This document shows positions 1 to 64,000 of a stretch of 64,000 nt of DNA, one piece after another. Every line of letters begins with the position of its first letter. Position 1 is the stretch's first letter. A program made the position numbers and the translations under genes. The stretch is from NCBI GenBank assembly GCA_900457075.1, contig UGYN01000002.1, positions 1,178,001-1,242,000 on the forward strand, given 5' to 3'. A model generated the notes under the pieces. The model did no database searches. It was given only the letters and a program-made list of their open reading frames with translations, and was not told the DNA's origin. The stretch comes from Serratia quinivorans. Lineage in GTDB: Bacteria > Pseudomonadota > Gammaproteobacteria > Enterobacterales > Enterobacteriaceae.

Positions 1-906
1 ACGCTGTTGGCGATGCTGCGCCAAAGCCCGATTTCGAACCAGTTGCCGCTGCGTGGCATTTTCCAGGGGCTGAAGCTGGTAGCCGCCATCCTGATTGGCA
101 TCATGATCGTCTCCTTGCTGATGGGTAAGTCACCCTTGCTGCTGCTCAGCGGCCTGGGGGCGATGACCGCGGTGCTGATGTTAGTGTTCAAAGACCCGAT
201 CCTCGGTTTGGTGGCTGGCATTCAGCTTTCCGCCAACGATATGCTTAGCATCGGCGACTGGCTGGAGATGCCGAAATACGGCGCAGACGGTGCAGTCACC
301 GACATCGGCCTGACCACGGTAAAAGTGCGCAACTGGGATAACACCGTCACCACCATCCCGACTTACGCGCTGATCTCCGACTCTTTTAAAAACTGGCGAT
401 CCATGTCGGAATCCGGCGGGCGGCGCATCAAGCGCAGCATCAATATCGACACCACCAGCGTGCATTTTTTGTCGGATGAAGAACAACAGCGGCTGAACCG
501 CAACCCGCTGCTGCAACGCTATCTGAACGATAAAACGCAGGAGTTAAGCCAACATAACCAGCAGATTGCCGTAGATCTCAGTTCCCCCCTCAACGGCCGC
601 CGCCTGACCAACCTTGGCACGCTGCGCGCTTATCTGGTGGCGTACCTGCGCGCCCACCCGAATATTCATCAGAATATGACGCTGATGGTGCGCCAATTAG
701 CACCAACGCCGGAGGGCCTGCCGCTGGAGATTTACGCCTTCACCAACACCACGGTCTGGGCGGAATACGAAAGTATTCAATCGGATATCTTCGACCATAT
801 TCTGGCGGTGATTAACGAATTCGACCTGCGGGTACATCAAACGCCAACCGGCAACGACATGCGCAGCATGCTCAGCCAGATGCGCCAGGCGCCCGACCTT
901 TCCTGA
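1..906 (+). CDS. ybdG: MscS-family mechanosensitive channel, YbdG-like (5' end outside window)
   Basis: This is the C-terminal part (about 300 residues) of an inner-membrane small-conductance mechanosensitive channel that opens under hypo-osmotic tension. The frame is open to the window edge, so the true start lies upstream; E. coli YbdG is about 415 aa. Hydrophobic segments at roughly residues 20-60 are followed by the MscS beta domain, with the stretch [19 protein letters not shown] and [16 protein letters not shown]. The long C-terminal cytoplasmic part ends near [19 protein letters not shown], which resembles YbdG rather than MscS itself. The family call is firm; the exact subfamily is from remembered similarity. 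Confidence 0.85.
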
Positions 907-1037
907 CGCAGGTTGACGTAACTGTTTCTGCCGGTAATGACTCTCAACCCAGGGACAACGGATGTCTCGGTCCGCTTCTCTTTCGGCATAAAAACCGCGT
1001 TAATGCGTTGATTACCGCCCGCAGAAGGAAAAGAGGA

Positions 1038-1301
1038 TTGCTGAAATCATTACGCCACCGGCTGTTTACCCTGCTGGCCACGCTGCTGTTTATTGGCTGC
1101 CTGCACAGCGCTTCGCTGGACGAAAGCCATATGAGTCGGACCTTGCAGCCGGCGCTGAGCGCCCTGAGCAGCAATATGCAGGATATCCGCGAAGTGCTGG
1201 CGCGCGCAGCAGGAGAAGGGAAGGAAGAACGGCTGAACGACAGCAGCCTGCGCATCGAAGCTCGCTCCTCCGGTGACGATGAGCCAGAGGAAAAACGTTA
1301 A
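1038..1301 (+). CDS. small exported or lipoprotein-like protein, unknown function
   Basis: This reads as an 87-residue protein starting at TTG 1038, where AAGGA at 1025-1029 gives a well-spaced ribosome binding site. A second in-frame TTG at 1008 has a poorer site. The N terminus is basic (MLKSLRHR) followed by a hydrophobic run ending LLFIGCLHS, a weak lipobox, so it may be a lipoprotein or membrane-anchored. The rest is polar with an acidic tail (GDDEPEEKR). I do not recognise a family. It follows the channel gene by about 130 bp on the same strand. Confidence 0.45.
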   Translation: MLKSLRHRLFTLLATLLFIGCLHSASLDESHMSRTLQPALSALSSNMQDIREVLARAAGEGKEERLNDSSLRIEARSSGDDEPEEKR

Positions 1302-1382
1302 AAAACACCGGCGCATAGCCGTAATGCCGGTTAGTTAAGCAAAATTCTGAATAAGAATGTACGACGTTGTTTAAGTGGGCGT

Positions 1383-1470
1383 CCCCCTCTCCCGAGGGAG
1401 AGGGCCGGGGTGAGGGGCTTTCGCGTTGGTTTGTATCCCCTCACCCTAACCCTCTCCCAAAGGAGAGGGA
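1383..1470. repeat. REP-like palindromic intergenic element
   Basis: This is a compound inverted repeat. The left part contains CCCTCTCCC-GA-GGGAGAGGG, then GGCCGGGGTGAGGGG. The right part is CCCCTCACCCTAACC followed by CCCTCTCCC...GGAGAGGG. The two halves pair across a loop of about 22 bp. Elements of this 'CCCTCACCCTAACCCTCTCCC' type are common between genes in many proteobacteria. It lies between the small exported protein gene and the 3' end of proY and could form a terminator-like structure in either direction. Confidence 0.8.
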
Positions 1471-1523
1471 ACAAGATCACCTTAACTTACAAGCATTACG
1501 GCGCATGGCCGGTGTTTTCATTT

Positions 1524-2930
1524 TCAATCCTGCTGCTGCGCCAGCACCGCCAGCTTCTTCTGGTGGTTGAGCTTGAAGTAGTAGCCCGCCAGCAGTACCA
1601 CCACCCAGACCAGACCGGCGTACAGCGATACGCGGGTGGTTGGGAAGTAGCCAATCAGACCGATGATAAACACCAGGAAGACGATCGCCACTACCGAGGT
1701 GAACACGCCGCCACGCAGCGGGAAGGCTAGGTTTTTCACCTGATCTTTGCTCAGGCTGCGACGGAAGGCAATCTGCGAGAACAGGATCATGATCCACACC
1801 CACACGGTGGCGAAGGTCGCCAGGGAGGCAATCACCAGGAACACGTTTTCCGGCATGATGTAGTTGAGATACACCGCCAGCAGCAGCGCCAGCATCATCA
1901 CCACCACCGTGACCCACGGAATACCGCGTTTGGAGACCTTGCTGAATATCTTCGGCGCGTGGCCCTGTTCAGCCATGCCGTGCAGCATGCGGCCAACGCC
2001 AAACACATCGCTGTTAATCGCAGACAATGATGCGGTGATCACCACAAAGTTAAGGATACCTGCCGCCACGGTAATTCCCATGTGCTGGAAGGTCAGCACG
2101 AACGGGCTGCCATTGGTGCCCACCTGGTTCCACGGGTAGATAGACATGATGACGAACAGCGTACCGACGTAGAACACCAGAATACGCCACGGCACCGAGT
2201 TGATGGCCTTGGGAATCGAGCTTTTCGGATCTTTGGCTTCACCGGCGGTGATACCGATAATTTCGATGCCGCCGTAGGCAAACATCACCAACTGCAGCGA
2301 CAGGATCATGCCGATAAACCCGTTACTGAAGAAGCCGCCGTTAGACCACAGATTATGGATACCGGTCGGCTGCCCGCCGTTGCCAATCCCCCAGATGATG
2401 ATGCCGATACCGGCAGCAATCATGATGATGATGGTGGCCACTTTGAAGAACGAGAACCAAAACTCCAGCTCACCGAACACCTTCACGCTCATCAGGTTGA
2501 TGGCGCCAATCACCAGCACCACGCTCAGCACCCAAATCCAATGCGGCACCTCTGGGAACCAAATCCCCATATAGATACCGAACGCCGTCACGTCGGCAAT
2601 CGCGACAATCAGGATTTCAAAACAGTAGGTCCAACCGGTGATATAGCCGGCCATCGGGCCAAGGTAGTCCTGCGCGTAGCGTGAAAACGAACTGGCCTGC
2701 GGGTTGTTGACCGACATCTCGCCCAGCGCGCGCATGATGATAAAGGCGACAATACCGCCAATCAGGTAGGCCAGCAAAACGCTCGGGCCGGCCATTTTAA
2801 TGGCGTCCGCCGAACCGTAGAACAGACCGGTGCCGATAGCCGAGCCAAGAGCCATAAAGCGAATGTGACGCGTACTAAGACCGCGTTTCAGCTTATTGGC
2901 CGCAGGAGCGGCGGGTGACTGTTGTTGCAT
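1524..2930 (-). CDS. proY: proline-specific permease ProY
   Basis: A 468-residue amino acid permease of the AAT/APC family, predicted to import amino acids (proline in Salmonella/E. coli ProY) across the inner membrane by proton symport. The N-terminal run [31 protein letters not shown] and the central [20 protein letters not shown] match ProY almost residue for residue from memory. About 12 hydrophobic segments are visible. It lies downstream of brnQ on the same strand, as in E. coli, but a strong terminator-like hairpin sits between the two genes. E. coli malZ, which follows proY there, is absent here. Confidence 0.93.
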
Positions 2931-2956
2931 GAAGATAACCCGTGTTTTTTAAACGT

Positions 2957-2982
2957 AAAAAAGCCACGGACAAGTCCGTGGC
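2957..2982 (-). terminator. intrinsic terminator between brnQ and proY
   Basis: On the minus strand a perfect 9-bp stem (GCCACGGAC / GTCCGTGGC, loop AA) is followed directly by six T. It lies 20 bp after the brnQ stop and 27 bp before the proY start. It should end most brnQ transcripts, so proY expression would depend on read-through or on a promoter in the remaining short gap. Confidence 0.85.
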
Positions 2983-3001
2983 CCAAAATTTAGCCGGGGA
3001 A

Positions 3002-4321
3002 TTAGGAGTGCGCGGTCACTTCGGAGCGCGAACAAACCCGGTCATAAATTGCGACCAGCACCAGCATCAGCAGCGACGGCGGCAACCATGCCAACCCTTG
3101 ATCCGCCAATGGCAGGTGATTGGTCCACTCCGGCAGGAAGTGCTGGAAGGTGGACGCTTTCACCGCGTCAAGGATACCAAACAACAGGCTGACTAACATC
3201 ACCGGCGCGATGATACGCGGCGCGCTGTTCCACCAGCGCTGAGTGAAACTCAGCACCACCAGCACGATACACGGCGGATAAATCGCGGTCAGTACCGGGA
3301 TAGAGATCTGGATCAGATGGCTCAGGCCCAGGTTGGAAACCAGCATCGAGAACAGACCCAAAATGAACACCAGCGTCTTGTAAGAGAACGGCAGGTATTG
3401 GGCAAAGAACTCGGCACAGGCGCAGGTCAGGCCAACCGCAGTCACCATACAGGCAATGAAGATCAGCGCGGCCAGGAAGAAGCTGCCCAATCCACCGAAG
3501 GTGTTCTGTACATAAGCATGCAGGATCACCGCGCCGTTGGTGGCGTCCGGTACCAGCACACCGCTGCCGGAACCCAGCTTGAACAGGCTCAGGTAAACCA
3601 GCGTCAAACCGACACCGGCGATCAGGCCCGCCAGAATGGTGTAACGCGTCAGCAATTTGGCATCCTTCACGCCGCGGGAACGCGCAGCGTTAACGATGAC
3701 GATGCCGAAGACCAGCGCGCCCAGCGTATCCATGGTCAAATAGCCGTTAACGAAACCGGTAGAGAATGGAACGTTCTGATAGACCTCGGTGGCCGGAATT
3801 GGCGTGCCTGCAGGCCAGGCCAGCGCGGCAATACCCAATGCGCCCAGCGCAACAATTTTCAGCGGTGCCAGTACGTGGCCAACGGTATCGAGCAAGCGGC
3901 CCGGATACAAAGAGATGCCTATCACCAGCGCGAAATACACCAGGCTGTAAATAAACAGCGGCATGGCACCGTCACCGGTCAGCGGTGCAATGCCCACTTC
4001 GAAGGAGACGGTCGCGGTGCGCGGGGTGGCGAATAGCGGGCCGACGGCCAGATAGCAGACGGTCGCCAGCAGCAGACCGGCGCGACGACCAATTGGCGTG
4101 CTCAGGGCGTCAATGCCGCCACCGACACGAGCCAACGCGATCACCGTCATCACCGGTAGACCGACGGCAGTGATCAGGAAGCCGATAGCTGCAGTCCAGA
4201 CGTGTTCACCGGACTGTAAACCGACCATCGGCGGGAAAATGATATTCCCGGCGCCGACGAATAAGGCAAAGGTCATAAAACCCAGTGCAATAATATCTTT
4301 TGACGTTAAACGATGACTCAT
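3002..4321 (-). CDS. brnQ: branched-chain amino acid:sodium/proton symporter BrnQ (LIV-II)
   Basis: A 439-residue LIVCS-family carrier for leucine, isoleucine and valine in the inner membrane. The N terminus [38 protein letters not shown] is typical of BrnQ, and about 12 hydrophobic segments follow; the length matches E. coli (439 aa). In E. coli brnQ lies directly after phoR; here two further genes (a PstS-like and a MetE-like gene) separate them. The 450 bp upstream hold its promoter region. Confidence 0.94.
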
Positions 4322-4768
4322 ACGATGTCGTGTTGCCTGTTCAAATGAAAAAAAGTGTCCGATACGTGGTGGCGTTATGCCCCACCCGGTTGCCGGCTTG
4401 CCATTTCATCGCGAGACCAAATAAGAGCAGAAAACGCATAACGTCCGGCGTTTTGTCCTTATTCGAAAGTGACCACTCATGATGATGGGCAGAGTTTTAG
4501 GAGTTATAAATGGAGGTTTAGTCCGACAACGGGGGCTAAGTTAAACGTTTATAGCGTTGAAAGGCAAGACGCATGACAAAAAGCAGAGTTATAGACCAGA
4601 TAATCTTTCGGGGCCAGTCGATCATAGTGGCTATCAATAAATATACAATACATGATTTGTATAATTTTTAAGCGACAGATTCACAAAACGTGAAGGCTTT
4701 GGCTAATGACCGCGCGAAAACGCCAATAAACAGCCAGTTTTCGCGCAGTCTGAACGAGTTTTTCGCCG
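4322..4768. other. intergenic region, brnQ promoter side
   Basis: No gene is visible in these about 450 bp between the brnQ start and the 3' end of the MetE-like gene, both on the minus strand. The stretch is AT-rich at 4560-4680 and must contain the brnQ promoter. A short inverted repeat, ATACAA-N8-TTTGTAT at 4643-4662, could be an operator but has no family match that I know. Confidence 0.4.
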
Positions 4769-5875
4769 TTACCAAACCTGCCGGGCAATATTCACCACGC
4801 TTTGCAGTTTATTCCACTGCTGTGATTCACTCAGGCTGTTGCCCTCTTCGGTCGAGGCAAAACCGCACTGGGTACTGAGGCAAAGTTGGCTGTGGTCGAC
4901 AAACTGCGCGGCCTCCTCAAGACGCTGTTTCACCTGCTCAGGGTTTTCCAGTTCACCGTTTTTGGTGGTGATCAGCCCCAGCACCACCTGCTGTTTACCT
5001 GGTTTGATAAAACGCAGCGGCTCAAACCCGCCGGACCGCTCATTGTCATACTCCAGGAAGAAGGCGTCGATATTCACCTGACCGAACAGGATCTCCGCCA
5101 CCGGCTCATAGCCGCCTTCGGAGATCCAGGTGGAACGGAAATTGCCGCGGCAAACGTGCAACCCAATGGTCAGATCGTCCGGCTTGTCGGCGATCGCCGC
5201 ATTCAACACATCGGCATAAATACGTGCCAGGCGATCCGGATCCTCTCCGCGCTCGCGGATCTGCCGGCGTTGTTCGTCTGAACACAGATAGGCCCAGACG
5301 GTGTCATCCAGCTGCAGATAGCGGCAACCGGCATCATAAAATGCCTTGATCGCATCGCGATAGGTTTGGGCCAGATCGTCGAAATAGGCGTTCAGATCCG
5401 GGTAGACCTGACTGTCGATGGCCTTGCGCCCACCGCGAAAGTGCAGCACGCTCGGGCTTGGAATGGTCATTTTCGGCACCGTATCACCGGCAATCGCCTT
5501 CAGGAAGCGGAAATCTGCCAGCATCGGATGCTGCGGGTTAAACCCCAACTTGCCGACCACCTTGATGCTGCGCGCCCGGGTTTGCACGCCGTTGAACTGG
5601 ATCCCCTGCTCCGCGTCATAGCCTTCCACGCCGTCCAGCCCTTCCAGAAAATCAAAGTGCCACCACGCCCGGCGGAATTCGCCGTCAGTCACCACCGCCA
5701 GGCCGAGCTCTTGCTGTTTGGCCACCGCCAGACGGATCTGCTGATCCTCAACCGCCCGCAGCTCAGTAGCGTCAATATCGCCTTGTTGAAACTGTTGGCG
5801 AGCGGTTTTCAGCGCTGCAGGGCGCAACAGACTGCCGACAACGTCAGCGTGAAAAGCGTGGTTGCAATCGCACAT
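4769..5875 (-). CDS. MetE-like (YxjG/YxjH type) cobalamin-independent methionine synthase family protein
   Basis: A 368-residue protein with the catalytic C-terminal barrel of cobalamin-independent methionine synthase and no N-terminal MetE half. Zinc/thiol ligands are visible: HxC in GLHVCRGNF near residue 240, a Glu in FFLEYDNE and Cys in STQCGFAS near residue 335. Family members transfer methyl groups to homocysteine, often from a donor other than the polyglutamylated folate used by full MetE; the donor here is not known. A perfect MetJ box lies about 90 bp upstream, which supports a role in methionine supply. The start follows GGGAG. Confidence 0.85.
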   Translation of the reverse strand: MCDCNHAFHADVVGSLLRPAALKTARQQFQQGDIDATELRAVEDQQIRLAVAKQQELGLAVVTDGEFRRAWWHFDFLEGLDGVEGYDAEQGIQFNGVQTRARSIKVVGKLGFNPQHPMLADFRFLKAIAGDTVPKMTIPSPSVLHFRGGRKAIDSQVYPDLNAYFDDLAQTYRDAIKAFYDAGCRYLQLDDTVWAYLCSDEQRRQIRERGEDPDRLARIYADVLNAAIADKPDDLTIGLHVCRGNFRSTWISEGGYEPVAEILFGQVNIDAFFLEYDNERSGGFEPLRFIKPGKQQVVLGLITTKNGELENPEQVKQRLEEAAQFVDHSQLCLSTQCGFASTEEGNSLSESQQWNKLQSVVNIARQVW

Positions 5876-5893
5876 ATTATGACTCCCGGTAGC

Positions 5894-5917
5894 AGGTAAA
5901 AGATCGGGCCTTTACCT
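5894..5917 (-). other. leader stem-loop before the MetE-like gene
   Basis: Perfect 7-bp arms AGGTAAA and TTTACCT flank a 10-base loop in the untranslated leader, 19-42 bases before the start codon. It could affect ribosome access or be chance. It has no similarity to a SAM riboswitch that I can see. Confidence 0.3.
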
Positions 5918-5956
5918 CAGTAATTGACAGTTTGAATTATTACGCCAGGTTATTAT

Positions 5957-5972
5957 GGACATCCAGACGTCT
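5957..5972. promoter_or_regulatory. MetJ operator (tandem met boxes)
   Basis: The 8-mer AGACGTCT at 5965-5972 is the exact met-box consensus. The adjoining 8-mer GGACATCC at 5957-5964 matches it at 5 of 8 positions, in the contiguous spacing at which MetJ dimers bind. The site lies 82-97 bp upstream of the MetE-like start on the minus strand. MetJ with S-adenosylmethionine would repress the gene when methionine is plentiful. Confidence 0.7.
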
Positions 5973-6083
5973 AAAAAAGATAGAGAGCATGCTGTCATAC
6001 CCACTGCCGGGCAGCAATAGAAGAATTTTCATCGGTAGTGAGAGAAATTCATGTTGAGGGCGAATCAACGCCCCGAGGGAAAT

Positions 6084-7022
6084 TTATTGCAGACCCAACG
6101 CCCGGCGGGTTTTCTGCAAAGTAGCAGAAGGCAGCGGCAGATAGCCGTCATGGTTCACCAGATTTTGTCCGGTGTCGGACAGGACGCGATCGAGAAATGC
6201 GGCGGTCAGCGGCTCCAACGGCTGGTTGGGCGCTTTGTTAATGTAAATATACAGATAGCGCGACAGCGGGTAGCTACCGTTGCGCACGTTGGCATCGTTG
6301 GGGGTGACATAGTTTTCGCCGGACTCGGCCAGGGGCAACAGTCGCACGCCGCTGGCGCGAAAACCAATGCTGGCGTAACCGATACTGTTCAGCGAACCGG
6401 CCACCGCCTGCACCACCGAGGCAGAACCGGGCAGTTCATTTACCCGTGGCATAAAGTCACCGCCACACAGCGCACGCAGTTTGAAATAGCCGTAAGTGCC
6501 GGAGGCCGAGTTACGCCCAAAGCGTTGCAGCGCACGCTGCTGCCAATCGCCGTTCAACCCCAGTTCACCCCAGCGCGTCACCGGCTGATTTTCGCCACAG
6601 CGCAGGGTAGCGGAGAAAATTCGGTCAAGCTGCTGCAGATTAAGACCGCGCAGCGGGTTGTCCTGATGTACCAGCACCACCAGCGCATCGACGGCGACCG
6701 GCACTGCCAGCGGCGCATAGCCATAGCGGTGTTCGAATGCCGACACTTCCGCCGCCTTCATCGGTCGGCTCATCGGCCCCAGCTGCGCGGCCCCCGCAGC
6801 CAAAGCGGTCGGCGCAGTTGAGGAGCCCGCGGCCTGGATCTGCAAATTAACGTTAGGGTAATGCTGGCTGAAGTCCTGCGCCCACAGCGCCATCAGATTC
6901 GCCAGCGTATCGGAACCGACGCTCGACAGGTTGCCGGACAGCATGCCGTCCGGCTGCGCTAACGCGCCACGGCTCACCAGCAGCGCCAGGCAAAGCAACA
7001 GCCCTCGGGTCATTCGGATCAT
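6084..7022 (-). CDS. PstS-family phosphate-binding-like periplasmic protein in the pho operon
   Basis: A 312-residue protein of the PstS/PBP-like domain family. It has a signal peptide ([22 protein letters not shown]), then typical phosphate-binding motifs: GSDTL near residue 36, AGSSTAP, GPMSRPM, and [11 protein letters not shown] near residue 170. It begins 17 bp after phoR on the same strand, so it is very likely co-transcribed with phoBR from the Pho box upstream of phoB. No PstC, PstA or PstB genes are nearby, so it either feeds a Pst system encoded elsewhere or acts as a periplasmic phosphate sensor or carrier. Confidence 0.85.
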
Positions 7023-7038
7023 ACCAGCCTCTCGCGCG

Positions 7039-8355
7039 TTAATTTTTCACCGCATTCTCTGATAAAGCTGCGGGAACAATCAACCGGTTAGGCAAGGTAA
7101 AGATGAATCGGGTGCCGATGCCCTGCTCACTGAGGATCTCCAATCTCGCGTCATGGTGGCTGAGCGCATGCTTGACGATCGCCAGCCCCAGCCCACTGCC
7201 GCCGGTCTGGCGTGAACGGGCCTTGTCGACACGATAGAAACGTTCGGTCAGGCGCGGAATATGCTCGGCGGCGATGCCCGGCCCATTATCACTGACCTGG
7301 AACTGCGCGCCGTTGGGCGTCTGTTGCCAGCTCACTTCAATATTGGTGCCCTTTGGCGTGTGATTGACGGCGTTGTACACCAGGTTTGATACCGCGCTGC
7401 GCAGTTGGTCGTCGTTGCCGAACACCTTGAGCTGTTCGTTCACCCGGAAGCTAATCCCATGGTTGCCGCCGCTCAACGACTGCGCTTCGCGTTGCAACAC
7501 TCGCAACATCAGTGGGATATCGACCCGTTCGTTCATCTCGACGTTAGGCGCCGCCTCAATCCGCGACAGCGTCAGCAGCTGTTTGACCAGCCCATCCATA
7601 CGCCGGGTCTGCTCTTGCATGGTGCCCAGCGCTTTACCGCGCAGCGAGCCATCCAGCTCTTCGTCGCTCATCATCTCCAGGTAGCCCTGCAACACCGTGA
7701 GCGGTGTACGCAGCTCGTGGCTGACGTTGGCGAAGAAGTTGCGTCGCGCGCCTTCCAGCTGGCGCATTTGGGTGACGTCACGCGCCACCATCAGTAATTG
7801 CCCTTCGGAATAAGGCATCACGCGGAATTCGACGTAGTGCTCATTGTTCAACTGCAGCGTCAACGGCCGGGTGAACTCCTGCTGTTGCAAATAGTGGCTG
7901 AACTCCGGATAACGCAGCAGGTTAAGGATGTGCTGACCATTGTCTTCCGGCCAGCGGAAACCCAGCAGATGCTGCGCCAAACCGTTACACCAAAAGATAT
8001 TGCCTTCGACGGTAGTCATCACTACCGCATCGGGCAGCGATTCCGCGCCGCTGCGGAAGCGTTTGATCAACAGCGCCAGTTCACGCCGCCGGCGGCGATT
8101 ACGCTGCTGCATCTGATACAGGCCGTAAAACAGCGGTTCCCAGCTCCAGCGCCCGGGTGGCGGCGTCATGCTGCGATCAACCCACAGCCAGTGGGAAAGT
8201 TTGAGTTGGTTGTAGAAATTCCATACCAGCGCCGCCAGCACGGAGGCCAGCAGCAACCAGGGCAGATAACCGAAAATCAGCCCCAGCAACAAGGCAGGCA
8301 AGCAGAAAAGGGCCAGCTCCAGGGCCAGCCTCTTCCAGGATAGACGTTCTAGCAC
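7039..8355 (-). CDS. phoR: phosphate regulon sensor histidine kinase PhoR
   Basis: A 438-residue inner-membrane kinase that phosphorylates PhoB under phosphate starvation and dephosphorylates it in excess. Visible parts: two hydrophobic segments in the first 60 residues ([34 protein letters not shown]), an arginine-rich linker ([12 protein letters not shown]), a PAS domain around 95-200, the H-box [14 protein letters not shown] near 210, and the ATP-binding boxes N, DNGPG and [12 protein letters not shown]. It lies 24 bp after phoB, in the conserved phoB-phoR order. Confidence 0.96.
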
Positions 8356-8379
8356 GGCATATTCTCCAGCGCGTCGCGA

Positions 8380-9069
8380 TCAGTAGCGCGTTGAGAATCG
8401 GTAGCCGGTGCCCCGAACGGTTTGAACCATTTTGTCATGACCACTGGTCTCTAACGCCTTACGGAGCCGACGGATATGCACGTCAACGGTGCGGTCTTCC
8501 ACATAAACGTTAGTGCCCCAGACGTGATTAAGCAACTGTTCGCGGCTATAAACACGCTCTGGATGAGTCATAAAGAAGTGCAGCAATTTGAACTCGGTCG
8601 GCCCCATATCCAGCGCCTGCTCGTTGGCCATCACCCGGTGTGAAGAAGGATCCAGGCTCAGCCCTTGCATTTCAATCACTTCTTCCACCGCCATCGGTGA
8701 AATACGGCGCATTACCGCCTTGATGCGCGCCACCAGCTCCTTCGGCGAGAAGGGTTTGGTGATGTAATCATCCGCCCCGACCTCCAGCCCACGGACACGG
8801 TCTTCTTCTTCACCGCGTGCGGTCAGCATCATCACCGGAATATCGCGGGTCATCGCTTCACGCTTCATATGTTTAATAAACTGAATGCCGGAACCTCCGG
8901 GTAACATCCAGTCGAGCAACACTAAATCAGGGAACGGCTCAGACAGGCGCGTCACTGCGCTGTCATAATCCTCAGCTTCCAACGGTTGGTAACCATTCTG
9001 TTCCAACACAAAGCACACCATCTCACGGATCGGCGCTTCGTCTTCCACCACCAGTATGCGTCTTGCCAT
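8380..9069 (-). CDS. phoB: phosphate regulon response regulator PhoB
   Basis: OmpR/PhoB-type regulator that binds Pho boxes and activates phosphate-scavenging genes. Starting at [13 protein letters not shown] gives 229 residues, the same as E. coli; an upstream in-frame ATG at 9099 would add ten residues not found in the family. The receiver domain has the acidic pair at the N terminus, the phospho-acceptor Asp in LLDWMLPGG, and Lys in [10 protein letters not shown]. The winged-helix domain ends in [15 protein letters not shown]. The start has AGGA upstream. A Pho box precedes it, so it autoregulates. Confidence 0.97.
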
Positions 9070-9115
9070 CGTCAATCCTGCCAATGTGTTAGCGATCACA
9101 GTTGATTGCGGGCGC

Positions 9116-9149
9116 CATTATGCGTCAGTTTTGTGACAGATTTATGAAA
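9116..9149 (-). promoter_or_regulatory. Pho box and -10 element of the phoB promoter
   Basis: Read on the minus strand, 9149-9122 contains two overlapping 11-bp PhoB repeats, TTTCATAAATCTGTCACAA and CTGTCACAAAACTGACGC, closely matching the CTGTCAT-N4 repeats of E. coli phoB. A -10 hexamer CATAAT follows at 9121-9116. The start codon is 47 bp further on. PhoB-P bound here replaces a -35 element. Confidence 0.88.
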
Positions 9150-9232
9150 TAAATAGCCATGAAATAAACCGGGTGTCATAGGCAGTAAGCATAGCGATTA
9201 TTTCTAATAATACAGAAACATCATATTCCCTT

Positions 9233-9238
9233 TATAAT
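9233..9238 (+). promoter_or_regulatory. candidate -10 element of sbcD
   Basis: A consensus TATAAT lies 33 bp before the sbcD start. The -35 region (about 9210-9215, ATACAG) is weak. It is divergent from the phoB promoter. Confidence 0.4.
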
Positions 9239-9270
9239 CCCTGCCATTACTCTATCGCCCCGGGAGTGTC

Positions 9271-10503
9271 ATGCGCCTGATCCACACCTCTGACTGGCAT
9301 CTTGGCCAGTATTTTTTCACCAAGAGCCGCGCCGCCGAACATCAGGCTTTTCTGCGCTGGCTGATCGAACAGATCGAACAACAGCAGGTGGATGCGCTGA
9401 TCGTCGCCGGGGACCTGTTCGATACCGGCTCGCCGCCAAGCTACGCCCGTGAGCTGTATAACCGATTCGTGGTGGATCTGCAGCGCACCGGCTGCCAGTT
9501 GGTGGTGCTGGGCGGTAACCACGACTCTGTGGCAACCTTGAATGAATCGCGTGAATTGCTTTCCTGCCTGAATACCACCGTGATTGCCAACGCACAGAGC
9601 GAAAGCGAACAACAAATTCTGGTGCTGAACCAGCGCGACGGCCAGCCGGGTGCGGTACTTTGTGCCATCCCTTTCCTGCGCCCACGCGATCTGCTCACCA
9701 GCCGCGCCGGCGACTCCGGAGTGCAAAAACAGCAGGCGCTGCAAGAGGCTATCGCCGACCATTATCAAAGGCTGTACCAAGCGGCCTGCGCGCGTCGCGA
9801 TGCGCTGGGCTTAGCCTTGCCGATTGTTGCCACCGGCCACCTGACCACCGTGGGCGTCACCACCTCCGATTCGGTGCGCGATATCTACATTGGCACGCTG
9901 GACGCCTTCCCGGCCCAGGCCTTCCCGCCGGCCGACTACATCGCGCTGGGGCATATACACCGCGCGCAGAACGTCGCCAAATCCGAACATATTCGCTACA
10001 GCGGCTCGCCGATCCCACTCAGTTTTGACGAGTTGGGCAAAGCCAAAAGCGTGTTTATGGTGGATTTCAGCGCGGGCGATCTGCAACGGGTCACTGCGCT
10101 GGAGATCCCCAGCTTCCAGCCGATGCAGCTTATCAAGGGTGATTTGGCGCAGATCGAACAACAATTGCAGCAGTTCGCCGATTATCAGGGTGAACTACCG
10201 GTGTGGCTGGACATTGAAGTGGCAACACAGGACTACCTTAGCGACATTCAGCGCCGCATCCAGTTACTGGCCGATCAACTGCCGGTAGAAGTGGTGCTGT
10301 TGCGCCGTAGCAAAGAACAGCGGCGCCAGGCCATTGAACAGCAGGACAAGGAAACGCTCAATGAACTGAGCGTCAACGAGGTGTTCGAACGGCGGCTGGC
10401 GCAGGAGCCTGAAATGGCCGAAGAACGTCGGCAACGAATGAGCCAAATGTTCCAGCAGGTGGTCGAGTCCGTGCGGCACAACGACCAGGAGCCGAGCCAA
10501 TGA
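9271..10503 (+). CDS. sbcD: SbcCD nuclease, catalytic subunit SbcD
   Basis: A 410-residue Mre11-type phosphodiesterase subunit that, with SbcC, cuts hairpins and protein-blocked DNA ends. The metal-binding motifs are visible in order: SDWHLGQ at the N terminus, [10 protein letters not shown] near 50, GGNHDS near 80, ATGHLTTVG near 190 and ALGHIHRAQ near 230. The C-terminal part contains the capping domain. Its stop overlaps the sbcC start by four bases (ATGA), so the two are translationally coupled. Confidence 0.96.
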
Positions 10504-13500
10504 AAATCCTCAGCCTGAGATTAAAAAACCTTAACTCCCTGCAGGGTGAATGGAAGATCGATTTTACCGCCGAGCCTTTTGCCAGCAATGGGTTATTCGC
10601 CATCACCGGGCCTACCGGGGCAGGCAAAACCACCCTGCTGGACGCCATCTGTCTGGCGCTGTACCACCAGACGCCGCGCCTTAACGTCACGCCGAGCCAG
10701 AACGAGTTGATGACGCGCCACACCGCCGAATCGCTGGCGGAGGTCGAATTTGAAGTTAAAGGGGTCGGCTATCGCGCCTTCTGGAGCCAGCGCCGCGCCA
10801 AAAATGCCCCGGACGGCAACCTGCAGGCACCGAAGGTGGAGCTGGCGCTGCGTGAAGACGGAAAAATTCTGGCGGACAAGGTACGCGACAAGCTGGATAT
10901 GACCGCCGCGATCACCGGGTTGGACTTCGGCCGCTTCACCAAATCGATGATGTTATCCCAGGGGCAGTTCGCCGCCTTCCTCAATGCCGATGCCAACGAT
11001 CGTGCCGAACTGCTGGAAGAACTGACCGGCACCGAGATCTACGGCCAGCTTTCCGAGCGGGTTTTCGAACAGCATAAGCAGGCCAGGGCCGATTTGGATG
11101 CGCTGCATCAACGCGCCAGCGGCATTGAACTGCTCAATGACGAACAGCGTCAGCAGCTTGAAAACCAATTAATTGAGCTGGGAACGCAGGAAAATACCCT
11201 TGGCGAACAGGCCCGCCAGCAGCAGCAGGCGCTGAACTGGTTACAGCAGTGGCAACAAACACAACAAAAACAACAGGAATACCAACGTCAACTGAACGCG
11301 GCACAGCAGGAGCAGGCGGCGGCCGAACCGCAACTGCAGCAGTTGGCGCGCAGCGAGCCGGCAGAAAAACTGCGGCCGCTGCTGAATGAACGTAACCGCT
11401 GCAGCAACGATCAGCAGGCGCTGCAACAGCAGATAAGCCAATTAACGCAACAGCAAGAGCAACAGCTAGCCCAGATGGCGCCGTTGCAACAGGCGGTGGA
11501 GCAGGCCCGTGCGCAACTGCAGGCGCATGTTGAACATCAGCAGGCGCAACAGCGGCTGATCGACGAGCAAGTCGTCCCGCTCGATCACCAGATTGCCCAG
11601 TTACAGAAAACGCAGGCCGAGCTGCAACAGGCGTGCGATAGCGCCGCACAACAGTATGCCCAGCAAAAAACAGCGCTGGAACAACTCGAGGTTCAGCGAA
11701 GCCAGTTGACCGCACAGGCCGGGCAGCATCAGGAAAAACTTAACGGCCTCACCGCCGCGCTGACGGCGCAGCAAAAACAGCAAAATACGCTGGAAGCCCA
11801 GTCGCCCCTGATGACACTGCGCCAGCGCCAGACCGAACTGGCCGAACTGCGCCCGGTACGCCAGCAGTTATTTACCCTGTCTTCCCTGTTTAGCCAGGTC
11901 AGCGAGCGGCTGGAGCAGCAGCGCAAGGAGTTTTCCGCCCGCCAGACGCAACTCGGCGAACATGAAAAACAGCTCGAAGAGACGCGGCAGCAGTATAAAC
12001 AGCAAAAAGCCCACCAGGCAGACGTGGAGAAAGCCCTCGAGCTGGAACAGCGCATCGTCAGCCTGGAAGCCGAGCGCGCCCGCCTGCAAACCGGTGAACC
12101 CTGTCCGCTGTGCGGCTCCTGCAGCCACCCGGCCATTGAGCAGTATCAGGCGGTAAAACCTTCTGAAACCGCATTGCGCCTGGCCCAGATGCGCGCCACA
12201 ACCGAGGCTTTGTATACTCAGGGCACCGAACTGCGCACCCGTTGCGAAAGCCTGAAAGAACAGCAACAGCGCCAACAGCAGCTCATCACGCAAGACGAGC
12301 AACAGTTGGCTACTCACCTGCAGCAGTGGCAAACCCTCAGTACACCGCTGGCATTTGACTTTACCCTGCAAGACGCCGACCGCCTGAGCCAATGGCTGAA
12401 CGCCTGCGACAACGAAGAACGTCAGGGTCAGGCCGCCCTGTTGCAACACGAACAGGCATCGCACGCCGTGCAGCAGGCCAAAGACCAACTGGCCGCACTG
12501 CAAACGCAACAGCAGCAGGCGCACCAAGAGAAAGCGCGACTGGACGAGCGTTACATCCTGCTGGAGAAAAGCCACAGCGAAGGCCAACTGCAACAGCAGC
12601 GGCTGCAGCAACAGTGGCAGGACGGCGAACGAGTCCTTGGCGAGCAACGTTCGCAGCGTCTGGCCCTGTTTGGTGAACAGCAAATCACCCAGGTGCGCGA
12701 ACAGTTACGCGCCCGGCAAACGGCCTGCGAGCAGGCCAGCCAGCAGGCGGCCGAACAGTGGCAGAAGGCACAAGAGCAACGCGATCGACTGAGCGGCCAG
12801 TTGGCCGGGTTACAACAGCAACTGCTGCAACAGACCGAGCGGCTGCAACAGGCGGAACAAGTGTGGCAACAGGCGTTGGCCGCCAGTGAATTCAGCGATG
12901 AAACCGCCTTCAGCGCCGCGCTGTTGGATGACGACCAGCGCCGACAGCTGCAACAGCGCAAAGAACAGTTGCAACAACGCCAGGTTGAAGCCAGCGCCCT
13001 GCTGGCACAGGCCGTTGACAGCCTGAAACAGCAGTTGCAACAGCGTCCCGAAGGGCTGGATGAGCATCAGACCGATCCCCAGGCCCTGAGCCAGAGTCTG
13101 GCAGCGCTGGCGCAGCAGTTAAAAACCTTGCAGCTACGCCAGGGCGAAGTGCGCAATCAATTAGAAAGCGACACTGCCCGCCGCATCAATCAGCAGTCGC
13201 TGTTTGAGCAAATCAGCCAGAGCCAGAGCCAATACGACGACTGGAGCTATCTCAATCAGCTTATCGGCTCCAAAGAAGGGGATAAATTCCGTAAGTTTGC
13301 CCAGGGGCTGACGCTCGATCACCTGGTGTATCTGGCCAATAACCAGTTGGGGCGGCTGCACGGGCGCTATTTGTTGCAACGAAAAACCAGCGATGCGCTG
13401 GAGCTACAGGTAGTGGATACCTGGCAGGCGGACGCGCTGCGCGATACCCGCACCCTGTCCGGCGGTGAAAGCTTCCTGGTGAGCCTGGCGCTGGCACTGG

Positions 13501-13751
13501 CGCTGTCCGATCTGGTCAGCCACAAGACCAGTATCGACTCGCTGTTCCTCGACGAAGGCTTTGGCACGCTGGATGCAGAAACCCTGGATACCGCGCTGGA
13601 TGCGCTCGACAGCCTGAACGCCTCCGGGAAAACCATTGGCGTGATCAGCCACGTGGAAGCCATGAAAGAACGGATCCCGGTACAAATTAAGGTGAAAAAG
13701 GTCAACGGGCTCGGCATCAGCCGGCTGGAGCCGCAGTTCCGGCTGGAATAA
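10500..13751 (+). CDS. sbcC: SbcCD nuclease, ATPase subunit SbcC
   Basis: A 1083-residue Rad50-type SMC ATPase, slightly longer than the 1048 aa of E. coli. The Walker A motif GPTGAGKT is at residues 37-44. Two very long glutamine-rich coiled coils flank the zinc hook CPLC at about residues 535-538. The ABC signature [19 protein letters not shown] and the Walker [13 protein letters not shown] lie near the C terminus. The high glutamine content (runs of QQQ) is typical of enterobacterial SbcC and produces many spurious antisense open frames. Confidence 0.96.
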
Positions 13752-13780
13752 CCCAGCTCTGATTGAGAAAGAGGGTTGCA

Positions 13781-13804
13781 GCACCGGCGAAAGGGAGCCG
13801 GTGC
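13781..13804. terminator. stem-loop after sbcC
   Basis: Perfect 8-bp arms GCACCGGC / GCCGGTGC with an 8-base loop, 29 bp after the sbcC stop and 27 bp before the convergent toxin gene stop. No T tract follows, so termination would be weak or Rho-assisted. Confidence 0.4.
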
Positions 13805-13830
13805 CTAGTGAACCCCAGGGTTAACCCGCT

Positions 13831-14217
13831 TTAGCGCCGGGCGTCAAACACCCGGATGCCATACTGCGGAAAAGCGGCGTCGGCGGAAACCAACGTCAGC
13901 CCTTCGGCCTGCGCCTGGGCGATCAGCATGCGATCAAAAGGATCCTGATGATGCGGCGGCAACTGGCCCGCCTGCTGACCGTGAAAGGCCGCCATCGGCA
14001 ACGGCAAAAAATCTTCTGCATCAATTATCTCGAAGATATCCTCCGGCAGCGTCAGCTTGCCCAACGCACGCTTAATCGAAATCTCCCAAATGCTGGCCGC
14101 GCTGACATACACCACATTGCCGGGATCGGCGATCTGCCTTCTGGCGTTCTCCCCCAGGCTGGGATCGTCTATCAGCCACCACAACAGCGCATGGGTATCC
14201 AGCAGCAGACGTTTCAC
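13831..14217 (-). CDS. vapC: PIN-domain toxin, VapC family
   Basis: A 128-residue PIN-domain ribonuclease, predicted to arrest translation by RNA cleavage when not bound by its antitoxin. The acidic catalytic residues are visible: Asp in LLLDTHALLWW near residue 7, Glu in SIWEISIK near 44, Asp in DPFDRMLIAQA near 95 and Asp in LVSADAAF near 112. The start overlaps the antitoxin stop by four bases (ATGA), the usual arrangement of such pairs. It sits between sbcC and mak, where E. coli has araJ. Confidence 0.9.
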   Translation of the reverse strand: MKRLLLDTHALLWWLIDDPSLGENARRQIADPGNVVYVSAASIWEISIKRALGKLTLPEDIFEIIDAEDFLPLPMAAFHGQQAGQLPPHHQDPFDRMLIAQAQAEGLTLVSADAAFPQYGIRVFDARR

Positions 14218-14447
14218 TCGTCGCCCTCAAACAGTGCGGTGATGTCTGCATCGCCATCATTAAAATTGTCCGGTACGGTGAATTGGCCCCTGGCAGCACC
14301 CGGTTTGCGGGTTTGCCCCTTGATGGCCACCAGCTGAACATAAGGCTTCCCTGCTTTCGCTATAATCACGGTCTCTCCCTGTGCGGCTTTATCCGCCAGT
14401 TGGCTCAGGTTGGATTTGGCTTCGTGCATATTGGCCTGAATAGGCAT
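14214..14447 (-). CDS. Phd/YefM-family antitoxin
   Basis: A 77-residue antitoxin. The N-terminal DNA-binding part (MHEAKSNLSQLADKAAQGETVIIAKAGKP) matches the Phd/YefM fold; the C-terminal acidic tail (NFNDGDADITALFEGDE) should wrap and neutralise the PIN toxin encoded immediately downstream. SD sequence AAGGAG precedes the ATG. The promoter region carries a tandem TTAGCTAA motif, likely the autoregulatory operator. Confidence 0.9.
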   Translation of the reverse strand: MPIQANMHEAKSNLSQLADKAAQGETVIIAKAGKPYVQLVAIKGQTRKPGAARGQFTVPDNFNDGDADITALFEGDE

Positions 14448-14458
14448 ACGCGATCTCC

Positions 14459-14504
14459 TTAGCTAAGTTAGCTAAATCATAGAGGGGAGTCCAGTTTTTG
14501 TACA
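14459..14504 (-). promoter_or_regulatory. antitoxin-toxin promoter and operator
   Basis: On the minus strand a -35 like TGTACA (14504-14499) and a -10 TATGAT (14481-14476) are spaced by 17 bp. Just downstream, between the -10 and the ribosome binding site, are two copies of the 8-bp palindrome TTAGCTAA (14459-14466 and 14468-14475) separated by one base. This spacing suits cooperative binding of two Phd-type dimers and would block both initiation and the leader. Confidence 0.6.
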
Positions 14505-14515
14505 GCAGATTGATT

Positions 14516-14543
14516 AAAGCGCGAGCAGGCCCGCGCTTTTTTT
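14516..14543. terminator. stem-loop between mak and the toxin-antitoxin promoter
   Basis: Arms AAAGCGCG / CGCGCTTT around an 8-base loop, with T7 on the plus side and A7/TTT on the minus side. It lies 11 bp beyond the mak stop and probably ends mak transcription before the antitoxin promoter. Confidence 0.55.
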
Positions 14544-14553
14544 GCAACGGTAA

Positions 14554-15461
14554 TTAAAGTTGCGGCCACAGCCACGCCGCGCCGCGCACGCCGCTGGAAT
14601 CGCCGTGAACCGCCTTGCGGATCGGGGTTTCACATTCGCCACCGAACACCCAGGATTTCACCAACTGCGGCACCCGCTGGTACAACCGATCCACGTTGCT
14701 CATCCCCCGCCCAGCACCACTACGTCCGGATCAAAAATATTGATCACGTGCGCCAGCGATTTCGCCAGCCGCAGCTCGTAACGGCTGATGGCCTGCTCCG
14801 CCACCGCATCCCCTTGTGCCACCAACGTCATGATTTCATGACCTTTTAGCGGATTACCGCTCAGGCGAGCATAGTCGGTGGCAAAGCCGGTACCGGAGAT
14901 AAAGGTTTCAATACACCCCTGCTTACCGCAATAACAGGGAACCTCTGCGCGAAAACGCAGCTCGTCATCATCCAGCCACGGCAGCGGGTTATGCCCCCAC
15001 TCGCCAGAGATACCGTTCCCCCCCGAGTGCACCTGGCCGTTAATCGCCACTCCGGCGCCACAACCGGTACCAATAATCACCGCGAACACGGTTTGCTTGC
15101 CGGCGGCTGCACCATCGGTGGCTTCCGACACCGCCAGGCAGTTGGCATCGTTGGCAATACGCACTTCACGGGTCAGCATCGCCGACAGGTCTTTATCCAG
15201 CGGTTGGCCGTTGAGCCAGACCGAGTTGGCGTTTTTGACCAGCCCGGTATAGGGCGACAGCGTGCCGGGAATGCCGACGCCGACCGAGCCTTGCTGGCCG
15301 GTATTTTCTTCTGCCAATTTCACCAGACCGGTAATCGCATCCAGCGTTTGCTGATAGTCATGGCGCGGCGTAGCGATGCGATGGCGGAACAGTTCCTGCC
15401 CATCGTTGGCCAACGCGATCACTTCAATTTTGGTGCCACCCAGGTCGATACCAATGCGCAC
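14554..15461 (-). pseudogene. mak: fructokinase Mak (ROK family), one-base frameshift
   Basis: Mak phosphorylates fructose and mannose with ATP. From the GTG start (GAGGAG seven bases upstream; [13 protein letters not shown]) the frame runs 254 codons through the ATP motif, the zinc motif [10 protein letters not shown] and [12 protein letters not shown], then meets TGA at 14702-14700. The sequel [11 protein letters not shown]...[12 protein letters not shown] lies in another frame. One more G in the minus-strand G5 run (14704-14708) would restore 302 residues, exactly the length of E. coli Mak. The lesion may be a sequencing error. E. coli mak also neighbours rdgC; here the sugar island lies between. 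Confidence 0.9.
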
Positions 15462-15671
15462 GATTTTTCTCCTCAATGCACAACAACGTTGCCACAGCCT
15501 AATATATTCGGTTGCCAGGATCACTCAATCAGCGCCGAGTGTGACGGTGATGGCAATTTCCGCATCAGACTCACACCGGCTGCCGCTTATTAATTAGCCA
15601 TCGGGTACACTGCATTTAACCAGTTAACTTGTTGATAACATTTTCCGCATCCTAAAATCCGGAGAGCAGCG

Positions 15672-16412
15672 ATGAAACCTGCCGTATTGATCGTCGACGA
15701 CGACCCTGCCATTTGTGACCTGCTCTGCGATGTCCTCAACGAGCATGTGTTTAGCGTGCATGCCTGCCACCGGGGCAGCGAGGCGTTAACCTTACTCAGC
15801 CAGCAACCGGATATTGCTCTGGTACTGCTTGATCTGATCCTGCCGGACACCAACGGCCTGCTGGTGTTGCAGCAGATCCACCGTCTGCGCCCGGATCTGC
15901 CGGTGGTGATGTTGACCGGCCTGGGCTCCGAGTCCGACGTGGTGGTCGGTCTGGAAATGGGGGCCGACGACTACATTGCCAAACCCTTTAACCCACGCGT
16001 GGTGGTCGCCCGCGCCAAGGCGGTGTTACGCCGTACCGGTGCGCTGGCGCTGGAGCCGGCCACCGCCGGTCGGAACAAACCCGAAGGCTGGCAGTTCAAC
16101 GGCTGGTGCCTGGACACTGCCCGCTGCACCCTACACAACCCGCAGCGACAACCGGTCGATCTGACCCAGGGCGAATACGGCCTGCTGCTGGCGCTGGTAC
16201 AGCACGCGCGCAAAGTACTGACCCGCGATCGCCTGCTTGAGCTGACCCACAGCGAAACGCTGGAGGTGTTCGATCGCACCATCGACGTGCTGATCATGCG
16301 GCTACGACGCAAGATCGAGATTAATCCGCATCAACCCGAGTTGATCCGCACCATTCGCGGGCTGGGCTATGTTTTCGCCGCCGACGTCAGCCAGCCGGTG
16401 GCTGCCGCCTGA
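15672..16412 (+). CDS. OmpR-family response regulator of the sugar island
   Basis: A 246-residue regulator: receiver domain with the acidic pair (VDDDP), phospho-acceptor Asp in VLLDLILPDTNG near residue 54 and Lys in IAKPFNPR near 103, then a winged-helix DNA-binding domain ending IRTIRGLGYVFAAD. No kinase gene adjoins it. The only kinase nearby is the hybrid kinase on the far side of the sugar operon at 22746-25358, so the two probably form a split two-component system controlling that operon. Its 3' end overlaps the convergent PfkB kinase gene by 26 bp. SD GGAGAG precedes the ATG. Confidence 0.88.
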   Translation: MKPAVLIVDDDPAICDLLCDVLNEHVFSVHACHRGSEALTLLSQQPDIALVLLDLILPDTNGLLVLQQIHRLRPDLPVVMLTGLGSESDVVVGLEMGADDYIAKPFNPRVVVARAKAVLRRTGALALEPATAGRNKPEGWQFNGWCLDTARCTLHNPQRQPVDLTQGEYGLLLALVQHARKVLTRDRLLELTHSETLEVFDRTIDVLIMRLRRKIEINPHQPELIRTIRGLGYVFAADVSQPVAAA

Positions 16413-17400
16413 TATAATCCTGCAGTTCCGACAAGGGGCGTGCGCCATCGATCGCGTTGGCGCGCAGTAGATTGAACCGCGCACAGGCATGCGCCAATTG
16501 CAGCGTCTCTGCCAAAGGCCAGTTTTCATGGCTGGCGTACAGCACCCCGGCGCAGAAGGCATCCCCGGCACCGACGCTGCCGACGATTTCAGTTTCGCCA
16601 ACCTGCCACGACGGTTGCCAGCGCGCTTCACCGCCTTTCTCCAGTCCATATGCACCTTCCGGGCAGTGGATCACCACTCGTCGCCGCACACCGGCCAGCA
16701 ATAGCTGTTCTGCGGCCTCGGCCATCAACTGCGGTTGTACCGCACCATTGGCCGCACGCAATGCCAGCCCGGTAAACTCACCGGCCTCCAGCTCGTTGAT
16801 CACCAGATAATCCAGCCAGCGCAGCGCCGGTAGCACCAGCGGTCGATAGCGCGGATCGCCCTGGCGCGACACTAAATCCAATGAAGTTTGATAACCACGC
16901 TGCTGCATTTGCGCCAGCAGGCGGGCGCTGCGGGTGCCAAACTCCTCGTCCGGGCGATCCAGGCTGTCGAGCAGCAGCAGATAACCCAGATGGAAAATTT
17001 TATGTTCACTGTGCAGTTGGTCGAAATCGGCCAGATCCAACTGCCGGTTGGCCCCCGGCGCGTGAAAAAACGTCCGTTGGCCGCCCGGCTCGGTCATCAC
17101 TTGCGACATGGCGGTCATCGCCGTTTCGCTGCGTCGAACGAAATCGCTGTCGACCCGGTGCTGCGCCAGCATTTGCAGAATGTAGTCACCGTCTGCGTCG
17201 CAGCCGATCAACCCGAGCGCCGCCAGCGGCAGCCCGGTCTCCATGCGTGCCAGCGTCAGCAGCACATTAAGCGGCGCACCGCCGGTAGCGCGCTGGCTAT
17301 GTTCAATCTCAACCAGCCAGCCCGGCTGCGGCCAGTGCGCAATTTGATGCACATGATCCACCAGCATGTTGCCGGCCGAAACAATGCCACGCCGGCTCAT
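16387..17400 (-). CDS. PfkB-family sugar kinase of the lyxose/ketose operon
   Basis: A 337-residue ribokinase/PfkB-type kinase with the N-terminal GNMLVDHVHQI, the GGAPLNVLLTLARM substrate-binding region and the C-terminal signature VGSVGAGDAFCAGVLYA, including the catalytic Asp. The ATG at 17400 shares one base with the aldolase stop (TGATG); a GTG one codon upstream is the alternative. Being last in the operon after an aldolase and an isomerase, it probably phosphorylates the ketose made by the isomerase, so that the aldolase can split it. The position phosphorylated is not known from sequence. Confidence 0.85.
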   Translation of the reverse strand: MSRRGIVSAGNMLVDHVHQIAHWPQPGWLVEIEHSQRATGGAPLNVLLTLARMETGLPLAALGLIGCDADGDYILQMLAQHRVDSDFVRRSETAMTAMSQVMTEPGGQRTFFHAPGANRQLDLADFDQLHSEHKIFHLGYLLLLDSLDRPDEEFGTRSARLLAQMQQRGYQTSLDLVSRQGDPRYRPLVLPALRWLDYLVINELEAGEFTGLALRAANGAVQPQLMAEAAEQLLLAGVRRRVVIHCPEGAYGLEKGGEARWQPSWQVGETEIVGSVGAGDAFCAGVLYASHENWPLAETLQLAHACARFNLLRANAIDGARPLSELQDYIRRQPPAG

Positions 17401-18260
17401 CACAACCGCCCGGCGCTGCCGAAAATATGCATCTGCTGCTGCACCACTTCGCTGATCGACTGCTCCACCGCCAGCAACACTTCGGCGAATTCATCGTAAA
17501 TCGCGTGGCGTTGCGTTATCCGCTGCTCCACCGCCCCCAGCGCCGCCTGAGACATGCCGGTATAGAAATTGATTTTGTGAATTCCCAGGCCAATGGCGCG
17601 TTTGAAATCGGCGTCGCTGATGCCGGAACCGCCGTGCAGCACCAGCGGGATCCCCGCCTGCTGCTGGATAGCCGCCAACCGCTCGAAATCGAGCTTCGGC
17701 TCGCCTTTATATTTGCCGTGCGCATTGCCAATCGCCACCGCCAGCGCATCAATGCCGGTCAATTCGACAAATTCGCGCGCCCGCTGCGGGTCGGTAAATT
17801 TGTTGCTGTCGGCCTCGCCGTACAGAGCGCCGCCTTCGTCACCGCCGACCGCCCCCAGCTCAGCCTCAACCGAGACGCCGACCGCGTGACACATGCGCAC
17901 CACTTCCTGCGTCTGACGCACGTTCTCTTCGTAGCTCAGGCCGGAACCGTCGAACATCACCGAGCTGAATCCCAGCCGCAGCGCCTGCACCACCGCCTCG
18001 AAATGCAGACCGTGATCCAGATTCAACACCACCGGGATATCGTGCTGCGCCACTTCGCTTTTAATCGCCGCCACCAGCGACTCCAGCGAGACGTACTTAA
18101 AGTGCACTTCGGCAATATTGATAATAAACGGCGATCGCGCCGCCTGCGCCGCAGCAAACAACGCACGCAGGAAATGGCTGTCGAGCACGTTGAATGCGCC
18201 CAGCGCATAGCCGTGTTGGCGAGCCTGCGCCAACCCCTGCGCCAATGAAATTAATGCCAT
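17400..18260 (-). CDS. class II ketose-bisphosphate/ketose-phosphate aldolase (GatY/KbaY/FbaA family)
   Basis: A 286-residue zinc-dependent aldolase. Visible motifs are VVLNLDHG (zinc-binding His near residue 82), SVMFDGSGLSYEEN, VEAELGAVGGDE, GNAHGKYKGEP (zinc His), LVLHGGSGI (zinc His) and KINFYT. The length equals that of GatY/KbaY-type tagatose-bisphosphate aldolases. Such enzymes cleave ketose phosphates to glycerone phosphate plus an aldehyde. In this operon the substrate could be a ketose 1-phosphate or 1,6-bisphosphate derived from the imported sugar. It lies 11 bp after the isomerase gene. Confidence 0.9.
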   Translation of the reverse strand: MALISLAQGLAQARQHGYALGAFNVLDSHFLRALFAAAQAARSPFIINIAEVHFKYVSLESLVAAIKSEVAQHDIPVVLNLDHGLHFEAVVQALRLGFSSVMFDGSGLSYEENVRQTQEVVRMCHAVGVSVEAELGAVGGDEGGALYGEADSNKFTDPQRAREFVELTGIDALAVAIGNAHGKYKGEPKLDFERLAAIQQQAGIPLVLHGGSGISDADFKRAIGLGIHKINFYTGMSQAALGAVEQRITQRHAIYDEFAEVLLAVEQSISEVVQQQMHIFGSAGRL

Positions 18261-18271
18261 GCTGGTTCTCC

Positions 18272-18958
18272 TTAAGCGATAAAGCGCAAATATTCATGAC
18301 ACAGCAACCACTGCGGTGGCTGGTCCTCTTCAATCTGGCTAAAGCGGCTGAGCGGCTGCAGGAAACGGTTGTCGTTATCGTCATCGTTTACCGTCGAGAC
18401 TTCCCCTACCAAAACGTCTCCGAAGCCCTCTTCGCCCCAGAAACTGTGATAGATACCCGGCGTGAGACAGATGCTTTCTCCCGGCGCCAGGCGCAGGCGC
18501 GAACCGGCAGCGTGGGTCTGTCGACAGCCATCCAGTGTCACGGTCACGGCGGTCTCGGCCAGCCCTTCCCGAGAGTCTGCGTTGTGCAGTTCAACGATCA
18601 GGTTGCCGCCGCCACGGTTAATAATGTCTTCCCGCTTACGCCAGTGGAAATGCATTGGCGTCACCTGAGCTTCGCGGCAATGCATGATTTTCTCCGCATA
18701 ACCTTTGGCATAAGGCTGCCCGCCGGGTGAACCGTTGCGCAGGGTAAACAGCGTTAGCCCCTTGCGGGCAAAATCATCGTCGCCGAACGCCGTAACGTCC
18801 CAACCCAGTTTCAGGTCAAACACCTCCTGCCACGGCTGGCGATCGAGCTGCTGCCAGACCGAGGGGCTAAAATGGGCGAAGGGCGGCAGCTGGACGTCGA
18901 AACGGGCAAAAAAGTGTTGGGTTTGCTGCAGAATTTGATTCACGGCGGAACGGTTCAT
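18272..18958 (-). CDS. D-lyxose ketol-isomerase family protein
   Basis: A 228-residue cupin-fold isomerase of the D-lyxose isomerase family. Metal ligands are visible in PMHFHWRKREDIINRGGGN (two His and a Glu) and in LTPGIYHSFWGEEGFGDVLVGEVSTVNDD (His and the following acidic residues). Enzymes of this family, including one characterised from Serratia proteamaculans, interconvert D-lyxose and D-xylulose and also act on D-mannose/D-fructose. Its neighbours (importer, kinase, aldolase) suggest the physiological aldose is brought in by the ABC system. It has GGAGGTACC just before the ATG. Confidence 0.88.
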   Translation of the reverse strand: MNRSAVNQILQQTQHFFARFDVQLPPFAHFSPSVWQQLDRQPWQEVFDLKLGWDVTAFGDDDFARKGLTLFTLRNGSPGGQPYAKGYAEKIMHCREAQVTPMHFHWRKREDIINRGGGNLIVELHNADSREGLAETAVTVTLDGCRQTHAAGSRLRLAPGESICLTPGIYHSFWGEEGFGDVLVGEVSTVNDDDNDNRFLQPLSRFSQIEEDQPPQWLLCHEYLRFIA

Positions 18959-19021
18959 GGTACCTCCGCAAGCGGTAGGGGAATGAGGGGCCCAGTCTGG
19001 CTGGGCCCCGCCGATAGCAGG

Positions 19022-19966
19022 TTATTTCACCGTCCAGCCTTTGTAGCTGCCGATATTGTTTTTATCGATCATGGTTACCGGGATCAGCACCGGAGCGGTT
19101 GGCGCAGGTTTACCCTGCAGAATGTCGTAACCGATCTCGACCGCCTTGGCCGCCATCACCTGCGGATCCTGCGCCGGCGTCGCGACAAACAGCGATTTTC
19201 CGCCACGCTTGAGCGCCTCTTCACCGTCCGGCGATCCATCCACGCCAACGATAAAGAACTCGCTGCGCTGCGCCTGTTTGGCGGCCAGATCGGCGCCGAT
19301 CGCCGTAGGATCGTTAATTGCAAACACGCCGTCGATCTTCGGATTGGCCGCCAACAGCGCGGTCATGATCTCCAGCCCGCCTTCACGGCTGCCCTTGGCG
19401 TTTTGGTTATAAGACAGCAGTTTGATCTCCGGGTGTTTCTTCAACTCGGTCATGCAGCCTTCGACCCGGTTTTGTACCGCGGACACCGGTGGCCCGTTGA
19501 TGATCACCACGTTGCCCTTCTCTTTCAGGCGATCGCTGATGTATTTACAGGCCATCGCGCCGGCCTGGGTGTTATCCGAGGTGATGGTGGCATCGGCACC
19601 TTCGGCCGCCACGTCAACCGCCACTACCACGATACCGGCATCCTTGGCGCGTTTTACCGCCGGGCCGATACCCTTGGAATCCGCGGCGTTCAGGATGATC
19701 ATATCGACCTTGGCAGCGATAAAGTTATCGATCTGCGCCACCTGCTGGCCGAGATCGTAACCGCTCGACACCAGCGTCACGTTGACCTTATCGCCGGCCA
19801 ACTCACGCGCCTTCATTTCTGCACCCTTGGTGATCTGGACAAAGAACGGGTTGGCCAAATCGCCCACCGTCACCCCAATCGATTTCAACTCTTTTGCCTG
19901 CACCAACGAGGCACTGCCGAGCGCGGCAGTAACCAGCAAAGCGGTAATCAATGGCTTGAAACGCAT
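19022..19966 (-). CDS. RbsB-like periplasmic sugar-binding protein
   Basis: A 314-residue periplasmic binding protein of the ribose/galactose-binding family (type I fold). The start MRFKPLITALLVTAALG, preceded by GAGGAA, gives a clean signal peptide cut after VQA; the longer frame upstream to 20038 has no such peptide. The core pattern IGVTVGDLANPFFVQITKGAEM and later FAINDPTAIGADLAAKQA are typical. It supplies the sugar to the RbsC/RbsA-like proteins encoded just upstream in the same operon. The order ATPase-permease-binding protein is the same as in many carbohydrate CUT2 systems. Confidence 0.92.
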   Translation of the reverse strand: MRFKPLITALLVTAALGSASLVQAKELKSIGVTVGDLANPFFVQITKGAEMKARELAGDKVNVTLVSSGYDLGQQVAQIDNFIAAKVDMIILNAADSKGIGPAVKRAKDAGIVVVAVDVAAEGADATITSDNTQAGAMACKYISDRLKEKGNVVIINGPPVSAVQNRVEGCMTELKKHPEIKLLSYNQNAKGSREGGLEIMTALLAANPKIDGVFAINDPTAIGADLAAKQAQRSEFFIVGVDGSPDGEEALKRGGKSLFVATPAQDPQVMAAKAVEIGYDILQGKPAPTAPVLIPVTMIDKNNIGSYKGWTVK

Positions 19967-20065
19967 AGTGTTTTCCTCATTATTTTCCGATCTACGAAAA
20001 CCTGCCCCGGTGGGCGCCGACCTTTCTTTATCACTCACCCCGCAGCTTGAAAGACACCGGGTAAG

Positions 20066-21091
20066 TTAGTGTTGGTAATTGCGGGTGCGATATTTGTCGA
20101 TTAGCACAGCTATGATGATCACCGCCCCCTTGATCACCAATTGCCAGAAGTATGAGACGCCCATCAGCGTCATGCCGTTGTTCAGGGTGGCGATAATCAG
20201 CGCCCCCACCAGCGTGCCGGTAATGGTGCCAATGCCGCCGACAAAGCTGGTGCCGCCGAGGATCACCGCGGCAATCGCATCCAGCTCATAGCCCATGCCG
20301 AGGTTGCCGTTGGCGCTGTACAAGCGTGAGGCACTCATTATTCCCCCCAGCCCTGACAGCAAACCGCTCATGCCGTAGACGAACAGCAGCACCGCACCGA
20401 CCTTAATCCCGGTCAGGCGTGCCGCCTGCATGTTGCCACCCACCGCGTAGATATGTACCCCCAGCGTAGTGCGGCGCAGAATGAACCAGCACAGCGCGAT
20501 CACGGCAAAGGCGATAATTACCAACCAGGGGATCGGCCCCAGATACGAGTTGCCGATCCATTCGAAACTGATATCGGAATTGATGATGGTGGTGCCGTCG
20601 GCCAGCAGATAAGCCGCGCCGCGCAGTGCGGTATAGGTCCCTAGCGTGACAATAAAGGGTGGTAAACCGGCGTAGGCCACCAGAAAACCGTTAAACAATC
20701 CCATGCCCAAGCCGGCCAGCAGCGCCAGTGGGATCGACAGCCCGGCCAGCCCCGGCATCAGTGAAACCGCCATCGCCACCACCGCCGTGGTGCCCAGCAT
20801 CGAGCCAACAGAAAGATCGATACCGCCGGTCAGGATGATGAAGGTCATACCCGCCGCCAAAACGATGTTAATCGACGCCTGCCGGGCAATATTCAGCAGG
20901 TTGGCGTCGGTAAAGAAATTCGGTGCAACAAAGCCGAAAACGGCGACGATCAGGATCAATATCGGCAAAATGCCGACGGTTTGCATCATATCGCCCAACA
21001 ATGCCCGTTTCAGCGTGGGATTTTTTGCGGCGGGTGGCAGCGGGTTCGAAGTCATGACAGGCTCCTTGAGCGTAGGGATAGAATTATTCAT
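20066..21091 (-). CDS. RbsC-like sugar ABC transporter permease
   Basis: A 341-residue CUT2-family inner-membrane permease with 8-10 hydrophobic segments. The motif [15 protein letters not shown] near residue 95 and [35 protein letters not shown] near the C terminus are diagnostic of RbsC relatives. The ATG at 21091 overlaps the ATPase stop by eight bases and has GGAGG upstream. A second ATG at 21055, after AAGGAG, is an equally good start and would remove 12 residues. Confidence 0.9.
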
Positions 21092-22610
21092 GGCTGGCCG
21101 CCTCCAGGGCGGGTTCGACGCCGGTGGCCAGCGTCATAATGCTCTCCTGGCTGATCTCTGCGCCGCTCAATTCCCCGGCGATACTGCCTTCGTGCATCAC
21201 ATAAACCCGGTCACTCATGCCAACCACCTCGGGCAGTTCACTGGAGATCATCAGGATCGCCACTCCCTGCTGCGCCATCTGACTCATGATGCGATAAATT
21301 TCGCTTTTGGCACCCACGTCAACGCCGCGAGTGGGCTCATCGAGGATCAGAATGCGCGGGCCGATCGCCACCCAGCGTGAAATCAGCAGCTTCTGTTGGT
21401 TGCCGCCGGAAAGCCCACCGGCCCGCACCTGAGCATGCGGCACGCGGATATTCAGCAGGCCGATGGCGTCGCTGGAAATACTCTGAGCCTTACGCCGATT
21501 CAGCAGGCCATAACGGCCGTCACGCTCCAGCGTCGCCATCACGATATTTTCATGCGCTGCCAGATCGAGAAACAGGCCCTGCTCTTTGCGGTTTTCGGTG
21601 AGAAAACCGATGCCCAGCGCAATGGCGTCACGCGGTGAACGGATATTGACCGGCTTACCGTCAATTTCCACCGTACCGCCGCTGGACTTGCGCACGCCGA
21701 AAATCAGCTGCGCCAGTTCGGAACGGCCGGCACCCACCAGCCCGGCAAGGCCGACGATCTCACCGGCACGCACCTGCAGGCTGACCGGTTTCACCTTCTT
21801 GCCGTCGGTCAGGCCATGCAGCGTAAGGCGCGGTTCGCCCACCGTAATGCCCTGCTCCTTGTTGAACAGATCGCTCAACGGGCGGCCCACCATCATGCGT
21901 ACCAATTCGCTGGCGGACAGTTTGTCGCGCATCAGGCTGCCAACATACTGGCCGTCGCGCAGCACGCTAACGCGATCCGACAGCTCGTAGACTTCCGCCA
22001 TGCGATGGCTGATGTAAATGATCGCCATCCCCTCATCGCGCAGGCGTTTGATCAACTCAAACAGCCGATGCGTCTCACGCGAAGAAAGCGCCGCCGTCGG
22101 TTCGTCCATCACCAGAATGCGGCTGTTGCGGTGCAACGCGCGGGCGATTTCCACCTGCTGCTGTTCGGCAATGGTTAATTTCATCACCCGATCGCCGGCG
22201 CTGAACTGCGCGCCCAAACGATCGATGACTTTCTGTGCTTCCAGCAACATCTGCTGGCGCTTCACCAGGCCGCCGCGCTGGATCTCGCTGCCCAGAAAAA
22301 TGTTCTCCGCCACCGTCAGATTCGGTGCCAGATTCATTTCCTGGTAAATCAGCGTGATGCCCGCCGCCAGGGCATCTTTTGGCCCTTTAATGGCAAACGG
22401 CTGCCCATCGATAAAAATTTCCCCGCTGCTGGCGATATAAGCGCCGGCCAATATTTTCATTAAGGTGCTTTTACCCGCGCCGTTTTCACCCATCAGCGCG
22501 TGGATCTCACCGCTATAAACCGTCAGGTTGACGCCCTTCAGCGCGTAAAACTGACCAAAACTCTTGGCGATGTTGTGCATTTCCAGGATCGGGGTCGCGC
22601 TCATCGTCAT
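21084..22610 (-). CDS. RbsA-like sugar ABC transporter ATP-binding protein
   Basis: A 508-residue double ATPase of the CUT2 family, first gene of the sugar operon. The first cassette has Walker [10 protein letters not shown] near residue 40, the signature [15 protein letters not shown] and Walker [12 protein letters not shown]. The second has the degenerate Walker [11 protein letters not shown], the signature [14 protein letters not shown] and Walker [13 protein letters not shown]. This is the usual asymmetry of RbsA/XylG/MglA proteins. Confidence 0.93.
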
Positions 22611-22745
22611 ACCTCGGGTTGCGGTTCGGATTGAGTGCAGTTAACCACGCATAAATAAATGCAAAATGTCAGCGGCCGTTCATCTTTGTCATATTGTTAA
22701 TGGGACGGGGATTTATAATGCGGACAGTCAGTTACGGGGGATCCA
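22611..22745. promoter_or_regulatory. divergent control region of the sugar operon and hybrid kinase
   Basis: This 135-bp gap separates the first gene of the minus-strand sugar operon from the plus-strand kinase gene. A TATAAT hexamer at 22714-22719 is a plausible -10 for the kinase. TGTCA occurs twice (near 22667 and 22687) and could belong to a response-regulator repeat, but no confident operator can be defined. Confidence 0.4.
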
Positions 22746-25358
22746 ATGCGCAGACTGCCTTTCCTTGCCGGTGCACGTGGGCGCCTGCTGATGTTCAACC
22801 TGTTGGTAGTGGCGGTGACGCTGATGGTCAGCGGCGTGGCGATCGTCGGCTTTAACCATGCGGGCAAGCTGCAGGAACAAGTTCAGGCGCAAACGCTAAA
22901 TGAGATGAACGGCAGCATGGCGCTGAGCCGGGATACTTCGAACGTGGCGACCGCCGCCATTCGGCTATCGCAGGTGGTGGGTGCGCTGGAGTATCAGAGC
23001 GAGTCAGCCCGGCTGAAGCAAACCCAGCTGGCGCTGCAGGCCTCGCTCAGCCGACTGGCGGACGCTCCGCTGGCACATAGCGAGCCGGAGCTGGTTCAAC
23101 GCATCATCAGCCGCAGCAACGCGTTGGAAACCAGCGTGACCCGCATGCTGGATCTCGGTCACGCACGGCATCTGCAACGCAACATTCTGCTCAGTGGGCT
23201 GTATCAGGCGCAGAGCACGCTGCGGCATATCGCCAGCCTCAACCAACGTAATAATCAGAACCCGCCCTCGCTGCCACTGCTGAGCCAGATCGACCGGCTG
23301 CTGGCGATCGCCATTCAAACCCCGACGCCCAAGGCCGCCGCCCAGCAACTCGACAGCGTGATGGCCTACTGGCCGCAGCACAGCCCGGATGCCTTGGTCG
23401 ACGAGAAAATGCGCCAGTTTCGCGACAGCGAACAACGCCTGCTGCCCGAAACGCTGGAGCTGGAGCAAAGCGATCTGGCCCTGGCCTATTACACCTACCA
23501 TATCAAAGCCTTAGTAGCGATGCTCAATGACGACATCAATCTCTACGTACAGAAGGTGGCAGACGAGTCGGAGCTGCGCACCCATCAAACCCATCGCGAA
23601 CTCAGCTCCATCAGCTGGTTTATCGGCCTGTTCGCCCTGCTGGCGCTGGTGATTACCGGCTTCGCCGGGTGGTATATCTACCGTAATCTGGGATCGAACC
23701 TGACGGCGATCGCTGGCGCCATGACGCGGCTGGCGCGTGGCGAACGTGAGGTCAGCGTACCGGCACTGCAGCGCCGTGACGAACTGGGCGATTTGGCGCG
23801 GGCATTCAACGTCTTTGCACGCAATACCGCCTCGCTGGAGCAAACTTCTCGCCTGCTGAAAGAGAAAAGCACCCAGCTGGAAACTACCTTTTTGGCAATG
23901 CGCGACGGCTTTGCCCTGTTTGATAACGACGGCCAACTGGTGGTATGGAACCCGCAGTATCCGTTGCTGCTGGGGCTAAACGAACACCAGTTGCACCGGG
24001 GGCAACACTACCGTGAACTGCTGCAACACGTGACGCCCCCGGCGGGTCAGCGCTGGGAAGCGGTGCTGGCCAACCTGTCCAGTGAACTGCCGCAGCCGCA
24101 GGAACTGCGCCTGAGCGACGGCCGCACCGTCGAGCTGCGCTTCAGTCCGGTACCGAACCGTGGGGTGGTCAACGTGGTGTTGGAGCGTACCGAGCGCAAA
24201 GCGCTGGAAGAGGCGCTGCTGCACAGCCAGAAAATGAAGGCGGTCGGTCAGCTCACCGGCGGCCTGGCGCATGATTTTAACAATCTGCTGGCGGTGATTA
24301 TCGGCAGCCTGGAACTAACCACCCAACAGACTCAGGACGCCCAAACCGAACAGCGTATTGCCCGGGCGCTGAAGGCCGCCGAACGCGGTGCACAGCTCAC
24401 CCAGCGGCTGCTGGCATTTTCGCGTAAACAGGCGTTGCATCCGCAGGCCATCACGCTACAGACGCTGGTAGAAAACCTGCAGGAATTGCTGCGTCATTCA
24501 CTGCCCACGACGTTGTCGCTAAGCATTGAGACTCAGCGGCCCGGCTGGCCGGCGTGGGTGGATGCCAATCAGTTGGAAAACGCGCTGATCAACCTGGTAG
24601 TCAACGCCCGGGATGCCATGGAAGGCCGCAGCGGCGTGGTCAAGATCCGTATCTATAACCAACGAGTGGTGCGCAGCGGTGGCAAAAAACAGGACATGGT
24701 GGCGCTGGAGGTGATCGACACCGGCTGCGGCATGTCGGAGGAAGTGAAAGCGCAGGTGTTCGAACCTTTCTTCACCACCAAGGCAGTCGGCAGCGGCAGC
24801 GGGCTGGGGCTGTCGATGGTTTACGGCTTTGTTCGCCAGTCCGGCGGCCGGGTGCAGATTGAAACCGCACCGGGCGAAGGCACTCTGGTGCGTCTGCAAC
24901 TGCCGCGCGCCCCGGCACCGGCAATCGCCCAAGCACCGCCCCTGCCGCTCGAAGAAAGCGACGGCACCGACAGTCTGGTATTGGTGCTGGAAGATGAAAA
25001 TGACGTGCGTCATACGCTGTGCGAACACCTGCATCAGCTCGGCTACCTGACGCTGGACTGCGCAGACAGCCATGAAGCGCTGGCGCTGCTGCGCCAGACG
25101 CCGGATATTGGGGTGCTGGTTAGTGACCTGATGCTGCCGGGCGAACTGGACGGCGTGCAGGTGATTGGGCTGGCGCGGGAGATTAATCCGCGCCTTACCG
25201 CGCTGCTGATCAGCGGCCAGGATATACGCCGTCACCACGAAGACACACTGCCCAACGTTGAACTGCTGCGCAAGCCTTTCAGCCAGCGGCAACTGGCGTT
25301 GGCACTGCAACGGGCACGCCGCTCAAACGCGGCCGCTGACGCAATTCGGAGGGAATGA
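22746..25358 (+). CDS. hybrid sensor histidine kinase of the sugar island
   Basis: An 870-residue membrane kinase. In order: a transmembrane segment at about 14-36, a long periplasmic helical sensor region to about 290, a second transmembrane segment (WFIGLFALLALVITGFAGWYIY), HAMP, a PAS-like domain (RDGFALFDNDGQLVVWN), the H-box GGLAHDFNNLLAVI near 512, the ATP-binding boxes NLVVNARDAM, DTGCGM, EPFFTTK and GSGLGLSMVYG, and a C-terminal receiver domain (VLVLEDENDVR, Asp in VLVSDLMLPGE, Lys in LLRKPFS). No HPt domain is present. It is divergent from the sugar operon. Its likely partner is the OmpR-type regulator at 15672-16412. Confidence 0.9.
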   Translation: MRRLPFLAGARGRLLMFNLLVVAVTLMVSGVAIVGFNHAGKLQEQVQAQTLNEMNGSMALSRDTSNVATAAIRLSQVVGALEYQSESARLKQTQLALQASLSRLADAPLAHSEPELVQRIISRSNALETSVTRMLDLGHARHLQRNILLSGLYQAQSTLRHIASLNQRNNQNPPSLPLLSQIDRLLAIAIQTPTPKAAAQQLDSVMAYWPQHSPDALVDEKMRQFRDSEQRLLPETLELEQSDLALAYYTYHIKALVAMLNDDINLYVQKVADESELRTHQTHRELSSISWFIGLFALLALVITGFAGWYIYRNLGSNLTAIAGAMTRLARGEREVSVPALQRRDELGDLARAFNVFARNTASLEQTSRLLKEKSTQLETTFLAMRDGFALFDNDGQLVVWNPQYPLLLGLNEHQLHRGQHYRELLQHVTPPAGQRWEAVLANLSSELPQPQELRLSDGRTVELRFSPVPNRGVVNVVLERTERKALEEALLHSQKMKAVGQLTGGLAHDFNNLLAVIIGSLELTTQQTQDAQTEQRIARALKAAERGAQLTQRLLAFSRKQALHPQAITLQTLVENLQELLRHSLPTTLSLSIETQRPGWPAWVDANQLENALINLVVNARDAMEGRSGVVKIRIYNQRVVRSGGKKQDMVALEVIDTGCGMSEEVKAQVFEPFFTTKAVGSGSGLGLSMVYGFVRQSGGRVQIETAPGEGTLVRLQLPRAPAPAIAQAPPLPLEESDGTDSLVLVLEDENDVRHTLCEHLHQLGYLTLDCADSHEALALLRQTPDIGVLVSDLMLPGELDGVQVIGLAREINPRLTALLISGQDIRRHHEDTLPNVELLRKPFSQRQLALALQRARRSNAAADAIRRE

Positions 25359-25446
25359 GGCGATTTTTCGCCCCTGATTCGTTATTATGCCGCCCTGCTT
25401 TTGATGAATAAGCGTGCCAGATGCACGCCCAGCCAGGGATAACATT

Positions 25447-26358
25447 ATGCTGTGGTTTAAGAATTTGATGGTTTACCGTTTGAGCCGCGAAGTGGCGTTA
25501 AACGCGGATGAAATGGAAAAACAACTCAGCGCTTTTGCTTTCACCCCGTGCGGCAGCCAGGACATGGCGAAAACCGGCTGGGTTTCTCCGATGGGTTCCC
25601 ACAGCGAGTCACTGACACACGCGGTTAACGGCCAGATCGTTATTTGCGCGCGCAAGGAAGAAAAAATCCTGCCGTCGCCGGTCATCAAACAAGAGCTGCA
25701 GGCCAAGATTGAACGCCTGGAAGGTGAACAACACCGTAAGCTGAAGAAAACCGAGAAAGACGCGCTGAAAGACGAAGTGCTGCACAGCCTGTTGCCACGC
25801 GCCTTTAGCCGCTTTAATCAGACTTTTATGTGGATCGACACGGTTAATGACCTGATTATGGTTGATGCCGCCAGCGCCAAACGCGCGGAAGACACTCTGG
25901 CGCTGCTGCGCAAAAGCCTGGGTTCACTGCCGGTAGTGCCCTTGACCATGGAAAGCCCGATCGAACTGACGCTGACCGAGTGGGTACGCTCTGGCGAGCT
26001 ACCGGCTGGCTTTATCATTCAGGACGAAGCAGAGTTGAAGGCAATTCTGGAAGACGGCGGCGTGATCCGCTGCAAGAAACAGAACCTGATCAGCGATGAG
26101 ATTGCGGTACATATCGAAGCCGGCAAGCTGGTGACCAAGCTGGCGGTGGACTGGCAGGAGCGCATTCAACTGGTGCTGGCAGACGACGGTTCGCTGAAAC
26201 GTTTGAAGTTCGCCGATACGCTGCGCGAGCAGAACGACGATATCGATCGTGACGACTTTGCCCAGCGTTTTGACGCCGACTTTATCCTGATGACCAGCGA
26301 ACTGGCTGCGTTAATCAAGAACACCATCGAAGCCCTGGGTGGCGAAGCCCAGCGCTAA
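25447..26358 (+). CDS. rdgC: nucleoid-associated recombination protein RdgC
   Basis: A 303-residue DNA-binding protein that forms a ring around duplex DNA and inhibits RecA-promoted recombination. The start [16 protein letters not shown] is that of E. coli RdgC; an upstream in-frame ATG at 25414 adds eleven residues with no family support. The length matches (303 aa). In E. coli rdgC lies next to mak; here the sugar island separates them. Confidence 0.96.
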
Positions 26359-26363
26359 GTACA

Positions 26364-26389
26364 CAAAGGCGCAAATCGCTGCGCCTTTG
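26364..26389 (+). terminator. rdgC terminator
   Basis: Perfect 9-bp arms CAAAGGCGC / GCGCCTTTG with an 8-base loop begin six bases after the rdgC stop. The following sequence (TTCC) has only a short T tract. Confidence 0.65.
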
Positions 26390-26420
26390 TTCCACATGAG
26401 TAGCGTTGCAACACAGATAG

Positions 26421-26547
26421 CATACCCAAATTAATTGGAGTTGCAGCTAGGCGGCAAGTGCGGGAATCCCCAGGAGCTTACTCAAGTAAGTGACTGGGGT
26501 GAGCGCACGCAGCCAACAACGCTGCAGCTTCAAGTAAGAAGGGTATG
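26421..26547. repeat. about 127-bp palindromic intergenic repeat (Serratia/Yersinia type)
   Basis: The element begins CATACCC..TGGAGTTGCAGC and ends GCTGCAGCTTCAA..GGGTATG, so its ends are inverted repeats. It contains an inner inverted pair around CCCCAG..ACTCAAGTAAGT..CTGGGG. Elements with this sequence (GGCGGCAAGTG, AATCCCCAGGAGCTTACTCAAGTAAGTGACTGGGGTGAGCG) recur between genes in Serratia and Yersinia genomes, from memory. Here it lies between the convergent rdgC and ppnP genes. Confidence 0.75.
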
Positions 26548-26549
26548 AG

Positions 26550-26840
26550 TTACTTACTTAAATAACGGCACAGATAGGCGGTCGCGTCGGCCACCTGCAG
26601 GTTGAACTCACTGTGTGCCGGTACGAAGAACTTCTCACCCGGCATAAACACCTGCCAGTCCGGCGAGCCCGGCAGCAACACTTTCAACGCGCCGGTAATC
26701 ACGGTCATTTCTTCCGGCAGGGCGGTGGTGAAGGTGTACTCTCCCTCTTCCATGACACCGACGCTGGTAAGGCCGATGCTGCTACTATCGAAACCGATAG
26801 ACTTCACTTTCCCGGCAAAATACTCGTTTACTTTCAGCAT
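26550..26840 (-). CDS. ppnP: pyrimidine/purine nucleoside phosphorylase PpnP (YaiE)
   Basis: A 96-residue cupin-fold enzyme that cleaves nucleosides with phosphate to free base and ribose 1-phosphate. The sequence [37 protein letters not shown] and the C-terminal [24 protein letters not shown] match YaiE of E. coli (94 aa). As in E. coli it lies beside rdgC and close to aroM. Confidence 0.93.
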
Positions 26841-27051
26841 AGACTGACACCCGCGTAATCAACTTTATGGGAAATCCATATTGGGGGATTGCGGTTGATC
26901 TGTCACTGGTTTTTCTCGCGAAATGCGATCGTGGCGCAGAGTAAAACGCTGCCAAGCGGTTGACCGTCAGCCTGCCGTTCTGGGTGCACGCCCAAAAACA
27001 CGCAGCACCGCCCCCGACACACCGCCATATAAGATTTTATTGGCTTTTTAA

Positions 27052-27730
27052 TCAGTCAATTAGCTCAGCAGCCAGCTTGGCCACCAGCGCATTGGACAAC
27101 AGCACCGGTATTTCCAGCCGAGCCTGCAGGAAATCACGGTGCTGCCGGTGATAACCAATGCAGTCGAGCACCACCACCTGCGCGCCCTGCCGCTGTAGCT
27201 CGCTTGCGGCCAACTCCAGCACCGCGTCATCCGCCAAATAAGGGCTGGCGACGGCAAAACAGGGTGGCGTCGCCAGTAACTGCCACTTGCTCGCCTGCTG
27301 GCTGATTTGCTCCGCCACCGGCACCACAATCCCCACCCGGTGTTGGCTGACAATGGCAGAAATCAGCGGCGGAATAATGCGGTCCGGCTCCAGCAACAGC
27401 GCCTGTTGTGCATGCAACTGGCCAAACTCGCCGGTGCACAACAGCAGGATCACCTCACAGCCCTCCGCTTCCAGTGCATTGATTTTCTGCTGCAACCCCC
27501 AGTTCGACCCGCGAGGCCGCCAATCTCACCTGTGTGCCGTCCAGCAGGCGTGAAACCAACACCTTCTCTCCGGCCTGCGGTGTATAACGCTCGTCAATCT
27601 GGCTGGCCTTCAGCCCGTCCAGCAACCCGACATGCCTCACCTGTTCCGCAGGCAGATAGGCAGACAGCAACGGCATAATGTCGTTGCGCGGTGCCTGACC
27701 GATAGTCAGCGTGGCAAATGAAGCATTCAT
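27052..27730 (-). pseudogene. aroM: AroM-family protein, one-base frameshift
   Basis: Two overlapping frames make up one AroM protein: MNASFATLTIGQAPRNDIMPLL...RLAASRVEL, then QQKINALEAEGCEVILLLCTGEF...VVLDCIGYHRQHRD...LLSNALVAKLAAELID. The break is at a C5 run (plus strand 27496-27500); removing one C gives 225 residues, exactly the E. coli length. The function of AroM is unknown. The spaced cysteines (LLCTG, LDCIGYH) recall Asp/Glu-racemase-type enzymes. It starts four bases after the DUF1177 stop, so it is the last gene of the OPT-DUF1177 operon. The frameshift may be a sequencing error. Confidence 0.88.
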
Positions 27731-27734
27731 CCGG

Positions 27735-28664
27735 TTATTTCCTTTTTTGCAGATGACTCAGGCTGCCGTACAGCGCCAGCAACTGTGCGTATTCGTCAGC
27801 CTGATAAAAATGACAGGTACCGCGACCAAACTCTTTCGCCACTTCCACCGCAAACTTGACGGTTAGCGCAATATCCACTTCATGGCTGGCACCGGTACCG
27901 CAGCCCGGCACCACCGACTCGGTGCAAATCGCCACGCCAACCACCGGCGCAGAGGTCGCGGTAGAGGGCTGCAGAATGCTGTTCAGATGGTGTACCCCGT
28001 TGCCATACGGCGTAATGTCCTGGGTAGTGATCGGGAAGGTCACCGCCGGACGGCCGCTGGTCATCTCCATAATCCGCAGCAGATCTTCCGCCACCCGCAG
28101 GATGTAGCCTTCTTTCACCGTCGGTGACAGCGCGTAGCCTTTGTGATTGATGATGCGGTTGCCCTTGGTAGTGTCGATGGACAAAATCGCATCGGCCTCC
28201 GGCACCACTTCATTATCGTTCATCGTCATGTCGTCGATCGGCGAATCCATAAAGTCGACCGGGTCGTGCGGACGGGTTGGCGCATCGGGACAAATATGGG
28301 TGGTGATGATCACATCGCCCGCCAATACATCGCCCTTGCGCTGCATTTCCGCCAGCTTCAGCGCGCTGGCAATAGCGGCGATAGCGCCGTCGCCGTCGGA
28401 TACCAGGCCAATCCGCGTTGGCCGCGCACCAATACCGCCCAAGCGGCCGATAATGCCCAGCGTCGGCGCCTCCCCACCCTGGATTTTGCCGGCACTGCCG
28501 GGGATCTCAATGCGCACGAAGTCGGTCGCGCCTTTTGGCCCACTGGCACGCAGCGTACTGGCGCGGATGCCGGGATAGGACGTGAACAGATCGACAACCT
28601 GCTGACCGTTCACATAGGCACTATCAATTAATTCAAAAACCTGCAGCGTTTGTTGCAAACTCAT
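27735..28664 (-). CDS. DUF1177 family protein
   Basis: A 309-residue protein matching the DUF1177 family. Conserved-looking stretches are GIIGRLGGIGARPTRIGLVSDGDGAI, ITTHICPDAPTRPHDPVDFMDSPIDD and GVAICTESVVPGCGTGASHEVDIALTVKFAVEVA. Acidic and His residues in these suggest a metal-dependent hydrolase, but this is inference. It lies between the OPT transporter (32 bp gap) and aroM (4 bp gap). The three genes probably form one catabolic unit for an imported peptide-like or amino-acid-derived compound. Confidence 0.8.
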   Translation of the reverse strand: MSLQQTLQVFELIDSAYVNGQQVVDLFTSYPGIRASTLRASGPKGATDFVRIEIPGSAGKIQGGEAPTLGIIGRLGGIGARPTRIGLVSDGDGAIAAIASALKLAEMQRKGDVLAGDVIITTHICPDAPTRPHDPVDFMDSPIDDMTMNDNEVVPEADAILSIDTTKGNRIINHKGYALSPTVKEGYILRVAEDLLRIMEMTSGRPAVTFPITTQDITPYGNGVHHLNSILQPSTATSAPVVGVAICTESVVPGCGTGASHEVDIALTVKFAVEVAKEFGRGTCHFYQADEYAQLLALYGSLSHLQKRK

Positions 28665-28696
28665 AATCGGCTGACCTCACAATTTAACCGGATGGG

Positions 28697-30262
28697 TTAT
28701 TTCCCTTTGCTGGAAAAAATGGAATTGAAAAAGTTATACAGCGCGTCTCCGGCGATAAAACCGGCCGCCATGATCTCCATCGGCGTGCGGCCCTTATCGC
28801 CCCAGCGGCGAATAATCAGGATGCGCAGCGCGATACCGACGATCACCGCCCAACCCGCCAACGCGTTGTTGATCAACAGGCCGGTGGCCAACAGCACGCC
28901 AAGCTGACGTTTTGGCCCGCCAATCCACTGCACAATGGCTCCTGGGACAGCCCAGACAAGCAGGCTGTAGGCAATGCCCGGCTGTGCACCTGCCTCGATG
29001 GTTTTGGCGTACACCCGCGCCACCGGCGGGATCAGGTCCTGCAGGAAGTAGCTGGTATAAGCGAAGTACACCACCGGGATGGCGATGACAAAGGCGATCA
29101 GCGCAGCAAACAACTGAATGCGGCGCCCCAGCAGCTCCTGCTGTAAATCTTTGCCGTAGCCGCGCAGAATGAATCCGGCTTTCAGATCAAAGCCCATATC
29201 GGCAAACGCCGGGCCGGTGGCGGCGGTAAACCCGGTCAGCACGCACAGCGCCAGCGGCGGGAAGCCAATCAGGATGCCGATAATCAGGGTAATCAGCGCC
29301 ACCGCAAAGGCCGGGAACCAGCCCGAGTGCATCGCGGCGATGCCGACAATCAGTTCATGCACAAAGGCGGCAAACGCGGCGTAAATCACAAACAGCACCA
29401 GCATGCCCAGCGACATCTCGCTGTACAGTCCAGCGGCCAACGCCAACAGCGCGGCAATAACGATATATCCCACCGCGCCCAACCCGAGCGCTTTGCGCAC
29501 TTCACTGTCGGCCTGGCTATAACCACTGGTATCCGCGCGCTTGCTGCGGATCACCTGAACCACCTGGATCAACGCCACCAGTCCGGCACCTACCATCACT
29601 CCGTGAGGAATGAAATTCGCATTGATATCAAAGCCTGCCATGGGTTCCGCGTAGGCTCGCAGCAACAGGCCGACACCAAACATGCCCAATGCCCAGATAT
29701 TGCCGATAAACGCGGTGCCGAACGCCGCCATCGGGATTTTAAGCATCGAACCGGCGATGCCGACTACCACGCCCACCACCAGCAGCCAGGCTTGCTTGCC
29801 ACCCCGGTCACCGGCCTTAATGGCTTCCGCCGCCGCGACACCCGGTGGCCAGGCATTGGCCGCAGGAAATATTTTGGTGTCGAACATGCGGTACAGCAGG
29901 TAGGCGTCGAGCAACATCGCGGCCGCCACCCCGCAGAACATCGGCAGAATTAGCTGCGGTTGCCCCATCACATAAGGCACGGCAATTGGCATCAGCAGCG
30001 AGTTGGCCGCGCCGAAGGTGGCGGAAGAGATCACCGTTTGCGCCAGGTTTTGCGTATGTACCGAACGGTAACGCTGGAACATTTGCAGTGGAATGCGCGC
30101 CAACAGCATGGCGATCAACGCGCCAATAATCGACGTGTTGGGCGTCACGCCCAGCGTGGTGATCAACTGCACGCCGATAATTGCGCCGACGATGGACAGC
30201 AGCACCATCACCAGCAGAGTACCGATATCTTTCAAAGGATTTATGCTGCTTTTTGGTTTCAT
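28697..30262 (-). CDS. OPT-superfamily oligopeptide-type transporter
   Basis: An inner-membrane transporter of about 521 residues with 12-16 hydrophobic segments, related to OPT/YSL carriers of peptides and metal chelates. The ATG at 30262 (MKPKSSINPLKDIG) has AGGGA about ten bases upstream; an ATG at 30271 and a longer frame to 30325 are possible but have poorer sites. It is the first gene of the operon with DUF1177 and aroM. A GTTCC-N7-GGAAC palindrome lies 69-85 bp upstream, matching one before the neighbouring IclR gene. Confidence 0.8.
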   Translation of the reverse strand: MKPKSSINPLKDIGTLLVMVLLSIVGAIIGVQLITTLGVTPNTSIIGALIAMLLARIPLQMFQRYRSVHTQNLAQTVISSATFGAANSLLMPIAVPYVMGQPQLILPMFCGVAAAMLLDAYLLYRMFDTKIFPAANAWPPGVAAAEAIKAGDRGGKQAWLLVVGVVVGIAGSMLKIPMAAFGTAFIGNIWALGMFGVGLLLRAYAEPMAGFDINANFIPHGVMVGAGLVALIQVVQVIRSKRADTSGYSQADSEVRKALGLGAVGYIVIAALLALAAGLYSEMSLGMLVLFVIYAAFAAFVHELIVGIAAMHSGWFPAFAVALITLIIGILIGFPPLALCVLTGFTAATGPAFADMGFDLKAGFILRGYGKDLQQELLGRRIQLFAALIAFVIAIPVVYFAYTSYFLQDLIPPVARVYAKTIEAGAQPGIAYSLLVWAVPGAIVQWIGGPKRQLGVLLATGLLINNALAGWAVIVGIALRILIIRRWGDKGRTPMEIMAAGFIAGDALYNFFNSIFSSKGK

Positions 30263-30322
30263 AGTTTTCATTTCCCTGAATATTCCCTGGCGTCTGGCAA
30301 CGTTAATTTCGGCATGAGGCGT

Positions 30323-30355
30323 CACTCACAGTTCCGAATATTGGAACTGTGAGTG
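30323..30355. promoter_or_regulatory. 13-bp-arm palindrome, probable IclR-type operator of the OPT operon
   Basis: Perfect arms CACTCACAGTTCC and GGAACTGTGAGTG are separated by 7 bp. The core GTTCC-N7-GGAAC is repeated, with the same spacing, upstream of the iclR-type gene at 31242-31258. It lies just upstream of the OPT gene and could be bound by the adjacent regulator. It could also form a hairpin. Confidence 0.65.
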
Positions 30356-30457
30356 CCATTAAGTATTTATTGCCCATAAATCCAAGATAGATAATTAAGA
30401 AATTCCCTGGTGTTGGTTTTCGTTAATTATCAGATACTGACAGAGTGTTCCGGTGCG

Positions 30458-31231
30458 TTATTTGATCTGTTGCCAATAATCATCACCGAGTTTTTCCGCC
30501 AATTGCCGGGATACTGTCATTAATGCTTCCAGCACAGCGGGTGAAAATGGCTGTTCTTCCGCCTGCGTAGGAAAAGACAAGCACAGACCGACCGTCTCAT
30601 TGCGGTGTTTGTTGGTCACCGCTGTCGCCAGCGAACTGATGCCCTGCAACGTCTCATTACGTGCCAGAGACCAGCCCTGCTGCCGGACCTGTGCCAGCTT
30701 ACTCAACAATGCTTCCAGCGTTTGCGGAGCGTTGGGTGAAGCCGCACGGTAGCCTGCGGCAAAACGCGCTATCACCTGCTCATCACTGTCACGCGCCAAT
30801 ATCGCCCGGCCTACCGAGGTTTCCGCCACCGGTGAGCGGCTGCCCGCCGGCGTCACCACCTGGAGAAAATGGCGACCGGGGAACATGCGCATCACCATAA
30901 TTTCCTGCGCTTCCAGCACTGAAACATAACCCGTACAGTTAGTCTGTTGGCTGAGCTGCACCATACTGGCCGCCACGCTGTCGACCAACGGCGTCGACAG
31001 ATAGTGGCTGGAGACCGATAGCAGCAAACGACCGATTTTATACAGCTTGCTGTCAGGATCGCGCTCCAGCATGCCCTGGGTTTCCATGGTCTGTAACAGG
31101 CGAGAGGCCGTGCTTTTTGGCAACGCCAATTGACTCACCACATCACTGAATGAAATACCGGCCTGGCCGTGCATCATTCGCTGTTGTGAAAATAACTTTA
31201 ATACCGCAGCGGCATTTTCCAGAGTTGTCAT
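30458..31231 (-). CDS. IclR-family transcriptional regulator
   Basis: A 257-residue regulator. The N-terminal winged helix (FSDVVSQLALPKSTASRLLQTMETQGMLERDPDSKLYKIG) is typical of IclR. The C-terminal effector domain contains YVSVLEAQEIMVMRMFPGRH and SVGRAILA. It is read in the same direction as, and about 195 bp upstream of, the OPT-DUF1177-aroM operon. Both its own start region and that operon carry GTTCC-N7-GGAAC, suggesting autoregulation and control of the operon by a small-molecule ligand. Confidence 0.9.
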   Translation of the reverse strand: MTTLENAAAVLKLFSQQRMMHGQAGISFSDVVSQLALPKSTASRLLQTMETQGMLERDPDSKLYKIGRLLLSVSSHYLSTPLVDSVAASMVQLSQQTNCTGYVSVLEAQEIMVMRMFPGRHFLQVVTPAGSRSPVAETSVGRAILARDSDEQVIARFAAGYRAASPNAPQTLEALLSKLAQVRQQGWSLARNETLQGISSLATAVTNKHRNETVGLCLSFPTQAEEQPFSPAVLEALMTVSRQLAEKLGDDYWQQIK

Positions 31232-31241
31232 CGCACGCCTT

Positions 31242-31258
31242 GTTCCATTATATGGAAC
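31242..31258. promoter_or_regulatory. probable IclR-type autoregulatory operator
   Basis: A 17-bp palindrome (arms GTTCCAT / ATGGAAC, 3-bp centre) lies 11 bp upstream of the regulator start. Its core GTTCC-N7-GGAAC is identical in spacing to the palindrome before the OPT gene. IclR proteins bind palindromes of about this size. Confidence 0.65.
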
Positions 31259-31498
31259 TCAGTTCCTGTTTGATAATTAGAAACTAAAACTCGTACAACT
31301 TATCGTCAAGCAGTTTATTTTTTATTCTGCCTATTAATCGCAGCGGATGATGCTTCACTAAATTAAATGCAACGGCTAACGCTGATAAAATAGGCCGATT
31401 ACCACGCAGTTATTCGACCATGGCGGTATAAACCAGCATGTCATGCTAATTTATCGTTATCGAGTGAGGTAATTAAAGCAGTAAGCGGAATGAATAAA

Positions 31499-31521
31499 GA
31501 AACCGGCCTGATGCCGGTTTC
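31499..31521 (-). terminator. yaiA terminator
   Basis: Perfect 9-bp arms GAAACCGGC / GCCGGTTTC with loop CTGAT, followed on the minus strand by TTTATTC. It lies 14 bp after the yaiA stop. Confidence 0.75.
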
Positions 31522-31534
31522 AGAGGGATATTAT

Positions 31535-31735
31535 TTAATCTTCCAGCGCCGGATCTTCATAACGATGCTTGGCATCGAGCGCTTCCTGCTCGGTAGGATG
31601 CTCACTGAGTAGCGTATTGGGCTCAATGTCATCGGTGCGCACCTCAAAACGGTGCATATGCAAGCTCGGGTCGCCCCGGTCAACGGCGACCACTCGGGCA
31701 GTTCTCGGATAGCCAGGTCGGTTATTTTCGCGCAT
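31535..31735 (-). CDS. yaiA: YaiA family small protein
   Basis: A 66-residue protein resembling E. coli YaiA (63 aa): the C-terminal half LLSEHPTEQEALDAKHRYEDPALED matches the family pattern SEHPTAQEAMDAKKRYEDP. Function unknown. In E. coli yaiA is part of the aroL-yaiA-aroM transcription unit; here a SnoaL-like gene and an AraC gene intervene on the aroL side and the IclR-OPT block on the aroM side. Confidence 0.85.
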   Translation of the reverse strand: MRENNRPGYPRTARVVAVDRGDPSLHMHRFEVRTDDIEPNTLLSEHPTEQEALDAKHRYEDPALED

Positions 31736-31781
31736 GCTGATCTCCCGTGTGATTCCACAAGTTTAAGTATAGCAGCGGTAT

Positions 31782-32186
31782 CTATACCGACACGCGTGAC
31801 CCCAAATCGCGATCGCCGTGTTCGCCTTCCAGCAGCTGCGTCAGCTCATCGCAGGCGCAGATTTTGCCGTCACGCACGGTGAAATGTGCCAATACCTTAA
31901 CCAGGCTGCGGCTTCCGTCACGTTTTTCCACCTGAACCTGGTGGTGGGTCAGTACCGAATCCCCCTGCCCGGCTACGGCGACTATCTCCAGCGTCATGCT
32001 GCGGGTGAGTTGTTTCAGTAACGCCATATGCTGCATGAAATGGGCATAATCCAGCGTGTTGCCGTCCACCTGCTGGAGGTAATCTTCACTGAAAAACTCA
32101 GCAATCAGCAGCGGCTGGTGTTGTGGTGCCGCGACGACCCGTTGCAGGGCCTCGAGCACCAGGGCGGTTGGGGTTTGCAGGCTCAT
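31782..32186 (-). CDS. SnoaL/NTF2-like protein
   Basis: A 134-residue protein of the nuclear transport factor 2-like (SnoaL) fold, inferred from the pattern FFSEDYLQQVDGNTLDYAHFMQHMALLKQLTRSMTLEIVAVAGQGDSVLTHHQVQV...VLAHFTVRDGKICACDELTQLLEG. These are small ligand-binding or isomerase-like proteins; the substrate is unknown. ATG 32186 follows TTGGAG at the right distance. The gene is divergent from an AraC-type regulator that probably controls it. Confidence 0.65.
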   Translation of the reverse strand: MSLQTPTALVLEALQRVVAAPQHQPLLIAEFFSEDYLQQVDGNTLDYAHFMQHMALLKQLTRSMTLEIVAVAGQGDSVLTHHQVQVEKRDGSRSLVKVLAHFTVRDGKICACDELTQLLEGEHGDRDLGSRVSV

Positions 32187-32286
32187 TTTTATCTCCAAAG
32201 TTAAACGTTGAGGAGATCATAGATCAGGCAGAGGATGGCATAATAACCGCAACTGGACATTCAATACGGTAAATCGGCCAATCAAG

Positions 32287-33060
32287 ATGATCCTGCAAAG
32301 CGAACGACTGTGGCATGAAAAAAAGCACTTAACGCCCTGGCATCAACATACCCGCGGACAGCTCTATTTATTAACCCACGGCATGATTGCGCTGGAAACT
32401 CAGGAGCAACAATGGGCAATGACCGCCGGCAGTATCGGCTGGCTGCCAGCGAACTGCGCGCACCAGGCATTGGCCTGTGGCAACGTCGCCGGCTGGAGCC
32501 TGTATCTGCCTGGATCCCTATGTGCAGATCTGCCGAAACAACCTCATTTGAGCACGGCTTCCGGGTTGATTTTGGCGTTGGTGGAACGCCTTGCACAATT
32601 CGCAGGCCAAAGGCTGAACGCGCCGCAACGGCGACTACTACAGGTATTGCTCGATGAGATGTGCGTGCAGGAAAATACTCCGTTGCAACTGCCTCTGCCG
32701 CAGGACGCACGACTGCTGAAAATCGCCCGTGCGCTACTCAATGAGCCGGCCAGCGAACGCAGCCAGAGTGAATGGGCCGCCTGGGCCGGGCTGAGCGTCC
32801 GCACCCTGAGCCGGCATTTCATCAGCGAAACCGGCGTGACTTTCGCCCGCTGGCGCCAGCAAGCCCGGGTGCTCCGTTCGCTGGAGCCATTGTCACGCGG
32901 TGAAGCCGTCAATCAGATTGCCGGTGACTGCGGTTATGACAATGTCAGCGCCTACATTGCCGCTTTCCGTCAGCGTTTTGGTACCACACCGGGATTGTAT
33001 TTTGTTCAGCGCGAGACTCATATTCGGGAGAAAAACGAGGCAGCCGTCAGGCGCAATTGA
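32287..33060 (+). CDS. AraC-family transcriptional regulator
   Basis: A 257-residue regulator with an N-terminal cupin sensor (HQHTRGQLYLLTHGMIALETQEQQW) and a C-terminal double helix-turn-helix (WAAWAGLSVRTLSRHFISETGVTFARWRQQARVL ... VNQIAGDCGYDNVSAYIAAFRQRFGTTPGLYF). Its start lies 100 bp from the divergent SnoaL-like gene, the most likely target. The effector cannot be told from the sequence. Confidence 0.88.
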   Translation: MILQSERLWHEKKHLTPWHQHTRGQLYLLTHGMIALETQEQQWAMTAGSIGWLPANCAHQALACGNVAGWSLYLPGSLCADLPKQPHLSTASGLILALVERLAQFAGQRLNAPQRRLLQVLLDEMCVQENTPLQLPLPQDARLLKIARALLNEPASERSQSEWAAWAGLSVRTLSRHFISETGVTFARWRQQARVLRSLEPLSRGEAVNQIAGDCGYDNVSAYIAAFRQRFGTTPGLYFVQRETHIREKNEAAVRRN

Positions 33061-33079
33061 CGGTGCCCCAAGAGAGAGC

Positions 33080-33604
33080 TTATTTTACCGTTTCCAACTG
33101 CAGGGCGGATAGGATCTGCTCAACCACCTGTTGCGGGCCACCGGTGCCGTCCATCACGTAGTGAGCGGCCTCCTGATACAGCGCTTCACGCGCGGCCAGC
33201 ACCTCCAGCATTTCTTCGGCAATCGGACGGCCGGTCAGCGTAGGGCGCTGTGTATCTTGCGGGTACTCTTCCAGCCGCTGTGCCAATACTTCGGCGGGTG
33301 AACGCAGGTAGATGACCTTGCCATGCTGACGCATAAAGCGGCGGTTCTCCTCCGCCAGGATCGCACCACCGCCAGTGGCAACTACAGTTGACGGTTGAGT
33401 GACCGTTTGCAGAGCAATGCTTTCTCGGCGACGAAATCCCAGCCAGCCTTCTTGTTCGACCATTTCCGCCACGCTCATCTGCGTGGTCTGCTGCATAAAC
33501 AGATCGGTATCGACGAATTGATAGCCCAGCGCCAGCGCCAGTGCGCTGCCCACCGTGGTTTTACCGGCTCCGCGCGCGCCTACCATGAAAATGGTTTGTG
33601 TCAT
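33080..33604 (-). CDS. aroL: shikimate kinase II AroL
   Basis: A 174-residue kinase that phosphorylates shikimate at the 3-hydroxyl in aromatic amino acid synthesis. The Walker [12 protein letters not shown] is near residues 8-18. The shikimate-binding motifs [17 protein letters not shown] and ATGGGAIL follow, and the lid contains RPTLTGRP. The length matches E. coli AroL (174 aa). A TyrR-like site lies about 105 bp upstream. Confidence 0.94.
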
Positions 33605-33707
33605 TACGGGTTGTCCCTTATACGGTGACTTGAGTGCATTTGCTCGCCAGAACCCGGCGTGCTAAATCCTGCGATGGCGTGGTTGCTGCATCATACCGCC
33701 ATCACTC

Positions 33708-33725
33708 TGTATTTCAATATTTACG
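33708..33725 (-). promoter_or_regulatory. candidate TyrR box upstream of aroL
   Basis: The 18-mer TGTATT-N6-TTTACG on the plus strand resembles the TyrR consensus TGTAAA-N6-TTTACA (9 of 12 conserved positions) and keeps the essential G-N14-C pair. It lies 104-121 bp upstream of aroL. E. coli aroL is repressed by TyrR, which supports the call. Confidence 0.4.
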
Positions 33726-34239
33726 ATAGTGTAAATTCCATGGCACAGCGACTGCCGACGGCGAAGCCATCCGCCACCTCCTGCGCCAACCGAGAGCTCA
33801 ATGATGCACTGAGCCGCTCAGGGGCTATCGGCCGGAAACCCAGCCGTTGGTAATAGGGTGCATTCCAGGGCACATCAATAAAGGTGGTCAGCGTCAGGCG
33901 CTGCGCGCCCTGCAACCTGGCCTGTGCTGCGACCTCGGCAATCAACCGGCGTCCAATGCCCTGACGTTGCCAGTTGGCGGCAACCGACAGTTCGGCGATA
34001 TGCCAATCCTGCTGTTGCGCCATCACCGCGATAAGCCCGGCCGCCTCACCCGCGGTGCTTTCCGCCAGCCATTCCTGCCGCCGCTGAATAAAATCAGTAT
34101 GCTGCTGCGCATCCATCACCGGGCCTTCGGCAATAAAAGCCCAGGCCGGTTGTTGATGAAATAACTGCGCGGCCGACCGTTCGACGGCGATCAGTTGAGC
34201 AATGTCCTGCAGTTGCGCCAAACGAATTTTCAGGCTCAT
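33721..34239 (-). CDS. GNAT-family N-acetyltransferase
   Basis: A 172-residue acetyl-CoA-dependent acetyltransferase. The acetyl-CoA-binding motif A is visible in IAELSVAANWQRQGIGRRLIAEVAAQA (pattern Q/RxxGxG/A) near residues 85-110, followed by the motif B-type YYQRLGFRP. The acceptor is unknown. The N terminus MSLKIRLAQLQDIAQLIAVERSA is normal for the family. Confidence 0.85.
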   Translation of the reverse strand: MSLKIRLAQLQDIAQLIAVERSAAQLFHQQPAWAFIAEGPVMDAQQHTDFIQRRQEWLAESTAGEAAGLIAVMAQQQDWHIAELSVAANWQRQGIGRRLIAEVAAQARLQGAQRLTLTTFIDVPWNAPYYQRLGFRPIAPERLSASLSSRLAQEVADGFAVGSRCAMEFTLS

Positions 34240-34328
34240 CGGATCCTCCTTAACAACAGGCCGGCTATTTAACCAGATTTATCCGACGGCAGATACCTGC
34301 CGCCGGACTGGCTTCCCGGCCCACCAAA

Positions 34329-36453
34329 TTAGAAGTCGACGCTGGCACGCAGCACCACTTCACGTGGTTCCCCCCACCGCCACACGCAAATTGCCGCCGC
34401 TGGAAGGATAATAGGTTTTGTCGAACAGGTTCTTCACGTTTAACTGCCATTTCACCCGGTAGCCATTGACCGGCATGATGTAAGCGGCGAAGGCATCGGC
34501 GACGGTGTAATTATCAAGATTAAAACTGTTGGCAGCATCGCCAGGGCGGCGGCCCACATAACGCGCACCGGCTCCCATGCGCAGGTTGTCTCCGCTGTAT
34601 AGCCCTGGGGAGCCCAAATCCTGCGTCAGGAACAGTGAAGCCGTGTGGCGCGCCACGTTGGTCATTTCCTTGCCCTTGTTGTCCGGGTCGTCCACCACCC
34701 GCGCATCGGTATAGGCATAAGAACCGATCAGGCTCAGCGAGTCGGTAATATTGCCTGCGACATCCAGCTCCACCCCCTGCGAGCGCACGCGCCCGGCGGT
34801 GCGGGTCACGGTTTCGCCATTCACCAGTTCGCTGACCATCACGTTGCGTTTGGTGATATCGAACAGGGCTAAAGTACCGGTGACACCGTTCGGCAACTCA
34901 ACCTTGCTGCCCACTTCCCAGGCCTTGCCCTGTTCCGGCGGTAGCGAACCAATCTGGCTGGCGATGGAAGAGTTTGGTTTGAAAGACTCGGTATAGCTGC
35001 TGTACAGCGACACATACGGCGTCAGCTTGTAGACCACCCCGGCGCGGGGCACCAGTTTGCCATCGGAGCTGTCGGTATTGGTGACAAACGGCCGCCCTTT
35101 GCCGGCAAACACGTCAAAGGCGTCGTAACGCAGTCCGCCCATCACCAGCCATTTATCGGTCAGCTGCACGGAGTCCTGCATAAACCAGCCGTAGCTGGTG
35201 AGGTTTTCACGCTGATCGCTGTCTTTGGCGCTGACGGCGTTCGAGGTAGGCATCTGGCCGTAAACAGGGTTGTAGATATTGAAATCGCTGTTCTTCTTGC
35301 CGCGGATCATATCGCCGCGGTAGGTGCGATTATCTTCAAAATCAAAGCCGAACAGCATTTGGTGGTTGATGCTGCCCCAGTCGACGTCACCGTTGAGCGT
35401 CAACTGCACCGCGTTGGCATGGCTGACCGCATGGGCGGTGGAGTCGGCCTGGCGCGACAGCACGCCGGTTTCAGGATCCAGAGCCAGCGCACGTGCCTGG
35501 TTGTCGCTGTAGCTGTTGCGACTGTAGGCGTAGGTCAGTGAGCTTTTCCAGCTCTCGTTCAACACCTGATCAACCTGCAGGGTAACGCTGTCCTGATCGC
35601 CACGCGTGGCGTTATAGCTTTCGTCGAAGCGACGATCGCGCGGCGTATTCACCGGTTTGCCGGTACGCGAATCGATGATGGTACCGCGATCGAACGGCAC
35701 CAAATACTCCATATGCTCGTAGGCAACGCGCACCGTGGTGCTCTCGCCGAACCACATCAGCGACGGTGCGATCACCGTCTGACGGTTGCGGCCGAAGTTA
35801 CGCCAGTAGTCGGTCTCGTCGTGATCGACAATCATCCGATAGGCGAATCCTGAAGTCCCCAGCGGCCCGGTCACGTCCAACTGGCCGCCACCGCCCTTGA
35901 AGCTGCTGCCCCAGCCTTCCACATGGGTGTGCTGCTGCAACTGCGGCTTTTTGGTGATCATATTGATCATCCCGCCCGGTTCACCCATGCCGTACAACAT
36001 CGAGGCCGGGCCTTTCAGCACCTCAACCCGTTCGGTGGTTGGGGTAAAGTTACGTGCCTGCACCGAGCGCACGCCGTCGCGCAGAATTGAGCCGTCGCGG
36101 TTATCACCAAAACCACGCTTCATTACCGCGTCCTGAGTCCCCCCCAACGTATTCGCCTGGGTGATGCCGCTGACGTTATACAGCGCTTCATCCAGGCTGC
36201 TGACCGCCTGATCGGTAATCACCTGCTGCGGCACCACGTCGATAGCCTGCGGCACGTCCAGCAGGCTGGTTTCCGTGCGGGTGCCGGTCACGCTGGTCAG
36301 CGGCTGATAGCTTTGTACGCCATCGGCCTGTGCCTGGCCAACCACCACCAGGGTTTCGCCCTTCTCTGCGGTTTTGTCGGCACCGATCGCCGGTACACAG
36401 GCGCAGGCCGCCAGAGGCAGTGCACACCACCAGCCACGTTGGGTGTTATTCAT
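34329..36453 (-). pseudogene. TonB-dependent siderophore receptor, frameshift near the C terminus
   Basis: An outer-membrane ferric-siderophore receptor of the FhuA/FoxA class, about 707 residues. Visible are a signal peptide, the plug domain (LLDVPQAIDVVPQQVITDQ, RVEVLKGPASMLYGMGEPGGMINMITKKP) and beta-barrel strands to NVKNLFDKTYYPSS. A C6 run (plus strand 34370-34375) shifts the frame, so the protein ends VAVGGTT; with five C it ends GEPREVVLRASVDF, restoring the C-terminal aromatic residue needed for barrel assembly. The lesion may be a sequencing error. Its start overlaps the upstream binding-protein gene by eight bases. Confidence 0.9.
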
Positions 36454-37561
36454 TATTTAACTGACTCCAATAGGTCCCTGAAAAAGGTAACGGCAAAAAT
36501 TGTTGATATAACTGCTTAAAGGTCTGCTGCGGGTTGATGTCTGCAAACAGATCCGGATAGAAGGTTTTGGCGAACATCTCAACCGCGACAACGTGATAAG
36601 GGCTGAGATAAAAGTTGTGCCAAATGCTCCAGGCCTGGTGATTTTTTATGGCTTTCAGGTTGGCGAGCATCGGTTGTTTTTGCATCACCCGGCTAAAGCT
36701 CTCATCGGCTTCCTGCTGGGTGACCAGCGGCCCAAGGCGCAGATCGGAAAAATGCTTGCCCTGCGGCCCGGCCATGCCGGTGGCGATGTAGATGTCAGGA
36801 TTGGCGGTCAGAATGGTTTCCGGGTTCAGCTCACCGTAGACGCCTTTGATACTGGCGTTGGCAATATTGTCGCCGCCGGCAAAGGTCAGCAAGTCACCGA
36901 GGTTGCCATGGGCCGCCGTGGTGCAGCAGGTTTCGCGCCGCCCGAGGTGCAGGTGCAACATCACCTTGGGTTTCGGCCCCTGATAACCGGCCAGCCGCTG
37001 CTGGATCACCGCCATATGCTGTTGATAGAAGTTGATGAACTGCTCTGCGCGCGGCTGACGGTTAAGCACTTCGCCCAACAGGCGGACGCTAGGCACGGTG
37101 TTGTTCAGCAGATCGACCCGTAAATCGACGTAGATCACCGCAATGCCGGCCTTGCTCAACGCACTCAGCAATAAATCACTGTCACCCTCTTCCCGCGCAT
37201 AGCGCGCGAGGATCACTAAGTCCGGCTTCAAGCGGATCAGGTTTTCAATATTTACCTGGCGGAAATTGCCCTTGCTGATAGAGGGGATCGCTTTGATCTG
37301 CGGAAATTTCTGCGTGTAGAGTTGCCAGCTTTGCGCATCGAAACGCGCCATATCTTCCGGCCAGCCAACGATACGTTGGGCGGGGTTTCCCGGTTCGAGC
37401 AGCGCCAGGGTATACAACATGCGGCTCTCGCCCAGCACAATACGCTGCGGATTGTCCGGCACCTCAACCTGACGCCCCGTAATGTCAGTGACCATTTTTG
37501 CCTGAACGCCAAAAAAGCCGAACAGCAGGGAAAGCAGCAGAAAAATGAGGGAATTGCGCAT
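36446..37561 (-). CDS. iron-siderophore ABC transporter periplasmic binding protein
   Basis: A 371-residue binding protein of the FecB/BtuF class (type III fold). It has a signal peptide (MRNSLIFLLLSLLFGFFGVQA), then DITGRQVEVPDNPQRIVLGESRMLYTLALL, and LIRLKPDLVILA and LNPETILTANPDIYIATG, typical of siderophore-binding proteins. It is transcribed ahead of the TonB receptor from a promoter with a Fur box. No permease or ATPase gene is present, so it must share an inner-membrane importer encoded elsewhere. Confidence 0.88.
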   Translation of the reverse strand: MRNSLIFLLLSLLFGFFGVQAKMVTDITGRQVEVPDNPQRIVLGESRMLYTLALLEPGNPAQRIVGWPEDMARFDAQSWQLYTQKFPQIKAIPSISKGNFRQVNIENLIRLKPDLVILARYAREEGDSDLLLSALSKAGIAVIYVDLRVDLLNNTVPSVRLLGEVLNRQPRAEQFINFYQQHMAVIQQRLAGYQGPKPKVMLHLHLGRRETCCTTAAHGNLGDLLTFAGGDNIANASIKGVYGELNPETILTANPDIYIATGMAGPQGKHFSDLRLGPLVTQQEADESFSRVMQKQPMLANLKAIKNHQAWSIWHNFYLSPYHVVAVEMFAKTFYPDLFADINPQQTFKQLYQQFLPLPFSGTYWSQLNNE

Positions 37562-37594
37562 CAGTGAGCCGGATTAGCCAAAATATGCGCGCAT

Positions 37595-37613
37595 GATAAT
37601 CACTCTCATTAGC
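37595..37613 (-). promoter_or_regulatory. Fur box
   Basis: The minus-strand 19-mer GCTAATGAGAGTGATTATC matches the Fur consensus GATAATGATAATCATTATC at 15 of 19 positions. It lies 34-52 bp upstream of the binding-protein start, where bound Fur-Fe2+ would repress the binding protein-receptor operon in iron-rich conditions. Confidence 0.8.
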
Positions 37614-37780
37614 ACTTTCAATCACAACAGGCAAAGAGCGAGTCAAATCCGCTGAATTACGCAGTTTCGTCACTGATGCGTGCAAAACCGCTATAAATAC
37701 GGTTTTATTAAGTTAAAAAAGCGGTCGATAGTCCGCTAGCGGGTGAGCCAGATTGGCCGATAATTAAAGGAGGGGCAGAG

Positions 37781-38242
37781 ATGACTCAACAGATTATTCC
37801 ACTGACCGAGTGCCCAGAGTTTAGCGACGTTTGTGCCGCATGGGCCTTTGGCCAATGGGGTTCGCAGCGCGGCGGTTCTCTGGAACGCACGCGTCAACGC
37901 TTTGCCCAATGCGCGCAACCGAGTGAAGACTACACCACCTTGTTGATGCTTGAAGACGGACGTCCGCTGGGCATGGCCAGCCTGTGGCCGAGTGACGATC
38001 ATCACCGGATGGACCTTTCCCCCTGGCTGGCTGGGGTGTTTGTTCATCCTGACCATCGCCGTCAGGGCATTGCACAGCGTCTGGAGGCCGCCATCGTCCA
38101 ACTGGCACGCCAACGCAACCATCCCGTATTGCACCTGATCACTGATAAATCAGAACCGCTATATACGGGTTGGGGCTGGCAAACTATCGAACGTCGGCAG
38201 CAATATGATGGCCAGGTGGTGGTGATGGAGAAAAGGCTTTAG
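37781..38242 (+). CDS. GNAT-family N-acetyltransferase
   Basis: A 153-residue acetyltransferase. Motif A is clear in LAGVFVHPDHRRQGIAQRLEAAIVQLARQ near residues 83-110 (RRQGIA acetyl-CoA loop), and the C-terminal LYTGWGWQTIERRQ is motif B-like. The substrate is unknown. SD AGGGGCAGAG precedes the ATG. Its stop abuts the stop of the convergent methyltransferase gene with no gap. Confidence 0.85.
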   Translation: MTQQIIPLTECPEFSDVCAAWAFGQWGSQRGGSLERTRQRFAQCAQPSEDYTTLLMLEDGRPLGMASLWPSDDHHRMDLSPWLAGVFVHPDHRRQGIAQRLEAAIVQLARQRNHPVLHLITDKSEPLYTGWGWQTIERRQQYDGQVVVMEKRL

Positions 38243-38800
38243 CTAACGCGGAGTACAGACGTACACCAGCGCCGGCGGGAAGTTACGCACTACCCGCAGT
38301 CGTTTCCAGTGGAAGTAGCGGGACAGTAATTTTTCCGACAGGTGACTGTACTGGAACAGTACCAGCGTGCCATTGCGTGCACGCAGGCACTGCTGCGCCT
38401 GCTGTAAAATACGGATGCTGATTTTAAGCGGAATTGACAGCAGCGGCAGGCAGGAGAACACCACGTCATAATCGCGAGCCATCTGTTCCGCCGATCGGTC
38501 CATTACCTGCAGGCGGCGATCGTCGATTTTCCGCAATTGATGGACAAAGTTTGATTGAATTTCAAAAGCTTCCAGCGAAGCATCGGCGCGCATGCGTCCC
38601 AATATGCGCTTGGTCAGCACGCCGTCCGCCGCACCCAGCTCCGCGATCGACAATGCGCCTGTCCATTCAATCTGATTGAGCATCGCCTGGCACAGCCAGG
38701 GGGAAGAAGGCGCCAGGGTGCCAATGGTGCGTGGCGAAGCCATAAACTGCTGGAGATAGGAAAAGTGGTTCTTCAGTTGCAGCCGTGTCGCATTTAACAT
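38243..38800 (-). CDS. class I SAM-dependent methyltransferase (PmtA-like)
   Basis: A 185-residue methyltransferase. The SAM-binding motif is LSIAELGAADGVLTKRIL near residues 51-68, followed by the acidic residue in LEAFEIQSNFV. The motif IV-like YDVVFSCLPLLSIP is typical of phospholipid N-methyltransferase-like proteins. ATG 38800 follows AAGGAGG exactly; an upstream in-frame start at 38830 is less likely. The substrate may be a phospholipid or a protein; this is inference. Confidence 0.75.
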   Translation of the reverse strand: MLNATRLQLKNHFSYLQQFMASPRTIGTLAPSSPWLCQAMLNQIEWTGALSIAELGAADGVLTKRILGRMRADASLEAFEIQSNFVHQLRKIDDRRLQVMDRSAEQMARDYDVVFSCLPLLSIPLKISIRILQQAQQCLRARNGTLVLFQYSHLSEKLLSRYFHWKRLRVVRNFPPALVYVCTPR

Positions 38801-38917
38801 TGGGGCCTCCTTAGGTTGAGTAGCCACCAATCTGAACTCAATTCCTTAAGTATTCATTAACATGTGTCCTAAAACCACCGACACAGTTGTAATAAAATGC
38901 AACTGACAACCGAAAAA

Positions 38918-38989
38918 AACGGCTGTGGATAATGATCATCGGGTTAGCCAATAATGGCCTTTCCGGTCAGATTATTATCCACAACCGTT
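38918..38989. other. large inverted repeat with two perfect DnaA boxes
   Basis: Sixteen-base arms (38918-38933 and 38974-38989, one mismatch) each contain the perfect DnaA box TTATCCACA, in opposite orientations, 42 bp apart. On the minus strand the repeat is followed by T7, so it could also work as a long-looped terminator of the DUF1471 gene. It lies in the gap between that gene and the methyltransferase gene. Confidence 0.55.
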
Positions 38990-39041
38990 TATTTTATCGG
39001 CCACTTATTTAAGTGACCGATTTTAATTTACTGCCTGATAA

Positions 39042-39326
39042 TTACCGATAGATTTCCGCATTACCACGCCAGTTGCTGGAGTCCCCCGGGGTGTCCAGCC
39101 CAATAATACGCAGATGGCTGGCGCCATCCGCCTGAGCTTTTTCTTTCAGCGCGTGAACCGCATCAGCCGGTGAACCACTGACACCGGAAACCGATACTAC
39201 GCCAAGGCTCTGCAGGCCACTGGCTTGTTCAGTGTTGACCTGTTTTACCGATGACAGCGGCGCTGCAAAGGAAGAAAACGAAGCGGCTGCCAACAGAACT
39301 GCTGCGATGCCAGGTAATAGTTTCAT
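39042..39326 (-). CDS. DUF1471 (YdgH/BhsA/McbA-type) exported stress protein
   Basis: A 94-residue protein with a signal peptide (MKLLPGIAAVLLAAASFSSFA) and a single BhsA/McbA/YdgH domain: LGVVSVSGVSGSPADAVHALKEKAQADGASHLRIIGLDT. Small periplasmic members of this family respond to stress and affect biofilm and surface properties; the precise role here is unknown. Confidence 0.88.
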   Translation of the reverse strand: MKLLPGIAAVLLAAASFSSFAAPLSSVKQVNTEQASGLQSLGVVSVSGVSGSPADAVHALKEKAQADGASHLRIIGLDTPGDSSNWRGNAEIYR

Positions 39327-39635
39327 GATTAACTCCAGGTGTTTTTGTTTATTTCGTCGTATCAGTGGAGTTAATTATCCGCCAGGCAGTGAAAATGGAC
39401 GTAATCCAATGTAAAGAACATCAATCATTGTGACGAAAATAAGGAGAAGGTGAGTGCAGATATGTCTTACAGGGAATAATAGCGGTCTACACAGCGACTC
39501 TACTCCCGGCGGATGACAATTAAAAGTCCGTTTGGTCAATCAAAAGATAAAAACCTCACTTTTAAGATTTCTCTCCCACCTGCAGGTGGCTGAACTACGC
39601 TATTGCTGAAGGTTACCATTTTGGAAGGACTCTCT
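39327..39635. other. intergenic region between DUF1471 gene and ltrA
   Basis: About 309 bp between two divergent genes. It holds both promoters and a short GC-rich stretch near 39580 (CCACCTGCAGGTGGC, a palindrome with 7-bp arms). No small gene or RNA was recognised. Confidence 0.35.
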
Positions 39636-40817
39636 ATGTCACAAACCTTACTACGTGTACGCGATGGCCATGGCGCCTCGGTTTCGTTCTCGGAACTGTT
39701 GTTCGATCTGATCTACGTTTTTGCCGTTACCCAACTTTCCCACTATCTGCTGCATCATCTGACGTTAACCGGTGCGCTGGAAACCCTGTTGTTATGGTTC
39801 GCCGTCTGGTTGGCGTGGCAATACACGGCCTGGGTCACTAACTGGTTTAACCCGGATACTCGCCCGATTCGCATCCTGCTGTTCGCCATCATGCTGTTGG
39901 GGTTGTTCGCCTCATCCGCGCTGCCGCAGGCATTTGGTGAACGAGGACTGACGTTCGCACTATTTTACGTGGCAATCCAGGTTGGCCGTTCACTGGTAGT
40001 CCTGAATCTGTTACCGGCCCACCATCCGCTAAAACAAAACTTCCAGCGCATTCTCGGCTGGATGTGCATCTCGGCGATTTTCTGGATCCTCGGTGGCCTG
40101 ACGGAGGGCAACCATCGACTGCTGCTGTGGGCCGTGGCGGTCCTGTGTGAATACGTTTCGCCGATGTTCGGTTTCCGCTTACCGGTGCTTGGCCGTTCCG
40201 ACAGCAGCAGCGAATGGACGATTGAAGGCCATCACCTGGCAGAGCGCTGCCAACTGTTTGTCATTGTGGCACTGGGGGAAACCATTCTGATCACCGGTTC
40301 CACCCTCAGCGAAATGGAGTCCTGGACAGCGCCGGTGCTGATTGCGTCACTGGTGGCCTTTCTCGGCAGTCTGGCGATGTGGTGGGTTTATTTCGATACC
40401 AGCAGCAAAGCCGGCAGCCATGCCATCAGTCAGGCAGCAAACCCTGGCCAGTTGGGTGCCTATTTCCATTATGTCCATGTGGTACTGGTGGGCGCGATCA
40501 TCGTCTGCGCCGTCGCCAATGAACTGGTGATCGCCCACCCTGACGGCCACATCAATAACGTGACGGCAGCGGTGCTACTGCTGGGCCCGGCAATTTATCT
40601 GCTCGCCAATGCGCTGTACAAGAGACTGGTGTATCGCCGTTTCCCGCTGTCGCACTTACTGGGGCTGATCGCGCTGGCGGTGCTGGCACCGATTGCCTAT
40701 CTCACCGATTTATTGATGGTGAACGGCCTGACCACGCTGATTATGGTGGCCGTGGCGGTATGGGAAAGCATCTCGCGTGGCAAAGCGTCACAGGCTAACC
40801 GCGACGCTATCATATAA
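39636..40817 (+). CDS. ltrA: low temperature requirement protein A (LtrA) family membrane protein
   Basis: A 393-residue inner-membrane protein of the LtrA family with about 11 hydrophobic segments. The N-terminal motif VSFSELLFDLIYVFAVTQLSHYLL and the internal EGHHLAERCQLFVIVALGETILITG are hallmarks of LtrA. The name comes from a Listeria mutant; the molecular function is unknown. ATG 39636 is preceded by GGAAGGA; an upstream start at 39603 lacks a ribosome site. Confidence 0.88.
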   Translation: MSQTLLRVRDGHGASVSFSELLFDLIYVFAVTQLSHYLLHHLTLTGALETLLLWFAVWLAWQYTAWVTNWFNPDTRPIRILLFAIMLLGLFASSALPQAFGERGLTFALFYVAIQVGRSLVVLNLLPAHHPLKQNFQRILGWMCISAIFWILGGLTEGNHRLLLWAVAVLCEYVSPMFGFRLPVLGRSDSSSEWTIEGHHLAERCQLFVIVALGETILITGSTLSEMESWTAPVLIASLVAFLGSLAMWWVYFDTSSKAGSHAISQAANPGQLGAYFHYVHVVLVGAIIVCAVANELVIAHPDGHINNVTAAVLLLGPAIYLLANALYKRLVYRRFPLSHLLGLIALAVLAPIAYLTDLLMVNGLTTLIMVAVAVWESISRGKASQANRDAII

Positions 40818-40854
40818 GGAAAGAAGCAGGGGGCCTCGCCCCCGGCCGTGATGC

Positions 40855-42219
40855 TTACTTCAGCGATTGCGGCAACGTCAAGACCCAGAGTTCGCTGAGC
40901 GACTCCGGTTTTTCCAGCGGCTGCAATTCGATACGGGTCGAGACGGTTTTGCCATCCAGGCTCAGCTTGCCCTGTTGATCCAACTGATAATCGCCGATTT
41001 TCTTCCCCTCCGGTTGCGCGTCTACCAGCTTGGCCTGCAGGCCAAAGTCATTATCGTTGATGACGACTAATGTGCGATCGTCAATCAACGACAAACCTTC
41101 CACTTTCTCCTGCTGCCAGCCCAATTTGCGCAGATCCACCACTTCACGCTTCTGGGCCAATTTCACGCCACGTTTGGCGAGATCTTTCGCATCGTCAAAT
41201 TCCAACGCCTTGCCCTTGCCGTCAAAATTCGTCAGGTCGGTTGCCTGGCTGAGATCGACCAGATAGATCTTGTTGATCATCTGCTTGTCTTTGTCGCTGC
41301 CCTGCTCAACCAACAGGATGTGCTGATTATCGACCGCCACAATGTCGCCGACCTTGGCGTCTTTGGCCTTTTTATAGCTGTCGATATCGATCGGATAGCC
41401 GTACATCACCGTTTTACCGCTGGCGGGATCAAAACTGACCAGGCGGGTGAACTGCGCCTTGTTCTTGCTTTTACCCTCAACGTCGAGCGTGCTCTGTACC
41501 GCCGCTAAAATCCGTCCGTCCGGCATCCGGGTTATGCCCTCAAAGCCGCGATTCGGCTGGCGCCACTTGATGATATTCGGCAACCCACCGGCCACCGCCT
41601 GCTCGCCCTGTTCTGGCGTTGGGCCATATTTGGCAAGGATTTTGCCCTGGCTGTCGATATGGATCAGGAACGGACCGTATTCGTCACACAACCAGTAACC
41701 GCCCTTGCCGTCCGCAGTGATACCTTCGGTATCCAGCCCGCGCCGGTCGCTCTGCAAGGTTTTCAGCGTATCGCTCAGCGCCACTTCGTTGGTTGAACCA
41801 ATCAGGCCCGCCGGCAGCGGCAACCCGCTGATCGGCCCTTGCTGGTCATGCAGCGGGCGTGAATTGCCTGCAACGGCCTTGCCGCCGCCGACGCGAATAT
41901 CCATCAACAACGGAACAAACTCCGGATTGGCGAAAATTTTCGCTTCCTGTTCACCCACCGCAGGTGCATCGGCATTGGGGCCGCGATCGGTCAGGGTGGT
42001 CAACAGCAGATCCTGGCCTTCACGGCCATTGAATACCAGCCCCGAACCAATGCCTACAGGCAACCCCTGTGGGAAATTCCTGGCGAACGCGCCTTGATAG
42101 CTCACATGCTCGCCGCCGGGGAAGCTGACCACGTAGCGCGCCACCTCAACGTCGGTGGCGGCATAAGAAAACAGAGGGAACAACGAACTGATTAACAGCG
42201 AAACCGATTTTATTTTCAT
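40855..42219 (-). CDS. esterase-like/phytase-like exported protein
   Basis: A 454-residue periplasmic protein with a signal peptide (MKIKSVSLLISSLFPLFSYA) and a phytase-like (esterase-like activity of phytase) beta-propeller domain. Typical repeats are TLTDRGPNAD, DTEGITADGKGGYWLCDEYGPFLIHID, NRGFEGITRMPDGRILAAVQS and KVEGLSLIDDRTLVVINDNDFG. A phosphatase or esterase role is inferred from the family only. The gene faces ltrA convergently and is divergent from aqpZ. Confidence 0.85.
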   Translation of the reverse strand: MKIKSVSLLISSLFPLFSYAATDVEVARYVVSFPGGEHVSYQGAFARNFPQGLPVGIGSGLVFNGREGQDLLLTTLTDRGPNADAPAVGEQEAKIFANPEFVPLLMDIRVGGGKAVAGNSRPLHDQQGPISGLPLPAGLIGSTNEVALSDTLKTLQSDRRGLDTEGITADGKGGYWLCDEYGPFLIHIDSQGKILAKYGPTPEQGEQAVAGGLPNIIKWRQPNRGFEGITRMPDGRILAAVQSTLDVEGKSKNKAQFTRLVSFDPASGKTVMYGYPIDIDSYKKAKDAKVGDIVAVDNQHILLVEQGSDKDKQMINKIYLVDLSQATDLTNFDGKGKALEFDDAKDLAKRGVKLAQKREVVDLRKLGWQQEKVEGLSLIDDRTLVVINDNDFGLQAKLVDAQPEGKKIGDYQLDQQGKLSLDGKTVSTRIELQPLEKPESLSELWVLTLPQSLK

Positions 42220-42668
42220 GGTTATGGCTCAGAGTTAAGGGGATGAAGTTGGCAGCTTGCTAAGGTATTAGTCCTGCATGACGATTTGATGACAAGACAG
42301 ACCTAATGCCCTGAATTTTCGTGAAAATTAAATATAGCAAATAGGAATTAACAATTAACCCTGATAAACCCAATGGAAAAATCATATGAGAAATCGAAAA
42401 TAGCCATGGCTATTTTCCGCCAGAAATACCTATACCGCTTAAGCTTAGGGTAAATTCTTATAACAGCGATAAAAAAATCAGCAAACGCACTGCAAAGCCA
42501 CATATATAGCCGCATTCGCATAGACAAAGTTAATTAGCAGGGATTTAATATCTGTCGTTATTCAAGGTTCATTAAGAATAATCCTGATAGAAACCTGCAT
42601 TAATTGAAAAAGGTGTTCTATAGTTTTTAGTGCTAACGCCCGTTAGTATTTTCCGTAGGATGGAGTCT
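42220..42668. other. AT-rich divergent intergenic region upstream of aqpZ
   Basis: About 450 bp without a gene, strikingly AT-rich compared with its neighbours. It carries a perfect 22-bp palindrome with 11-bp arms at 42396-42417 (GAAAATAGCCA / TGGCTATTTTC). Promoters for the phytase-like gene and aqpZ must lie here; a TATAGT hexamer at 42619-42624 is a possible -10 for aqpZ. Confidence 0.45.
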
Positions 42669-43364
42669 ATGTCAAAGCGACTTTTTGCCGAATTTTTTGG
42701 CACATTTTGGTTGGTGTTCGGTGGTTGTGGTAGCGCAGTATTAGCAGCAGCATTTCCACAGCTGGGTATTGGTTTTCTTGGTGTCGCGCTCGCTTTTGGT
42801 TTGACCGTGGTCACCATGGCTTATGCCGTTGGCCATATTTCTGGCGGGCACTTTAACCCGGCGATTACCGTGGGATTGTTTGCCGGCGGCCGTTTCGCCG
42901 CTAAAGACGTGATCCCCTATGTGATTGCTCAGGTTATTGGCGGGATTGCTGCAGCGGCGGTGTTGTATTTGATCGCCAGCGGCAAGGCAGGTTTTGACGC
43001 TACCGGCGGCGGCTTTGCCTCCAACGGTTACGGTGAACACTCACCGGGCGGCTATTCTCTGCAGTCCGCAATCGTAATCGAATTGGTCCTGACCGCATTC
43101 TTCCTGATCGTTATTCATGGTGTCACAGATAAACGTGCGCCTGCGGGCTTTGCTCCATTGGCCATTGGTTTGACGTTAACCCTGATTCACCTGATCAGTA
43201 TTCCGGTTACCAATACTTCCGTTAACCCGGCGCGTAGTACCGGCGTAGCAATATTCCAGGGAACCTGGGCATTGCAACAACTATGGGTATTCTGGCTGGT
43301 GCCATTAGTGGGCGGTGTTATCGGCGGCCTGATTTATCGCTGCCTGCTGGAAGACAAAAAGTAA
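42669..43364 (+). CDS. aqpZ: aquaporin Z
   Basis: A 231-residue water channel of the MIP family, the same length as E. coli AqpZ. The start [27 protein letters not shown] is characteristic; an in-frame ATG at 42660 and a longer frame are less likely, and AGGATGGAG lies just upstream. The two NPA boxes are HFNPAIT near residue 63 and SVNPARS near residue 186, and six hydrophobic helices are visible. Confidence 0.96.
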
Positions 43365-43386
43365 TTTCTTACCTGGCAATATTCTG

Positions 43387-43458
43387 TCAGGGCAGCCGCT
43401 ATATCCCGCGTGTTTCCGCTTGCCATTGGGAAAATGAAGGGTATATCGGCTGCCCTGA
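43387..43458. terminator. long inverted repeat between convergent aqpZ and methyltransferase genes
   Basis: Perfect 12-bp arms TCAGGGCAGCCG / CGGCTGCCCTGA are separated by 48 bp. TATATCCC and GGGTATA inside the loop extend the pairing. It lies between two convergent stops and may serve as a bidirectional terminator, although no T tract adjoins the stem. Confidence 0.5.
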
Positions 43459-43463
43459 ATTAT

Positions 43464-44234
43464 TTAACCTCTAACGACTTCAAACATCATAATGTCGCTG
43501 GTGAATGAACCGTCCAGCTCGATGGCAAAATGCTGCTGCACATCTTCAGAGAGTCCCTGTTGCAACGCGCGAATCGCAGTGACGAAATGCTCTGGCGTAC
43601 GCATGCGCTCCACCCAACTGCTGAACTCCAGATAAAGCCGATCCGACGTCACCTCCCGAACCAACAATCCAGACTCTGTCAGCAGACTCAGCCATTCACC
43701 TGGCGCGTAATTGCGCACATGTGAAGTATCACGCAGTACCTCTACGGTTTGCAGATAGATATCCAACAGCGGATGCCCCGGTGCAACCACATCCATAAAG
43801 ATGGCCCTGCCGCCCGGTTTCAATACTCGTCGAACCTCGCGCAGCGCCTGGCCGACGTCATGCCAGTGGTGCGCCGAGTAACGGCTGATCACCACATCAA
43901 AACTGGCATCGTAAAACGGCAGCGATTCTGCCACGCCCTGCTGCACCTGAATGTTGTTGAAACCTTTATCCTGCGCCGCCTGGCTTACCACATCCAACAT
44001 CTGCGCCGATAAATCATAGGCCACCACCTGCGCCACTTTAGCCGCAGCAGTAAAGCTGGCATGCCCTGCGCCACAACCCAGATCCAGTAATTTGGCGTTG
44101 GCATGGGGTTCCAGCAGTCGTGCCAGCCGCTGTAAATCCTTTCCCTGTGCATGCACTGCACTGGTCAGGTAGGCGCTGGCCTGCTCACCAAACTGGCGGT
44201 CGACCGCATTTTTATGGCTATTGCTGATGCTCAT
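43464..44234 (-). CDS. class I SAM-dependent methyltransferase (UbiE/YafE-like)
   Basis: A 256-residue methyltransferase. Motif I LLDLGCGAGHASFTAA is near residue 49, motif II VVAYDLSAQMLDV follows, and the post-motif VLKPGGRAIFMDVVAPG is near 140. This is the Methyltransf_11 pattern seen in UbiE and YafE. The substrate is unknown. The gene is divergent from an XRE-type regulator (118 bp apart), which may control it. Confidence 0.85.
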   Translation of the reverse strand: MSISNSHKNAVDRQFGEQASAYLTSAVHAQGKDLQRLARLLEPHANAKLLDLGCGAGHASFTAAAKVAQVVAYDLSAQMLDVVSQAAQDKGFNNIQVQQGVAESLPFYDASFDVVISRYSAHHWHDVGQALREVRRVLKPGGRAIFMDVVAPGHPLLDIYLQTVEVLRDTSHVRNYAPGEWLSLLTESGLLVREVTSDRLYLEFSSWVERMRTPEHFVTAIRALQQGLSEDVQQHFAIELDGSFTSDIMMFEVVRG

Positions 44235-44351
44235 AGGTGCTCCCTTTATTGTATGGCTTGCGCCTGTGCCGGATGGCTTTCAATGACTATAATTGGCTTA
44301 TTATACGGGTACAATATAAGCAGTTATCCTAGTATCAGGAGGTACCAGTCT

Positions 44352-45137
44352 ATGCAATCAGAAGCCTTATCCGGCCCTAAAGCCCTGGGGGCCTTCCTGC
44401 GTGCGCACCGGGAACGCATCACACCGGAAATGTTGGGTTTACCCAGCGCCCCACGCCGTCGCACCAGCGGCCTGCGCCGTGAAGAACTGGCACAAATCAG
44501 CGGTATCAGCGCCACCTGGTATACCTGGATCGAGCAGGGGCGCGAAGTTTCCATATCCCCCCATACGCTGGCACGCATTGCCAAAGCGCTACGGTTGGGA
44601 GCAGCCGAACGTCACTACCTGTTTACCCTGGCTCGGGTAGCCGATCCCGAACAGGAACAGCATCAGGAAACGGCGAACAGCGCCGTGTTGCAAAGCGTTC
44701 ACCAGGTAACGGTGCCTTGCTACCTGCTGGATATCACCTGGAATGTCGTTGCCTGGAACCCGCAGGCGGAAAGCCTGTTCAGCGGTTGGCTGGGTCAGGC
44801 CGCTACCCCCAACCTGTTGCACTTTATGTTCTTCCATCCGTTGGCCAAAACCCTGGTCAGCGACTGGGATGACCGAGCGCGACGCGTGGTCGCCGAGTTT
44901 CGGGCCGAAACCAGTCACCATCAGAACACGGAAGAAATGCGTGCTTTCGTGCGTAACATGACGCACAACAGTGAGGCCTTTAACCACTGGTGGAAACAGC
45001 AGGACGTGCTGGCACGAGAAGGAGGCGAGCGTGCGTTTACCCACTTGCAACAGGGGACATTGCGCTATCGGCAACTGACGTTTAACCCGGCGGAAAATAG
45101 CGGGTTGAAGCTGGTGATGCTGATCCCTCTGCCGTAA
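44352..45137 (+). CDS. XRE-family regulator with MmyB-like ligand-binding domain
   Basis: A 261-residue regulator. The N-terminal helix-turn-helix ALGAFLRAHRERITPEMLGLPSAPRRRTSGLRREELAQISGISATWYTWIEQGR is typical of the MmyB group, followed by the PAS-like ligand-binding domain with VTVPCYLLDITWNVVAWNPQAESLF and HFMFFHPLAKTLVSDWDDRARRVVAEFR. ATG 44352 has AGGAGG upstream; the longer upstream frame runs into the divergent methyltransferase. Regulators of this group usually control a divergent neighbouring enzyme gene. Confidence 0.9.
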   Translation: MQSEALSGPKALGAFLRAHRERITPEMLGLPSAPRRRTSGLRREELAQISGISATWYTWIEQGREVSISPHTLARIAKALRLGAAERHYLFTLARVADPEQEQHQETANSAVLQSVHQVTVPCYLLDITWNVVAWNPQAESLFSGWLGQAATPNLLHFMFFHPLAKTLVSDWDDRARRVVAEFRAETSHHQNTEEMRAFVRNMTHNSEAFNHWWKQQDVLAREGGERAFTHLQQGTLRYRQLTFNPAENSGLKLVMLIPLP

Positions 45138-45263
45138 CTGGTAACAAATTCATAAACAGGTTTACCTGCCATTTATTTATTGGTTCATATAAACGCGCTA
45201 GGGTGATAGCTACCGATGATATCCATCATCCAGTAACGTTATTCATCTCCTTGAGGTAATCCT

Positions 45264-45999
45264 ATGCAATCCGAAGAACAACGTCTTATCGATGGTCTGT
45301 TTGGCCGCTTGAAAGAAGCCGAGACCAAGACGGGCCAGAGGGATCTCCAGGCAGAGCAGCAAATCAACCAGCACATCCGTGAACAGCCTTCCGCGCCCTA
45401 TTACATGGCGCAGGCGATGATCATTCAGGAAGCGGCGCTCAAACAGTTGGATCAGCGGGTGAAAGATCTGGAGAGCCAACTAGCCCAACAGCAGCAAAAT
45501 AACGCCAGCCAGCCAAGCAGCGGCGGTTTTCTGGCCGGGCTGTTCGGCGGCGGTAACCGCAGCACGCCAAGCCCGCGCGAGCAGTATCAGGCACAACAGC
45601 AAAATAATGCGGCGTGGAACAATCAGACACAGCCGGGCTATGCTCAGCAACAGCAGCAACCGGCTTACAGCCAGCCACAACAGGCAGCACCTTCACGCGC
45701 GGGCGTTGCAGACCGCTGCCGGCGTGGCAGGCGGGGTGGTATTGGCCGATATGCTGACCGGCATGTTCCGTCACTCGCAACCGCAAGAGATTGTGAACAT
45801 TATCGACGAGACCCCGGCAACGCCGGTGGATGACAGCGCGATGAGCAATTTCGACGCCTCCAACAACCTCGACACCTTCAACGGTGGCGATAGTCGCTTC
45901 CTCAATCAGGACAACGGTTTCCAGAACGCGGATTATCAAAACGATGATAATACCGACTTCTCTGATGACGACTACAGCGACGACGATTCGTTTATCTGA
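45264..45999 (+). pseudogene. DUF2076 family protein, one-base frameshift
   Basis: The N-terminal frame MQSEEQRLIDGLFGRLKEAETKTGQRDLQAEQQINQ and the Gln-rich middle are DUF2076. The conserved end LQTAAGVAGGVVLADMLTGMFRHSQPQEIVNIIDE and the acidic tail DFSDDDYSDDDSFI lie one frame further. The switch is near 45690-45710 (CGCGCGGGCG); dropping one base of GGG at 45701-45703 joins them as a 244-residue protein. The C-terminal glycine-rich helix may be membrane-associated. Function unknown; the lesion may be a sequencing error. Confidence 0.8.
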
Positions 46000-46099
46000 T
46001 GCCGCCCCCTCTCCGCCTGGGGAGGGGTTTAATGTTTCTTGTTCCGCGCATCCTGGTCTACAGTTAACCCTTGCCAATGACCGCAAGTGACGAGAAACC

Positions 46100-46651
46100 A
46101 TGCCGCAAATTCCCTCTACTCCCCCTTTTGTTAGCGCCCGCATGCTGATGCGTCCGCCGGTAGCCGACGATGTTGCCCGCTTTTACGCTATTTTTGGCGA
46201 TCCGGAAACGCAACGCTTTAACCCCGCCGGGCCTGTCGCCAATGAGCAGTTGGCACAGCAGGCGCTGTCGGAGCGGATCGAAAGCTGGCGGCAGCACGGC
46301 TATGGTTCCTGGGCGATTGCGCTGCATGAACGGCCGGAGTGGATTATTGGATTTGGCGGGATTTCCTGGCGGCCGCTGGGGGCCCAACGTACGGTGAATC
46401 TGGGCTATCGTTTTGACACACAGGTTTGGGGCCGAGGATTGGCTACGGAACTGGCACAAGCCGCGCTGGAATATGGTTTCGAACAGCTACGGCTGGCAGA
46501 AATTTCCGCGATTGTTCGTGAAAAAAATCTGGCCTCGTGCCGCGTGTTGGAAAAAGCAGGTTTACGTCGGGTTGATACCCTCGATGACGTGCCCGGCGAT
46601 ACGCCCAGCCTGGTCTACAGCATCACGCGCAGGGACTATCAGGGCTACTGA
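46100..46651 (+). CDS. RimJ/RimL-type GNAT acetyltransferase
   Basis: A 183-residue acetyltransferase of the ribosomal-protein-type GNAT subgroup: SARMLMRPPVADDVARFYAIFGDPETQRF at the N terminus, VNLGYRFDTQVWGRGLATELAQAALEYGF as motif A and VREKNLASCRVLEKAGLRRV as motif B. The acceptor is unknown. Its last bases overlap the convergent small membrane protein gene by 7 bp. Confidence 0.88.
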   Translation: MPQIPSTPPFVSARMLMRPPVADDVARFYAIFGDPETQRFNPAGPVANEQLAQQALSERIESWRQHGYGSWAIALHERPEWIIGFGGISWRPLGAQRTVNLGYRFDTQVWGRGLATELAQAALEYGFEQLRLAEISAIVREKNLASCRVLEKAGLRRVDTLDDVPGDTPSLVYSITRRDYQGY

Positions 46652-46902
46652 ACCGGAGGTTCGTCGTTGATTTTCGCCAGTTCCCGGCGGTAGGACTTCA
46701 CCTTCTGGCGTTTCTTCAGCCAGGTGGTGGTGGATACGATAAAAATCAGCCCGGACATGGTCAGTACGCCGATCGGATGGCCGTAAAACACCATCAGGGC
46801 AAAGTAAATGGCAGAAACAATCGCTACCCATTTCGCCGTATTCCCCATCGTATTCTTTTCCTGACTTAAACGGCGGATGTGCTCTTCTTCACTGATTCCC
46901 AT
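46645..46902 (-). CDS. small two-helix membrane protein, unknown function
   Basis: An 85-residue protein with two hydrophobic segments (WVAIVSAIYFALMVFYG and IGVLTMSGLIFIVSTTTW) and a basic C-terminal tail (LKKRQKVKSYRRELAKINDEPPVQ). The N terminus MGISEEEHIRRLSQEKN is polar. An internal ATG at codon 19 (MGNTAKW) is an alternative start. No family recognised. Confidence 0.6.
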   Translation of the reverse strand: MGISEEEHIRRLSQEKNTMGNTAKWVAIVSAIYFALMVFYGHPIGVLTMSGLIFIVSTTTWLKKRQKVKSYRRELAKINDEPPVQ

Positions 46903-46997
46903 ACTCTCTCCCGATTGGCTGAACGTTCCATTATATGGGGCCGGAACGCTGATATTTCAATCGATTAAAGGGTAAAGAAGCGTAAAGCTCAGCGGGT

Positions 46998-47441
46998 TTA
47001 TTCGCCACGACGATGCAGATAGCGCTCCGGCAGCTCAAGCCCAGGCAAGGCGCTGCCGTCGTTGCGACCAAACAGCCGATAGCGGTTACGCGCCACCGCA
47101 TTGTATAACGCATCCGCCAGCCGTTGCGGCAGAAAGCGAGCCAACGCCAGCAGGCGAAATGGCCAACCAAGCTGCCGCAGTGCCTGAAAGAACGCCGCCG
47201 AGCGCAGCCAATGCTGGCCCTGTGCCAGGTAAACAATGGAGTCAAAACGATCGGTAGGTAACGCCAGCCAGCGCAGAATGGCCTGCCCTTCCTCGGATTG
47301 CACCGTGGCCAGCAGGATCTTGCCCTGCCGATCGGCACGGATCAAAAATCGCACCAGCCCGTGGCACAGATTACATTCACCATCGAATAACAGCACCCGA
47401 TCACCGGGTTGCAGATAAGGGGGGAGTCCTGGCCGATTCAT
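46998..47441 (-). CDS. DCC-family (DUF393) thiol-disulfide oxidoreductase-like protein
   Basis: A 147-residue protein of the DUF393 family, defined by the DxxCxxC motif seen here as LFDGECNLCHGLVRFLIRADRQG near residues 18-40. The fold is thioredoxin-like, so a redox role is plausible but untested. The rest (SEEGQAILRWLALP, ARNRYRLFGR) fits the family. Confidence 0.88.
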   Translation of the reverse strand: MNRPGLPPYLQPGDRVLLFDGECNLCHGLVRFLIRADRQGKILLATVQSEEGQAILRWLALPTDRFDSIVYLAQGQHWLRSAAFFQALRQLGWPFRLLALARFLPQRLADALYNAVARNRYRLFGRNDGSALPGLELPERYLHRRGE

Positions 47442-47504
47442 CCTGCCTCCTGAGGGGTTGCCACCAGACTAACGCGCATTCCCCCTCAGTGCCAGCAGGC
47501 CCGT

Positions 47505-47840
47505 TTAAGGCGCAGGCGGGGCCGGAGGGTTATCCGGTAATGCCACCACAGAGATACGCACCTCATAATGTTTGGCACTGCCGGCCGGGATCACCGACGT
47601 TAGCTTATTGATGGTTTCAGTTGGATTATCACTGGCGGAAGTCGCGCAAAATAGCTCGCCCCCGTGGCAGAAACCCGGTTTGGGCATATGCCCGCCAGGG
47701 AATGGCGGCAAGCGGAAGCCTTGCTCAGGCGGCGGTGGGGCATTTTTATCGGCCGGAGCCGGAGCGGAAAGCGCACTGACGCTGAACAGCGTCATGCCAG
47801 CCAGAAAAGGCAGTGCCAGTAGTTTGACGGTATTTTTCAT
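47505..47840 (-). CDS. small exported proline-rich protein, unknown function
   Basis: A 111-residue protein with a signal peptide (MKNTVKLLALPFLAGMTLFSVSALSA) and a proline-rich mature part (PPPPEQGFRLPPFPGGHMPKPGF). The final part contains HYEVRISVVALPDNPPAPPAP, and two Cys (FCHGGELFCA) could form a disulfide. The frame extends upstream to 47912, but the start at 47840, following GAGG, gives the clean signal peptide. No family recognised. Confidence 0.65.
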   Translation of the reverse strand: MKNTVKLLALPFLAGMTLFSVSALSAPAPADKNAPPPPEQGFRLPPFPGGHMPKPGFCHGGELFCATSASDNPTETINKLTSVIPAGSAKHYEVRISVVALPDNPPAPPAP

Positions 47841-48014
47841 GTTATTGACCTCATTTGCCGGGATTGGATTTAACCTACTCCGCCCCCGGCCCATGAGAAA
47901 GTCGCTTTTCACGACCTTTTCACCCCCGATGATCTTTGCTTACATACCACCGCTAACGTGATGAAAGCTTAAGGATTATGTAAAGAGTCATCGGGGGCTG
48001 CTTCCTGTATGACA

Positions 48015-48641
48015 TTACTTGCCGCTGGTCAGCGTGCTGTAACTGGTCATCAGGTTACGGTAATCAGGGATATGATTGGCAAACAGCGCCCCCAGCCCTT
48101 CCACATCGTTACGCCAGTCACGGTGCAGCTCACAGGCAACGCCGAACCAGGTCATCAACTGCGCGCCTTCGGCTTCCATCCGGCTCCAGGCCGATTGACG
48201 AGTCAGTTCGTTAAAGGTACCGGAAGCGTCGGTGACCACAAACACCTCAAAACCTTCGCTGAGAGCAGACAGCGCCGGGAAGGCCACGCACACTTCGGTA
48301 ACCACCCCGGCGATAATCAATTGTTTACGACCGGTGGCTTTCACTGCCTTGACGAAGTCATCGTTGTCCCAGGCATTGATCTGTCCAGGACGAGGGATAA
48401 AGGGCGCATCAGGGAATTGAGCTTTTAGCTCCGGTACCAGCGGGCCGTTGGGGCCATCTTCAAAACTGGTGGTCAGGATGGTCGGCAGGTTGAAATACTT
48501 CGCTAAATCACCCAATGCCAGTACGTTGTTTTTGAAACGATCGGGATCGATATCTCGTACCAGTGAAAGCAGTCCTGCCTGATGATCCACCAGCAATACG
48601 GCGGCCTGATCCTTGTCGAGGCGTTTGTAATTTGCAGTCAT
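48015..48641 (-). CDS. ycaC: isochorismatase-family hydrolase YcaC
   Basis: A 208-residue cysteine hydrolase of the isochorismatase superfamily, almost identical in pattern to E. coli YcaC: YKRLDKDQAAVLLVDHQAGLLSLVRDI (Asp of the triad), TSFEDGPNGPLVPELKAQFP and IIAGVVTEVCVAFPALSALSEGF (nucleophilic Cys near 118). The natural substrate is unknown. It follows the pirin gene on the same strand; a divergent LysR gene beyond pirin probably regulates both. Confidence 0.94.
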   Translation of the reverse strand: MTANYKRLDKDQAAVLLVDHQAGLLSLVRDIDPDRFKNNVLALGDLAKYFNLPTILTTSFEDGPNGPLVPELKAQFPDAPFIPRPGQINAWDNDDFVKAVKATGRKQLIIAGVVTEVCVAFPALSALSEGFEVFVVTDASGTFNELTRQSAWSRMEAEGAQLMTWFGVACELHRDWRNDVEGLGALFANHIPDYRNLMTSYSTLTSGK

Positions 48642-48725
48642 GGTTTACTCCTGTGGGGTTTTGATTGTTGCGGCTAAAGTTGCCCTTGGCCGATAAGGCC
48701 AGAGCGCAGAGATTGTCTTAAAGTG

Positions 48726-48764
48726 TAGAACCGGATCCGGAGCTGTTTTTCCGGATCGGTTCTA
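48726..48764. terminator. stem-loop between pirin and ycaC genes
   Basis: Arms TAGAACCGGATCCGG and CCGGATCGGTTCTA (one bulged base) surround a 10-base loop containing T5. It may partly terminate pirin transcription or set processing of a shared mRNA. Confidence 0.45.
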
Positions 48765-48780
48765 AAGTGTGGATAAGCGC

Positions 48781-49662
48781 TTAACCAGCCTGGTGCTCAG
48801 CTGCCATGCTGCCGAACTTACCACCGTTGAAGTCCTGGAAAGCCTGCTGGATTTCCGCGTCGCTGTTCATCACGAACGGGCCATAACCGACGATAGGCTC
48901 GTCGATCGGCTCGCCGCTCAGTACCAGCAAGCTGACATCGTTATTGGCTTCGATAGTGACTGAATCCCCCGCACGGTCAAACCTGACCATTTGGGTTTCG
49001 CGCACCACTTCCTCGCCGTTAACATGAATGGCACCATGCAGTATCACCAGCGCCAGCGTATGGCCTTCTTTCACCGTCAACGTGGTGGTATGGCCGGCGT
49101 TCAGCTTCATGTCCCAGACATTAAGCGGGCTGAAGGTGCGTGCCGGGCCTGCTGCGTCGCCGAAGCTACCGGCAATCACCCGAACCTGCCCTGCACCATC
49201 CGCCAGTGGAACCACCGGGATATCCGCATTCAGCAGCGTCTGGTAACCCGGCTCAGCCATTTTGTCCTTGGCCGGCAGGTTTACCCACAACTGCACCATT
49301 TCCATGGTGCCGCCGTTGCGCGAGAAGTCCCGTGAATGGAACTCTTCATGCAAAATACCCGAAGCGGCAGTCATCCACTGCACGTCACCAGGGCCAATCA
49401 CCCCGCCGCTGCCGGTGGAATCGCGATGCTCGACTTCCCCCTGATAGACGATGGTCACCGTTTCAAACCCGCGATGCGGGTGCTGGCCAACGCCACGGGT
49501 GCCGGAGGCAGAGCGGAACTTGGTTGGTGCCGCGTGATCCAACAGCAGGAACGGGCTCATTTCCGCCCCCAGATCGTTATAGGAGAACAGCGAATTCACC
49601 AGGAAGCCGTTGCCGACCCAGTGGGCTTCAGGGCTGTTGTAAATACCGAGGATCTTTTTCAT
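48781..49662 (-). CDS. pirin family protein
   Basis: A 293-residue bicupin. The metal-binding motif HPHRGFETVTIVYQGEVEHRDSTG near residues 61-85 and the sequence GDVQWMTAASGILHEEFHS near 93-110 supply the His/Glu ligands of pirins such as YhhW, which oxidise quercetin. The C-terminal cupin ends in LVLSGEPIDEPIVGYGPFVMNSDAEIQQAFQDF. The reaction in vivo is not known. It pairs with ycaC under a divergent LysR gene. Confidence 0.93.
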   Translation of the reverse strand: MKKILGIYNSPEAHWVGNGFLVNSLFSYNDLGAEMSPFLLLDHAAPTKFRSASGTRGVGQHPHRGFETVTIVYQGEVEHRDSTGSGGVIGPGDVQWMTAASGILHEEFHSRDFSRNGGTMEMVQLWVNLPAKDKMAEPGYQTLLNADIPVVPLADGAGQVRVIAGSFGDAAGPARTFSPLNVWDMKLNAGHTTTLTVKEGHTLALVILHGAIHVNGEEVVRETQMVRFDRAGDSVTIEANNDVSLLVLSGEPIDEPIVGYGPFVMNSDAEIQQAFQDFNGGKFGSMAAEHQAG

Positions 49663-49788
49663 CTTGAACTCCTGTTTCAGGTCTCACGACCTTAGGTTGA
49701 TGCCAGAAGTTTAATCCAACGCCATTTGCTGCAGTAGTAGGCAAGATGTACACTCAGCGTTCTATAAATGGAACGATAAGGACAGACG

Positions 49789-50697
49789 ATGTTCACTGAT
49801 TTGAACGATCTGTTTTACTTCGCCGCCGTGGTCGATCACCAGGGATTCGCCCCCGCCAGTCGTGCGCTGGGTATTCCCAAGTCAAAACTGAGCCGCCGTG
49901 TGGCACTGTTGGAAGAACGTCTGGGCGTGCGCCTGATCCAACGCTCAACGCGGCGTTTCTCCGTCACTGACGTCGGCCAGAACTACTATGCACACTGCAA
50001 GGCCATGCTGGTGGAGGCCGATGCAGCGCAGCAGGCGATCGAACAAACCCGCGCCGAACCCTGCGGCACGGTGCGCATGTCCTGCCCGGTGGCGATCCTG
50101 CATACCCGGGTCGGCAGCATGGTGGCGGCCTTTATGGCCGATTATCCGCAAGTCACGGTACACCTGGACGCCACCAACCGCCGGGTAGATGTGGTGGGGG
50201 AAGGGCTGGATCTGGCGATCCGCGTGCGGCCACCGCCGCTGGAAGACAGCGATCTGGTGCTGAAGATCCTGGCGCAGCGCACCTGGTGTATCGCCGCCAG
50301 CCCGGCACTGGTGCGCACTCTCGGCCCGGTGCAACGACCGGAGGATCTGCATAAGTATCCCACGCTCGATCTCGGGCCTGCGCGTGCACAGCATTTGTGG
50401 CAGTTGACCGGGCCGGACGGCGAAAAAGTGGAATGGGAACACAGGCCACGACTGGTTACCGACGATATGCTGATGTTGCGTACCGCGGCGATTGCCGGCG
50501 CCGGTATTGTGCAACTGCCGTCGATGATGATGCGCGACGACATGTTGCGCGGCGAGCTGGTGCAACTGTTACCCGGCTGGCAGCCACAGGGCGGCGTGGT
50601 ACATGCGGTTTACCCGTCACGCCGTGGGCTATTGCCCGCGGTACGGCTGCTGCTCGACTATCTGGCGCAGCAGTTCGCGACTATCGAAGAAGAGTGA
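49789..50697 (+). CDS. LysR-family regulator of the pirin-ycaC pair
   Basis: A 302-residue LysR-type regulator: winged helix LNDLFYFAAVVDHQGFAPASRALGIPKSKLSRRVALLEERLGVRLIQRSTRRFSVTDVG, then a substrate-binding-protein-like domain. It starts 126 bp from the divergent pirin gene, the arrangement expected of a regulator of pirin and ycaC. Its stop abuts the convergent VOC gene stop without a gap. Confidence 0.9.
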   Translation: MFTDLNDLFYFAAVVDHQGFAPASRALGIPKSKLSRRVALLEERLGVRLIQRSTRRFSVTDVGQNYYAHCKAMLVEADAAQQAIEQTRAEPCGTVRMSCPVAILHTRVGSMVAAFMADYPQVTVHLDATNRRVDVVGEGLDLAIRVRPPPLEDSDLVLKILAQRTWCIAASPALVRTLGPVQRPEDLHKYPTLDLGPARAQHLWQLTGPDGEKVEWEHRPRLVTDDMLMLRTAAIAGAGIVQLPSMMMRDDMLRGELVQLLPGWQPQGGVVHAVYPSRRGLLPAVRLLLDYLAQQFATIEEE

Positions 50698-51081
50698 TCA
50701 ACCGGTGATTTCGATGGCGTTACCGTCCGGATCGCGGATGATCGCTTCGTAAAAACCATCGCCGGTCCAGCGTGGCGGCGCTTGCAGGATCCCCTCCTGC
50801 TGCGCACGCTGCGCCAGTTGATCGACCAGCCCCTCGTCGCCGACCGACAGCGCAATATGCGCCCAACCGACTCGTTCATTGGCCTGCTCCGTCGGCAGCA
50901 ACTCCGGCAAACTCATGATCTCCAGCGTTGGGCCGCTAGCCAGGCTGACAAAACGGGAAACAAACCCCGGGCGATTCTTGCTGACGTACAACTCTCCGGC
51001 CACGCCGTTGAAGTAACGCTGCCAGAACGCCACCTGCGCATCAATATCACGGGTCCACAGGGCAACATGGGCTATTTTCAT
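50698..51081 (-). CDS. VOC (glyoxalase/bleomycin resistance) family protein
   Basis: A 127-residue protein of the vicinal oxygen chelate fold: MKIAHVALWTRDIDAQVAFWQRYFN at the N terminus, WAHIALSVGDEGLVDQL at the second half and FYEAIIRDPDGNAIEITG at the end, supplying His and Glu metal ligands. Substrate unknown. ATG 51081 lies one base beyond the stop of the DeoR-type gene, whose last codons provide the GGAGAG ribosome site, so the two are co-transcribed. Confidence 0.88.
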   Translation of the reverse strand: MKIAHVALWTRDIDAQVAFWQRYFNGVAGELYVSKNRPGFVSRFVSLASGPTLEIMSLPELLPTEQANERVGWAHIALSVGDEGLVDQLAQRAQQEGILQAPPRWTGDGFYEAIIRDPDGNAIEITG

Positions 51082-51082
51082 T

Positions 51083-51866
51083 TCACTCTCCAATAGGGGA
51101 ATCGCTGTACAACACTTTGCCACCGCTGTGGGTCACCTGCTGTTCGAGCTGTGGGTGTCTGCCGGGAGGCGTCACCAGGTAATCAACGCGGCTGGCATCG
51201 AGGAAGCTGTAAGGGGCATAGGTATTAAGTTTGTCGCCGGTACAGAGCACCGCCACGTTACCGGAACGCGTCAGCAAGCGTTTCTTGAACTGGGCATCCT
51301 GATAATTCAGCGCCGAAAAAACCGCTGCCCGGCTCATAGGCGCAGATGCCGGTAAAGGCGATGTCGAAATAAAAACCGTCAATTTCCTGCACCGCTTTAG
51401 CGTCCACGCAACCACCGATGTCGGCATCCAGCTCACCGCCGATTAAAATAGTGCGAATCCCCGGCCTTTCCAGCATTTTGGCGGCGATACTCAGCGAATT
51501 GGTCACTACTGTCAGCCTTTGGTCAGATGGCAACAAATCGGCCAGGTAAAGGTGGGTACTGCCGGCATCGAGGAAAATCACCTGATCCTGCTTGATCAAC
51601 GCCAGTGCGGCCAACGCCAGCGCCTGCTTCTCATCTCCGCTCAAATGCAGTCGTGTCTCGATCGGCCCGGTTGCCGGTGTCGGTGCCAGTGCGCCGCCGT
51701 AAATGCGCTTACACAGGTTCTGAGCCGCCAACTGGCGCAGGTCGCGCCGAATGGTGGCTTCGGTGGTGTTCAGGCGCTCGGCCATTTCGACCGCCAACAC
51801 CTGCCCCTGTTGCTGCAGCAGGGTCAGGATCGCTTCATGGCGTTGGTTGGGGAGCAGTTTGGACAT
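51083..51866 (-). pseudogene. DeoR-family regulator, one-base frameshift
   Basis: The N-terminal helix-turn-helix MSKLLPNQRHEAILTLLQQQGQVLAVEMAERLNTTEATIRRDLRQLAAQNLCKRIYGGALAP and the sugar-phosphate-sensor domain (FLDAGSTHLYLADLL, ILIGGELDADIGGCVDAKAV, FDIAFTGICAYEPGSGF) are DeoR-type. The remaining FSALNYQDAQFKKRLLTRSGNVAVLCTGDKLNTYAPYSFLD is one frame over. Removing one A from the A6 run at 51316-51321 joins them as 260 residues. A sequencing error is likely. It is co-transcribed with the VOC gene. Confidence 0.88.
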
Positions 51867-52119
51867 TCTGTCTCTCGGTGGCGAACAAGTGATCATGAAT
51901 GTACACAAATGTGCATAAACGTACAAATAATTCGAAAACGGGGCTGGCGGGTTTTGTGGTTGCCGTCGTGGTGGACATTTACTGCTGCTGTTACTGGAAG
52001 AAGGGATCGGGTAAGCACGGGAATTTCATCAGACGCTCTCCTCAGCCCGAATGATTTGACTATACTGAGGCAAGCAACGTTACCGCAGAACGTAACGGCT
52101 TGGGCGCTAAGGGAAAAAG

Positions 52120-52739
52120 ATGCTGTCAAAAGTGGTGAAGTGGCTGTTTCAATTGCCGGGCAGGCTGTTTGGGGGAATTTTCAGGAGTCGCCTGACGATT
52201 TTTTATCTTCTTTATGCTGATCGCCGTTGGGGTGTTCAGCGCCAAGCGCTATCTGCGCGCTCATCAAAAATGACGATGAGTTTGTCTCGGTCATCCCCAC
52301 TGATTACAACCGGGCTATTCAGCGTGAAATGCCGCTGCGCGAGGCACGCGAACAGTGCGGTGGCCCCCTGCATGACAATGCAGGACAACCCTGGCCAACC
52401 TCAGCCGGTTTCTTGCACCAGGCGGAACACCAGGCCAACGGGCGCCTGCAGCAACTGACGCTGGACAATCAAAACAACGATTTTCCGGTGTTGGTCAAAC
52501 TGGAAACGCCCGGCCAGCCGCAACAGCTGGCCGAAGTGTTTATTCCCGCGGCCGGCAGTTTCCATCTCAAAACCAATCCGGCCGGCGAGTATGTCCTGAA
52601 GGTCAGAAATATCAAAAGCGGCTGTAACTTCCGCTCCCGGCCTTTCACCCTCAACAGCCAGCAGAATTGGCGGCTGCCGCTAACCCCGCAAACGGACGGC
52701 AGCGTGCGGCTACAGCCGATCAGCGATCGTGAGTTTTAA
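52120..52739 (+). pseudogene. small membrane-anchored protein, two one-base frameshifts
   Basis: Read with one T removed from T6 at 52199-52204 and one A removed from A5 at 52266-52270, this gives a continuous 205-residue protein. It has an N-terminal hydrophobic segment (LTIFIFFMLIAVGVFSAKRYL), then NDDEFVSVIPTDYNRAIQREMPLREAREQCGG and a domain ending VRNIKSGCNFRSRPFTLNSQQNWRLPLTPQTDGSVRLQ. A membrane anchor with a periplasmic domain of beta strands and two or more Cys is likely. I recognise no family. Both lesions are homopolymer insertions. Confidence 0.6.
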
Positions 52740-52748
52740 CCCGAGCGC

Positions 52749-53012
52749 TTATTTCTTCACCGGGTGATCGCGGCGAAACAGTTCCCAGCTTTCAATTTCC
52801 TGGCCATCAGGCAGGGTACAGGTGGAATACTGGCCGTTGGCATTTTGTTTGGCATTCAATTTGCCGCCAATCTCGGTGCAATAAACGTCTGCCGGATTGG
52901 CCATGCCGATCGGTTTCATTTTAGGTGGGGGTGGCGCATCGTTGGATTTCATGGTGCAGCCCTGTAGCATCGCCATCCCTGCGAACAGCGAGATCATCAG
53001 AATTTTTTTCAT
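52749..53012 (-). CDS. DUF333 lipoprotein
   Basis: An 87-residue lipoprotein with a lipobox (MLQGC, Cys at residue 19) and a DUF333 core: NPADVYCTEIGGKLNAKQNANGQYSTCTLPDGQEIESWELFRRDH. This family contains heat-inducible or hemolysin-labelled lipoproteins such as YoaF-type proteins; no activity is established. Confidence 0.85.
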   Translation of the reverse strand: MKKILMISLFAGMAMLQGCTMKSNDAPPPPKMKPIGMANPADVYCTEIGGKLNAKQNANGQYSTCTLPDGQEIESWELFRRDHPVKK

Positions 53013-53032
53013 GTTTTCAGCTTATACAAATT

Positions 53033-53065
53033 AAAACGGCGGTGACTGTTATTAACCGCCGTTTT
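53033..53065 (-). terminator. DUF2501 gene terminator
   Basis: Perfect 11-bp arms (AAAACGGCGGT / ACCGCCGTTTT) with an 11-base loop, followed on the minus strand by TTTTAATTT. It lies six bases after the DUF2501 stop. Confidence 0.75.
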
Positions 53066-53070
53066 CACTA

Positions 53071-53556
53071 TCAGGAAATAAAGGATGCGCCCTGCTTCAG
53101 TACCAGATCGCAGGCCTTTTGCTTCACTTTTTCGGTAATTTGCGAGGTGCCCAGGCTGTTCAGATCCAGGCTCTTGCCTTCGCCGGTTTGCAGCAGACCG
53201 CCCAGCCCTTGCTGGTAGTCCTGGCTCTTGGCGTTCTCAGGGCTGCTGATACCCAGCTTACTCAACAACTTGTCCTGTACCGCTTCAGTGCTGTTGCCTG
53301 ACAGTACGTTGTTTTTCACACAGTACTGCAGGATGCCGGCGGCATTGGTCATGCTGTTGGAACTCAGCGCTTTATCACCGCCGTTCAACAAACTGGTTAG
53401 TGAAGACAGTGACGTGCCGCCAGTGTTGCCGCCTGACTTGCTCAGTTCACCGGCGGCGCTGCTGAGAGAATCCATCAGTCCGGCAGCCTGAGCCGCGCCA
53501 CAGGTCATAGCGGTGGTCAATGTCAGTGCCAGCAGTAAACGTTGCTTGGTGTTCAT
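53071..53556 (-). CDS. yjjA: DUF2501 (YjjA-like) exported protein
   Basis: A 161-residue protein with a signal peptide (MNTKQRLLLALTLTTAMTCGAAQA) and a DUF2501 region: LQYCVKNNVLSGNSTEAVQDKLLSKLGI... and QITEKVKQKACDLVLKQGASFI. The two Cys (YCVKNN, ACDLV) may form a disulfide. The mature N-terminal part is rich in Ser and Gly. It resembles E. coli YjjA; function unknown. Confidence 0.83.
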   Translation of the reverse strand: MNTKQRLLLALTLTTAMTCGAAQAAGLMDSLSSAAGELSKSGGNTGGTSLSSLTSLLNGGDKALSSNSMTNAAGILQYCVKNNVLSGNSTEAVQDKLLSKLGISSPENAKSQDYQQGLGGLLQTGEGKSLDLNSLGTSQITEKVKQKACDLVLKQGASFIS

Positions 53557-53792
53557 TAGGGTAAAACTCCTGTTATCTCGCCATTCCTGCCTGCTTCCAT
53601 TGCCCTGTACGGCAGGGGAAATCAGGCGGGCCTATCCGGTGCAATAAGCGCAATGCGCTGGGTCACATCTTCGGACGCCACCACCGGCGACAAGTTCCTT
53701 TTAACTGACAATGCCGCGAATTTTTCAGAATTGAGGTAATTTTTTGGCTGAATAATCAGCAACAGGGGGCAGATCGAACGACCCGCCGGTGA

Positions 53793-54386
53793 TTAGAACT
53801 GCCAGCGGAACCAGCCAAAGAACACGTTCCCGTTATTGTAGGTGCCGGGAATATAGGTGGCCTGGAAGGTCAGTTGTTTGTAGCCGATAGAGGCCAACGG
53901 CAAGGGTGCCGGGATAGGGATGTAATTCCAGTTATCACGCGCGGTGATGCTGGCGGTAAAGCCCAGGCCAAGACGGAAATCCTTGTCCTCCAACGGCCGC
54001 CAGATCTTCTCATAAGCGTAACCGCCGATCGGTTCCCACTTATTGAACGAATCCTTGAATACCATCATATAGAGGCCATGCCAGTCGCCGTCGCTGTCGT
54101 AACGCGAGATACCATAGCCACCGCCCCACGGTCGCTCGTTGTACGAGTCGATTTTTTCCTGGCTGTAAGTCAGGCGGTTGTGCCAGGTAATTGCCGGCAC
54201 ATAGAGGTCTTTATTCGGCGAGTTGTTCCAGGTTTCGGCCACGTTACTAGTGAAACGCTGCCACAACCCCGGTTCTTCAGCCTGCGCGGAATTGCCATTT
54301 TCTGCACCAACCTCAGCGTAAGAAGGTAGTGCAGGAAATAGCAGCGCCACTGTGCAAGCCAAAATTGTCCGTTTAAAAAACATCAT
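53793..54386 (-). CDS. pagP: lipid A palmitoyltransferase PagP
   Basis: An outer-membrane eight-stranded barrel that transfers palmitate from phospholipid to lipid A. The start [24 protein letters not shown] gives a signal peptide; a frame extending to 54428 lacks a proper start. Catalytic residues are visible: His in [11 protein letters not shown] and Asp-Ser in [16 protein letters not shown]. The chain ends in [14 protein letters not shown], with the terminal aromatic needed for insertion. In many enterobacteria pagP is PhoP-regulated; I saw no clear PhoP box. Confidence 0.93.
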
Positions 54387-55189
54387 AAATTCCTGTAAAA
54401 AATAAGGCCGGGGATTCTTACCCATCACCTAATCAAGATCAAGCTGTATCTTATTTATCCAGCCTGTTTCTCCCCCCTCGTTGTCACTTGGTTAAGTTTA
54501 GCCGTCATCAGGGGCGAGAGCCGATTTCGGGCGCTCAGGCTATCCTTCCCTCAGGGCAGCGTCTGTCAGAATACTCCGCAATCGCCCCGCCACGCTGGCG
54601 GGTTCTGGCGGTTATAAAACCTGTGGGAAAACTTCTTTTCTACTCTGGGTGTAGCGAAATGTTTACTGCCGACCGGCAAGCAAATGTAACGGCGGTCACG
54701 TTTTTAATCGGGACTGAAAACCCGTTATATCGGCGATCCCATCCAGCTCAGGCCCCCGTCGGGCAGCGCCGCTGTAAATATGCAGTTACATCGCTGCAAT
54801 AGAGGCCAATGTCGTCGATAACGGGTGGATGGCAAGCAGCAATTTAACCCGCAGGCAAAAGTACCGAACGTTCAACCAGCGGCCCATGATTTGGCTACAC
54901 ACGCCAAATTTTACATATCTATTACATTCAATGAAAAATACCAACATCAATAACCTTACATTTGATGGCTATTAGTCACAACGTAAACCCCCGAATACAA
55001 GCCACCGGCTCCCGATACCGCCACCGCAACTTGAACAAGCCGATAGTTTAAATAATTGTTAAAGCTAACCAGCGAAGCCCTGCTCATACGGGTTCAGCGT
55101 TATTTCATGGTTCGCGACACAACATCACCGGCAATTAACTTTGCCGTTCTCTGCCTGATAAAAGAAAGATAAGAAATCCGGAGAAATAC
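54387..55189. other. long intergenic region between pagP and ipdC
   Basis: About 800 bp. An open frame at 54488-54802 has no ribosome site, low-complexity composition and no family match, so I do not call it a gene. The region becomes AT-rich from 54890. A TyrR-like site at 54982-54999 is the only regulatory pattern that I can support. Untranslated leader or remnant sequence is possible. Confidence 0.5.
54982..54999 (+). promoter_or_regulatory. candidate TyrR box upstream of ipdC
   Basis: The 18-mer CGTAAA-N6-AATACA matches TGTAAA-N6-TTTACA at 9 of 12 positions and keeps the G-N14-C pair. It lies 190-207 bp before the ipdC start. TyrR control of ipdC is established in Enterobacter, which makes the site plausible; the match itself is moderate. 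Confidence 0.35.
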
Positions 55190-56866
55190 ATGAAAATCAC
55201 TATTGGAGCCTTTATCCTGCAACAGCTCCGCACCCTGAACATCGATCGTATTTATGGCGTACCCGGCGACTATAATCTGGCGCTGCTGGAACTGATTGAA
55301 CAGGATGACAAGCTGGAGTTCATTGGCAACTGTAATGAACTCAATGCCTCCTACGCAGCCGATGGCTATGCACGGCTAAAAGGCGCCGGAGCGCTAATCA
55401 CTACCTATGGCGTCGGCGACCTGGCCGCACTGTCCGGCATTGCCGGTGCCTACGCCGAATCGGCCCCGGTGGTCTGCCTGTCCGGTACCCCGCCGCTGCA
55501 TGCCATGAAAAATCACCTGCTGCTACACCACACGCTGGCGGACGGTAACTTTGATAACGTGATGAACTGTTTTAAACAATTCACCGTCGCCCAGGCATTA
55601 ATTACGCCGGAAAATGCGGCAGTGGAAATTCCCCGCGTTATTTCCCGCGCCTGGACGGAAAAGAAACCGGTTTATTTGCAATTACCTTCTGATATTTGTG
55701 ATGTAGAAATTGAAATCACTCAGGCGGTGGCACCACCGCAATTACCCGCCAGCGACAAATATAATGTTCAACTGGCGGCAATGGCGTTGCTTGCGCGGCT
55801 AAAACTGGCAAAAAAACCGATTATTCTGGTCGACCAAATGGTGGACCGCTTTCAGCTACAACAATTGGTGATCGACGTGGCGCATAAATTCGCCATCCCG
55901 CTCACCAACATGCCGACGGCCAAATGCATTATTCCAGAAACCACGCCGGGCTGGATCGGCGGTTACAGCGGTAATCTGTCACGCCCCGAACTCTATGAAC
56001 ACATGGCGCACTCAGACTGCGTGCTGAGCTTCGGCGTACGGTTGGTGGACTCCACCACCGGCTATTTCTCGCATCGCATCCCGTCCGACGCGCAAATCGA
56101 TATTCAGCCGTTTTCAGTGAAGCTGGGAGAGACATCTTATCCGGCAGTGGCGACGACAGACCTGCTACAGGCGCTGCTAGCATTGGGTGAAGGCGTGGCA
56201 GATCATCAGCCGGCCGTGCTACCCGAAGCGCGCCATCGGCTGGCGACGCCGAGCGAAACCCCAATCGATCAGGCTTATTTATGGCAGCGCCTGCAACGCT
56301 TTATTCGGGCCGATGACGTGCTAGTGGTAGAAAACGGCACCTCGGGCGCGGCGATTGGCGGCATGCGGATGCCGGACGGCGTCCAGGTGGTCAATCAGCC
56401 GATTTGGGGCTCGATCGGTTATACCTTACCGGCGCTGCTGGGTACCATGATGGCCGCACCGGAACGGCGGCACCTGCTGTTTATTGGCGATGGCTCGTTC
56501 CAGCTTACCGCGCAGGAAGTTTCCACCCTGCTGCGTTACGATCAGAAGCCTATTATCTTCCTGATTAATAACGACGGTTACACCATCGAGCGTTACATTC
56601 TCGGCGAAAATTCGTCGTACAACGATATTGGGCCGTGGGACTACGCCAAGCTGCCTGCCGTGCTCAACACCCAGGCGACACCGTTTTGCGTGGCGGTAGA
56701 AACCACCCAACAGCTGGAGTTGGCACTGGAGCACGCCTCACGACAGGATCAATTGACCTTTATCGAAATAAAGGTGCCGATGATGGACACACCGCCGGTG
56801 ATGAAGGAGTTCTGCAACCGCTGCAATAACTTTAACTTCGGCCTGACCAACCCGCGCCGCGCTTAG
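55190..56866 (+). CDS. ipdC: indolepyruvate/phenylpyruvate decarboxylase (IpdC-like)
   Basis: A 558-residue thiamine diphosphate-dependent 2-keto acid decarboxylase. The cofactor-activating Glu is in NCNELNASYAADGYAR near 50 and the active-site pair is LLHHTLADGNFD near 112. The ThDP motif GDGSFQLTAQEVSTLLRYDQKPIIFLINNDGY is near 432-462. Enterobacterial IpdC converts indole-3-pyruvate to indole-3-acetaldehyde and also acts on phenylpyruvate; a general pyruvate decarboxylase role cannot be excluded. A TyrR-like site lies upstream and a strong terminator follows. The aldehyde product could be oxidised by the FeaB-like enzyme encoded 5.6 kb away. Confidence 0.88.
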   Translation: MKITIGAFILQQLRTLNIDRIYGVPGDYNLALLELIEQDDKLEFIGNCNELNASYAADGYARLKGAGALITTYGVGDLAALSGIAGAYAESAPVVCLSGTPPLHAMKNHLLLHHTLADGNFDNVMNCFKQFTVAQALITPENAAVEIPRVISRAWTEKKPVYLQLPSDICDVEIEITQAVAPPQLPASDKYNVQLAAMALLARLKLAKKPIILVDQMVDRFQLQQLVIDVAHKFAIPLTNMPTAKCIIPETTPGWIGGYSGNLSRPELYEHMAHSDCVLSFGVRLVDSTTGYFSHRIPSDAQIDIQPFSVKLGETSYPAVATTDLLQALLALGEGVADHQPAVLPEARHRLATPSETPIDQAYLWQRLQRFIRADDVLVVENGTSGAAIGGMRMPDGVQVVNQPIWGSIGYTLPALLGTMMAAPERRHLLFIGDGSFQLTAQEVSTLLRYDQKPIIFLINNDGYTIERYILGENSSYNDIGPWDYAKLPAVLNTQATPFCVAVETTQQLELALEHASRQDQLTFIEIKVPMMDTPPVMKEFCNRCNNFNFGLTNPRRA

Positions 56867-56870
56867 CTCC

Positions 56871-56902
56871 ATCCGCCGTTGCTCAGGTAACGGCGGATTT
56901 TC
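56871..56902 (+). terminator. ipdC terminator
   Basis: Perfect 10-bp arms ATCCGCCGTT / AACGGCGGAT with an 8-base loop, followed by T4. It begins just after the ipdC stop and overlaps the 3' end of the convergent LysR gene. Confidence 0.8.
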
Positions 56903-57755
56903 CCAGAGCTTGCACCACCTGCTGCTGCAAGGTTTGCAGTATTGGGTGGTGCCGCCTGGCCCCCAGACGTAACGCATGCGCCACGGGTGGCAAAGGCAGA
57001 CTGCGTTCAAAGTTGGCCTCGATCTGTACTCGCCGATCGACAGACTGCTGATTGAGCAGACCAATGCCCATTCCTGCAGAGATGGCCGCCAGCATCCCCG
57101 CCACCGACGGGCACTCCACCGACACCTGACAGGCAATACCCGCGGCGCTCAGGCGCTCTTGCGCCAGGCGGCGGTAAAAACAGTCCGGTCCGTAACTGAC
57201 CAGTTTCACCCTGTCTCCGGACTGATAGCGCCAACCCGGTGGTACACACCAGTGAATACGCTCCGTTGCCAGCACCACATCTTCTGCGCTCAGCGCATCG
57301 CAAAACTGTTGGTGTAGCACCAGATCCAGCGTTCCTTGCTCCAGTGCATTACGCAACACCTGGCTTTGCTCAATGACCAGTTGCACATCCACCTGTGGGT
57401 GTTGGTGGGTGAATGCCGCCAGCAAGGCAGCCAACTGAGGTAAAGACATCTGTTCCGTGGCACCAAAACGCACCTTACCCTGCAATAATGAAGGAGAAAA
57501 ATGCGCCAGTGCCCGATCGTGAGCCTGCAGAATCTGCCGTCCATGCGACAACAGTGCCTCGCCATCCGCTGTGGCAGTCAACGTCATGCCCTGACGATTG
57601 ACCAGCGTGCGCCCCAACTGTTCCTCCAGCCGTTTGATTTTCCAACTTACCGCCGACTGGCTGAGATTTAGCTGTTGTGCCGCACGCGTCATGCTACCGG
57701 TATCGATAACGCTCTGAAGCGCCCGTAAAGCATCAATGGATAAGCGCTGGTTCAT
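56883..57755 (-). CDS. LysR-family regulator of the hydrolase-GST pair
   Basis: A 290-residue LysR-type regulator: helix-turn-helix LSIDALRALQSVIDTGSMTRAAQQLNLSQSAVSWKIKRLEEQLGRTLVNRQG at the N terminus, then an effector domain. ATG 57755 follows GAGGTG; an in-frame extension upstream is not supported. It is divergent from the alpha/beta hydrolase gene, about 60-100 bp away, and convergent with ipdC. Control of the hydrolase and GST genes is the simplest reading. Confidence 0.88.
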   Translation of the reverse strand: MNQRLSIDALRALQSVIDTGSMTRAAQQLNLSQSAVSWKIKRLEEQLGRTLVNRQGMTLTATADGEALLSHGRQILQAHDRALAHFSPSLLQGKVRFGATEQMSLPQLAALLAAFTHQHPQVDVQLVIEQSQVLRNALEQGTLDLVLHQQFCDALSAEDVVLATERIHWCVPPGWRYQSGDRVKLVSYGPDCFYRRLAQERLSAAGIACQVSVECPSVAGMLAAISAGMGIGLLNQQSVDRRVQIEANFERSLPLPPVAHALRLGARRHHPILQTLQQQVVQALGKSAVT

Positions 57756-57819
57756 AGACACCTCATGACAAAAATCGGATTTACTCACCATAACTTGTCA
57801 TTGGCGTCATAGGAAGACG

Positions 57820-58716
57820 ATGAGTATGGTTTGCGTACAACACGGCAACCGGATAATCAACATGAACGGCTTAACATCTGTGCTTAATCAGCAGGTTATT
57901 GTTAATGGCCATCGTATTGCCACCGGCATACATGGCACCGGTAACCCCCTGGTATTGGTACACGGCACCCCTGCCCACTCGATCATCTGGCGGGATTTGC
58001 TGCCCAGCCTGACGGCGGCGGGCTTTAGAGTCCATATCTACGATTTATTGGGTTACGGCGCATCAGAACGCCCATTGTCGGCTGACACTTCAATTGCTGC
58101 ACAGGCAGATTTACTGATCGACCTGCTGGACCATTGGCAACTGGAGTCCACCCACGTGTTTGGTCACGATATTGGGGGCGCATTGTCGCTACGCGCAGCG
58201 TTTGGGCACTCCCGGCGCTTTCGCTCGCTGACCATCGCGGATATTTGCAGTTATGATTCCTGGCCTTCGCCAAGCTGGCGCGGCATCCGCGATAATTATC
58301 ATCAGTACGCCGTTATGGACGCCTCACAGCATGAGCAAACCCTGGCTCGCCAACTGAAAATGGCGGTGTTCAACAAATCGCGGATGTCCGGAGAGCTATT
58401 ACAGCACTATCTGGCACCGATCGTCGGCGTGGTCGGTCAACCGGCATTTTATCAACATCAAATCGCCCATTACGACGCCCGCTATACTGAAGACTTCGCC
58501 CAGCGCCTGCCTGAACTACGTCTGCCGGTGCAAATCCTGTGGGGTGAGAACGATGAGTGGCAACCGGTCAGTTACGCCTATCGTTTGCAGGGCGACATTC
58601 CCGGTGCCAGGCTGCAGGTGATCCCTCAGGCGGGCCATTTTTTAATGGAAGACGCGCCGGAAACGGTAGCCCAACGGCTGGTGACGTTTATTCATTCACT
58701 TAAATCGGGCGAATAG
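57820..58716 (+). CDS. alpha/beta-hydrolase with aspartate nucleophile motif
   Basis: A 298-residue hydrolase (284 if the ATG at 57862 is the start). The oxyanion motif HGTPAHS is near residue 49. The nucleophile elbow is GHDIGG, with Asp in place of Ser, as in haloalkane dehalogenases and epoxide hydrolases. The acid is probably in WGENDEWQPV and the catalytic His is in QAGHFLMEDAPE. It is transcribed with a downstream glutathione S-transferase gene, which fits processing of an electrophile. Confidence 0.82.
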   Translation: MSMVCVQHGNRIINMNGLTSVLNQQVIVNGHRIATGIHGTGNPLVLVHGTPAHSIIWRDLLPSLTAAGFRVHIYDLLGYGASERPLSADTSIAAQADLLIDLLDHWQLESTHVFGHDIGGALSLRAAFGHSRRFRSLTIADICSYDSWPSPSWRGIRDNYHQYAVMDASQHEQTLARQLKMAVFNKSRMSGELLQHYLAPIVGVVGQPAFYQHQIAHYDARYTEDFAQRLPELRLPVQILWGENDEWQPVSYAYRLQGDIPGARLQVIPQAGHFLMEDAPETVAQRLVTFIHSLKSGE

Positions 58717-58728
58717 GCTCAGGAGAAC

Positions 58729-59340
58729 ATGATGCAACTGATTGGCATGCTGGATTCACCCTATGTACGCCGGGTGGCAATTTGTCTGAAATTATTAGAG
58801 ATAGAGTTTGAGCACCGCGCAATTTCGGTATTCAGCGGTTTTGAGCAATTCAAAGCCATTAATCCGGTGGTAAAAGCCCCGACGCTGGTACTGGCCGACG
58901 ATCAAATCCTGATGGATTCCTCACTGATCCTGGAATACGCCGCCGGCATCACCCCCAGCGGTAAGGCTCTGCTGCCGACTGAGGGCACTGCGCGACTCTA
59001 TGCCCTGCAACTCAATGGTCTGGCGCTGGCCGCCTGCGAAAAAACGGTGCAAATCGTTTATGAACAACAGTTACGGCCGCAGGAGAAACAGCATCAGCCC
59101 TGGTTGGATCGCGTTCAGGGCCAGTTGCTGGCAGCCTATTCCGAACTGGAAAAACAATTGGCGCGAGCCGGCACTGCACTCGCGGTGATCGGCAGCGCTG
59201 AGGTCAGCGTGGCGGTGGCCTGGAGCTTCACTCAACTCATGTTGCCCGAATTGATTAGCGCCGATAACCACCCGACGCTGGCGGCATTTGCCGCCCAGGC
59301 CGAGCGGCATCCTGCATTTATCAGCACCCCACAGGTTTAA
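58729..59340 (+). CDS. glutathione S-transferase family protein
   Basis: A 203-residue GST-like protein. The thioredoxin-fold N terminus is MMQLIGMLDSPYVRRVAICLKLLEIEFEHRAISV, with the cis-Pro-type VVKAPTLVLADDQILMDSSLILEYA that binds glutathione. The helical C-terminal domain is FTQLMLPELISADNHPTLAAFAAQAERHPAF. It follows the hydrolase by 12 bp in the same unit. Its stop overlaps the yaiW stop by three bases. Confidence 0.88.
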   Translation: MMQLIGMLDSPYVRRVAICLKLLEIEFEHRAISVFSGFEQFKAINPVVKAPTLVLADDQILMDSSLILEYAAGITPSGKALLPTEGTARLYALQLNGLALAACEKTVQIVYEQQLRPQEKQHQPWLDRVQGQLLAAYSELEKQLARAGTALAVIGSAEVSVAVAWSFTQLMLPELISADNHPTLAAFAAQAERHPAFISTPQV

Positions 59341-60440
59341 CCCGCCGAGGCGCGGGTCATACAACGTTGGCGCCGCTCATCCACCCGTTTGGCAAACCAG
59401 GCGGTGGTCAACTTGCGGGTTATTTTCGGGCTTTCCAGTTGAATGCCCGGCAGCATTTCCCTTGGCAGTTTCTTGCCGGTGGATTTCTCCGCCAGGGCAT
59501 AGACTCGCTCATACAGATCGGTGTCGGCAAACTCAGGCAAATCGCCCTTCTCCAGCGCCCGACGAATCGACGAGTCGCTCATATTCAAACGCTTGCCGAG
59601 GGTGCGTACCGCCAGCTCGGTGGTGCCCGGCTTATCGGTACCGTAGTTAATCAAATCGCCGTCCAGCGCCAACGGAATACCCGACGTGCGGCTGACTGCG
59701 CTCTGGAAGGCCGCGTTGCGGCTGGCGTACCAACCAGCATTGAAGTCGGCAAAGCGGTAAATCGGTTGGCTGTAGTTGGCCGGATAGCCCAACAGGTGAG
59801 CGATACCGAAATACATGCCGCCACGGCGGCTGAATACTTCACGGCGGATGGTGCCGTCAATCGGGTACGGATAGCCTTTGGCATGGGCTTCGGCGAAGGC
59901 AATACTCACCTGCATCGGCCCGGCGGTATGCACCGGATTGAGGCTGCCAAACAGTTTTTGCCCCATCGGCACCGAATTAATCATGTCATCAAAGATATCG
60001 CTCAGATCTTTCTCGGTGCGCACCTTATCGAGCCGCTCGCTGTAGCTCTTGCCGCTTGGTGATTTAATCATCAGGGCGGTATGCACCAGGAAGTTGGGAA
60101 TATGCAGCTGGTCGGCGCGGCGGTCGATCTCTTTCCAGGCGATTTTTGGCAGCCCCGGTACCGGCGGGTTGGCCTGGAAGGTAGACTCCTGCTCGGTGAC
60201 GGCCAGCACCGAACACAGGTTCTGGTCGCTGGGTTCAATGCCCTGCGCGGCAAAAGCGGCGGTGATATCGGTGGCCCACCCCTGACGGTCTGCGGTGTTG
60301 GCCGGCATTAACCGCACCAGTTGGGCTTTGACGTCTGCCGGACGTTGCACCGGCGTAGTGGTCGTGGTTTTGGTGCTACAACCGGCCAGCACCAACAGTG
60401 CCCCCAGGCTCAATGGCTTGATAAAATGGCGAATTAGCAT
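59337..60440 (-). CDS. yaiW: DUF1615 outer-membrane lipoprotein YaiW
   Basis: A 367-residue lipoprotein (lipobox LVLAGC, Cys at residue 21) closely matching E. coli YaiW: LCSVLAVTEQESTFQANPPVPGLPKIAWKEIDRRADQLHIPNFLVHTALMIKSPSGKSYSERL and the C-terminal LPREMLPGIQLESPKITRKLTTAWFAKRVDERRQRCM. E. coli YaiW is surface-exposed and linked to SbmA-dependent uptake of antimicrobial peptides; in this window no sbmA follows, unlike E. coli. Confidence 0.93.
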   Translation of the reverse strand: MLIRHFIKPLSLGALLVLAGCSTKTTTTTPVQRPADVKAQLVRLMPANTADRQGWATDITAAFAAQGIEPSDQNLCSVLAVTEQESTFQANPPVPGLPKIAWKEIDRRADQLHIPNFLVHTALMIKSPSGKSYSERLDKVRTEKDLSDIFDDMINSVPMGQKLFGSLNPVHTAGPMQVSIAFAEAHAKGYPYPIDGTIRREVFSRRGGMYFGIAHLLGYPANYSQPIYRFADFNAGWYASRNAAFQSAVSRTSGIPLALDGDLINYGTDKPGTTELAVRTLGKRLNMSDSSIRRALEKGDLPEFADTDLYERVYALAEKSTGKKLPREMLPGIQLESPKITRKLTTAWFAKRVDERRQRCMTRASAG

Positions 60441-60646
60441 CTTTTCCCTGATCTTTTAGCATAAACTGCACTGACGTTAGCCCAGGCTGGGACGGTGATC
60501 CAGTTTAAATATGCCAATCCTCTCGTACGGCCACCAGGAAAATGCACTTTGATGATCTCAGGCATGTTCAAAGCGCCCTTAAACATGTATTTTATATGCA
60601 ACATATAGAATCGTAATGCGGCAACGCAGAACCCAAGGAGTGATAG

Positions 60647-61507
60647 ATGAACCAACTGCTTTGTTATAAAACCCTGCCTGAATGGAACAGCACCACGCTA
60701 CCGGAAAGTTTCCAGCAAAAGCACAACACCCAGAGCGGCACCTGGGCCAAACTCAGGCTACTGAGCGGGACATTGACCTTCGCACTGATGAACGAACAGG
60801 GCGAAACTACCGAAACCTGGCAGTTCAGCCCCGAGAGCCAACCGCCGTTTATCGAGCCGCAGCAATGGCACCGCATCGTTTCATTCTCCGATGATATGAC
60901 CTGCCAACTGGCTTTCTATTGCTCGCCGGAAGATTACTATCACAAGAAATACCAGCTGACGCGTACCCACTCCGAAGTGATTGAGGCCGTACAGCAGATC
61001 GCGCCCGGTAAGATGCTGGATCTGGGCTGCGGCGGCGGACGCAACTCGCTTTATCTCAACCTGAAAGGCTTTGACGTCACCGCCTGGGACAAACATGGCC
61101 CGTCGATCGATAACCTCAACGGCATCATCGATAGCGAAGGTTTGTCGCACATTCGCGCCAGCGTGCAGGATCTCAATACTGATACTTTCAGCGGCGAATA
61201 CGACTTTATCCTTTCTACCGTGGTGTTGATGTTCCTCAACCCGGCGCAGATCCCGCGGCTGGTGAAAAACATGCAGGACAGTACCGTCGACGGCGGTTAC
61301 AACCTGATCGTCGCGGCGATGGATACCCCGGATTACCCTTGCAGCCTGCCCTTCCCATTCACTTTTAAACCGGGTGAGTTGAAAGACTATTACGCCGGGT
61401 GGGAAGTGCTTAAGTACAACGAGGACGTTGGCCAACTGCACAAAACCGATGCCGCCGGTAATCGCATTTCGCTGCGTTTCGCCACGCTGCTGGCACGTAA
61501 GCCATAA
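60647..61507 (+). CDS. tehB: tellurite resistance methyltransferase TehB
   Basis: A 286-residue SAM-dependent methyltransferase. The N-terminal about 95 residues ([33 protein letters not shown]...[20 protein letters not shown]) form the extra domain found in long TehB proteins such as that of Haemophilus. Then the methyltransferase motif [16 protein letters not shown] and [15 protein letters not shown] follow. TehB methylates or detoxifies tellurite and is found in many enterobacteria. No tehA is adjacent. Confidence 0.92.
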
Positions 61508-61660
61508 CCCCTGTCTGCCTGCGCGTAACTGATGGCGAAATACGGCAATCAACATGAAGTTTATTACGTTGCCAACCCGCCCCCGCGGCGTTAGGATCGC
61601 GCCCGGCTACGGGTGTAGCCAGTGTTATTGGCTGTCAGTTCCGCGCATGGAGAGGTTATT

Positions 61661-62299
61661 GTGTTAGAAAGTTTTGGCGTCCTGAATCTTTGGACCTATC
61701 TGGCCGGGGTGATTTTTATCATCATCCTGCCGGGCCCGAATACGTTGTATGTGTTGAAAACCGGCGTAACACGCGGTGTGCGGGCCGGCTATACCGCCGC
61801 GCTGGGCGTGTTTATCGGTGATGCAATCCTGATTTTCTGCGCCTATATTGGCGTGGCCTCGCTGATCCGCACCACGCCGTTTCTGTTTACCCTGGTGCGT
61901 TTTCTCGGCGCGATTTACCTGCTGTTCCTGGGTGCCAAGATTCTCTACGCCACCTTTATCCAGAAAAATGCCGAGCAGCATCAACAGATTGAAGGCAGCC
62001 ACAGCATTCTGCGCAAATCGCTGACGCTCAGCCTGACCAATCCGAAAGCGATCCTGTTTTATGTGTCGTTCTTCGTACAGTTTATCGATTTCAACTATGC
62101 CCACACCGGTCTGTCGTTCACCATTCTGGCGTTGATCCTCGAATCGGTCAGTTTTATCTACATGACCACGCTGATCTTTTCCGGCGCGATGCTGGCGCAC
62201 TTCTTTAACCACAAGAAAGGCCTGGCAAAACTGGGCAATGGTCTGATTGGCCTGCTGTTCCTCGGCTTCGCCACCCGCCTGGCGACCCTCAGCTCCTGA
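61661..62299 (+). CDS. leuE: leucine efflux protein LeuE (LysE/RhtB family)
   Basis: A 212-residue inner-membrane amino acid exporter with six hydrophobic segments, the same length as E. coli LeuE. The GTG start at 61661 ([16 protein letters not shown]) follows GGAGAGG and aligns with the family; an ATG-type extension to 61622 does not. The motif [13 protein letters not shown] and [21 protein letters not shown] are hallmarks. Confidence 0.93.
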
Positions 62300-62309
62300 T
62301 CCCGCCGAT

Positions 62310-62334
62310 TAACGGCTGACTCATTCAGCCGTTA
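62310..62334 (+). terminator. leuE terminator-like stem-loop
   Basis: Perfect 10-bp arms TAACGGCTGA / TCAGCCGTTA with a 5-base loop begin 11 bases after the leuE stop. The following sequence is TGTCACG, without a long T tract. Confidence 0.6.
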
Positions 62335-62354
62335 TGTCACGCAGAGCAAACCGA

Positions 62355-62436
62355 TTGTCAGGCAGACAAAAGTCCTGCCGCTGGGCCTGCTGTAGACTTT
62401 TAAGGTTAATGATAGCGACCTTTTTTGTCTGACAGG
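62355..62436. promoter_or_regulatory. inverted repeat upstream of feaB
   Basis: TTGTCAGGCAGACAAAAG at 62355-62372 and TTTTGTCTGACAGG at 62423-62436 form an imperfect inverted repeat flanking the feaB promoter area; the right arm overlaps its ribosome site. Looping by an unknown regulator is conceivable. Confidence 0.3.
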
Positions 62437-62443
62437 AGGGCGT

Positions 62444-63943
62444 ATGCCTGACAACACCCTAGCAGTGATGGACAGCGTTTCACGTTTTCTCGATCGTCAT
62501 CATGGGCTGTATATTGACGGCCAATGGTGCGAGTCCAGTGCCGAACATCGGTTGGCGGTATTTAACCCCGCTGACGGAAAACAAATTTCCTCCACCGCCG
62601 ACGCCAACGCACAGGACGTCGCGCGTGCCGTACAATCTGCCCACCAGGCTTTCACCTCCGGAGTCTGGGCACAACGTTTACCCGCCGAGCGCGAGCGCAT
62701 TCTACTGCGCTATGCCGACCTGCTTGAACAACACACCGAAGAGCTGGCCCAGTTGGAAACGCTGGAGCAGGGTAAGTCTATCAATATTGCCCGCATGTTC
62801 GAGGTCGGCTGCACGCTGAACTGGATGCGCTACACCGCCGGGCTGACCACAAAAATCACCGGCCAAACCCTGGACGTGTCAATCCCGATGCCGCCGGGCG
62901 CCAAATATCAGGTGTACACCCGTAAAGAGCCGATTGGCGTGGTGGCCGGTATCGTGCCGTGGAACTTCCCGCTAATGATCGGCATGTGGAAGGTAATGCC
63001 AGCGTTGGCGGCGGGCTGCTCTATCGTCATCAAACCGTCTGAAACCACCCCGCTCACCCTGCTGCGCATGGCCGAACTGGCTACCGAGGCCGGTATTCCG
63101 CCGGGCGTATTTAACGTGGTAACCGGCAAAGGCACCGGCTGTGGCAAGGCACTGACCGAACACCCGTTGATCGCCAAAGTGAGCTTCACCGGCTCCACAC
63201 CGGTGGGTAAAGGCATCGCGCGGGCGGCGGCAGATCGCCTGACACGCGTCACGCTGGAGCTGGGCGGTAAAAACCCGGCCATCGTGCTGAAAGACGCCGA
63301 TCAACAACAGGTTATCGAAGGCCTGATGGCGGGCAGTTTCCTCAATCAGGGCCAGGTGTGCGCCGCCAGTTCACGGATTTATATTGAAGCACCGATCTAC
63401 GACAGCCTGGTTGCCGGGTTCGAGCAGGCGGTGAAGTCACTGACCGTCGGGCCGGGCATGGATGCCAATGCGCAGATCAACCCACTGGTCTCCAGCGATC
63501 ACCGGAATAAAGTGGCGGCCTATCTGGACGACGCCAGATCCAAGCATGCGGAACTGATCAGCGGCGCAGCCGGACCGGACTCACAAGGGTTCTATATTCC
63601 GCCGACGCTGGTGATAAACCCGGATGATCAGTTGAATCTGGCACGCGAAGAAGTGTTTGGCCCGGTGGTGAATCTGATCCGGGTGGCGGACGCCGAAGAA
63701 GCGCTGAGCAAAGCCAACGACACCGATTACGGCCTGACCGCCAGCCTGTGGACCACCAGCCTGCAGGCAGCAATGGCTTATACGCCACGCATTCAGGCCG
63801 GTACGGTCTGGGTCAACACCCATACGTTGATCGACGCCAACATGCCTTTTGGCGGCTTTAAACAATCGGGTAGCGGCCGCGACTTCGGCCCGGACTGGCT
63901 GGATGCCTATACCGAATCCAAATCGGTGTGCATTCGTTACTAA
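62444..63943 (+). CDS. feaB: phenylacetaldehyde dehydrogenase FeaB (PadA)
   Basis: A 499-residue NAD-dependent aldehyde dehydrogenase, extremely close in pattern to E. coli Fea[33 protein letters not shown], the fold motif [36 protein letters not shown], catalytic Glu in [13 protein letters not shown] near 270 and Cys in [16 protein letters not shown] near 304. It oxidises phenylacetaldehyde to phenylacetate. In E. coli it works with the amine oxidase TynA and FeaR; neither is nearby. The IpdC-like decarboxylase in this window could supply its aldehyde. Confidence 0.94.
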
Positions 63944-63957
63944 AGAGCGCCTTCATC

Positions 63958-63987
63958 ATCAATAGCGCCGTAGAAGGCGCTATTGAT
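63958..63987 (+). terminator. feaB terminator-like palindrome
   Basis: Perfect 12-bp arms ATCAATAGCGCC / GGCGCTATTGAT with a 6-base loop begin 15 bases after the feaB stop. No T tract follows within the window, so it may be a Rho-independent terminator of low efficiency. Confidence 0.6.
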
Positions 63988-64000
63988 ACTGCTTGCGATA

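Follow-up and report, generated by a model that had tools for sequence, protein, structure and literature searches.

A probable Serratia form of the lmvR-lmuKAIZYX-lmvK island and variation in its enzyme genes

The island OI167 of Escherichia coli O157:H7 EDL933, lmvR-lmuKAIZYX-lmvK, serves lyxose and mannose (PMC10128022, the one paper on the system among the matches listed). According to that source, the EHEC operon is induced by both sugars, LmvK and LmvR activate lmuKAIZYX, and the LmvR operator has been footprinted. For mannose, an effect of the island is reported there solely where manA had been deleted and lmvR was over-expressed. The paper also links the island to type III secretion and presents import, isomerization, phosphorylation and cleavage as a hypothetical scheme.

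A 64-kb window of Serratia DNA, by which we mean the whole stretch analyzed, carries the same eight genes as E. coli OI167, in the same order and orientation, with the same acceptor residues and operator position. The best stretches are 65-84% identical to the E. coli island, for which the copy of strain PT62 (L030) was used. The eight genes are orthologues of those in E. coli, and the island is very probably the Serratia form of the system already described in EHEC. A sequence-only reading of this DNA had placed eight genes at 15672-25358, with importer, isomerase, aldolase and kinase on the minus strand as a single catabolic unit. All eight have open reading frames at those coordinates, and a matching eight-gene unit has been published for EHEC (PMC10128022).

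Gene layout and paired regulators

The features of the block are as follows.

15507..25337, no strand: block extent relative to empty mak|rdgC sites (homology to 12 empty sites)
15672..16412, plus strand: lmvR, OmpR/PhoB-type response regulator (Pfam Response_reg and Trans_reg_C; 71% identical to E. coli LmvR; D54 phosphoacceptor)
16387..17403, minus strand: lmuK, PfkB-family sugar kinase (PF00294; 67% identical to E. coli LmuK)
17400..18260, minus strand: lmuA, class II aldolase with no DPR arginine (NF005284, 550.5 bits; residue comparison)
18272..18958, minus strand: lmuI, D-lyxose/D-mannose isomerase (NF051472, 438.5 bits; solved relative 3kmh/3mpb)
19022..20038, minus strand: lmuZ, periplasmic sugar-binding protein (PF13407; PDB 4rwe, 558 bits)
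20066..21091, minus strand: lmuY, ABC importer permease (PF02653; 84% identical to E. coli)
21084..22610, minus strand: lmuX, ABC importer ATPase (two ABC_tran stretches; 82% identical to E. coli)
22680..22694, minus strand: LmvR operator-like direct repeat ATATGACAAAGATGA (match to the footprinted ATATGA-N3-ATATGA)
22746..25358, plus strand: lmvK, hybrid histidine kinase with HAMP, PAS, HisKA, ATPase and receiver (Pfam)

The first of the six minus-strand genes is lmuX, and lmuK and lmvR overlap at their 3' ends by 26 bases. The start of lmuZ is likely near 19966, judging by eye from the signal peptide. The block is flanked by mak, which is frameshifted in the window, on one side and by rdgC on the other. 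Neither tRNA genes nor RNA families at the gathering threshold were found within the 64-kb window.

Gene order and orientation are found again in other genera, and in a set of 392 genomes of the family the isomerase goes together with lmvK (Fisher p ~3e-58, uncorrected for shared ancestry); thus, the arrangement of the block is not due to chance. For counting, the 67 of 82 isomerase places with at least 60% identity were taken as islands, leaving out L157 (52%), a second, different cluster (L158-L170) and the G330 place (43%).

The sequence-only reading also proposed that the two ends of the unit hold the halves of one two-component system, and it named co-occurrence across genomes as a check. 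Both lmvR and lmvK are present in 65 of the 67 genomes with a close isomerase; the regulators co-occur with the importer and, in most cases, with the isomerase. The two genes lie about 6.3 kb apart on the strand opposite the operon, an arrangement that could be read as two unrelated neighbors flanking it by chance. This reading has a negligible probability, because both genes are also kept where enzymes are missing and because EHEC genetics and the footprint tie them to the operon (PMC10128022). Chance neighborhood is ruled out by the co-occurrence together with this retention. The two-component system split over the island ends is therefore part of the catabolic unit.

The operator-like repeat ATATGACAAAGATGA matches 11 of 12 positions of ATATGA-N3-ATATGA and lies 70 nt before the lmuX start. 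It is the sole match with at most one mismatch in the whole 64 kb, where 40 matches have at most three, and none of 200 shuffled sequences equaled it. The best match falls at the same place in all 79 islands measured, always on the lmuX strand and 63-72 nt upstream of that gene, with two at chance level. The sequence of this putative LmvR operator is conserved across the islands.

Residues expected of phosphotransfer are likewise kept. LmvR D54 is present in 74 of 74 aligned sequences, and the LmvK acceptors H509 (HisKA) and D794 (receiver) both occur in 72 of 73, with one gap. The window LmvK has the HAMP domain, DHp histidine, ATPase and receiver aspartate that the lmv/lmu system requires. 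Its N-terminal half is 60% identical to that of E. coli LmvK. The window protein has 870 residues and a PAS domain, whereas the E. coli protein, of 753, aligns on either side of window residues 380-478 and is missing that stretch. Searches on the lmv/lmu system found no published report of this difference, and the main text of PMC10128022 contains no whole-word occurrence of PAS, Serratia or Yersinia. No Hpt protein was found in the island; the five Hpt matches of the genome all lie elsewhere, in frames of 692-1061 residues.

If the Serratia copy behaves like that of EHEC, the membrane kinase LmvK would respond to sugar and phosphorylate LmvR, either directly or via a phosphorelay. LmvR would then bind the direct repeat before lmuX and turn the operon on.

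Enzyme content across related loci

The enzyme genes vary far more than the regulators. Among 72 complete cores, 60 retain the isomerase, and 12 have it with neither kinase nor aldolase. Cores lacking the isomerase have the kinase (4/72), aldolase plus kinase (1/72) or no enzyme at all (7/72). Across 80 loci the aldolase is never found without the kinase, the kinase occurs without the aldolase in five, and the regulator genes are kept without a close isomerase in 13. Because of these 13 loci, lyxose or mannose isomerization is not always what selects for the core. Taken together, the gene contents suggest that regulators and importer form a constant core, with isomerase, aldolase and kinase, often absent, as optional cargo. 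Searches covering the lmv/lmu system returned no published report of such cargo variation.

Host kinases can presumably stand in for missing island enzymes. The fructokinase gene mak adjoins the island in four of the kinase- and aldolase-free cores (L096, L124, L134 and L152) and in L010. Where lmuA and lmuK are missing, the gaps of L108, L121, L141, L142 and L155 contain no frame of at least 70 residues. Candidate replacement kinases in the gaps of L140, L144, L148 and L014 were rejected, as those frames are not sugar-kinase-like by eye.

The isomerase-free cores raise the question of whether the core in fact serves a ketose, such as D-fructose or D-xylulose, or a broader range of sugars, with the isomerase merely adding to it. 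Their operators would fit such a role: of 11 isomerase-free loci measured, 10 match at 10-12 of the 12 positions, and the other (L186) matches at 9, a score reached by 21 of 200 shuffles. However, most complete cores retain the isomerase, the reported inducers in EHEC are mannose and lyxose (PMC10128022), and the enzyme-free cores could be decaying. We consider this reading, with a ketose or a broader sugar range as substrate, unlikely.

Position of the phosphate

LmuI passes NF051472 (438.5 bits against a cut-off of 350) and LmuA passes NF005284 (550.5 against 406). Curated family names for lmuA still say 1,6-bisphosphate aldolase. The zinc histidines and catalytic aspartate, which we take to have metal and catalytic roles, are kept in 60 of 60 LmuA orthologues, and the DPR arginine is absent from the same number examined. 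This arginine, Arg331 of E. coli FbaA, acts at the 6-phosphate. It is present in all seven bisphosphate aldolases compared (KbaY, GatY, FbaA and four further proteins from the PDB). LmuA thus has the metal and catalytic residues of class II ketose-1,6-bisphosphate aldolases and lacks their DPR arginine; the residue facing it depends on the alignment, being Ala in one and Phe in another. YdjI, annotated as a 1-phosphate aldolase, likewise lacks the arginine. The aldolases of the second, different cluster also share the loss (DPN in 13 of 13), and therefore a ketose-1-phosphate aldolase cannot be recognized by the missing arginine alone.

The missing arginine, together with an aldolase that never occurs without the kinase, favors a ketose-1-phosphate route, which the sequence-only reading had suggested for lyxose. 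On this basis we lean toward the prediction that LmuK phosphorylates carbon 1 and that LmuA cleaves the resulting ketose 1-phosphate. The phosphate position could not be read from LmuK, whose best solved relatives are ribokinases (57.6 bits, with YdjH at 42 bits, which is not decisive). E. coli LmuK has fructose kinase activity (PMC10128022). Elsewhere, the isomerase adjoins a PfkB kinase in two gut-type Firmicutes contigs (L017 and L018); in a third (L016) an aldolase follows, but the kinase is a short piece (57 bits) with no long frame.

An ordinary 5- or 6-phosphate route is a serious competitor, although its chances seem somewhat below even. XylB, Mak or LmuK would then phosphorylate the ketose at carbon 5 or 6, the island would supply import and isomerization, and LmuA would be accessory. 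Deletion of lmuK or lmuA was reported to be without effect on growth of EHEC on lyxose (PMC10128022), so another route suffices there. The cores having isomerase without kinase and aldolase, and those adjoined by mak, are consistent with such a route, as are eight FGGY kinase matches in the window genome (seven over the cut-off, assigned at family level). However, mak is frameshifted in the window, and a 5- or 6-phosphate route leaves unexplained why an aldolase tied to the kinase consistently lacks the DPR arginine.

LmuXYZ probably imports D-mannose, D-lyxose or related sugars, and LmuI probably converts them to D-fructose or D-xylulose. Under the favored 1-phosphate route, LmuK would phosphorylate the ketose at carbon 1 and LmuA would split the product; one half would be glycerone phosphate, the other glycolaldehyde in the case of xylulose and glyceraldehyde in that of fructose. 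The order of import, isomerization, phosphorylation and cleavage had been put forward by the sequence-only reading, and it agrees with the hypothetical scheme of PMC10128022. That reading did not cover the use of mannose reported in EHEC, the operator-like repeat, the PAS domain missing from E. coli LmvK, the variation in cargo or the fact that the system had been described before.

A broader proposal, which we offer tentatively, is that a core with exchangeable cargo carries in LmuK/LmuA a natural ketose-1-phosphate cleavage, and that the E. coli lineage has lost the PAS domain and with it one input. The ketose 1-phosphates in this proposal are D-xylulose 1-phosphate from lyxose and fructose 1-phosphate from mannose.

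Genomic site and comparison with known systems

The window's genus has 27 full rdgC loci, of which 14 have the block, 12 have an empty mak|rdgC site and one has neither. Homology to the 12 empty sites stops at 15506 and restarts, inside the last lmvK codons, at 25338 in most (range 25329-25339). The proposal that the block was inserted as a unit holds in part: within the genus it is wholly present or wholly absent between mak and rdgC. However, the site is also occupied in other genus groups (four in all: g1, g48, g78 and g103), which makes loss no less possible than insertion.

The block may equally well be an old mak|rdgC resident lost by the empty-site genomes and no recent insertion into the window's lineage, a history to which we give about an even chance and which is compatible with the Serratia form of the EHEC system proposed here. 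Besides the occupied groups, the empty sites of the window's genus retain a stretch corresponding to the lmvK end of occupied genomes, and none was seen by eye in E. coli K-12. Yet empty sites of nearby genera have a similar stretch (best in L193, 27/32; in L194-L197 by eye), which could be old DNA upstream of rdgC, and the mak|rdgC islands do not form one clade in the island tree.

An island known from EHEC is now placed in a broad group, mostly of other enterobacteria, and two points left open in EHEC become testable: the role of LmuK and LmuA, both dispensable on lyxose, and the signal of LmvK, given that PAS is present in some natural LmvK variants and absent from others. The window island differs from that of E. 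coli in its site (mak|rdgC rather than yjcS|yjdP) and in its longer, PAS-containing sensor kinase.

LmuI of the window and the S. proteamaculans LmuI proteins of L001 and L002 share 97-98% identity. Going by this identity, an isomerase of a KCTC strain (2010, via PMC6746899), cited there as enzymology, is probably the window LmuI or a near copy. YdjH/YdjI of E. coli K-12, annotated as an L-glycero-L-galacto-octuluronate kinase and 1-phosphate aldolase, resemble LmuK/LmuA in that a kinase gene lies beside one for a class II aldolase in which the DPR arginine is missing. Unlike in lmu, a neighboring isomerase, ABC importer and two-component system are not annotated there, and the substrate is another. 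The chemistry proposed here, in which xylulose is phosphorylated to xylulose 1-phosphate and this is split into glycolaldehyde and glycerone phosphate, is that of a pathway in E. coli and yeast described in the review PMC6443609. That pathway, which uses a human or rat kinase and a human or yeast aldolase, is termed synthetic; if the 1-phosphate route is true, the lmu version, starting from lyxose, would be its natural counterpart.

The catabolic unit and its regulators

The sequence-only reading placed eight genes at 15672-25358, between mak and rdgC, and all eight are open reading frames, correctly positioned. The six catabolic genes, lmuKAIZYX, encode a PfkB-family sugar kinase, a class II aldolase, a D-lyxose/D-mannose isomerase and a sugar ABC importer. 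All six are on the minus strand in head-to-tail order, and the reading frames overlap where lmuK meets lmuA and where lmuX meets lmuY. The response-regulator gene lmvR is convergent with lmuK, their 3' ends sharing 26 bases, and the hybrid histidine kinase gene lmvK is divergent from lmuX. The assembly containing the window comprises 5,875,301 bases. The nearest loci in our genome collection are both from S. proteamaculans, with isomerases 97-98% identical to that of the window, and on this basis the genome is assigned to a Serratia near that species.

We searched for isomerase, lmvK and lmvR in 392 genomes from the family group to which the window belongs. Isomerase matches occur in 73 genomes (67 of these at ≥60% identity), lmvK in 78 and lmvR in 79. 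Both regulators are present in 65 of the 67 genomes with a close isomerase; the exceptions are G192, which lacks lmvK, and G201, where neither regulator was found. The earlier proposal that this split two-component system belongs to the operon thus survives a search for cases in which the two fail to co-occur, and its core, a catabolic unit with its own two-component system, was right.

Thirteen genomes carry both regulators without an isomerase at ≥60% identity. We examined 80 loci: the window, 66 around other close isomerases and one from each of these 13 genomes. Both regulators fall inside the fetched stretch in 74 loci, 72 of which also contain lmuX, lmuY and lmuZ. The missing regulator sits outside the fetched stretch at four of the other six (L109, L127, L132, L133); the remaining two are L128 (from G201) and L144 (from G192).

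The mak-rdgC site

Thirty genomes of the window's genus yielded 27 full rdgC loci; two further rdgC copies and, in addition, a split one were set aside. The neighbor of rdgC is lmvK in 14 loci (window included), mak in 12 and neither in one. When the window is compared with the 12 empty sites, homology ends at 15506 and in most cases begins again at 25338 (range 25329-25339), within the last six codons plus stop of lmvK, and the empty sites hold ~60 bases without a match in the window. An island also sits at this mak-rdgC position in other genus groups (L092, L104, L124, L134, L152). The block may have been inserted into the window's lineage or lost from its empty-site relatives.

Two features flank the island on the mak side:

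13831-14450, minus strand: PIN-domain gene, preceded by a short frame with an antitoxin-like start by eye
14557-15461, minus strand: mak (fructokinase), with a frameshift around 14703-14712 that follows about residue 253 of 302

A single mak alignment reaches residue 300-302 in the 16 other loci compared, and the frameshift, at a run of G, is possibly an assembly error. The PIN-domain gene and short frame are perhaps a toxin-antitoxin pair. This region is variably present in Serratia at the same spot, with a partial match in L002 and none in L004 or L008.

Variable enzymes and the aldolase

The 72 complete cores (regulators plus importer) differ in their enzymes: 47 carry isomerase, aldolase and kinase, 12 isomerase only, seven none, four kinase only (partial in L179), one isomerase and kinase, and one aldolase and kinase. 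On a four-protein tree of 86 rows (two loci dropped), this distribution requires at least 16 changes; because the tree is unrooted, gain and loss are not separable. However, L182, sister to the E. coli copy, has the kinase as its only enzyme, which looks like a recent loss. The aldolase is found without the kinase in none of the 80 loci and the kinase without the aldolase in five, a pattern that fits an aldolase acting on the kinase product.

Four islands (L093, L094, L097, L136) contain extra genes in the lmuK/lmvR or lmvK/lmuX gaps (fimbrial, transposase-like or unknown, by eye). At L175 and L185, the enzyme-free core adjoins genes for another importer of its own type (lmuX/lmuY-like, 41-45%), together with a ROK-like gene at 27% to mak. 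These neighbors may represent the allose operon whose place the E. coli island, OI167, takes in EHEC.

Residues aligned to KbaY D82, H83, H180 and H208, which we take to be metal and catalytic residues, are conserved in 60 of 60 LmuA proteins. E. coli KbaY, GatY and FbaA all have the arginine of the DPR motif, as do five PDB aldolases; one of the five is KbaY (AgaY) itself, so the comparison covers seven distinct bisphosphate aldolases, counted by name. All 60 LmuA proteins lack this arginine; the residue facing it is alignment-dependent (Ala or Phe), and the absence alone is firm. It is also missing from YdjI, which carries a 1-phosphate aldolase annotation. In FbaA this arginine presumably holds the 6-phosphate, although a literature search on that role found no paper. 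Its absence from LmuA favors a ketose 1-phosphate substrate. Caution against over-reading comes from a second cluster, in which 13 aldolases have DPN, and from a Clostridiales aldolase with a gap at the arginine position. We consider the chances slightly better than even that LmuK and LmuA would use a 1-phosphate route; the chemistry put forward in the sequence-only reading is plausible and unproved.

The second cluster (13 fetched loci, L158-L170) encodes an isomerase relative (44-49%) and a class II aldolase (40-43%), with a mak-like match in eight of 13 and no matches to the lmv regulators above the thresholds used. By eye, L158 also has another aldolase and PTS-like genes.

Comparison with the published E. 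coli system

The same eight-gene system is described in one mBio paper of 2023 as island OI167 of E. coli O157:H7 (PMC10128022). According to that paper, mannose and lyxose induce the operon, and deletion of lmvR, lmvK or the operon impairs microaerobic growth on lyxose, for which lmuK and lmuA are dispensable. LmuK has fructose kinase activity, and LmvR over-expression in a manA deletion permits growth on mannose via the operon. The S. proteamaculans isomerase has a kcat/Km for mannose 0.2152 of its lyxose value, compared with 0.7529 for the E. coli enzyme (PMC6746899).

The LmvR footprint reported for E. coli O157:H7 spans -41 to -62 of lmuX and contains ATATGA-N3-ATATGA (PMC10128022). With ≤3 mismatches, this repeat has 40 matches in the 64-kb window versus 22.8 expected; the sole match with as few as one mismatch is at 22680-22694, on the lmuX strand. 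From 88 submitted island loci, 79 were scored (four were skipped for spacers >700 bases and five had no usable pair of ends). In all 79, the best sequence match shares the strand of lmuX and precedes that gene by 63-72 nt, agreeing at 12 of 12 positions in 25 islands, 11 in 39, 10 in 13 and nine in two. Shuffled sequences did as well in 36/200 and 21/200 trials for the last two (L092 and L186, respectively), in 0-5/200 for the remaining islands and in 0/200 for the window. Because most enzyme-poor islands keep this operator-like repeat, their importer is presumably still controlled, with host kinases taking over. No match with ≤3 mismatches was found upstream of lmvR in the window; mannose reportedly induces lmvR in EHEC (PMC10128022).

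Gene by gene, the window and the E. coli copy (L030, strain PT62) are 65-84% identical over best stretches, and 60% in the N-terminal half of lmvK. In the window LmvK, residues 385-488 form a PAS domain (Pfam PAS_7), whereas E. coli LmvK aligns at 60% to residue 379 and at 66% from 479, without the intervening stretch. Removal of six duplicates (L002/L091, L009/L096, L011/L124, L012/L134, L013/L135, L015/L092) from 96 island loci left 90, in which the PAS stretch is present in 55, absent with abutting halves in 30 and partial in three; two have no lmvK. Its presence on the tree requires at least four changes, two forced by well-supported branches.

Kinase-aldolase-isomerase DNA was found in 408 of 5426 E. 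coli genomes, many of them O157 but also pigeon, frog and poultry strains and O169:H41. The island is therefore not confined to EHEC, whereas the strain survey in PMC10128022 places it almost exclusively there.

The window island is thus a real, well-conserved and previously described system, now in a new host group. What the present analysis adds to the published account is comparative: a constant core, optional enzymes, PAS variants and the aldolase residue.
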